A DNA stretch of 36,554 nucleotides, from NCBI GenBank assembly GCA_029061025.1, contig JAIDSW010000221.1, forward strand, positions 1 to 36,554, read 5' to 3'. This DNA is from Duncaniella sp. (lineage in GTDB: Bacteria > Bacteroidota > Bacteroidia > Bacteroidales > Muribaculaceae). This document shows, piece after piece, positions 1-36,554 of the stretch. The notes under the pieces are model-generated. The model was given only the letters and a program-made list of their open reading frames with translations. It was not told the origin of the DNA and did no database searches. How positions within the stretch are numbered: position 1 is the stretch's first letter; each line of letters begins with the position of its first letter. Made by a program: the position numbers and the translations under genes.

Positions 1-276
1 CTCGGTAAGGAGTTCGGGCAGCGTGGAGGTCTCGATTTTCATGTTTCCGCCAAGACGGGCGGTTTTGCCGTCGTGGGCGGCCACGTAGACTGAATCGGCG
101 GTGAGACGCACGTGGCATTCCATCATGTCAAATCCCATGCGGGCGCCGTTGCGGAATGCTTCTTTGGAGTTCTCCACGCCGTAGGCGCTGCCGCGGCGAC
201 CTATGAGCTGCGGTGAGGCGGCATTGAGGGCGATGGTGTAGATGAGGGTGCAGATGAGGATAAGCGATTTTTTCAT
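1..276 (-). CDS. Glycerophosphodiester phosphodiesterase family protein (N-terminal part, runs off the window)
   Basis: Reverse translation from ATG at 276: MKKSLILICTLIYTIALNAASPQLIGRRGSAYGVENSKEAFRNGARMGFDMMECHVRLTADSVYVAAHDG; signal peptide plus GDPD-like RG..EN...AF...G.D..E.DV..T.D...V..HD pattern. Confidence 0.75.
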   Translation of the reverse strand, partial: MKKSLILICTLIYTIALNAASPQLIGRRGSAYGVENSKEAFRNGARMGFDMMECHVRLTADSVYVAAHDGKTARLGGNMKIETSTLPELLTE

Positions 277-286
277 GGCGGGATAT

Positions 287-1684
287 TTATAGGAATTTTA
301 TGCGGTAATCGGCGGGGTAAAGATTGTTGGAGCGGTTGCCCAAGTGCTTCATGAATCCGAGCGGCAGGCCGCCGTAGGTCACGGTGACATATCCGCGCGG
401 AGTGTCGGGGGGCAGGGTGAGAGTGTTGCGGCGCAGAAAGTCGCGGGCGTCATCGAGCGAGAGCGCCACTTCGGGAAATGCTTCGCGATTCATGGCCGTC
501 GACATTGCCAGCGAGTGATGAGGTATTACGTCGCGCCCCTTTATGGTGGCGGCGGTAATGCCGGCCTGCACTACAGTGGTGCATCGCTCCACGCGCTTGA
601 GCAGGGGCATCCATTTTTCGGGAAAAAGCGTGATGGCGTCAGAGGTCTCGATGATACCGAATGATTCGGGGCGGTCGACCAGGCTTGCGGCAATATCGCG
701 TGCCGCCGATGACCTGCCGGTATCATGCCGTCGGTTGCGGGAGTCTTTGCGCTTTCCCGCAGGGACAGAATCATCGCCGAGGGGCGAACTGTGGCCGGGC
801 TTGCGTATGACCGCCACAAACAGTCCTTCGCCGCGCAGACGGTGGGGCATGAAGCGGTAGCATGGATAAGGCGTATCGATGCCCGGAGCTATGCAATCGG
901 GAAGGCCTGGCACTGCGATCGGCTCGCCGCCCAGTTCATCCACTATATAAGCTACATTTTCCTCATTCTCGTGGCGGTTGAATGTGCAAGTGGAGTAAAT
1001 CATCGTGCCGCCGGGGCGAAGCAGATTCCAGAGATTGTCGACAATCTCGCGTTGTAGCCGCGCACATTCCTCCACCAGGCGCGGATTCCATTGCGCCACG
1101 GCGTCGGCATCCTTGCGCATCATGCCTTCGCCCGAGCAGGGCACGTCGGCAATGACGAGGTCGGCCGTCTCCCCCATGCGGGCGAGGGTTGCCGTGTCGC
1201 CGCGGGTGACTATGGTTGCGGGGTAACCCCACTTCAGAAGATTCTCGCGCAATATGGCGCAGCGGGCGGGCACTATCTCGTTGGCTATCATCAGAGAGCC
1301 GGCGGGCAATGCGTCGATTGTGGCGGTGGTCTTGCCGCCGGGTGCGGCGCAGGCGTCAACGGCTACCAGCGGGTCAGCTCCGGCTATATGCTTCACGACG
1401 GTCTTTACGATCATCGACGAAGCATCCTGAGCGTAGTAGGCTCCGGCATGGAAAAGCGGGTCGAGAGTGACCGAAGGCGCGTCGGCGGCAAGTCTCACAC
1501 CACCGTCGCACCACTCCACAGCCTCCCCCGCGGGAGCGAGTGCCGACGGCTTGGCCGGATTCAGGCGCACCGATCGCCCCGGTTCGCCATCACGCAGCGA
1601 GTCAAGCAGCGGTGCGGCTTCATCGCCGAGTTGACGACGGCATTCCGCGGCAAAATCCTCGGGTATGGAGCGGGGAGTGCTCAT
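287..1684 (-). CDS. RsmB/NOP/Sun-family rRNA cytosine-C5 methyltransferase (RsmF-like)
   Basis: VDACAAPGGKTT, ADVPCSGEGMMRK, YSTCTFNRHENEE motifs; RsmF-like C-terminal region. Confidence 0.9.
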   Translation of the reverse strand: MSTPRSIPEDFAAECRRQLGDEAAPLLDSLRDGEPGRSVRLNPAKPSALAPAGEAVEWCDGGVRLAADAPSVTLDPLFHAGAYYAQDASSMIVKTVVKHIAGADPLVAVDACAAPGGKTTATIDALPAGSLMIANEIVPARCAILRENLLKWGYPATIVTRGDTATLARMGETADLVIADVPCSGEGMMRKDADAVAQWNPRLVEECARLQREIVDNLWNLLRPGGTMIYSTCTFNRHENEENVAYIVDELGGEPIAVPGLPDCIAPGIDTPYPCYRFMPHRLRGEGLFVAVIRKPGHSSPLGDDSVPAGKRKDSRNRRHDTGRSSAARDIAASLVDRPESFGIIETSDAITLFPEKWMPLLKRVERCTTVVQAGITAATIKGRDVIPHHSLAMSTAMNREAFPEVALSLDDARDFLRRNTLTLPPDTPRGYVTVTYGGLPLGFMKHLGNRSNNLYPADYRIKFL

Positions 1685-2154
1685 CGGGTCAGCTTGGCTT
1701 CTTCATATTTCTCAAGAGCGGTAACCCACTCGGGAGTGATTTCAACCGACTTCATGGTCTCGCGACTGAACCCCGAAAGGATAGTGTAACACACGGCTTT
1801 GGTCTGCATAGTGTCAGAATTGATCAGTCGTTGCTCCACGTGGAGGCTTCGCTGCCCTATCTCGGTCACTTTGGTGAGCACTTCGATGGACTCTTCATAG
1901 AGCGTGGGAGCGTAGTAAGAGCAATTGATGTTGACAATTACCACGCCTATGTTGCCCCAGTCGATGGCATCGTGCATAGCACTCTCGAAGTATTTGGTTT
2001 TGCCGAGGTCGAAATAGTTGATGTAGACGGCATTGTTTACGTGTCCCAGCGCGTCGATGTCGGTAAACCGTATCTGCACCGGTATGTAATGGTGAAATGT
2101 CCCCGGAGCGGGAACGCGGGGGTTGGCGTCGGCCGGAAGATTTTTGGGTGTCAT
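1681..2154 (-). CDS. Acyl-CoA thioesterase (4HBT hotdog fold)
   Basis: IRFTDIDALGHVNNAVYINYFD hotdog signature; overlaps the downstream methyltransferase start by 4 bp. Confidence 0.85.
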   Translation of the reverse strand: MTPKNLPADANPRVPAPGTFHHYIPVQIRFTDIDALGHVNNAVYINYFDLGKTKYFESAMHDAIDWGNIGVVIVNINCSYYAPTLYEESIEVLTKVTEIGQRSLHVEQRLINSDTMQTKAVCYTILSGFSRETMKSVEITPEWVTALEKYEEAKLTR

Positions 2155-2155
2155 G

Positions 2156-2446
2156 TCAGTGAATGGTTACATCGGTTATCACCTCGCGGCCGCAGGCGTC
2201 GTTGAGCGCCCTGACGAGAGCCGCGCGGTTAAACATCAGTTCGTTTTTAAGCGGAGCCGAGGTGAGATATATATGGAGCACGCCGCGGTCCACGTAGCGG
2301 CGCACGGTGTAGCGGTTGATGCCGGGGCCCACGATTTCTGGCCAGAGGGCGCAGAGCCGGTGCTCGTCGAGACGGTCAGAGATTCCGGCCTGCGAGAGCA
2401 CACGGTCGACAAAGTCGCCGAGGCGTACGGGATCAGTGCGTTTCAT
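2156..2446 (-). CDS. DUF721 (DciA-like) protein
   Basis: Small protein adjacent to recF with LCALWPEIVGPGINRYT...V.RGVLHIYLTSAPLKNEL pattern. Confidence 0.8.
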   Translation of the reverse strand: MKRTDPVRLGDFVDRVLSQAGISDRLDEHRLCALWPEIVGPGINRYTVRRYVDRGVLHIYLTSAPLKNELMFNRAALVRALNDACGREVITDVTIH

Positions 2447-3548
2447 CGTGGGTGACAGGTGTGAAATTACCGTGGTCGACGTGCCACAGGCGGTAGTCGC
2501 CCGCCGAGCGCGACATTATCTCGTCGAGGTGAGTGCGGTTGGTATCGGTGATGAATATCTGCCCGAAACTGTCAGATGAAATCACGCTCACGATACGCTC
2601 CACGCGGCCGGCGTCGAGCTTGTCGAAAATATCGTCGAGCAGCAGCAGCGGGCGCATGCCGGTAGAGCGGCTGAGAAACTCATATTGCGCCAGCCTCAGC
2701 GCTATCGTGAAGCTCTTGCATTGCCCTTGAGAGCCGGTGCGGCGCACGGGCATGCCGTCGAGCAACATTTCTATATCGTCGCGGTGAGGGCCTACGGAGG
2801 TGTGCTTCACGATTTCATCGTGGCGGCGGGCGCTGTCGAGCAGAGCCGTCATCGAGGCGCCCGGCTGCGACAGGGTGCTGTCATAGGAAATCGAAGCCTC
2901 CTCGCCGGTGCCGGCTATGGCGGTATAGTAGCGGTGGAATATCCCGGTGAGCTCGTCGACCCAGCGGGCGCGGGCGCTGTGGATTGTGGCGGCGGTGAAA
3001 TCCATTATCGACTCCACGGCCTCATAGAGCGTGTGATCCACCACTCCGGTGCGCAGCATGGTGTTGCGCTGCTCCAGGGCGCGGTTGTAGCGTATGAGCG
3101 CGTCGAGATACACCGGATCGCTCTGCGAGATCACCACATCCATCCATGCGCGGCGTTCCTCGCCGGCACCGCGTATCAGGTCTATATCCTGAGGCGCGAT
3201 CATCACGAGGGGAAACGACCCTATGTGGGCGCTCAGCCTGTCGTATTCCTTGCCCCCGCGGCGGAATTTCTTGCGCTTGCCCTCGGCCATGCCCAGCGAG
3301 AGCTCCTCGGCGGTGCCACGGCGGTCGTAGATAGCTTTGGCAAGGGTGAAGGTCTCTCCGCGGCGCATGAGCATGCGGTCAGGCACGCGGGTGAAGCTGC
3401 GGGTGAGGCTCATGTAGTATATCGCGTCGAGCAGATTGCTCTTTCCCATGCCGTTGTTGCCGAGGAAGCCGTTGACCTTGGGTGAAAATTCAAGGTCGGC
3501 TTGGGCGATATTCTTAAAGTTGGTCAATGTCAACTGCTTGAGAATCAT
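2433..3548 (-). CDS. recF: DNA replication/repair protein RecF
   Basis: MILKQLTLTNFKNI, GNNGMGKSNLLDAIYYMS (Walker A), GPHRDD, LLLLDDIFDKLD; start taken at MILKQ rather than the track's upstream ATG, which lies at the SRP RNA terminator. Confidence 0.93.
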   Translation of the reverse strand: MILKQLTLTNFKNIAQADLEFSPKVNGFLGNNGMGKSNLLDAIYYMSLTRSFTRVPDRMLMRRGETFTLAKAIYDRRGTAEELSLGMAEGKRKKFRRGGKEYDRLSAHIGSFPLVMIAPQDIDLIRGAGEERRAWMDVVISQSDPVYLDALIRYNRALEQRNTMLRTGVVDHTLYEAVESIMDFTAATIHSARARWVDELTGIFHRYYTAIAGTGEEASISYDSTLSQPGASMTALLDSARRHDEIVKHTSVGPHRDDIEMLLDGMPVRRTGSQGQCKSFTIALRLAQYEFLSRSTGMRPLLLLDDIFDKLDAGRVERIVSVISSDSFGQIFITDTNRTHLDEIMSRSAGDYRLWHVDHGNFTPVTHDETH

Positions 3549-3573
3549 GGCAAAGGAGATGGGGTGTTGATAC

Positions 3574-3677
3574 AAAAAAGGGTAAGCGATCTACATCGCA
3601 CCGCTACAACCCGATACCGTTGCTTCGATCAAGACCTGGCGGAGTTCTCGGGGAGCTGGTCGTGTAGGACTTACCCG
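3574..3677 (-). ncRNA. ffs: Signal recognition particle RNA (small bacterial SRP / 4.5S type)
   Basis: Minus strand: GGGTAAG...CGCCAGGTCTTGATCGAAGCAACGG...CTTACCC TTTTTT; domain IV CCAGG...GAAGCA..GG motif, closing 7-bp terminal stem (3580-3586/3670-3676) and U tract. Confidence 0.88.
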
Positions 3678-3680
3678 ACT

Positions 3681-3713
3681 GCAAAAGTACAACATTTTTT
3701 CTAATCCGCCAAA
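3681..3713 (-). promoter_or_regulatory. Bacteroidetes-type promoter of the SRP RNA
   Basis: Minus strand TTTG (3713-3710), 20-bp spacer, TACTTTTGC (3689-3681), matching TTTG-N19-21-TAnnTTTGC. Confidence 0.75.
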
Positions 3714-3724
3714 TTTTTTTAAAA

Positions 3725-3750
3725 TCCCGATTAATCAAGACGAATCGGGA
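3725..3750 (-). terminator. Hairpin TCCCGATT/AATCGGGA followed by T/A-rich tract
   Basis: Perfect 8-bp arms 3725-3732 and 3743-3750; minus-strand downstream TTTTAAAAAAATTT. Confidence 0.5.
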
Positions 3751-3767
3751 GCGGGGGGAGAAATATC

Positions 3768-3798
3768 AGCCCCCGGTCGCTGTGGAGCGCCGGGGGCT
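3768..3798 (-). terminator. GC-rich hairpin downstream of pckA
   Basis: AGCCCCCGG (3768-3776) / CCGGGGGCT (3790-3798), 28 bp past the pckA stop. Confidence 0.6.
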
Positions 3799-3826
3799 GT
3801 GGAGTCGATGTAATTGCTTAAGGGAA

Positions 3827-5431
3827 TTACTTTTCTACGTGGGGACCTGCTGCAACGAGCTTGCGGCCTTCTTCGTGACCTTCAAATTTCTTGAAGTTGG
3901 CGATGAACATTTCGGCAAGCTTGTCGGCCTTCTTGTACCATTCCTCGGGGTTGGTGTAGGTGTCGCGGGGATCGAGGATAGCGGGATCTACGCCGGGGAG
4001 AGCGGTGGGGATGGTGAAGTCGAAGATGGGGAGCTTCTTGGTGGGAGCGGTGAGGATCGAGCCGTCGAGGATAGCGTCGATGATACCGCGGGTGTCGCGG
4101 ATAGAGATGCGCTTGCCTGTACCGTTCCAGCCGGTGTTGACCAGATAAGCCTTGGCGCCGCTCTGGTTCATGCGCTTAACGAGCTCTTCAGCATACTTGG
4201 TGGGGTGGAGCGAAAGGAATGCTGCACCGAAGCAAGCCGAGAAAGTGGGGGTAGGCTCGGTGATACCGCGCTCTGTTCCGGCGAGCTTGCTGGTGAAGCC
4301 CGAGAGGAAGTAGTACTTGGTCTGCTCGTCGTCGAGGATCGATACGGGAGGAAGTACACCGAAAGCGTCGGCCGAGAGGAAGATCACGTTCTTGGCGGCG
4401 GGACCGCGAGAGGGAACGATGATGTTCTTGATGTGGTTGATGGGGTAAGACACGCGGGTGTTCTCGGTCACTGACTTGTCGGTGAAGTCGATCTTGCCTT
4501 CAGCATCTACAGTCACGTTCTCGAGGAGAGCGTCGCGGGTGATGGCGTTGTAGATGTCGGGCTCTGATTCCTTGTCGAGGTTGATAACCTTGGCATAGCA
4601 GCCGCCCTCGTAGTTAAATACGCCGTTGTCATCCCAGCCGTGTTCGTCGTCACCGATGAGCAGACGCTTGGGGTCGGTCGAAAGGGTGGTCTTGCCTGTA
4701 CCGGAGAGGCCGAAGAAGATAGCGGTGTTCTCGCCCTGCTTGTCGGTGTTGGCCGAGCAGTGCATCGAAGCGATGCCGCGGAGGGGATTGTAGTAGTTCA
4801 TGATCGAGAACATACCCTTCTTCATCTCGCCGCCATACCAGGTGTTGATGATGAGCTGCATGCGCTCGGTGAGGTTGAAGGCAACGCAAGTCTCGGAGTT
4901 GATGCCGAGCTCCTGCCAGTTTTCAACCTTGGCCTTCGATGCGTTGAGCACCACGAAGTCGGGCTTGAAGTTCTTGAGCTCCTCTTCGGTGGGACGGATG
5001 AACATGTTGGTCACGAAGTGGGCCTGCCATGCTACTTCCATCACGAAGCGTACGGCCAGACGGGTGTCGGGGTTGGTGCCGCAGAAAGCGTCGACTACAT
5101 AGAGGGTCTTGTCGCTGAGCTCCTTGTCGGCGATAGCCTTGAGAGCATCCCAGGTAGCGGGAGTGATGGGCTTATTGTCGTTCTTGTATTCTTCGGTAGT
5201 CCACCAGATAGAGTTGGCGCTGGTGTCGTCCTTTACGAAAAATTTATCTTTGGGCGAACGGCCGGTGTAGATACCGGTCATCACGTTGACTGCACCAAGC
5301 TCGGTAAGCTGGCCCTTTTCGTAGCCGGTCAGCTCGGGGTTGGTCTCGTCTTTGAAAAGCTGCTCATAAGAGGGATTGTGGATCACCTTGGCGCCTTTGA
5401 TACCATACTGTGAAAGATCAATTGTACTCAT
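3827..5431 (-). CDS. pckA: Phosphoenolpyruvate carboxykinase (ATP)
   Basis: [63 protein letters not shown]. Confidence 0.97.
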
Positions 5432-5498
5432 TGTGGAATTATTTATTGGGGTTTTAATATATTTTTCGTCGAGTGTATGTAAGATGATTATAATGCTG

Positions 5499-5536
5499 TG
5501 AAAAAGTATCCCGGACCTGAAGTCCCTACTTTTTCA
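5499..5536 (-). promoter_or_regulatory. Extended hairpin at the predicted 5' end of the pckA transcript
   Basis: TGAAAAAGTA (5499-5508) / TACTTTTTCA (5527-5536) perfect 10-bp arms with inner GGAC/GTCC. Confidence 0.6.
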
Positions 5537-5539
5537 AGT

Positions 5540-5548
5540 GCAAAGATA
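5540..5548 (-). promoter_or_regulatory. Putative -7 element of the pckA promoter
   Basis: Minus strand TATCTTTGC, exact TAnnTTTGC match; no clear -33 element. Confidence 0.55.
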
Positions 5549-5710
5549 GTGACTTTTCGCGGTATATGGAATGATTATTAAAGAAATTTTTCCTTATTAT
5601 ATTTTTTTAAGCATCGGCGGGAATTTAATATTTATGATCCCGGGTAATAAATAGTAGCTGACGAAATAATTCAGTAAAAAAGCTGCTGCGAGTTTGGTGT
5701 TTAGAATTGG

Positions 5711-5749
5711 TTTATGTAAATTTGCAACGCTACTGAAAATTTACATAAA
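5711..5749 (+). promoter_or_regulatory. Promoter with overlapping 13-bp perfect inverted repeat upstream of the DUF4143 ATPase
   Basis: TTTG-N20-TAAATTTGC (-7 at 5717-5725); TTTATGTAAATTT (5711-5723) / AAATTTACATAAA (5737-5749). Confidence 0.7.
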
Positions 5750-5757
5750 ATCTAAAA

Positions 5758-6912
5758 ATGGCCGAGATTTATATTCATAGAACCATGTCTGAAGCAATCG
5801 AAGAAGCATCAAGATACTTTCCTGTTGTAACACTTACAGGCCCGAGACAGTCGGGAAAGTCTACACTTTTTCGACATCTTTTTCCCTCTCTGCCATACGA
5901 GTCAATGGAATATCCTGATACTCGTCTTGCTGCAGTGAGTGACCCAAAAGGTTTTTTATCTTCATTCAAGTCGGGAGTCATAATTGATGAGGTGCAACAT
6001 GTGCCTGAGTTATTGTCGTATATCCAGGGTATAGTCGATGAGAATCCTGAAAGGAAGTTTTATCTTACAGGTAGTTCGCAGTTCGCTCTATTGAAGAATG
6101 TAACCCAGAGCCTGGCAGGGCGAACGGCAGTGTTTGAGCTTCTTCCTTTGAGTATTTTGGAGATTGACGGACTGCGAAAAGATGACGGGATAGACACATT
6201 GCTGTTCAATGGGTTTTATCCTGCGATATGGAGTGGCCGGAATATACCGCGAATACTGTATCCTCACTATATTAAGACATATCTTGAAAGAGATGTCCGT
6301 GATTTGCTTGCCATAAAGGATTTAAATATGTTTCAGAGGTTTGTCAGGCTGTGTGCGGCGCGTATTGGCTCGATATTTAAAGCTTCGGAAATTGCCAATG
6401 AATTGGGCGTGGCGGTTAATACTGTCAATTCCTGGATTTCAGTACTTCAGGCTTCGTATATAGTTTATCTTCTTCCACCGTTTTTTACTAATACACGCAA
6501 GCGTCTGACCAAAAGCCCCAAAATCTATTTCACTGATTGTGGATTGGCTTCATATTTACTTGAAATAGACTCGGTGGAAACTATGAACAGGGATAAGATG
6601 AGGGGTTTTCTGTTTGAAAATATGATAATTATGAATTTCCTCAAAAACCGGTTAAACAGTGGCGAGGATGGAGGATTATATTTCTATCGCGATTCTAACG
6701 GGAATGAGGTGGATCTTCTGGTTAAGAGAGGATCGAAATATAGTTGTTACGAGATTAAGTCATCGGCTACATTTCATCCTGACTTTACGAAGGGGCTGAA
6801 GCATTTTAGTAAAAATTACCCTGATTATGTCAAGGACTCTGCGGTGATATATTCAGGTCAGTCCATGCCCGAATTTGATGGTATAAATATACTCGGCTTC
6901 AAAGAAATCTGA
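5758..6912 (+). CDS. AAA ATPase with C-terminal DUF4143 domain
   Basis: LTGPRQSGKSTLF (Walker A), GVIIDEVQHVPELL (Walker B), LTGSSQF, C-terminal NEVDLLVKRG...CYEIKSS (PD-(D/E)XK-like). Confidence 0.9.
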   Translation: MAEIYIHRTMSEAIEEASRYFPVVTLTGPRQSGKSTLFRHLFPSLPYESMEYPDTRLAAVSDPKGFLSSFKSGVIIDEVQHVPELLSYIQGIVDENPERKFYLTGSSQFALLKNVTQSLAGRTAVFELLPLSILEIDGLRKDDGIDTLLFNGFYPAIWSGRNIPRILYPHYIKTYLERDVRDLLAIKDLNMFQRFVRLCAARIGSIFKASEIANELGVAVNTVNSWISVLQASYIVYLLPPFFTNTRKRLTKSPKIYFTDCGLASYLLEIDSVETMNRDKMRGFLFENMIIMNFLKNRLNSGEDGGLYFYRDSNGNEVDLLVKRGSKYSCYEIKSSATFHPDFTKGLKHFSKNYPDYVKDSAVIYSGQSMPEFDGINILGFKEI

Positions 6913-6921
6913 TCCAAGTAA

Positions 6922-7509
6922 TTATAGCGGCAGCTTATTTACCTCTCCCGGCAGAGCGGGGAGGGTGGATTCGTCGCTTTCGGCGTAGCGGCGGTCGACG
7001 GGAGTGATGGCGAAAGATTCGGGATTATAGTGCTGTCCGAATGAGAGGCTGAATCCGGCGTCGAGCAGCTGACGGGCAAGTTGGGGCTTGCCGCGGAATC
7101 CGTGTATGATCCATGGTGCGGCATGCTTACCGTAGCGCCTGCTGATGGCAATGAGCTGCTGCCACGCGCGTACACAGTGGATTATCAGAGGTTTTTCGAG
7201 CTCGGCGGCGAGTGTGATGTGCTTGGCGAATACTGCGCTCTGGATTTCCATATCAGAGCCGCGCAGGGCGTCGAGCCCCGTCTCGCCTATGGCTGTGAAA
7301 TTGCTTTGGCGGGCGAGTGTGGCCAAGCGGGATAGCATCTCGTCGTCGGCCAGGTCGGCGCGCCACGGGTGGATGCCGGCGGAGTAGGTCAGGTCGGGGC
7401 GTGGAGTGTAAGTGTCGACGGTGGGATCGTAGTTGATTATGGCGTCGGCGGCATCGGTGCGGTGGGTGTGGGTATCGGAGAGTGGCATGGCGTCAAGGAA
7501 CGGGATCAT
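6922..7509 (-). CDS. TatD-family metal-dependent hydrolase
   Basis: [35 protein letters not shown]. Confidence 0.85.
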
Positions 7510-7726
7510 AGCCGCTGCCTCCCCACGGGTGGCAGCGCATTATGCGCTTAATTCCCAGCCACGAGCCGCGCAGTATGCCGTGTTTCATAATGGCTTCGAG
7601 CATGTAGGTGCTGCACGTGGGGGTGAAGCGGCACGAGGGCGGAAACATGGGCGAAATGCATCCTTTGTAGAACCGGATGGGGAGCACGAAAATCAGCCTT
7701 GCTACGCGGCGGAGGTTGCTTTTCAT
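7493..7726 (-). CDS. yidD: Membrane protein insertion efficiency factor YidD
   Basis: [36 protein letters not shown]...[14 protein letters not shown]. Confidence 0.95.
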
Positions 7727-8127
7727 TGGCCGTCGACGTCAAGTGAGCGGTTGATTTTGTCGAGCAGACGCATCATCGATTTCTCGATCACGGCATAAGG
7801 AAGTATGCTCTTGCCCACATACACGAAAGCGATGTCGAGCGGAGCATCGGCCGGGATGAGGTCGCGGTGCAGGCGGTAGGCTTCGCGCACACGCCGGCGC
7901 AGACCTACGCGGTCTACGGCATGGCGCACTTTTTTCTTGGGTATCGACGCAAGAAAGCGGGGGCACTTTATCTCGCGCACTCTGTTGAGCTGCCACGAGG
8001 CTACAAGCGGGTATGCCGATGCCGACGAGGTAGCCGGATCCGTGCGGTTAAACACTCGGGCTATGGCTATCTCGCTGCACAGTTTCTCTTTCTTGTAAAG
8101 ACGTAGCGGATGGGCAGGGGATGACAT
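7723..8127 (-). CDS. rnpA: Ribonuclease P protein component
   Basis: [17 protein letters not shown]...[22 protein letters not shown]; adjacent to yidD; start chosen at MSSPAHP. Confidence 0.9.
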
Positions 8128-8170
8128 CGCTGTAGCTGACGGTAGTGAAGAGCTTTCCTGCGGGGTCGGC

Positions 8171-8917
8171 TTATTTGTCGGCCTGCGATGCAAGGAAGTT
8201 GTCGAGGGCGGCGGTCATTGAGGGTGCCTGCGGCGAGGGAGCCTCGATGTCGAGACGCAACCCGGCGTCGCGCACGGCCTTGGCGGTAGTGGCGCCGAGG
8301 CAGCCTATACATATGTCGCCCTGCTTGAAATCGGGGAAGTTTTTCAGCAGCGAGTCGATTCCCGAGGGGCTGAAGAAGATGAGCATGTCATAGTCAAATT
8401 TCTCATCGGGACCGAAATCGTTGCTTACCGTGCGGTACATCACAGCCTTGGTGTACTTGATACCGTTGGTATCGAGCACGTTGGTGTCGTCCTTATGCAC
8501 GTCGCTCACCGCATATAGGAAATTTTCCTTCTTGTGCTTGAGCAGTGCGGGAAGCAGGTCGTCGAGCTTACCTGTGCTGCCGTGGAATATCTTGCGCTTG
8601 CGGTAGACGATGTATTTCTGCAGATAGAGAGCTATCGACTCGGTGGTGCAGAAATATTTCATAGTATCGGGAATAGTGATTCGGAGCTCTTCGCAGAGAC
8701 GGAAGAAATGGTCGATGGCCGTGCGGGCAGTGAATATCACCGCGGTAAAGTCGGGTATATTGATTTTCTGCTGGCGGAAATCCTTCGACGAGAGTCCTTC
8801 AACCTTGATAAAGGGACGGAATACTATCTCCACTCCATATTTCTCGGCAATGTCAAAGTAGGGTGACTTGCCCTGGGAGGGCTGGGGCTGGGAGACCAAT
8901 ACTTTTTTTACTTTCAC
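8171..8917 (-). CDS. hemD: Uroporphyrinogen-III synthase
   Basis: KVLVSQPQPSQGKSPYFDIAEKYG...IFFSPSGIDSLL...CIGCLGATTAKAVRDAGL. Confidence 0.85.
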   Translation of the reverse strand: MKVKKVLVSQPQPSQGKSPYFDIAEKYGVEIVFRPFIKVEGLSSKDFRQQKINIPDFTAVIFTARTAIDHFFRLCEELRITIPDTMKYFCTTESIALYLQKYIVYRKRKIFHGSTGKLDDLLPALLKHKKENFLYAVSDVHKDDTNVLDTNGIKYTKAVMYRTVSNDFGPDEKFDYDMLIFFSPSGIDSLLKNFPDFKQGDICIGCLGATTAKAVRDAGLRLDIEAPSPQAPSMTAALDNFLASQADK

Positions 8918-8956
8918 GATAGTTATGGGCTTGGATGTTAGCGTTTTTGGTGAATT

Positions 8957-9793
8957 TTATAATGCAATGAACCGATAGGCGCGCACTATCAGAAACAAAG
9001 GCGCGACTTCGAGGGTGCAAAGATACAAAATAAAATAGACAAACGAGCTAATTTTATGGTAAAAAAGTCTAAAACCCTTATAAATAAATATCATTCGGGC
9101 AATAAGATAGAGCACCGCGGCCACTATCGCTACAGGCATCACGGCCGCAGGGTCAAACACCACTACCAGCGCCGGAATCACCAGTGCGAGCCCCAGTGTG
9201 CTCTGCGAGGCATTGAAGCCTTTCAGCCACAGTCGCGACACATCGGCATCGGCGAAAACCACCCCCACGGTGGAGTAGGCGCACAGCTGCGCCACGTAAT
9301 ATCCCGCCATCGCCGTGGCAAAAGTTATTATCATGGCTATATGTGAAAGCGGGGGCGCGACTTTCGCCGCCGTGACGCAGGCGGTGGCAAGTATGGCCAC
9401 GTTGAGACACAGCAGCACTATCATCGACAGCAGCAGGCGTGTCTCGTTCATGGTGTGCTCCTCAAAGAGATTGTCGCGGCGGCGCACCGAAAAGAGGTCG
9501 CGGGGCAGGCTCTTGAGCATCGTCGTGTAGTGGCGAAGATTGAACGCTATGAGCAGAAACGCGCCTATCAGCAGGCAGGCTATACCCGAGTCATAGCCCG
9601 GCAGCATGGCGCGCTCGCGCGGGGCGATGCCGCGGGTGTAGGGTACCACACCGGTAGTGATTCCCTTGGCTTCCGCGCGTGTAAGTGCGGGGGAGTCGTC
9701 AAGATGCTCAGTGACGGCCACAATGGTTTCCACCGGCGCGGCAAGCGAGTCGGCGGTCACTGCGGAATTAGGTATGGCAAACGGGAAGTGCAT
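8957..9793 (-). CDS. DUF4271 domain-containing membrane protein
   Basis: Multi-helix membrane protein with C-terminal YKGFRLFYHKISSFVYFILYLCTLEVAPLFLIVRAY; next to hemD. Confidence 0.8.
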   Translation of the reverse strand: MHFPFAIPNSAVTADSLAAPVETIVAVTEHLDDSPALTRAEAKGITTGVVPYTRGIAPRERAMLPGYDSGIACLLIGAFLLIAFNLRHYTTMLKSLPRDLFSVRRRDNLFEEHTMNETRLLLSMIVLLCLNVAILATACVTAAKVAPPLSHIAMIITFATAMAGYYVAQLCAYSTVGVVFADADVSRLWLKGFNASQSTLGLALVIPALVVVFDPAAVMPVAIVAAVLYLIARMIFIYKGFRLFYHKISSFVYFILYLCTLEVAPLFLIVRAYRFIAL

Positions 9794-10341
9794 CAGTCGG
9801 CGAGGAGTAGCTCCACGGCTTCCGCGGCTGTGGCTACGATGTGACACAGCTTGCGGTTGTCGCGCATGAAATGAAGATCGTGCATTTTCTCAAACATCTC
9901 TATCAGCGGGTCATAAAATCCCTCATAGTTGAGTATTATTACCTTATGGCGATAGAGCCCCAGCTGATGCCAGGTCATTATCTCGCAGAGCTCGTCGAGA
10001 GTGCCTATGCCGCCCGGCAGAGCGATGGCGCCCGACGACATTTCGGCCATCTTGGCCTTGCGGGGGTGCATGCCGTCGGTGACGATGGTTTCGGTAAGGT
10101 CCGGGTGATTCCACTCCTTGTGCATCATGAATTCGGGCAATACGCCCACGGCTTCACCCCCGGCCTCAATGATACCTTCGATGCTCTCCTGCATCAGGCC
10201 GCCGCGGCCGCCACCGTTGATGAGGTAGAAGCCGTTTTCGCCCAGCATGCGACCCAGCTCGCGTGCGAGTGTTTTATATTTCACGTCGATGCCCGACGAC
10301 GAAGCGCCGTACACCACGATACCTTTCTTAACTTGTTCCAT
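9793..10341 (-). CDS. LOG-family (TIGR00730) Rossmann-fold protein
   Basis: LINGGGRGGLMQESIEG, MHPRKAKM, ALPGGIGTLDELCEIMTWHQLG (PGGxGTxxE motif). Confidence 0.93.
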   Translation of the reverse strand: MEQVKKGIVVYGASSSGIDVKYKTLARELGRMLGENGFYLINGGGRGGLMQESIEGIIEAGGEAVGVLPEFMMHKEWNHPDLTETIVTDGMHPRKAKMAEMSSGAIALPGGIGTLDELCEIMTWHQLGLYRHKVIILNYEGFYDPLIEMFEKMHDLHFMRDNRKLCHIVATAAEAVELLLAD

Positions 10342-10373
10342 GCCGCAAAATTAAGCAAAAAATCCCGTTATTA

Positions 10374-10404
10374 TTGTACCCGAGCCAAATTTTCGTACAT
10401 TTGC
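10374..10404 (+). promoter_or_regulatory. Promoter upstream of the RAYT gene
   Basis: TTG (10374-10376), 19-bp spacer, TACATTTGC (10396-10404). Confidence 0.6.
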
Positions 10405-10470
10405 GCCGCAAGCGGCTCTGCACTTACAAAAGCCCCGCAAAGCTTGTCAGCGCAAAAGCCGCTTGCGGCG
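10404..10470. repeat. REP-like inverted pair of GC-rich hairpins upstream of the RAYT gene
   Basis: CGCCGCAAGCGGCT (10404-10417) and perfect reverse complement AGCCGCTTGCGGCG (10457-10470); each arm is itself a short hairpin (GCCGC-AA-GCGGC). Confidence 0.75.
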
Positions 10471-10496
10471 TAGTAACCATTAAATTAAAAAGCCCT

Positions 10497-11387
10497 ATGG
10501 GTCGAGATCCCAAGCACGATTATCGAGGTCGTTCCATCTATCATATAACTATAGGAAAAGCTCCCCATTGCCCGAGCTTTTGCCAAATTTCAGGCACACC
10601 CGATCAACCAGTCATCAATAAATCGGCTGTCGGCTCGATCATAGAGCGACAAATACTCAACTTCCCCAATCTTTGTCCCGCCCTTCAGATCCTCCAATAT
10701 GCTATTATGCCCGATCATATCCATTTCGCCATCTTTGCCCGTGAATATCTGCCGAGGGCACTCGGAAGTTATATAGGTATGATGAAAGTCAAGACCGGAC
10801 AAATAATAAGAGAAGCCTACCCGCAGATATCCGATATTTTTACTCCCGATTTCCACGACCGATACCTGCTCCCCCGTCACAAACTGGATCATATCATCAC
10901 ATATATCCGTGAAAATCCTAAAAGACTGCTCGAGAGAATACTGAATCCCGATTTCTTTCAGCGACTCAATAATATCAATCTCAACGGCTCCCTTTGGCAA
11001 GCCTACGGAAATCTCCAGCTGCTGCAAAACCCCTTCAAAGCACCTGTAGTGATCCATCGTGCCGATACGGAATCTGTCGCAGACTACAAGACCCGCCGCT
11101 GGCGACATCTCTCTGAAAACGGAGGAGTATTGGTCTCGCCATTCATATCTCCCGCAGAAAAGGAAGTGCGCCGGCAATGTGAAGATGTCAATGGAAAAGT
11201 AATCCTGATTACCAATAAGCCTCTTGCCGAACGAGAAAAACCGGCGGCCCACGATTTCAATCAATGTGCCAAAGGTCAATTATTGATCCTTGCGCCCCAC
11301 ACGCCCCTCCCGCCGGGCCGAAAAACCTTCCTCCACCTCAATTCCACAGCAGAATCAATCGCTCTGTCATTAATATCACTTTGTTGA
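10497..11387 (+). mobile_element. Y1 HUH transposase of REP-associated (RAYT) type with C-terminal extension
   Basis: YHITIGK..., AIMPDHIHFAIF (HUH), HIITYIRENPKRLL (Tyr region); extra ~100 aa GGVLVSPFISPAEKEVRRQC...KVILI...KPAAHDFNQCAKGQLLILAP. Confidence 0.85.
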
Positions 11388-11431
11388 GGGAAAGAAAGAA
11401 CAGATGATTTTAATTGTGATAAAGGGTGATT

Positions 11432-11475
11432 AAAAAATCGAGAGGTCAAACATTACAGAGCCGTTGACCTCTCGA
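11432..11475 (-). terminator. Intrinsic terminator of the caspase operon
   Basis: Perfect 12-bp stem TCGAGAGGTCAA (11438-11449) / TTGACCTCTCGA (11464-11475) followed on the minus strand by TTTTTTAATC. Confidence 0.85.
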
Positions 11476-11511
11476 GTGTGGATTATTATAGTATGGATTA
11501 CAAATGGTATG

Positions 11512-12939
11512 TCATCTCAGTGTCTGGGTGCTCCAAGTTTTGTTGGTTGAAGATACCTGTGTTGTAGGAACTTGCGATTTGTCTTTTTCAATTACGGAGG
11601 TTCGTTTGACATTGTCGATGATATAATCACTCAGTTCTCCGAGAGTTGCATCTCCGTTGGACTCCTGAAGTTTTTTAAGCAGGAAATATGTCATCATTCC
11701 ATGTTCTTTCGAATCATAGGCATAGGCAGTCTGGTCGCCCTGAGCGGCTGCAAAAACTACAAGATTGCCGATTGGAGTTTCAGCCTTTATATTACGTTTA
11801 GCACCTCTTGCAGCCACAAGCATTTCGCCGTTTTTCTGAGAACCGCTGAAACAAGCGTCAATAAATAGGACGAGAGATTTAGCATCTAATTTGCCTAAGC
11901 TGGAATATACGTCACTTAATTTTATTGCAGTGGACGGATCTGTAGGATACCCATCGACGGGGAGAATGTAACCTTCGGTAGTTTTTTCATCATTAATACC
12001 ATGACCGGAATAATGTACAATAATCTTAGCTTTGCTTCCGGCTGTTTCGGCAAGCTCTTGCAAGCGGTTTAATGATCGTTTGATTTTAGACAATGTTCCA
12101 TCCTTTATTTGAATAATCTGATGTTCGGGAACACCAATAGCCATTCGGAGATATTGCTTGAATACATCTCCATCATTTAAGGCAAATGGTACTTTGTCAG
12201 CATCGTCGTAATTTTCATTTGAAATTATTAAAGCAAAAGTATTCTCAGCTACTTTTTTACTGTTGGGAATATTAATATCTACGTCGCTGACCATCTGGCG
12301 AGACTGTTGCATCAAGTCAGAATCAGAGGCTCTCTTGGTCGCAGCAAGATCTTGTGCCGGCTTGGTGTCGAATTGAGCCATAACAAGATCGTTTGTAGGT
12401 ATTTGTAATGCAGGTGAAAGAGAGGGATCTACACTGAAATCATAAATTTCAGCCGGTGCACCTGATTCCATGCGGAATATCGCATACTCTCCTTTAGTAA
12501 GAGTCTCTGCAGGCCATACTTTATATACTTCGTCTGAAATTTTCTCTGTTCTAAGAGGGAGATCGTCAATTTTGGTAGTCGTGCCTGAATATGCTCCTGT
12601 GGAAGCAAAAGCAAATTCGCGAGTATTCTTTTTGCCTTTTTTAAGTTGCACGAGTTTCCATGACCTGATAGGTATTTGCTTGGGAGTGTGGATGTAAAAG
12701 TAATTTGCTCCCAATGGCAGAATCAGTTCAGCGAATTTACCGTCAAGGACTACACTCGTTTTTAGTTTTGCACCATAGGCGGCTAAAAATGCTTTGCCGC
12801 TGACTTTTGTGCCTACAGTCGTCGCTCTGGTTACAGGTTCCAACTGGGAGTGAGAGTTAAGCACGTACACATCTTGTGCCGACGCATAGGCCGCACATAA
12901 TAACAGTGCGGATAAAATGCAATAAAGTCGAAGTTTCAT
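11512..12939 (-). CDS. Exported caspase-family (peptidase C14) protein
   Basis: Signal peptide MKLRLYCILSALLLCAAYASAQ; FALIISNENYDDADKVPFALNDGDVF; KIIVHYSGHGIND (catalytic His); LVLFIDACFSGS (catalytic Cys). Confidence 0.92.
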   Translation of the reverse strand: MKLRLYCILSALLLCAAYASAQDVYVLNSHSQLEPVTRATTVGTKVSGKAFLAAYGAKLKTSVVLDGKFAELILPLGANYFYIHTPKQIPIRSWKLVQLKKGKKNTREFAFASTGAYSGTTTKIDDLPLRTEKISDEVYKVWPAETLTKGEYAIFRMESGAPAEIYDFSVDPSLSPALQIPTNDLVMAQFDTKPAQDLAATKRASDSDLMQQSRQMVSDVDINIPNSKKVAENTFALIISNENYDDADKVPFALNDGDVFKQYLRMAIGVPEHQIIQIKDGTLSKIKRSLNRLQELAETAGSKAKIIVHYSGHGINDEKTTEGYILPVDGYPTDPSTAIKLSDVYSSLGKLDAKSLVLFIDACFSGSQKNGEMLVAARGAKRNIKAETPIGNLVVFAAAQGDQTAYAYDSKEHGMMTYFLLKKLQESNGDATLGELSDYIIDNVKRTSVIEKDKSQVPTTQVSSTNKTWSTQTLR

Positions 12940-13805
12940 TTACTTGAAATTTTAATAGGAATTTTATTCAATGTAATGTCGTTGTGTTTAGCTTGAAGTT
13001 TTGCAAGCCACTTGTTGAATTCTTTAACAGATGTTTCTTTTATGGCCGTAAGGTCTTCTTTTACATTTAGAGAGACTTTATTAAATTTCTCGGGAGAAAA
13101 AATTATAACTACGTCATTGAATTCTACTTGTCTGTCGCATGTTAACGAATACTCATCAACCAAATCGGGATTTTGTGAAGCCTTATCTTTTGAGAAGAAG
13201 AAATATTCCTTATCGGCATCAACCTTAAATGTTCCATCTTTGCTTTCGCGATAAGGCAATAGGCAGAGAGCTGTATCATCATCATGACAGATCAGAAATA
13301 CATTAAGGTAACCTCCGGCAGGCGATTTGAAATATAAATACATTTCATCTCCATCTGTGAATTCGTTGGAGGCATATCTCTTATTCGGGGAATTTTTTAA
13401 TATTGTAGCTTCGAAATCAGTTCTCAAACCAATTATCTCTTGTACATATCCTTCTACTGTACAGGTAATGACAGGAATACGATCTTCAAAATCATATTCG
13501 AAGACAGGATCGCAAGTGTTTTCCACCCACTCCCCTTTTAAGGAGCTGTTGGAATAAGAAGAATAAAAATCTTCGTCAGATTGGGTGGAAACTATACTTG
13601 AAGCTGTTTCAGAAACATTCATGCCGAGAGCGTCATTTACGGCTTTGAGTTGAGCGCGCAAAAGAGCTATTCTTTCAGCCTCAGCCGGTGTCTCATTCCT
13701 GTTGGCTTTATATGTATATGTCGCCTTAGCCCATACTCGCTTTTGCGCATAAACATTTAAGCTGAATAGGGAAATTACAAATATTAAAAGTGAAACTCGA
13801 ATCAT
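12936..13805 (-). CDS. Exported DUF4384-like protein
   Basis: Signal peptide MIRVSLLIFVISLFSLNVYAQ; DEMYLYFKSPAGGYLNVFLICHDDDTALCLLPY (DUF4384-like); 4-bp overlap with caspase gene. Confidence 0.75.
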   Translation of the reverse strand: MIRVSLLIFVISLFSLNVYAQKRVWAKATYTYKANRNETPAEAERIALLRAQLKAVNDALGMNVSETASSIVSTQSDEDFYSSYSNSSLKGEWVENTCDPVFEYDFEDRIPVITCTVEGYVQEIIGLRTDFEATILKNSPNKRYASNEFTDGDEMYLYFKSPAGGYLNVFLICHDDDTALCLLPYRESKDGTFKVDADKEYFFFSKDKASQNPDLVDEYSLTCDRQVEFNDVVIIFSPEKFNKVSLNVKEDLTAIKETSVKEFNKWLAKLQAKHNDITLNKIPIKISSK

Positions 13806-14488
13806 TTAGATTTGTTCTGCTCAAGTTTACCAGACAATTTCTTGTATAATTCTTCGTTTTTGTTTTTTACACCCGATAGCCATGCTTCCGTTGCCTCTTC
13901 TTTTAATGTTGAGATTTTTAAAGCCATGGATACCTCTACTTGATATTTCCCATTATCAGTATCTCTGTACCATTCCGTAATAACAATAGTTCTTTTTAAT
14001 TTTTGTTGCACAAAGGATGTGTTTACCTCATTCATTTCATTAACATCCCTGACCTCTTCATCACTTAATTCTTTGTGATTAATAGAGCCCTCAATTATTG
14101 CTCCCATCTCTGTTTCGAGAGATTTTGCAATAGCAAGACGAGCCTGCTGTTTCGCTGCAGCTTGGGCAGATGAAAGGGTGTTGCCTACGGCAGTACCTGA
14201 CTGAACGATATATTCCAATTCCCCGTCCTCGTTAGGCTCTTCATATTGCCATGCGCGATCCAATTGAGCTTCGATAGATTTTCCTGCACCGATAGGTCTC
14301 CATCCTTTTTTTGTCAGCTCTTTAGCTCGTTTACGAGCGCTTTTGCTGGCTTTTGTATCAAACTCTTTTCGATACTCGGCATTGATTTCTTTTCTGGTTT
14401 TCTTCGTTTTCTCAGCTGCTGATGTCGACACTGTCGTCAAACCGGCGAAAAACACTGCACACAACAAGAAATAGATAAATTTTTTCAT
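13802..14488 (-). CDS. Exported hypothetical protein, weakly LPP20-like
   Basis: Signal peptide MKKFIYFLLCAVFFAGLTTVSTSA; VQSGTAVGNTLSSAQAAAKQQARLAIAKSLETEMGA pattern; 4-bp overlap with next gene. Confidence 0.6.
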   Translation of the reverse strand: MKKFIYFLLCAVFFAGLTTVSTSAAEKTKKTRKEINAEYRKEFDTKASKSARKRAKELTKKGWRPIGAGKSIEAQLDRAWQYEEPNEDGELEYIVQSGTAVGNTLSSAQAAAKQQARLAIAKSLETEMGAIIEGSINHKELSDEEVRDVNEMNEVNTSFVQQKLKRTIVITEWYRDTDNGKYQVEVSMALKISTLKEEATEAWLSGVKNKNEELYKKLSGKLEQNKSK

Positions 14489-14502
14489 AGCTGAACTGTG
14501 AA

Positions 14503-14536
14503 TAAAAGTAATTGTTGGAAGACTCACAGTCCAACA
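14503..14536 (-). promoter_or_regulatory. Possible promoter and operator of the caspase operon
   Basis: Minus TTG-N21-TACTTTTA (near TAnnTTTG); TGTTGGA (14513-14519) / TCCAACA (14530-14536) inverted repeat. Confidence 0.4.
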
Positions 14537-14541
14537 TTATA

Positions 14542-14640
14542 CAAAAAAAGCGTGAGAGTCTGTATCAGTCACTCGTCCCACGAATCGAGGCTCTGGCATG
14601 TGCCCTTCTGAGTAGAACGAGCAACGCGGAGCCTCACGCT
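14542..14640 (-). ncRNA. Unidentified ~92-nt structured RNA with intrinsic terminator
   Basis: Minus strand AGCGTGAG (14640-14633) ... CTCACGCT (14556-14549) immediately followed by TTTTTTT; internal CTCGT/ACGAG and GGC/GCC pairings. Confidence 0.5.
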
Positions 14641-15040
14641 GTATGATATAATTATATAAAAGAGTATGTATCGCTACATTCTCAATTAAATAAAGGTATA
14701 CCATACCCGTAGACGCCTATCATTGCTACATTCCTGACTCAGAGATTCAAAACTGCCAGATTTCGATCCGTCAAGAATCAGCGCGGATAAACGCTTTATA
14801 ATTATGTCTTTGCCAAAGCTATAAGCCACGGCGATAACTTTGCACCCGCCCCATCAACCCACATCAGGGCTCCGCAAGCGATATGCACCGGCAAATTTAA
14901 TAGAAATATAAATATCCTGCAATACCCTTTCACCATATTTTTCTTGGATTTTTGTGATGATAGGGTATTGCTCGGCCGGACGCTCTAGAGTGAGCGCCTC
15001 TATCGGATTGAATATCAAAGTAATAAAACAACGGAGGGAA

Positions 15041-16432
15041 TTACTCCTCCTCGGGGGCGGTGAATTCGTAGGCGCCGATGGTGCCTGTGCGCTCGATGCC
15101 GTAGAAGTCGGCGGGGGCAAGGGGGAGGGAGAGTGCCGGCGAGTCATAGCCGATGGCGGGTGACTCGGGCTTGAGGCGGTAGTCGAAGATGTATTTCGAC
15201 CGCTCGGTGTAGTAGAGCGGGTCAGTGTCCCAGAGACATTCCACGAAATTGTCGTCGTCCTCGCCTTCGCTCTTGAAAAGGCAGCGGCGGAATGTAACGT
15301 TCATGCCCGTCAGGTCGCCGTGCGACAGGTCGGTGCCGTTCCCGTAGATGATCGAGTTGGTAAACTCGGCCTGAAGGCGGGGCAGTCCGCTCTCGTCGTC
15401 GGTATCGTCGTCGGTGTGGCTCAGCTGCACGGCCTCGCCGTAGAGCACCGAGAAAAGGTAATAGTTGGCGATGGTGCAGTGGTCGAAGCGCGCTTTGCCT
15501 CCGTGGAGCAGCAGTGTGCCGTAGGCGGCTTCGGCTATCTCCGTGCCCATGGCGGTGACATCGGCGTGCCAGGCTGTCAGTGACCGGCCGGCGGAGTTAC
15601 GAAGGCGGCTGTTGACGATGGTGAGCTGCGAGAGCGAATCGGCGAGCACGCCGCTCACGGTGTTGCGCACCACAGAGTGGCTCAGCAGGTTGTCGCGGCT
15701 GCCGGTGGCAAATGTCAGTCCCTGCCACTGCGATGCCATGAGGTCAAACGATATCGAGCCAACGACATTGTCGGTGCGGTCGCCCGAGAAATGCACGGGT
15801 GCGTCGGGTGTGCCCACGCTGCGCAGGGTGCCGTAGACTTTCATAGAGGCGCCGTCGTGAAACATAATGCGCGTGCCGGGCTCGATGGTGAGCGTAACGC
15901 CGGGAGCCACCACGAGCGAGTCGAAAATCTGGTGAGGATACTCGGCGGTAAAGCGCGTGTCGGCGGTGATTATCTCGGCACGGTGACGCTTGACGTCAAA
16001 GGCGTCGGCATTGAGCACCACGGTGCGAGTGACGCCGCGCGTGGTGAAGTCCACGTGATCTTTCACCTCGTTGAGTCCCGGTGCCGACTGCTCGGGAAGC
16101 GTGGCCTCGACGAATACGAAAATCGAGTCGTTGGGGCGGATCTGTATATTGGAGAAATCGCGGCCCGAGAAGCCGTCGACATTCATGCGGAACACGGTCG
16201 AGCCGCTTCGCAGGGCGATGCGGTCGATATTGAGGATCTTGTCGTGGCGGTTGTAGACGGTAAAGCGGAATGTGGGCGTTCCCTGCGAGGTGATACTCGG
16301 GCCCATTTTCAGCGTGTCGACTGAAAATAGCGGCTGCACCTGCGGCGAAGTAGCCACCGAGTCCTCGATACACGAAGTCACGGCCACCGCGGCAAGAATT
16401 ATTGATATGATATTGAAGATAAACGTTTTCAT
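15041..16432 (-). CDS. Lipoprotein with right-handed parallel beta-helix-like region
   Basis: Lipobox AVTSC; VAPGVTLTIEPGTRIMFHDGASMKVYGTLRSVGTPDAPVHFSGDR typical of beta-helix proteins. Confidence 0.75.
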   Translation of the reverse strand: MKTFIFNIISIILAAVAVTSCIEDSVATSPQVQPLFSVDTLKMGPSITSQGTPTFRFTVYNRHDKILNIDRIALRSGSTVFRMNVDGFSGRDFSNIQIRPNDSIFVFVEATLPEQSAPGLNEVKDHVDFTTRGVTRTVVLNADAFDVKRHRAEIITADTRFTAEYPHQIFDSLVVAPGVTLTIEPGTRIMFHDGASMKVYGTLRSVGTPDAPVHFSGDRTDNVVGSISFDLMASQWQGLTFATGSRDNLLSHSVVRNTVSGVLADSLSQLTIVNSRLRNSAGRSLTAWHADVTAMGTEIAEAAYGTLLLHGGKARFDHCTIANYYLFSVLYGEAVQLSHTDDDTDDESGLPRLQAEFTNSIIYGNGTDLSHGDLTGMNVTFRRCLFKSEGEDDDNFVECLWDTDPLYYTERSKYIFDYRLKPESPAIGYDSPALSLPLAPADFYGIERTGTIGAYEFTAPEEE

Positions 16433-16489
16433 GCTATCTACAATAACGCCCTCCGCGCCTTAATATTGCAGCACGGTAGTTAAGATATG

Positions 16490-18160
16490 TCAATAGTGGA
16501 ACGAGCTGCCGCCGAGGAATTCGCGCAGGAGACTCGTGGGGGGTATCATGGTGGAGGGGATGGGGAGGAAGTAGCTCAGGAAGCGGCGCAGGCGCCATGC
16601 CTCGCCGTATTCGGGCACGTCGCGGGGCACGTCGCGCAGCACTCGTTCGGCTTCGTCGCGCATCACTCCCATCTCGAAAAGAAGCGAGGAGTTGAACATC
16701 GAGTCGGCATTTTCCTGATAGGGAAATATCCATTTTTCCTCGCCGCGGCGCACGCTCGGCCAGCGGCGTATGGTGTCGAGCGGCGAGGTGCCGCGGTATT
16801 TGTAGTCGCGGATTATGCGGCGCAGCAGTCGGTTGTCGGTGGTCGACACCCAGTTGTGGTCGTCGATCGAGAGAGTGGTGAGCGCCGATACGTAAATCTT
16901 GTAGAGCTGATCGGCCGGAATGGCGGGTGTGAGGCCGGGATTGAGGCCGTGTATACCCTCGATGAGCAACACTGTGTTGTGACCGAGGCTTATGCGGTTG
17001 CCGCGGTATTCGCGCATTCCGGTCTCGAAGTTATATAGCGGCAGTTCCACCTCGCCGCCGGCTATGAGGGTGGAAAGGTGCTCGTTGAACAGCTTCAGGT
17101 CGAGAGCATAGAGCGATTCGTAGTCATATTCGCCATCGGCATCGCGGGGTGTGTGCTCGCGGTCCACGAAATAGTCATCGAGCGAGATCATCACGGGATG
17201 CACGAGATTGGTGAGCAGCTGCACCGCTAATCGCTTGGTGAAAGTGGTCTTGCCCGACGATGAGGGACCGGCCACAAGCACTATCTTCGAGCCACCCTCG
17301 CGGTAGCGTCGGGTGATGTCGTCGGCTATCTCGCCAATGTATTTGGTGTGGATTGCTTCGGCCACGTTGATCATCATAGAGGTCTCGTGCTTCTCTACGA
17401 GGCGGTTGACGTCGCCGGCGTCGCGGGTGCCTATGATGGAATTGAAGCGGAGGTAGCGGGTGAAGGCATCGAAAAGGCGCGGCTGCGGCAGCGGCTCTAC
17501 CGCGCGCGACAGATCGGCAGGATCGGGGCCGAGGAGAAGGAATCCGTCTTGCCAGGCCACGAGGTCAAAGGTCGAGAGCAGCCCGGTCGACGGCGCAAGG
17601 GCGCCATAATAGCTGTCGGCCAATCCGTCGAGACGGTAATAGACCGTATACAGCTCGTGAAGCGTTGAAATCAGTTTCACCTTGTCGTCGAGTCCCTGGG
17701 CGCGGAAAATATCTATTACCTCGGCCGTGGGGCGCTCGCAGCGGATGAAGGGCAGATCGCGCTCCACAAGTGACCGCATCTCGCGGCGTATGGCTTCGGC
17801 AGCTTCCTCGCGCGGTATCTCAAGGTCATTGATGCGGCAGAAGTATCCGCGGCTTACGGAGTGCTCTATGTCGAGGCGATGGCCGGGATAGAGGCGGTCG
17901 ACGGCGCGGTAAAGCATCATGCACAGCGATCGGATGTAGCAGCGACGTCCCGACGGTGATGCCGCCGACAGAAATTCCACCTGCTTCGGGGCGAAAAGGG
18001 GATATTGAAGCTCTTCGGTCTTATTGTTGACGCGGGCGCAAATGGGTGTGAAAGGGATCAGGTCTTTCACCTGATTGTAAATATCGGTGAGAGTATCGCC
18101 TCCGTTGAAAGGGATGTATGACGATGTATTGATGCAGTATACTTGTAGATTGGGGTTCAT
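16490..18160 (-). CDS. Nucleoside (uridine-like) kinase
   Basis: VAGPSSSGKTTFTKRLAVQL Walker A, SLDDYFVDREHTPRD, N-terminal TGS/ThrRS-like region. Confidence 0.85.
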   Translation of the reverse strand: MNPNLQVYCINTSSYIPFNGGDTLTDIYNQVKDLIPFTPICARVNNKTEELQYPLFAPKQVEFLSAASPSGRRCYIRSLCMMLYRAVDRLYPGHRLDIEHSVSRGYFCRINDLEIPREEAAEAIRREMRSLVERDLPFIRCERPTAEVIDIFRAQGLDDKVKLISTLHELYTVYYRLDGLADSYYGALAPSTGLLSTFDLVAWQDGFLLLGPDPADLSRAVEPLPQPRLFDAFTRYLRFNSIIGTRDAGDVNRLVEKHETSMMINVAEAIHTKYIGEIADDITRRYREGGSKIVLVAGPSSSGKTTFTKRLAVQLLTNLVHPVMISLDDYFVDREHTPRDADGEYDYESLYALDLKLFNEHLSTLIAGGEVELPLYNFETGMREYRGNRISLGHNTVLLIEGIHGLNPGLTPAIPADQLYKIYVSALTTLSIDDHNWVSTTDNRLLRRIIRDYKYRGTSPLDTIRRWPSVRRGEEKWIFPYQENADSMFNSSLLFEMGVMRDEAERVLRDVPRDVPEYGEAWRLRRFLSYFLPIPSTMIPPTSLLREFLGGSSFHY

Positions 18161-18249
18161 GGTTTCATGATATTTGACAGGTGAAGATACGAAATAATTA
18201 TGTTATCACAACATAACTGAAGCAGCATTTAACGATTGTTTAACAAATA

Positions 18250-18723
18250 TCAATCATGATGGTAGGGTTCGCCGCGGATTATGGTCATGGCGCGGTAGAT
18301 CTGCTCGGTGAAGAAGAGGCGTATCATCTCATGGGTGAATGTCATGCGCGACAGCGACAGTCGCTCGGGTACGGCCGCATATACCTCGGACGAGAATCCG
18401 TAGGGGCCGCCTATGATATAGACCAGGCGCTTCACTCCGCGGCACGCGCGTGCGTCGATGGTCTCGGAGAGCTGTCGTGAAGTCAGCTCTTTGCCGCGCT
18501 CGTCGAGGAGCACCACCGCGTCGCCGGGCTGCAGCATGGCAAGTATCGCCTTGCCCTCGCGCTCTTTCTGTGCATCGGGGGTGAGCGAGCGCGCGCCCTT
18601 GATGTCGGGCACCACGGCGGTCTCGAATTTCATGTAATGGTTGATGCGCGCGGTGTATTCGTCGATTGCGCTGTTGATGTAGCCTGTGGAGGTCTTGCCT
18701 ACGGTTATGAGCAGTATTTTCAT
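18250..18723 (-). CDS. rlmH: 23S rRNA (pseudouridine(1915)-N(3))-methyltransferase RlmH
   Basis: MKILLITVGKT...LDERGKELTSRQLS...YIIGGPYGFSSEV...FTHEMIRLFFTEQIYRAMTIIRGEPYHHD. Confidence 0.97.
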   Translation of the reverse strand: MKILLITVGKTSTGYINSAIDEYTARINHYMKFETAVVPDIKGARSLTPDAQKEREGKAILAMLQPGDAVVLLDERGKELTSRQLSETIDARACRGVKRLVYIIGGPYGFSSEVYAAVPERLSLSRMTFTHEMIRLFFTEQIYRAMTIIRGEPYHHD

Positions 18724-18737
18724 TGCGGGAAAAAGAA

Positions 18738-18769
18738 ATCGGGTCGGCCGGAGTGTCGGCCGACCCGAT
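18738..18769 (-). terminator. Terminator of the xylose operon
   Basis: Perfect 13-bp stem ATCGGGTCGGCCG/CGGCCGACCCGAT; minus strand followed by TTCTTTTTCCC. Confidence 0.8.
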
Positions 18770-18799
18770 GGGTATTGATGGATTGATGATGATGACTGA

Positions 18800-20284
18800 T
18801 TATTTCACATGGTCGCGCTTGCGCCACAGCTCGGTCATATCCTCGAGGGTCTTGCCCTTGGTCTCGGGCACGAGCTTGTAGACAAACCATGCTGCCACAA
18901 CGCATATCACACCGTAGAGGGCATAGACGAAGAAGTGGCCGAACTTATCGCCCATCGCTCCCACCTGCATGTTGTACATGGGCACGAAGGTCGACGACAC
19001 GATGAAGTTGAATATCCACTGGAAAGCTACGGCGATAGCCACGGCCTGGGAGCGGATGGTGTTGGGGAAGATCTCGGAGATGAGCACCCAGCAGATGGGA
19101 CCCCATGAGAACATGAACGATGCCGAGTAGACCATGATTGAAACTACGGGCACGATGGGAGCTACTTCGACGAGGTTGCTGAAGCATACGCCGAGCGCGC
19201 CGATGGCCATACCTATCGAGCCCCAGATGAGCAGGGGCTTGCGGCCGAGTTTCTCTACGGTGAACACTGCCACGAGTGTGAACGAGATATTGACGATACC
19301 CATTATCACGGTCTGCACCATCGGGTTGCCCATGTTCATCGACTCAAATATGCGGGGTGCATAGTAGAGCACCGCATTGATACCCACGGCCTGCTGGAAC
19401 ACCGAGAGCATGACGCCCACGAATACCACCATGATACCGAACGAGAACAGACGCTCGCTCTTGACCTCGACGGTCGACTTGATCTGGCTGAGGATTTCGC
19501 AAGCCTTGTCGTAGCCGTTGATGCGCGACAGCACCATAAGCGCGTCGTGATCGCGACCCACGAGGGCGAGGTAGCGGGGCGACTCGGGCACGAAACATAC
19601 GAGCAGCGTGAAGATACCGGCCACGAATGCCTCGGAGCCAAACATGTAGCGCCAGCCTGTGGAGATGGTCCAGGGGTCAGAGTTCTCCGACACGCGGTAG
19701 AGTGTCTCACCCATCGACTCGATGATGGGCTGGGTGTGCTCGCCGAGGATGAGGAAGTTGACGAAGTAAACCACGAGCTGACCGAAGATGATGGCAAACT
19801 GGTTCCACGATACGAGCGTGCCGCGGAGATTTGACGGTGCTACTTCGGCGATATACATCGGGCAGATGGCCGAGGCCAGACCCACACCTACACCGCCGAT
19901 GATACGGTAGATATTGAATACGACAAGGAGGTTGAGCGTGGGCACACCGTAGTCGTAAAGCATGAATTCAGGATAATAGGAGCCGCACGCCGAGAGGAAG
20001 AAGAACACACCGGCGAGGATAAGCGACTTTTTGCGGCCGAGAGCCGATGCGCAGATGCCCGACAGGGCGCTGCCTATGATGCAGCCCAGCAGGGCGCTCG
20101 ATGAGGTGATACCGTGGATGGTATCGGAGTATACGAAGTCTTTGGCGCCTAAGAAAAATGCCTGGAGGCCCTTTTCGGCACCCGATATCACGGCTGTGTC
20201 GTAGCCGAACAGGAGTCCGCCCAGCACCGCCACGAGCACTATGCCCGTCAGGTAGGCGCGACTTCCGGTTTTAGGATATTCCAT
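18800..20284 (-). CDS. xylE: Sugar porter MFS transporter, probable D-xylose:H+ symporter
   Basis: GLLFGYDTAVISGAEKG, IYRIIGGVGVGLASAICPMYIAEVAPSNLRG, VPETKGKTLEDM; downstream of xylA. Confidence 0.87.
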   Translation of the reverse strand: MEYPKTGSRAYLTGIVLVAVLGGLLFGYDTAVISGAEKGLQAFFLGAKDFVYSDTIHGITSSSALLGCIIGSALSGICASALGRKKSLILAGVFFFLSACGSYYPEFMLYDYGVPTLNLLVVFNIYRIIGGVGVGLASAICPMYIAEVAPSNLRGTLVSWNQFAIIFGQLVVYFVNFLILGEHTQPIIESMGETLYRVSENSDPWTISTGWRYMFGSEAFVAGIFTLLVCFVPESPRYLALVGRDHDALMVLSRINGYDKACEILSQIKSTVEVKSERLFSFGIMVVFVGVMLSVFQQAVGINAVLYYAPRIFESMNMGNPMVQTVIMGIVNISFTLVAVFTVEKLGRKPLLIWGSIGMAIGALGVCFSNLVEVAPIVPVVSIMVYSASFMFSWGPICWVLISEIFPNTIRSQAVAIAVAFQWIFNFIVSSTFVPMYNMQVGAMGDKFGHFFVYALYGVICVVAAWFVYKLVPETKGKTLEDMTELWRKRDHVK

Positions 20285-20323
20285 GGTAGAATGTGATTGG
20301 TGGATTGGTGAAAAACGTGAAAA

Positions 20324-20349
20324 TCAGAGGGCCGGGTCAGGCCCTCTGA
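20324..20349 (-). terminator. Intercistronic hairpin between xylA and the transporter gene
   Basis: TCAGAGGGCC/GGCCCTCTGA perfect 10-bp stem; minus strand followed by TTTT. Confidence 0.6.
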
Positions 20350-20383
20350 AATGTGTGTTGAAAGCGTGAGCTTAATCTGTTTA

Positions 20384-21700
20384 TCAGCAGTACATTGCCA
20401 CGATAGCCTCGTAGAGTTCCTGCTTGCCCGAGGTCTGCTTGGGCTCGTCGACCTGCTTGCCGTAGGCATATACGTCTTCGAGGGTGAGCTTGCCTTCCTC
20501 AAATTCCTTACCCTTGCCGCCGTCAAATGACTCGTAGCGCTTGCGGAGCATTTCCTTGTAGGGTGATTCTTCAAGAAGGGCAGCTGCGCTCTCAAGTGCG
20601 CGGGCCATAGCGTCCATACCGGCGATGTGGGCGATGAAGATGTCCTCAAGGTCAGTGGAGTTGCGACGGGTCTTGGCGTCGAAGTTTGTACCGCCGTTGC
20701 CGAGGCCGCCGTTGCGGATGATCTGCATCATGGCCTGGGTGAGCTCGAAGTTGTCGATGGGGAACTGGTCGGTATCCCAGCCGTTCTGATAGTCGCCGCG
20801 GTTGGCGTCGATAGAGCCGAGCATGTTGTTGTCGACAGCTACAGCGAGCTCGTGCTCGAAGGTGTGGCCGGCGAGAGTGGCGTGGTTAACCTCGATGTTG
20901 AGCTTGAAGTCCTTGTCGAGACAGTGAGCCTTGAGGAAGCCGATAACGGTTTCGGAGTCAACGTCATACTGATGCTTGGAGGGTTCCATGGGCTTGGGCT
21001 CGATGAGGAATGTGCCGGTGAAGCCTTTGGAGCGTGCATAGTCGCGTGCGAGCTTGAGCATCATAGCCAGGTGCTCTTTTTCGCGCTTCTGGTCAGTGTT
21101 GAGGAGGCTCATGTAGCCTTCGCGACCGCCCCAGAACACGTAGTTCTGACCGCCGAGCTCGATGGTGGCGTCGATAGCGTTCTTGATCTGCACGGCAGCG
21201 CGGGCCACTACGTCAAAGTCGGGGTTGGTGGCGGCGCCGTTCATGTAGCGGCCGTTGCCGAACACGTTGGCCGTGCCCCAGAGGTTCTTGATATTGGTGC
21301 CCTGCATCTTCTGCTTGATGTAGGCTACGATTTCCTTGAGGTTCTTTTCATATTCCTCTACGTTGTCGCCTTCCGATACGAGGTCAACATCGTGGAAGCA
21401 GAAATATTCGATGCCCATCTTTTCCATGAACTCGAAACCGGCGTCGGCCTTCTGCTTGGCGATTTCCACAGCATCGGTACCTTCGTTCCAGGGGAATTTC
21501 TTGGTGCCGCCGCCAAACTGGTCGCCGCCTTCGGCGCAGAGGGTGTGCCACCAGGCCATGGCAAACTTGAGCCATTCCTTCATGGGCTTGCCGAGGATTA
21601 CTTTTTCAGCGTCGTAGTAGCGGTAAGCAAGGGGATTCTTGCTGTCTTTGCCTTCAAACTTGATTTTTCCGATACCGGGAAAATATTCTTTTACTGCCAT
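20384..21700 (-). CDS. xylA: Xylose isomerase
   Basis: [58 protein letters not shown]-like motif ([17 protein letters not shown]). Confidence 0.97.
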
Positions 21701-21744
21701 AATTGTGAAATAATTTAGGTATATTGTTTGGTTAGTTGATTATA

Positions 21745-23235
21745 TTATGCGTTGAGAGCTGCCGCGAGGTATTTTTTCCAGCGGGCGTAGGCTTCGAGGT
21801 ACTCGTCGCGATGAGCGGTGTCGGGCTCGATCACCTCGATTTTTTCGAGCGATGCGAATGCCTCGGTGTTGTCGCGGTAGATACCGGCGCCTATACCGGC
21901 GCCCTTTGCGGCACCCACCGAGCCGTCGGTGTCATAAAGTTCGATGGTGGCGCCCGAAACTCCCGCGAGAGTCTGGCGGAAGATGGGCGAGAGGAACATG
22001 TTGGCGTGGCCGGCGTGGATTTTAGAGATGTCCATGCCGAGCGACTTCATGATTTCCATGCCCCACATGAATGAGAACACGATGCCTTCCTGAGCGGCAC
22101 GCAGCAGATGGGAGCGGTCGTGAATGAGGAAATTGATGCCGTGGAACGAGCATCCGATCTCGCGGTTGGCGAGCACGCGCTCGGCTCCGTTGCCGAAGGG
22201 GAGTATCGATACGCCAGCCGAGCCTATGGGCGCCTTGGCGGCGAGGTCGTTCATGGCGGGGTAGGATATGCCTTCGGGGGCTACGTTGCGCTTCATCCAT
22301 GAGTTGAGGATGCCGGTGCCCGAGATGCACACCATCACTCCCAGGCGGGTCATGTCGTTGGTGTGGTTGACGTGGGCGAAATTATTCACGCGGCTCTGAG
22401 CGTCGTAGGCCACTTCGCCGTTGATACCGTAAACCACGCCCGAGGTGCCGGCTGTAGAAGCGATTTCACCGGGGTTGAATACGTTGAGCGACAGCGCATT
22501 GTTGGGCTGGTCGCCGGCGCGGTAGCTCACGGGAGTGCCCTCCTTCAGGCCGAGTTCGGCAGCGGCGCGGGCGGTAAGGGTGCCCTGGATCGAGAATGTC
22601 GGTACGATCTCGGGGAGAATCGACTCGGGGAATCCGAGGTAGTCGAGAAGGAATTCGGCTACGGTGCCGCGGCTGAAATCCCACAGCATCTGCTCCGAGA
22701 GACCCGAAAGGGTGGTGCACACGTTGTCGGTGAGGCGCATGGCGATGTAGTCGCCGGGCAGCAGCACCTTGTAGATTTTCTCAAATGTCTCGGGCTCGTT
22801 TTCCTTGACCCAGCGGAGCTTGGTGGCGGTGAAGTTGCCGGGAGAGTTGAGTATCGACGACAGGCAGCGCTCGTGGCCGAGCTCGTTGAAAGCCTTTTCG
22901 CCGTAGGGTACGCCGCGGCTGTCACACCAGATTATTGCCGGACGTATCACTTCCTTGTCTTTGTCGATGAGCACCAGGCCGTGCATCTGATAGGAGATAC
23001 CTATAGCCTTGATGTCGGCGGGATTCACGCGGCTTGCGGCGAGAATGCTTTCGGTGGCGTGGCGCAGGCTGTCCCACCACTGCGAGGGGTGCTGCTCGGC
23101 CCATCCGGGACGGGTGGCTATGATTTCGGCTTCGGTCTTGGGGTAGAAGTCAGAGGCGACGGTCTTGCCGCTCACGGCGTCGACAAGGCTGGCCTTGACC
23201 GACGAACTTCCTATGTCATATCCTAAGAGATACAT
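21745..23235 (-). CDS. xylB: Xylulokinase (FGGY carbohydrate kinase)
   Basis: YLLGYDIGSSSVKASLVD, GISYQMHGLVLID, KLRWVKENEPETF, GDQPNNALSLNV. Confidence 0.92.
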   Translation of the reverse strand: MYLLGYDIGSSSVKASLVDAVSGKTVASDFYPKTEAEIIATRPGWAEQHPSQWWDSLRHATESILAASRVNPADIKAIGISYQMHGLVLIDKDKEVIRPAIIWCDSRGVPYGEKAFNELGHERCLSSILNSPGNFTATKLRWVKENEPETFEKIYKVLLPGDYIAMRLTDNVCTTLSGLSEQMLWDFSRGTVAEFLLDYLGFPESILPEIVPTFSIQGTLTARAAAELGLKEGTPVSYRAGDQPNNALSLNVFNPGEIASTAGTSGVVYGINGEVAYDAQSRVNNFAHVNHTNDMTRLGVMVCISGTGILNSWMKRNVAPEGISYPAMNDLAAKAPIGSAGVSILPFGNGAERVLANREIGCSFHGINFLIHDRSHLLRAAQEGIVFSFMWGMEIMKSLGMDISKIHAGHANMFLSPIFRQTLAGVSGATIELYDTDGSVGAAKGAGIGAGIYRDNTEAFASLEKIEVIEPDTAHRDEYLEAYARWKKYLAAALNA

Positions 23236-23276
23236 GTGGCGATGATAAATTAAAAAAGGTAAATTTGGTTAAGTAA

Positions 23277-23987
23277 TTATCGGAAAGAATTGTAGATTTT
23301 GCGGTCAAACCGGTAATAGCGGGCTGCCCTGTGGGCCACGCCTTGCTGAAACTCGTCGAGCGCCACCACATAGGGGGTCTGCATCATTTTCTTGTGGAAA
23401 TTTCTCACGTCGTAGCGGCGGTTGTCGATTATCTCAAGCAGTCGGCGCAGCTGCGATGCGGTGAATTTCTTGGGCAGCAGGTCATAGACCAGCGCGCGGT
23501 TATGAATGGCTTCCCGGCGCAGGGCGGTCAGAGCTTCGGCTATGATAAGGTTGTGGTCAAAGGCCAGGGTGGGGAGTGATGCTATGTCGGCCCACACATT
23601 GTCTTCTCTCGCCCGCTCCATGCCTTTCTCAAGCTTTACGGCAGCAAAGAATGCCACGGTGACTATGCGCTCCACCCTCGCCTGCTGGGCGCGCTCAAGC
23701 CACACCACGTCGCGGGGATTGCTGGTGCGGTTGTTGGAGCCGAATGTCTTGAACTGGGTCAGCTTCAGGTCATGGACGCCCGTGAGCTCGTTGAGCACTC
23801 TCACGGCTGCCTCGTCGAGGTTCTCGTCCTGATATATCAGGCTGCCGGGGAGCTTCATGTCGCTGAACATCCCGCCCTCGTCTTCGCCCTGCCGCTTGAG
23901 CAGAAGGGCGCGCAGATCGTTGCCGTCAAACCCGAGGATGACGATGTCGACCGATATGTGATTGTTGGCAAGGGGTGGGGTGGTCAT
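23277..23987 (-). CDS. Nudix-domain transcriptional regulator (NrtR/AraR/XylR-like)
   Basis: Nudix-type N-terminus VDIVILGFDGNDLRALLLKRQ...PGSLIYQDENLDEAAVRVLNELTG plus C-terminal winged-helix LLPKKFTASQLRRLLEIIDNRRYDVRNFHKKM. Confidence 0.85.
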   Translation of the reverse strand: MTTPPLANNHISVDIVILGFDGNDLRALLLKRQGEDEGGMFSDMKLPGSLIYQDENLDEAAVRVLNELTGVHDLKLTQFKTFGSNNRTSNPRDVVWLERAQQARVERIVTVAFFAAVKLEKGMERAREDNVWADIASLPTLAFDHNLIIAEALTALRREAIHNRALVYDLLPKKFTASQLRRLLEIIDNRRYDVRNFHKKMMQTPYVVALDEFQQGVAHRAARYYRFDRKIYNSFR

Positions 23988-24008
23988 GGCTATTAGCGGT
24001 TGTGTGTG

Positions 24009-24042
24009 GCAAATTTAAGCATATTTCCGCGTAAATTCCAAA
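24009..24042 (-). promoter_or_regulatory. Promoter of the xylose operon/regulator
   Basis: Minus TTTG (24042-24039), 21-bp spacer, TAAATTTGC (24017-24009). Confidence 0.6.
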
Positions 24043-24108
24043 CCGAAAAATATGTTTAAAAACTACTTTCGGCTCTCTTGCAGCCTCATTGGCGGGAAGT
24101 GACTTTGG

Positions 24109-24137
24109 GTTATTGTAATCGTTACGATAACAATAAC
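24109..24137. promoter_or_regulatory. 29-bp near-perfect palindrome, candidate operator
   Basis: GTTATTGTAATCGTTACGATAACAATAAC; 8-bp outer arms and 5-bp inner arms (ATCGT/ACGAT) are perfect. Confidence 0.7.
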
Positions 24138-24195
24138 TCTTATTCGATAGTTAAGCGATTGATATTTTGATGTGTAGCGTGGAGAATTATCGGGA

Positions 24196-24220
24196 TATTG
24201 TATTTGTTACGATATTGATT
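24196..24220. promoter_or_regulatory. Second, degenerate copy of the 24109-24137 motif
   Basis: TATTGTATTTGTTACGATATTGATT shares TATTGTA and GTTACGATA at the same spacing. Confidence 0.45.
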
Positions 24221-24281
24221 TGGAGGTGTTAAATAAAGTTAAATCAGTAGATTGGTTGTGATTGCGGTGTATTTTTGCCGC

Positions 24282-25358
24282 ATGATACTCATAGCCACCG
24301 ATAAATTCAAGGGCACGCTTACCGCCGCGCAGGCCACATATATTATAAGAGATGCCATTACGTCGCTTTGTCACGATGAGGAGATAATGGCTATTCCCGT
24401 AGCCGACGGAGGTGAGGGCACCGCCGAGGTTATAGCCTCGACTCTCGGCTTGACGCGGCGTGATATTGCGGGGTGCAATGCCGTGGGGAAGCCTGTGAAA
24501 GCCGAATATTTCTCTGACGGCTGCGGAAAGGTGGCACTCGACGCCGCAACCGTGCTCGGGCTCACGCTCGTGGATGAAGCTGACCGCGATGTGATGCACG
24601 CCACTTCGGCACCGCTCGGCAACCTCCTGCGCGAGATTATCTCCCGTGAGCATCCGCGTGAAATTTATCTCGGCATTGGCGGCACGGCCACATCCGATGG
24701 CGGCGCGGGTATGCTTCAGGCTCTCGGCGCCACATTTAGCGGCATTGACGGCGAAGTCACTCCGGCCACACTACCCTCGGTCACATCTGTGGATATGTCG
24801 ACCATGATAGAGCTGCCTGTAATGCACTTGCTGTGTGATGTCGACGTGCCTCTGGCAGCTGACGAGGGCTTACCGTCGGCCATGACTTTTGCTCCTCAGA
24901 AAGGACTCCGGCCTGATGATGCACCCGCGCTCCGTGCCGCTCTCAGCCACTGGAGCGAGCTCACGGGATGCAATGCTCCGTTTTCGGGAGCGGGCGGCGG
25001 ACTGATTTCGGGGCTGATGAGCAGGTATGCCCCAGAATACGGCGCCGATACGGTACTCGCTCTTGTGGGTGTTGACAATCTTTTTCCTGACGTAGTGATT
25101 ACCGGCGAAGGATGCGTCGACGAGCAGTCGATCATGGGCAAGATTGCAGGCCGCATCGCAGCCTATGCGCGCCGCAAAGGCGCCCGTTCAATAGCCATCG
25201 GCGGCATGGTGAAACCCTCGGCCGCCCTCTCGGCCACCTTCGACGCCGTCTATTCCACCCTCACCACCCCCGCACCCACGCCCTCACTCCGCCTCCACCT
25301 CACCGCCCTGCAGGTGGCCGAGGATATGAAATGGCGTGACGAATCGAGAGTGTTATAG
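24282..25358 (+). CDS. Glycerate kinase
   Basis: MILIATDKFKGTLTAAQA, IPVADGGEGTAEV, YLGIGGTATSDGGAGMLQALGA, SGAGGGL. Confidence 0.92.
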   Translation: MILIATDKFKGTLTAAQATYIIRDAITSLCHDEEIMAIPVADGGEGTAEVIASTLGLTRRDIAGCNAVGKPVKAEYFSDGCGKVALDAATVLGLTLVDEADRDVMHATSAPLGNLLREIISREHPREIYLGIGGTATSDGGAGMLQALGATFSGIDGEVTPATLPSVTSVDMSTMIELPVMHLLCDVDVPLAADEGLPSAMTFAPQKGLRPDDAPALRAALSHWSELTGCNAPFSGAGGGLISGLMSRYAPEYGADTVLALVGVDNLFPDVVITGEGCVDEQSIMGKIAGRIAAYARRKGARSIAIGGMVKPSAALSATFDAVYSTLTTPAPTPSLRLHLTALQVAEDMKWRDESRVL

Positions 25359-25386
25359 ATCAGAGGGCGGTACATCTAATATTCCT

Positions 25387-25413
25387 ACAGATTAAATGTT
25401 TTCTTTAATCTGT
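25387..25413. terminator. Hairpin between convergent glycerate kinase and DUF1016 genes
   Basis: ACAGATTAAA (25387-25396) / TTTAATCTGT (25404-25413), overlapping the DUF1016 stop codon. Confidence 0.4.
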
Positions 25414-26489
25414 GTTGTAGTAGGGAGATTATCGATTAACTGCTTAATCTCTTTCTCATATTCTGCAACTCCTATCGGTCGTTCAATTCCTTCAAATGAC
25501 CATTCAACTATTGTATCATCCTTGGAACGGCAGATTAGCAATCCTATGGTTTGATTATCCTCTTTTCCACGGAGCAAATGATCAACGGCTGAAACGTAAA
25601 AATTTAATTTTCCTGCAAACTCGGGTGTAAATGGAACAACTTTTAATTCACAAACAACGTATCTATGACTCGGTATGTGATAAAATATCAAATCCGGATA
25701 ATATGTATTGCCATTTGGCATTGAAAGTTGCATTTGCCTTCCTACAAAAGAGAACCCTTTTCCAAGTTCAAGCAGAAAATCGGTGATATGCTTAATTAGT
25801 TCATCTTCCAAATCGCGTTCTGAATAGCTGACCGGCATCTGTAAGAATTCAAAATTATATGGACTTTTCAGCATCTGTTTTGCCAGCATTGACTCACCTT
25901 CAGGCAATTTTTCGTCAAAATTTGTAAGCGCGTTGGAGTGTTTTGAATAATAATTCTCTGCGTGATAATATTCTAATTCTGTGCGGCTCCAGCCATGTTC
26001 ACAAACCTGTGAAACATAGAATAATGCTTCATTTAAGGATTCTGCTTTCGCTGTTATGAATATATGTTGTCCCCACGGAACATTTGCAAAGAAATAAGGC
26101 ATAGACAGAGTACCATCTTTCCAATAGTCTCCGAAAAAGTCAACAGGTTGTTGACTTTTTGTAACCCACTGATAGTATGTTTTATACCACCGCCGCGCAG
26201 CCTTGATATTGGAAAGAGACAAACCGCTGTCACCAGGAAAATCCGCTTGTAAATCCAACGTTATGTTTTTCAACAGCCCATCGCCATATTTCGCAGTCTT
26301 TGACATGGCACAGATATCTCTGCCTAACTCCCAATAGAAATTAAGCATCTCTCCATTGACTTTTACAACAGCTCGAACTTGTGCTCTACGATAACGTTGT
26401 TTAAGTTCAGTGAGCCAACTTTTGTATTCAGTCGTCATCTCGGCAGGTTCACGATTAACGAATATTGGCTTCTCTCTATTTGGTGCCAT
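25392..26489 (-). CDS. PDDEXK nuclease domain (DUF1016/YhcG-like) protein
   Basis: VKVNGEMLNFYWELGRDI, LSLSNIKAARRWYKTY, YYPDLIFYHIPSHRYVVCELKVVPFTPEFAGKLNFYVSAVD; start chosen at MAPNREK. Confidence 0.9.
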   Translation of the reverse strand: MAPNREKPIFVNREPAEMTTEYKSWLTELKQRYRRAQVRAVVKVNGEMLNFYWELGRDICAMSKTAKYGDGLLKNITLDLQADFPGDSGLSLSNIKAARRWYKTYYQWVTKSQQPVDFFGDYWKDGTLSMPYFFANVPWGQHIFITAKAESLNEALFYVSQVCEHGWSRTELEYYHAENYYSKHSNALTNFDEKLPEGESMLAKQMLKSPYNFEFLQMPVSYSERDLEDELIKHITDFLLELGKGFSFVGRQMQLSMPNGNTYYPDLIFYHIPSHRYVVCELKVVPFTPEFAGKLNFYVSAVDHLLRGKEDNQTIGLLICRSKDDTIVEWSFEGIERPIGVAEYEKEIKQLIDNLPTTTQIKENI

Positions 26490-26727
26490 ATCAATCACAG
26501 TAATATACGACAAAGATAGTGAAATTTCTGGAACTTTCGCGTCACAGCATCCTTTCCGGGCTCCTGCAGGTGGCGCGGGAACTCGCTCTAAGACAAAAGG
26601 AGTGAATTTCGGGGCGGTGCGGAATTTTTGTCTTCGGGTGCGGTCAAGGTCGTTTAACAAATATTATAAGCGGGGAGGAGGAAAAAAGTGTTAACTTTGT
26701 GGCTTGAATTCACAGTTGCAACTGAAT

Positions 26728-29700
26728 ATGAAAAAATACAACCTCATCAATAACTGCCTGGGCTGGGTGTGCTTCCTTGTGGCGGCTGTCACCTATATGC
26801 TCACTCTGGAGCCTACGGCAAGTTTCTGGGATTGCCCCGAGTTTATTTCGCAGGGATTCAAGCTTGAAGTGGGTCACCCGCCGGGCAACCCTATCTTCAT
26901 GCTCGCGGCCCGCTTTTTTGTGAATTTCGCCGGCGGCGATGTGACGCGCGTGGCGCTGATGGTCAATGCTATGTCAGGTCTGCTTTCGGCAGGCACGATA
27001 CTGCTGCTGTTCTGGACTATCACCCATCTGGTAAAGCGCCTGGTGGTGAAAGACGATGCCACGGAGGTGTCGCTTACGAAGATGCTCGTGATCTTCGGCT
27101 CGGGACTTTGTGGTGCGCTTGTCTACACTTGGAGCGACACGTTCTGGTTCTCGGCCGTGGAGGGTGAGGTGTATGCTTTCTCGTCGTTCTGTACCGCTTT
27201 GGTTTTCTGGCTGATATTGAAGTGGGAAAATCGCGCGTCGGAGCCTCACAGCGATAAATATCTTGTGCTGATAGCCTATGTGATAGGTATATCGATAGCC
27301 GTGCATCTGCTCAACCTGCTCTGCATTCCGGCCATCGGACTGGTGATATATTACCGTCTCTACCGCAACACTTCGGCTACAGGTTCGCTCATCGCGCTCG
27401 GTATCTCGGCCGTGGTGGTGGGCCTGATACTCTACGGTCTCGTGCCGGGCTTCATCGAGGTGGCTCAGTATTTCGAGCTGTTTACCGTAAATGTGCTGGG
27501 ATTCTCGTTCAACACCGGTGTGCTGATCTATGCCATTGCGGCGGTTGCTGCCTTTGTGTGGGCGATACGTGAACTGTATGTGCAACGCAGCGTGACCCGT
27601 GTGCGCTGGTCAGTGGCTGTCGCCATACTCATGTCGGGTATACCGTTCATCGGCGTAAGTCTGTGGATTCCGGTCGTGTTCATGGCCGCCGTGATACTTT
27701 ATCTGTGGCTCGCGCCGAAGCTTCCCGTGAGAATCCTCAACCTCATAGTGACGGGTATATTCGTAATCTTCATAGGCTATTCATCCTACGCCCTGCTGCT
27801 GATACGCTCCACGGCCAATCCGCCCATGAATCAGAATGCCCCCGACAATGTGTTCTCGCTGGCATCGTATCTCAACCGCGAGCAGTATGGCGAGCGTCCG
27901 CTGTTTTACGGCCAAACCCTCAATTCGGGAGTAGTGTATAAGGTGGACAATTCCATGAGCACCTCGCCTGTCTACTCCCCCGGTGAGGCTATATATGCCA
28001 AGCAGGTCAAGACCTCGCCCGACGACCCTGACCGCTATGTGATTACGGGCTACAAGAAAAACTATACCCTCAATCCCGAGCTCAACATGCTCTTCCCCCG
28101 CATCTACAGCGGCCCGCACGCTCAGGCCTACCGCGACTGGACGGGCATGAAGGGCGAACCCACCACCGTGTATCCCTATGTGGATACCGATGGCGAGCCG
28201 CTCACTCAGTATTCCGACGTGAAACTGAAGCCCACGATGGGTGAGAATCTCGATTTCTTCCTCGTATATCAGCTCAATCACATGTATTGGCGCTACTTCA
28301 TGTGGAACTTTGCAGGCCGCCAGAATGATATTCAGGGCAACGGCGAGGTGAACCACGGCAACTGGATTTCGGGTATACCATTTATCGACAATCCCCGTCT
28401 GGGCGACCAGAGCTTGCTGCCTTACAACGACGGCGAGGGCAATAAGGGTCACAACGTATTCTACATGCTCCCGCTGCTGATGGGTATAATCGGTCTGCTG
28501 TGGCAGGCGTTTACATCCAAGCGCGGCATCGAGCAGTTCTGGGTGATATTCTTCCTCTTCTTCATGACCGGTATTGCTATCGTGCTCTATCTCAATCAGA
28601 CTCCCTCGCAGCCCCGCGAGCGTGACTATGCGTTTGCCGGGTCATTCTACGCCTTCTCCATATGGGTGGGAATGGGTGTGGCCGGTCTGTGGGCTTCGAT
28701 ACGCTACCTCGCCGCCATGAAGCGCAACGGCGGCAAGAAGTCAGAGCCTTCTGAAGGTCCGGCTGAAGATGCTACCCCCTCGCAGGAGCGCCTGTCGCTG
28801 CTCACGGCTGTGATGTGCTGCCTCGTTGGTCTGTTTGTGCCGCTGCAGATGGTGTCGCAGACGTGGGACGACCATGACCGCTCCGGCCGCTACACGGCGC
28901 GCGATTTCGGCATGAACTACCTCGACTCTGTGGATGAAAACGGCATAATATTCACCAACGGCGACAACGATACCTTCCCTCTCTGGTATGCTCAGGAGGT
29001 GGAGGGTCACCGCACCGACGTGAAGGTGGTAAATCTTTCGTATCTCACCACCGACTGGTATGCCGACCAGGTGAAGCATCCTTCATATGACGCTCCCGCT
29101 ATCGACACTCAGGCTCGCGAGGACGATTATGCCTACGACCGCCTGCAGTTCAGCTACTTCGACATGGAGCCTGATACCACGCTCACCAATGTGTTCTACT
29201 CCCTTGCGCAGCTCTATGATCCCAAGTCGACGCAAAACCGCTGGGAGATGCCCATGATGAAATACCCCCGCGTGTTTATCCCCGTGGATGCCGATGCAGC
29301 CGTTGAGGCCGGGCGCATAAGTCCCGACGAGAAAGATCTGGCCGAAAATGCTATAATCGTTGACCTTATGGCCGACCCCGAGGCTGCACGCCACGGCGGC
29401 CTGACGCTGTCGCAGACTCTCTCGCTCGACATGCTCGCCACTTCGATCAAAAACGGCTGGAATCGTCCGGTATACTTCGCCTCAACCGTCGGCCCGGAAT
29501 ACTACGTAGGCCTGCAACCCTATCTCGCTTCTACCGGTATGGCCTACGAGGTGACGCCCTTTATCCATCCCGAGAACGATGATACTCACATCGAAGCCGT
29601 GAATACCGACAAGGCTTACCGCAACGTGACGGAAAAATTCCGCTGGGGCGGTCTCGACAGCGGCAAGGATATATATCTCGACGAGACGGTGCGCCGCATG

Positions 29701-30225
29701 GTGTCGTCGACCCGCATGTATATCCTCAATCTCGCCACCGCGCTTATCAACGAAGCTGTCATTGCCGAGCGTGTCGACACCACCGCCTATACCGAGACGC
29801 AGCGCCGCGAGCTTGCCGATTTCAAGGCCGACCGCTACACCAAGGCTGCTGAGGTGATAGAGCTGATGGAAGAGAAGCTTCCCGCCAAGGTCGCTCCCTA
29901 TTCGGCTCAGGTGCCCCAGCAGATTGCCGGACTGTATTCCCGTCTGGCTCTGGTTACGGGCAACAAGAAATATGCCGAGAAAGCCCGCACGATGCTTGAG
30001 GATGAGTTGCGTTTCTACACTCGCAACCTGCTCTACTATCAGAGCCTCACGCCCTCGCAATATTCCACCTTGTCGCTTACCGACCGCTATATCGAGGTAT
30101 ACTACATCATCACCCTCCTCCAGGATCTTGCCGATGCCGGAGGGGATGCCGAGGCTATAGTGCGCGAGATGGAGGCCGCCGGTGTTGACTTCTCACGTAT
30201 CACTGCCGCTCTCGACCGAGAGTAA
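26728..30225 (+). CDS. DUF2723 multi-pass membrane protein (protein O-mannosyltransferase-like)
   Basis: [32 protein letters not shown] N-terminal signature, many TM helices, [32 protein letters not shown]. Confidence 0.92.
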   Translation: [1165 protein letters not shown]

Positions 30226-30249
30226 TTCCACTTATACCCCCGCCGAGAC

Positions 30250-30867
30250 ATGCTTATCGAACGCCCGCCGCTCATATATCGTCTCCTTTTCCCCGAGGCC
30301 TACTGGCGGGTGAAGCGCAAGGGGAGGAAGGTGGTGTTTCTTACGTTTGACGACGGACCCATACCCGAGGAAACGCCGTGGGTGCTCGACACGCTCGACC
30401 GCTACGGCGTGAAGGCGACGTTTTTCCTCGTGGGCGATAACGTGCGCCGCCACCCCGAGCTCCTTGAGGAGATAAAGCGCCGCGGCCACTCGTGGGGCAA
30501 TCACTCCATGCACCATCTTCAGGGATTCAAGGAGGATTCAAAGGTGTATTACCGTGACATAATCGAGGCCGACAGGCTAATAGGCAGCGTGCTCTTCCGT
30601 CCCCCCCACGGCATAATGCGCTGGCGGCAGGCGAGGGCTATTAAGAAGCATTTCAATATAGTGATGTATGATTTGGTGACACGCGACTATTCGCGTAAAA
30701 TGACGCCCGAGCAGGTGCTGGCCAATGTGAAGCGATATGCCCGCAACGGTTCCATTATCGTGTTTCACGACTCGCTCAAGGCCTCGCGCAACATGCGCTA
30801 TGCACTGCCACGCGCTATCGAGTGGCTGAAATCCCGCGGATATGAGTTCGACCGTCTCCCCATGTGA
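30250..30867 (+). CDS. Polysaccharide deacetylase family protein
   Basis: VFLTFDDGPIPEETPWVLD, GHSWGNHSMHH, FRPPHG, IIVFHDS. Confidence 0.93.
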   Translation: MLIERPPLIYRLLFPEAYWRVKRKGRKVVFLTFDDGPIPEETPWVLDTLDRYGVKATFFLVGDNVRRHPELLEEIKRRGHSWGNHSMHHLQGFKEDSKVYYRDIIEADRLIGSVLFRPPHGIMRWRQARAIKKHFNIVMYDLVTRDYSRKMTPEQVLANVKRYARNGSIIVFHDSLKASRNMRYALPRAIEWLKSRGYEFDRLPM

Positions 30868-31783
30868 AGATATTACTTTTCTCGGCCCGCTTATGGAGGC
30901 TGCCGGAGCCGCGCGCTGGGGCGTGTCGGCTGCCGATGATGTGGATGAGGGGGCGCGCGGTCAGTATCTCGAATTTATCAGTAGCGGCCGCAATGCCTCG
31001 ATGGAATACCTCTCGCGCAACCTTGAGGCCCGGTTCACTACCGGCCTCGTGCTTCCCGGCGCCCGCTCCATAATCTCCGCGGCTTTCGTATATCCCGAGG
31101 CTCCCGAGCCGCGCTCCGGGAGACATCCGCGCTGGGCTGCCTATGCGCTGGGCGATGACTATCACGAGGTAATCCGCCGGCGGCTTAGCCCCGTAGCGGA
31201 GGAGCTCGACCGTCGCCTTGGCTCCGTCTCGCGGGTGTGTGTCGATACCGCTCCGGTCATGGAGCGTTACCGCGCCGTCAGGGCAGGCATAGGATTCCGC
31301 GGATGCAACGGCATGCTCATAGTGCCCGGAATAGGGTCACGGGTATTTCTTGCCGAAATCTTCACCACGGCCGCGCTGCCGTTATCGACCCCGTCCCCTT
31401 CTGACATCTCTTGTGCCGGCTGCCGCCGCTGCCTGGAGGCCTGTCCGGCCGGTGCATTGCTCGGCGACGGCACCCTTGACGCCCGCCGGTGCCTGTCGTA
31501 TCTTACCATAGAGCATCGTGGCGAGCTGCCTGCCGATACTCCTTTAGGCGACCGCATATACGGATGCGACACATGCCGCCGCGTGTGTCCGCATGAAAAT
31601 CCCTCGGCGCAGGCCACCATAAGCGAGTTTGCGCCCCGCGAGTCGATACTGTCACTCTCCGCCGCCGATGTTGCTGCCATGCCGCGTGAAAGATTTTCGG
31701 CGGTATTCGCTCACAGCGCCATCAAGCGCACGAAGCATGAAGGATTGCTCAGAAATGTTAAATTTCTGTTAAAACTTCAGTAA
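30842..31783 (+). CDS. queG: Epoxyqueuosine reductase
   Basis: CAGCRRCLEACPAGALLGDGTLDARRCLSYLTIEHRGELP...YGCDTCRRVCPHE (two 4Fe-4S motifs). Confidence 0.95.
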   Translation: MSSTVSPCEDITFLGPLMEAAGAARWGVSAADDVDEGARGQYLEFISSGRNASMEYLSRNLEARFTTGLVLPGARSIISAAFVYPEAPEPRSGRHPRWAAYALGDDYHEVIRRRLSPVAEELDRRLGSVSRVCVDTAPVMERYRAVRAGIGFRGCNGMLIVPGIGSRVFLAEIFTTAALPLSTPSPSDISCAGCRRCLEACPAGALLGDGTLDARRCLSYLTIEHRGELPADTPLGDRIYGCDTCRRVCPHENPSAQATISEFAPRESILSLSAADVAAMPRERFSAVFAHSAIKRTKHEGLLRNVKFLLKLQ

Positions 31784-31841
31784 TGACGATATTGTCGCAG
31801 CATTGTGTTACGGATGTAACGCGATTGTAACATCTTCACCT

Positions 31842-31850
31842 TACTTTTGC
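31842..31850 (+). promoter_or_regulatory. -7 element TACTTTTGC of an orphan transcription unit
   Basis: Exact TAnnTTTGC; no good -33, but GTTAC-N4-GTAAC (31807-31820) lies just upstream. Confidence 0.6.
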
Positions 31851-31856
31851 ATCAGA

Positions 31857-32009
31857 AACTAATAACGTTACTTCTTGTAACGGCAAGATATTATCTGAAC
31901 CATACAAAGAAGACATAGTTGCAAAATTAGATAAAGAATCTCATAAAATTATTCAAGAAACATCTATAACTCCTATCAAGAAAACGGTCGCTGCGAAGCG
32001 ACCGTTTTT
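31857..32009 (+). ncRNA. Candidate small RNA between queG and the large repeat protein gene
   Basis: Promoter at 31842-31850, 5' hairpin CGTTAC-N5-GTAACG (31866-31882), strong 3' terminator; no ATG-initiated ORF. Confidence 0.45.
31981..32009 (+). terminator. Strong intrinsic terminator
   Basis: ACGGTCGCT-GCGA-AGCGACCGT followed by TTTT. Confidence 0.88.
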
Positions 32010-32071
32010 CTTTCCACCAATTTTCACAAGCAGCATAGCTGACATGCAATCAATCTCACGCTGTTATGGAT

Positions 32072-32105
32072 AAAAATCGGGGCGCTCCGGATGGGGCGCC
32101 CCGAT
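32072..32105 (-). terminator. Terminator of the large repeat protein gene
   Basis: ATCGGGGCGC (32076-32085) / GCGCCCCGAT (32096-32105), minus strand followed by TTTTT. Confidence 0.8.
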
Positions 32106-32126
32106 GATTGTGGGAGTGTGGATTTA

Positions 32127-35100
32127 TTATTTCACGAGTACTTTCATGCCGTTGATGATGTAGACATTGCCTGCGGCGGGACGGCGTACGCGGCGGCCGT
32201 TGAGGTCAAATACCACGATTGTGCCGTTTTCGACGTCGCGGAGGATGGTGTCGATGCTGCTTGACGATTCAGTCATTTCAGCAAATACCCATGCTTCGAT
32301 GCCTTCGGTGAAGTCGGCTTCGCCTACGAAGGTTGCATAGTGGTCGTGTTTAACGGAGACTTCCACTTTCTTGCCGAGCACGTCGAGGGCGTTGAGTTCG
32401 ATGACTGCCTTGCCGTTTTCGTCGGTGGTGTATTCCTTGTCAAGCACGGTGACGGTGGCGCCGGCGATGGGTGTCTCGTTTTTAACATCGATAGCCGATA
32501 CATTGAGGGTAGCTACGGCTGCCTTGAGGGTAACGATTGAGTAAGCTTCGATGGTTTCGGTGAAATCGGCTTCGGCATCGGCGGGTTCGTAGCCGTCTTT
32601 GTAGACGGTGAAGCTGATGCTCTTGCCGAGTACTTCAAGGGCGTTGATGTTTTCGATCACTACCTGACCGTTTTCACCGGTCTGCACTTCCTGGCCCTGG
32701 AAAGTAACCCAAGCGTCGGCAACGGGTTCACCTTCTTCATCCGTTACGATAACGGTGAGCTTAGCCACAGCTGGTTTGAGGGTAGCCATAGCGTAAGCAT
32801 CCATTGTTTCAGTGAAGTCAGCTTTACCTTCGAAGGGGTCGTAGCCGTCTTTGTAGACGCGGAAGTCAACTTCGGTGCCGATTACGGCGGGTGCGTCGAG
32901 GTCGGAGATCACGGCCTGACCGTTTTCGCCGGTCTGAACCTCTTTGTCAAGTACGTAAACCCAAGCGTCGGCAATAGGTTCGCCTTCTTCGTCAGATACA
33001 ATCACGGTGAGGGTTGCCTTGGCAGCAACGAGTTCGGCGGTCACCTCGGCGTAACGTGTTTCGGCAGCGGGGATTTCAAACATTTCGTAACCGTCTTTGT
33101 AAGCTACGATCTTCTTATCATTACCGTAAGGATAGGGGAAGTAAGCAACGCCCTGAGCGTCGGTGGTCACGCCTTCCTCGCTGAAGTCATCATACATCAC
33201 CACGGCGCCTTCCACGGGTTTCTGGCCTGCGGTCACGGTAACCTTGAGAAGGTTGGGCACCTCGATGTCAAATTTCCTGGATTTATTGGCCGGGTAACTT
33301 TCCATCTTTGCATCGTAGATTACGATGTTGGCACTGCTGGGGAAGTTATAATGGCCATCCTTGAGCATACCCATGCCACTTGACCTGATGCTCCAGTTGT
33401 CGGGATAGCCAAATGATAGACCGGTAGGCTGCAACGCGATGTTACCATAGTTGGCAGTTAACATCGTGAACTTGAGGTAATAGTTCAGGCCCTCGTTGTT
33501 CTTGTAATATTCAGCATAGGGGCTGTTGGCATACGGATTGATGAGGCAGAATTTTGAGGGATTTGCCTTATTTTCCATAAGCTGAACCTTGTAGGTGGGA
33601 GTCTTGTCATCTTCAAATGCCGAGTAAAGAGCACCCACGGTATCATCGGTGAAGTCAACTTCGCCGAGGGATACCCATTCGTCTTCTACGAATGCATCCT
33701 GCTTGTAGAAGAACAGTTCGGTCAAGCCCACGATTTCATTGTCGGCGTTGAGACCTATGAAAGTAAAGTTATAGTAGCCTTCTTCATACTGTTCGCCTGC
33801 GAAATCGAAGTTGTAGACGTAGCCGGGCTGGTTGGGCTCGATGTCCTGACCTTCAGCTATGATTGCAGCGAGATCTTCATCGTCTTTGACAGAGGGAATG
33901 CTGTAGATGTCCAGACCTAACTTAACGGTGGTCACATCAGAGCCTGTATATACGCCGAATATCATCTTATTGTCGGCGCTCACGAGATTGCTTCCTGATA
34001 CCACGTTGAACGCATAGTCCTTGGCTCCGGGGAGCGAAGCGGTGAACGCAAGTGAATAATAAGCGTAAGTATCGGTAAGATATACGCCGAATGCCTCAGC
34101 CTCAAACTTGAAGTTTCCGCCCAGGAATGTGCCGGGTTCAAATTGAACAACGTGGATGTTGGATTCCTCTTCGTCGGGCTCGTATACGTTGAGTACATAC
34201 TCGGCGGTAACGCTGTTGTCAGTTCCGACGGTGTATACTACATAAGAAGCCTTGTTGTCGATCTGCTCGTAGGCCATGCCATCAGCGAGGTAGTCGGCGG
34301 GATAGATGTTGTAGAAGAGGTATTTGTTGGGGTTGCTCTTGCTCTGATATACAGGCACGTCATATGCTTCGCCTCCGGCATAGAGGAAGCCGTCGATATA
34401 CTTGCCTGTGCCGAGCTCGTTCCAGTCGCTCAAGTCGATGGCATCGGGATCGCCGGCACCGGGAAGTGATGCGATGGTCTTGTTGCAGGCAAACGAGTAG
34501 CCATAATAAGATGCTATGAGAGCACCGGCATCAAACACGAAGTTGTCCTTTATAAAAGAGCCATTCGCATCCTGCTTAATCTCAATTAGATACATTCCGT
34601 AATATGCAACGTTGGATACATATTCGGCTGAAACCTGATTTGATGCGTTTACGGTATATATTGCGTAAGAGGCCTTGCCTTCTACCGATGATACGTAACC
34701 ACCGAATTGGTCAAGATATTCTGCGGGGAAAATGTCGTAGAAGAGATATTTATTCTCGTCAGTCTTGCTCTGGTAAACGGCTACGGTATAGGGATTGGCC
34801 GACTCCTCAAACAGAGATGTAAGGGCACCGTCCTGATACTGACCGTCGCCTAAGAGGTTCCAGTCTTTCTCAAGGTCGAGGTCGCCTGTGCCGGGATCAA
34901 CGGGATCGTCGGGGGTAGTGCCTCCCACTAATTCGGTGCCTTCGGGAAGCGCGATAGTGATTTGGCCGGAATTTTTATTGCTTCCCATGAATTTGATCGA
35001 GAAGTCACCCGGAGCGAAAGTCACAGTGCCGTCATTGTATACACCATCTTTCTTCTGGCTGAGAATTATCAGACCGTCCTCGATTTCCTCGAGAGTCATG

Positions 35101-36125
35101 TCATATTCGGCAGCCACAGCCAAGGTGGTGGGATTGACGGTGAGGGTGAGATTTGACTTCTTACCATCGGCAAATTGGAACTGGTTGCCGTTAAGCCCTT
35201 TGGCTCGGTCGAGCACGCTTTCGGGATAAATGTCGGCAAGAAGGAACTTATTGCCGTTTTCCTTATTGCGGTAAGTGGCAACTTTCACGGTGGGAAGCAC
35301 GTATCGGTCATCGTCGGCAAAACCGTTGGCGGCAAAGAAGATACCGTCGGAGTACTCTGATTCGCCAATCGCCTCCCACTGGGTCAGGTCGATACCGGTA
35401 TTGGGATCGTCGGGGGTAGTGCCGCCTGCACCGATTTCCACGGGCATCACGATAGTGAATTCCTTGGAGGGGTCATGAGGCCATCTGGGATCATCCTCGG
35501 TGAAAGTGACGGTGAAAGCTTCATCGGGGAAAGTGATGGTCGAGCCATCATATGTGCCGGGTTTTTCGGCAGTGATTGTCATGTCACCGTTGTCAGGATC
35601 GTTGAGCGTGGCGTTATAATCAGCTGTTACCTGCTTGGTGGCGGGGTCGACAGTGAGAATTACATTGGTTTGTTCTCCATCTACCAGGGTATATTCGGTG
35701 TAATACTCTTCGGCATATTCATCGAGTACACTCTGCGGATAAACGTTTAGAAGAAGATACTTGTTGGCATCGGCTTTGTTCTGATAAGCATCCACGGCAT
35801 AGGGACCTATGAGAGTGGATTTGGAAAAGCCCCAAATTCCGTAGATAATGTCATCGGAGTACTGTGCCTTGCCGATCGAAGTCCATTCGTCGAGGTTTAC
35901 GGCTTTTGCCGGAACTTTCTTTAGGGCTTTTTGAGGATTCAATGCCTTGCTGCTCTGATGCTTGAGAGCGCGCGAGAGCTTCTTAACGGGAGTCTTCACG
36001 GCCTTGGCGGTTGTGACGGCCTGTGGAGTCACGTTAAGTTTTACGGCATTGCTCAATTCGCCTTTTGCCGATACTCCCATCACGGTGAGCATGGCAATCA
36101 GCAGGAATGCGCAAAATTTTTTCAT
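32127..36125 (-). CDS. Large exported modular repeat protein
   Basis: Signal peptide MKKFCAFLLIAMLTVMGVSAKG; five W..LG...Y.DG N-terminal modules; four tandem carboxypeptidase-regulatory-like units (e.g. LTVIVSDEEGEPIADAWVYVLDKEVQTGENGQAVI); C-terminus GTIVVFDLNGRRVRRPAAGNVYIINGMKVLVK (T9SS-like tail). Confidence 0.82.
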   Translation of the reverse strand: MKKFCAFLLIAMLTVMGVSAKGELSNAVKLNVTPQAVTTAKAVKTPVKKLSRALKHQSSKALNPQKALKKVPAKAVNLDEWTSIGKAQYSDDIIYGIWGFSKSTLIGPYAVDAYQNKADANKYLLLNVYPQSVLDEYAEEYYTEYTLVDGEQTNVILTVDPATKQVTADYNATLNDPDNGDMTITAEKPGTYDGSTITFPDEAFTVTFTEDDPRWPHDPSKEFTIVMPVEIGAGGTTPDDPNTGIDLTQWEAIGESEYSDGIFFAANGFADDDRYVLPTVKVATYRNKENGNKFLLADIYPESVLDRAKGLNGNQFQFADGKKSNLTLTVNPTTLAVAAEYDMTLEEIEDGLIILSQKKDGVYNDGTVTFAPGDFSIKFMGSNKNSGQITIALPEGTELVGGTTPDDPVDPGTGDLDLEKDWNLLGDGQYQDGALTSLFEESANPYTVAVYQSKTDENKYLFYDIFPAEYLDQFGGYVSSVEGKASYAIYTVNASNQVSAEYVSNVAYYGMYLIEIKQDANGSFIKDNFVFDAGALIASYYGYSFACNKTIASLPGAGDPDAIDLSDWNELGTGKYIDGFLYAGGEAYDVPVYQSKSNPNKYLFYNIYPADYLADGMAYEQIDNKASYVVYTVGTDNSVTAEYVLNVYEPDEEESNIHVVQFEPGTFLGGNFKFEAEAFGVYLTDTYAYYSLAFTASLPGAKDYAFNVVSGSNLVSADNKMIFGVYTGSDVTTVKLGLDIYSIPSVKDDEDLAAIIAEGQDIEPNQPGYVYNFDFAGEQYEEGYYNFTFIGLNADNEIVGLTELFFYKQDAFVEDEWVSLGEVDFTDDTVGALYSAFEDDKTPTYKVQLMENKANPSKFCLINPYANSPYAEYYKNNEGLNYYLKFTMLTANYGNIALQPTGLSFGYPDNWSIRSSGMGMLKDGHYNFPSSANIVIYDAKMESYPANKSRKFDIEVPNLLKVTVTAGQKPVEGAVVMYDDFSEEGVTTDAQGVAYFPYPYGNDKKIVAYKDGYEMFEIPAAETRYAEVTAELVAAKATLTVIVSDEEGEPIADAWVYVLDKEVQTGENGQAVISDLDAPAVIGTEVDFRVYKDGYDPFEGKADFTETMDAYAMATLKPAVAKLTVIVTDEEGEPVADAWVTFQGQEVQTGENGQVVIENINALEVLGKSISFTVYKDGYEPADAEADFTETIEAYSIVTLKAAVATLNVSAIDVKNETPIAGATVTVLDKEYTTDENGKAVIELNALDVLGKKVEVSVKHDHYATFVGEADFTEGIEAWVFAEMTESSSSIDTILRDVENGTIVVFDLNGRRVRRPAAGNVYIINGMKVLVK

Positions 36126-36216
36126 AATAACGTAAATTGAAATAAATAATGATTGGTAGTGATAGGGAACAGGTCGCACTCAGCGACCCTACACGGCAAC
36201 ACAAGGAAAATTTTCA

Positions 36217-36247
36217 CAAATATAGTGCGTTATTGCCTAAAATCCAA
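36217..36247 (-). promoter_or_regulatory. Promoter of the large repeat protein gene
   Basis: Minus TTG (36247-36245), 20-bp spacer, TATATTTG (36224-36217). Confidence 0.6.
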
Positions 36248-36554
36248 TATTTTCGCACTCTTTTATTGAAAAGTGTAACATTTTTACTTGATTTATTTTA
36301 AAAAATGCCGTTTTTCGAGCCCGAATCATGCGTTTTAATATGCCGATTTTCATAATGACATGAAAATCAGAGGAAATACCCGAGGGTTGAATATAGAACG
36401 GGGGGCGCCGACCTCCGCTCCATATAATTGCCAAAAAATTTCTAAATTCTAAATTTACTTCGTTTCCCCGCTACATAATATTGCGCAGCAATTTCATCCC
36501 GGAGGGATAGACAGCTGTATAACCGCGGGTGCTTGCCACCCGTGGTGAATGCGA

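Follow-up and report, generated by a model that had tools for sequence, protein, structure and literature searches.

A probable multicopy transcription attenuator upstream of a predicted exported caspase operon and other surface operons of Bacteroidales

Introduction

What kind of unit is a bacterial operon that couples a caspase-type protease to two further proteins with signal peptides, and what controls it? The question is raised by three adjacent genes on the minus strand of the window, i.e. the whole 36,554-nucleotide stretch of Duncaniella sp. DNA analysed here. The caspase operon was confirmed and is conserved, and the larger surprise is the leader RNA that precedes it. To our knowledge, few structured cis-regulatory RNAs have been catalogued in Bacteroidales. 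In the transcriptome of Bacteroides thetaiotaomicron 13.5% of the mRNAs have long 5' UTRs, and a riboswitch is predicted in about 2% of those (PMC7366714).

Results

The caspase operon and its proteins

The features of the locus are collected in Table 1. Coordinates and N-termini agree with the original prediction of three overlapping genes with signal peptides: both junctions are 4 bp overlaps, and the products begin with Sec-type signal peptides, recognised by inspection only, with the cleavage regions STSAAEK, NVYAQK and AYASAQD in genes 1, 2 and 3, respectively. The true start of gene 1 is the ATG given in the table (the listed GTG ORF begins at 14527). The terminator attributed to the unit is indeed strong, as none of 200 shuffles was equally stable.

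Table 1. Features of the caspase operon and its leader (positions in the window).
Feature	Position	Strand	Basis
Promoter -7 box TAAATTTG, Bacteroidales sigma-ABfr type TAnnTTTG	14892-14899	minus	sequence
Leader RNA, ~350 nt	14540-14888	minus	5' end placed from the -7 box, 3' end from the U-tract
Domain A: helix GCGUUUAUCC/GAUAGGCGU around hairpin UUCUUGAC/GUCAGGAA	14699-14796	minus	alignment, consensus fold, model R2
Bridging helix, 14695-14708 with 14641-14650, closing the variable hairpin between A and B	14641-14708	minus	
Domain B: long hairpin GUUGCUCGUUC/GGGACGAGUGAC within closing helix AGCGUGAG/CUCACGCU	14543-14645	minus	covariation
Possible pseudoknot in domain B, AGGCUC/GAGCCU	14629-14634/14588-14593	minus	covariation not significant
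Closing-helix 3' strand (pairs with 14633-14640) and U-tract, before gene 1	14549-14556 and 14543-14549	minus	intrinsic-terminator-like
Gene 1, predicted exported LPP20/FlgT-like protein, 228 aa	13802-14488	minus	ORF and alignment of 10 homologues
Gene 2, predicted exported protein, 289 aa: N-terminal FlgT/LPP20-like region and C-terminal DUF4384-like domain	12936-13805	minus	sub-threshold Pfam, alignment
Gene 3, predicted exported C14 caspase-type protease, 475 aa	11512-12939	minus	Pfam C14, AF2 model, dyad conservation
Gene 3 parts: all-beta N-terminal domain; caspase domain; His313/Cys363	residues ~22-171; 235-466		
Operon terminator hairpin, then T6	11432-11475	minus	fold z -5.5

The family names proposed for the three products fared unequally. 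Gene 3 is a C14 protein (PF00656, E 4.4e-25, over the gathering score) with intact HYSGHG and DACFSG motifs. The match of gene 2 to DUF4384 (PF14326) stays below the threshold (E 9.6e-4, 19.6 bits against a gathering score of 27), and gene 1 has no match in Pfam, LPP20 (PF02169) included, so that "LPP20-like" denotes a resemblance only. Both families do occur among proteins encoded behind further leader copies, DUF4384 with scores of up to E 2.8e-8. The AlphaFold (AF2) model of gene 3 (pLDDT 78.5) consists of an all-beta N-terminal domain and a caspase domain, and its top Foldseek matches in the PDB are MALT1 paracaspases (best E 7.7e-13); a PDB sequence search with the same protein gave no match, and for the model of gene 2 (pLDDT 79.9) Foldseek gave no clear PDB match. 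The N-terminal domain of gene 3 is also found without a caspase, in exported proteins of about 305 aa whose genes have PEGA-domain genes after them (loci L225-L227) and are likewise preceded by a leader copy.

The protease was said to be unlike known defence effectors, and this agrees with PADLOC, which matched gene 3 to a generic caspase model only, placed it in none of the named anti-phage defence systems or neighbourhoods, and found nothing for genes 1 and 2. Export and activity of the protease are predicted, and the three proteins may interact; envelope stress or protein processing, as originally suggested, are possible roles.

Conservation of the trio

A functional trio, as originally proposed, could be called into question by partnerless homologues or by a broken His/Cys pair, and neither was found. 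In 119 genomes of the same family there are 45 loci with a gene-2 homologue. A C14 gene of the same orientation lies no more than 3 kb away in 42 of them, and the three exceptions come from contig ends or from a short contig. A gene-1 homologue is detectable within 1 kb in 23 of these gene-2 loci. Gene 2 lies within 3 kb of 43 out of 76 C14 loci, C14 genes thus being found also without gene 2, and the catalytic His and Cys are intact in 60 out of 60 C14 homologues. Judged by gene order and residue conservation, the LPP20/DUF4384/caspase trio is a real, conserved module. Note that the source genome is 87% complete, and part of these and the following statistics comes from incomplete assemblies. 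We found no paper on the trio or on the leader element described below.

Structure of the leader RNA

The structured RNA that had been predicted at the head of the operon is real. Folded as a single sequence, the region 14530-14640 gains only modestly over shuffles (z -1.9); the comparative evidence extends the RNA to about 350 nt, from the promoter to the U-tract. Two domains were defined from an alignment of 14 copies, and more than 160 homologous copies of the leader were found. Domain A lies before domain B in 156 out of 161 copies, with a spacing of 11-93 nt. Double-change pairs are seen in the alignment of domain A, and model R2 gives 92.4 bits on the domain A of the window.

Domain B was compared in 81 distinct sequences. 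98.4% of the cells are paired, and double changes occupy 82 cells as opposed to 12.7 +/- 3.7 in shuffles. These values come from an alignment made with the model itself, a procedure that favours pairing, and kinship alone can exceed shuffles. However, pairing falls below 50% if the partners are slid by one column, and these slid controls, together with the spread across many genera, argue against bias or kinship being the whole of the effect. The cognate strands of the bridging helix, which was first noticed in some of the sequences and then tested on all, have a duplex energy of -9.13 kcal/mol, as compared to -7.23 +/- 0.20 kcal/mol for permuted strands (0 out of 300). The possible pseudoknot between the 5' strand and the hairpin loop can be paired in nearly every copy and is not significant in the permutation test (68 out of 500). 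The U-tract has a median of 9 T within the last 12 nt (145 copies). Judged from the aligned copies, the leader is a conserved RNA structure with compensatory changes.

Copies and distribution

A BLAST search of the region 14528-14660 against its own genome gave eight copies, each on a contig of its own; the copies that BLAST detects share 71-85% identity with that of the window. The covariance model finds at least 12 full copies, every one before a different operon. Their targets include a second C14 gene on contig 128 (both caspase loci of the genome carry the leader), CsgG/LPP20-like operons (contigs 76, 289 and 317), a radical-SAM operon (contig 78) and others. The operon is thus not the self-contained cassette with its own promoter region that it was taken for: RNA and promoter are shared with unrelated operons, and since the upstream element is shared, the caspase operon is part of a regulon.

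Model R1 is present in 109 out of 119 genomes of the family, with up to 18 copies each, and in 24 out of 118 genomes sampled across the order, the weakest of these with marginal E-values. In a class sample of 149 genomes (E <= 1e-4) only the own genome and one further member of the order (G098) match, i.e. no leader was found in the sampled class genomes outside the order Bacteroidales, and this near-absence serves also as a specificity control for the model. Other Bacteroidales with the element belong to Bacteroides, Prevotella, Paraprevotella and Phocaeicola. At least 119 stretches from named genomes contain an exact 23-mer of the element, and the carriers among the matches listed include Bacteroides acidifaciens DSM 15896, Paraprevotella xylaniphila YIT 11841, Hallella mizrahii, Xylanibacter rodentium, Phocaeicola oris and Prevotella denticola, the last with a degenerate domain B (40.5 bits). 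A leader copy is also found on Phocaeicola plasmids of 95 kb and 93 kb, 66 nt before a "hypothetical" gene. A search of 50,697 phage records gave no match, and the exact 23-mer occurs on a single viral contig; a phage origin of the element was rejected on the phage records.

None of the 4227 Rfam families matches the element at the gathering threshold, or even at a permissive E 2 (two copies tried), and a plant miRNA match on the promoter-proximal stretch of the window is due to chance. A microbiome survey lists unnamed Bacteroidetes RNA candidates, e.g. HMP2_1881, 108 bp long and near radical SAM genes (PMC8040213). Such candidates might be fragments of the leader.

Of the trio loci, 12 extend far enough upstream to be judged; the leader stands at the head of 10 of these, one in another family, and is missing from two (L080 and L084). 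In related genomes the same element precedes the trio although the trio proteins are only about 25-59% identical.

Position of the leader and its downstream genes

The following counts describe strong members, as the copies were sampled from the best-scoring matches. Among 147 distinct copies that are followed by a gene within 600 nt, this gene is co-directional in 143 (97%), as compared to 57% for the upstream neighbours, and the gap between the hairpin and the gene has a median of 65 nt (5-95% range 16-345 nt). The leader is thus consistently placed and oriented upstream of genes, as is expected of a cis-regulatory element.

In 79% of 145 distinct copies a TAnnTTTG motif precedes domain A by 30-110 nt, as opposed to 5% expected from shuffles, and its distance to domain A is nearly fixed (median 65 nt); about 21% of the copies have no perfect motif. 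Between the U-tract and the start codon the motif is absent from all 95 gaps, where about 3 are expected by chance, so that its absence is by itself weak evidence, unlike the contrast between the two sides. Since the motif is found upstream only, the simplest reading is that transcription begins ahead of the RNA and has to pass the terminator in order to reach the gene.

Signal-peptide-like first genes are enriched downstream of the leader (58% versus 30% background, p 5e-7, with a crude heuristic). The downstream families, LRR_5/BspA, Big_2, BACON, PEGA, CsgG, LPP20 and C14, point to the surface and envelope, whereas those of the upstream neighbours are housekeeping families. A minority of the targets is cytoplasmic: kinases, a DndCD pair, a HaeIII-type restriction-modification pair and Hsp70. 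On the whole, the functions of the downstream genes are too diverse to point to any ligand. A defence regulon was also considered and rejected, as PADLOC matches among the downstream genes are few and show no visible enrichment over the upstream neighbours.

Discussion

A possible mechanism

We think that the leader is probably an uncatalogued, multicopy transcription attenuator, riboswitch-like in its design, that governs a surface and envelope regulon including the caspase operon. According to this model, transcription would start at the sigma-ABfr promoter upstream of the leader, and the nascent RNA of about 350 nt would fold into domain A, the bridging hairpin and domain B. The closing helix of domain B and the U-tract would act as an intrinsic terminator, so that by default transcription would stop some 50-75 nt short of the first start codon, unless a signal (a small molecule, a protein or another factor) blocks the closing helix. 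Read-through would then allow expression of the operon. The regulon under this leader would consist mainly of surface and envelope operons with exported products, with the trio as one recurrent member, which would supply a periplasmic or envelope protease of the paracaspase-like type with two exported partners. Against the model stand the candidate competing pseudoknot, which is without significant covariation, the diversity of the downstream genes, the variable gaps to the start codon and the copies that have no perfect TAnnTTTG motif.

A bolder proposal goes further, namely that the leaders form a large new riboswitch-like class of Bacteroidales that senses a global signal and co-switches surface and envelope operons throughout the genome, including the exported paracaspase module; we put this forward tentatively, as somewhat less than an even chance. 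A nucleotide second messenger or an envelope or host cue may be named as examples of such a signal, which is probably global.

The same leader can be read in other ways. Instead of sensing a ligand, it could be the place where a NusG paralogue (UpxY-like), or some other processive antiterminator, is loaded or recognises the RNA, in the manner of EAR or put RNAs. Protein-dependent antitermination leaders have precedents in UpxY at capsule leaders and in the EAR and put RNAs, and one copy (L277) lies 243 nt upstream of a NusG-like gene of the UpxY type that is followed by a glycosyltransferase-like gene; a NusG domain is found in 2 out of 88 downstream proteins. However, for most members of the regulon there is no such gene in the vicinity, and the best conserved structure is the terminator, rather than an upstream antiterminator element, which makes this reading unlikely. 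We give somewhat less credence still to a stand-alone, trans-acting sRNA family similar to FopS, whose downstream genes would be read by leakage or from an unrecognised promoter. The promoter motif and the intrinsic terminator are what such an RNA would have, and Bacteroides does contain multicopy sRNA families (PMC11697453), but a free-standing sRNA would not need a co-directional gene in 97% of the cases, starting at a median of 65 nt further on, and the 95 gaps are devoid of the promoter motif. In addition, FopS is short, single-stranded and deposited in Rfam (PMC11697453), while the element matches no Rfam family. The two roles can coexist, because a leader that ends at the terminator is itself a free RNA.

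The diverse, accessory cargo and the related copies on two Phocaeicola plasmids are reminiscent of an attC-like element, a structured site of recombination or integration by which mobile gene cassettes are marked. This is very improbable: the copies are dispersed singly, nearly always contain the ordered two-domain RNA and mostly the promoter motif, and keep a 97% fixed orientation to the downstream gene; no integrase is prominent in the neighbour family lists, and the phage records are as empty as described above, with the 23-mer on one viral contig. Leader-peptide attenuation, in which a short leader ORF couples translation to termination, is hardly credible. At least one ATG ORF of at least 10 codons is present in 141 out of 144 copies, but the ORFs at conserved ATGs vary in length (5-95% range 1-82 codons), sequence and stop position, and the conserved ATGs themselves sit within conserved helices. 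As the ORFs are not conserved, we rejected this explanation.

If transcription attenuation is indeed the function of the leader, an unnoticed regulon of surface proteins and of an exported caspase-type protease would exist both in isolates of Bacteroides, Prevotella and Paraprevotella and in uncultured Muribaculaceae, and the signal of the leader, once found, would provide a handle on surface switching by gut Bacteroidales.

Comparison with known systems

It is instructive to compare the leader with known regulatory RNAs. With riboswitches and attenuators that use an intrinsic terminator it shares a promoter, a long structured leader, a terminator-like hairpin with a U-tract near the start codon, and co-directional genes. 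It differs from them in matching none of the Rfam families, in its unusually large size (about 350 nt), in its many copies per genome and in its functionally diverse surface and accessory targets.

The FopS and GibS sRNAs of Bacteroides (PMC11697453) are also multicopy, have a sigma-ABfr promoter and a terminator, and are tied to surface functions. FopS is described as a short single-stranded 5' stretch (seed) with a terminator, acting in trans on PUL mRNAs (PMC11697453); set against this description, the leader has two domains and keeps a fixed position in cis, ahead of genes, and given this structure and the lack of an Rfam match it does not belong to FopS. The capsule leaders controlled by UpxY likewise belong to Bacteroidales surface operons with long leaders, and one leader copy precedes an UpxY-like gene, but most targets are not capsule loci and are without such a gene.

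On the protein side, gene 3 shares the caspase fold and the His-Cys dyad with the paracaspases (MALT1) and the prokaryotic orthocaspases of Peptidase C14. It differs from both by its signal peptide and its two predicted exported partner genes, and by an all-beta N-terminal domain that it has in common with exported proteins that are not proteases.

Occurrence of the leader at other loci

The caspase N-terminal domain is found outside caspases as well, namely in exported proteins without a caspase that adjoin PEGA-domain genes (loci L225, L226 and L227). The leader RNA precedes these caspase-free N-terminal-domain genes too, and a C-terminal 'RWYFDSDPRGARIFYRVISN' region is common to the exported protein and its PEGA-domain neighbour. 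A second homologue of gene 2 occurs in the source assembly, on the 3.1-kb contig 146 (L076), where its neighbour is LPP20-like.

At L277 (Bacteroidaceae bacterium IMSAGC_004) a UpxY/NusG-like gene and a glycosyltransferase-like gene lie downstream of the leader, which suggests that this is a capsule locus. At L286 and L265 the leader heads a DndC/DndD pair and a HaeIII-type restriction-modification pair; some defence operons are therefore under the leader as well. Plasmids of Phocaeicola dorei and P. vulgatus, approximately 95 and 93 kb in size (L348 and L349), carry a copy that heads a hypothetical gene, with NVEALA/6-bladed beta-propeller genes close by. The element is also present in three MAG records labelled Pseudoflavonifractor, Clostridiales and Clostridium (L232, L257 and L263), which are probably mislabelled or contaminated bins.

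Other features of the window

The SRP RNA is the sole Rfam match across the window, and the transposase ORF immediately follows the terminator of the caspase operon.

Additional features of the window
Feature	Position	Strand	Evidence
Bacteroidales small SRP RNA	3576-3683	-	Rfam match
Y1/IS200-like transposase ORF	10374-11387	+	Pfam Y1_Tnp, E 5.8e-4, under the family cut-off
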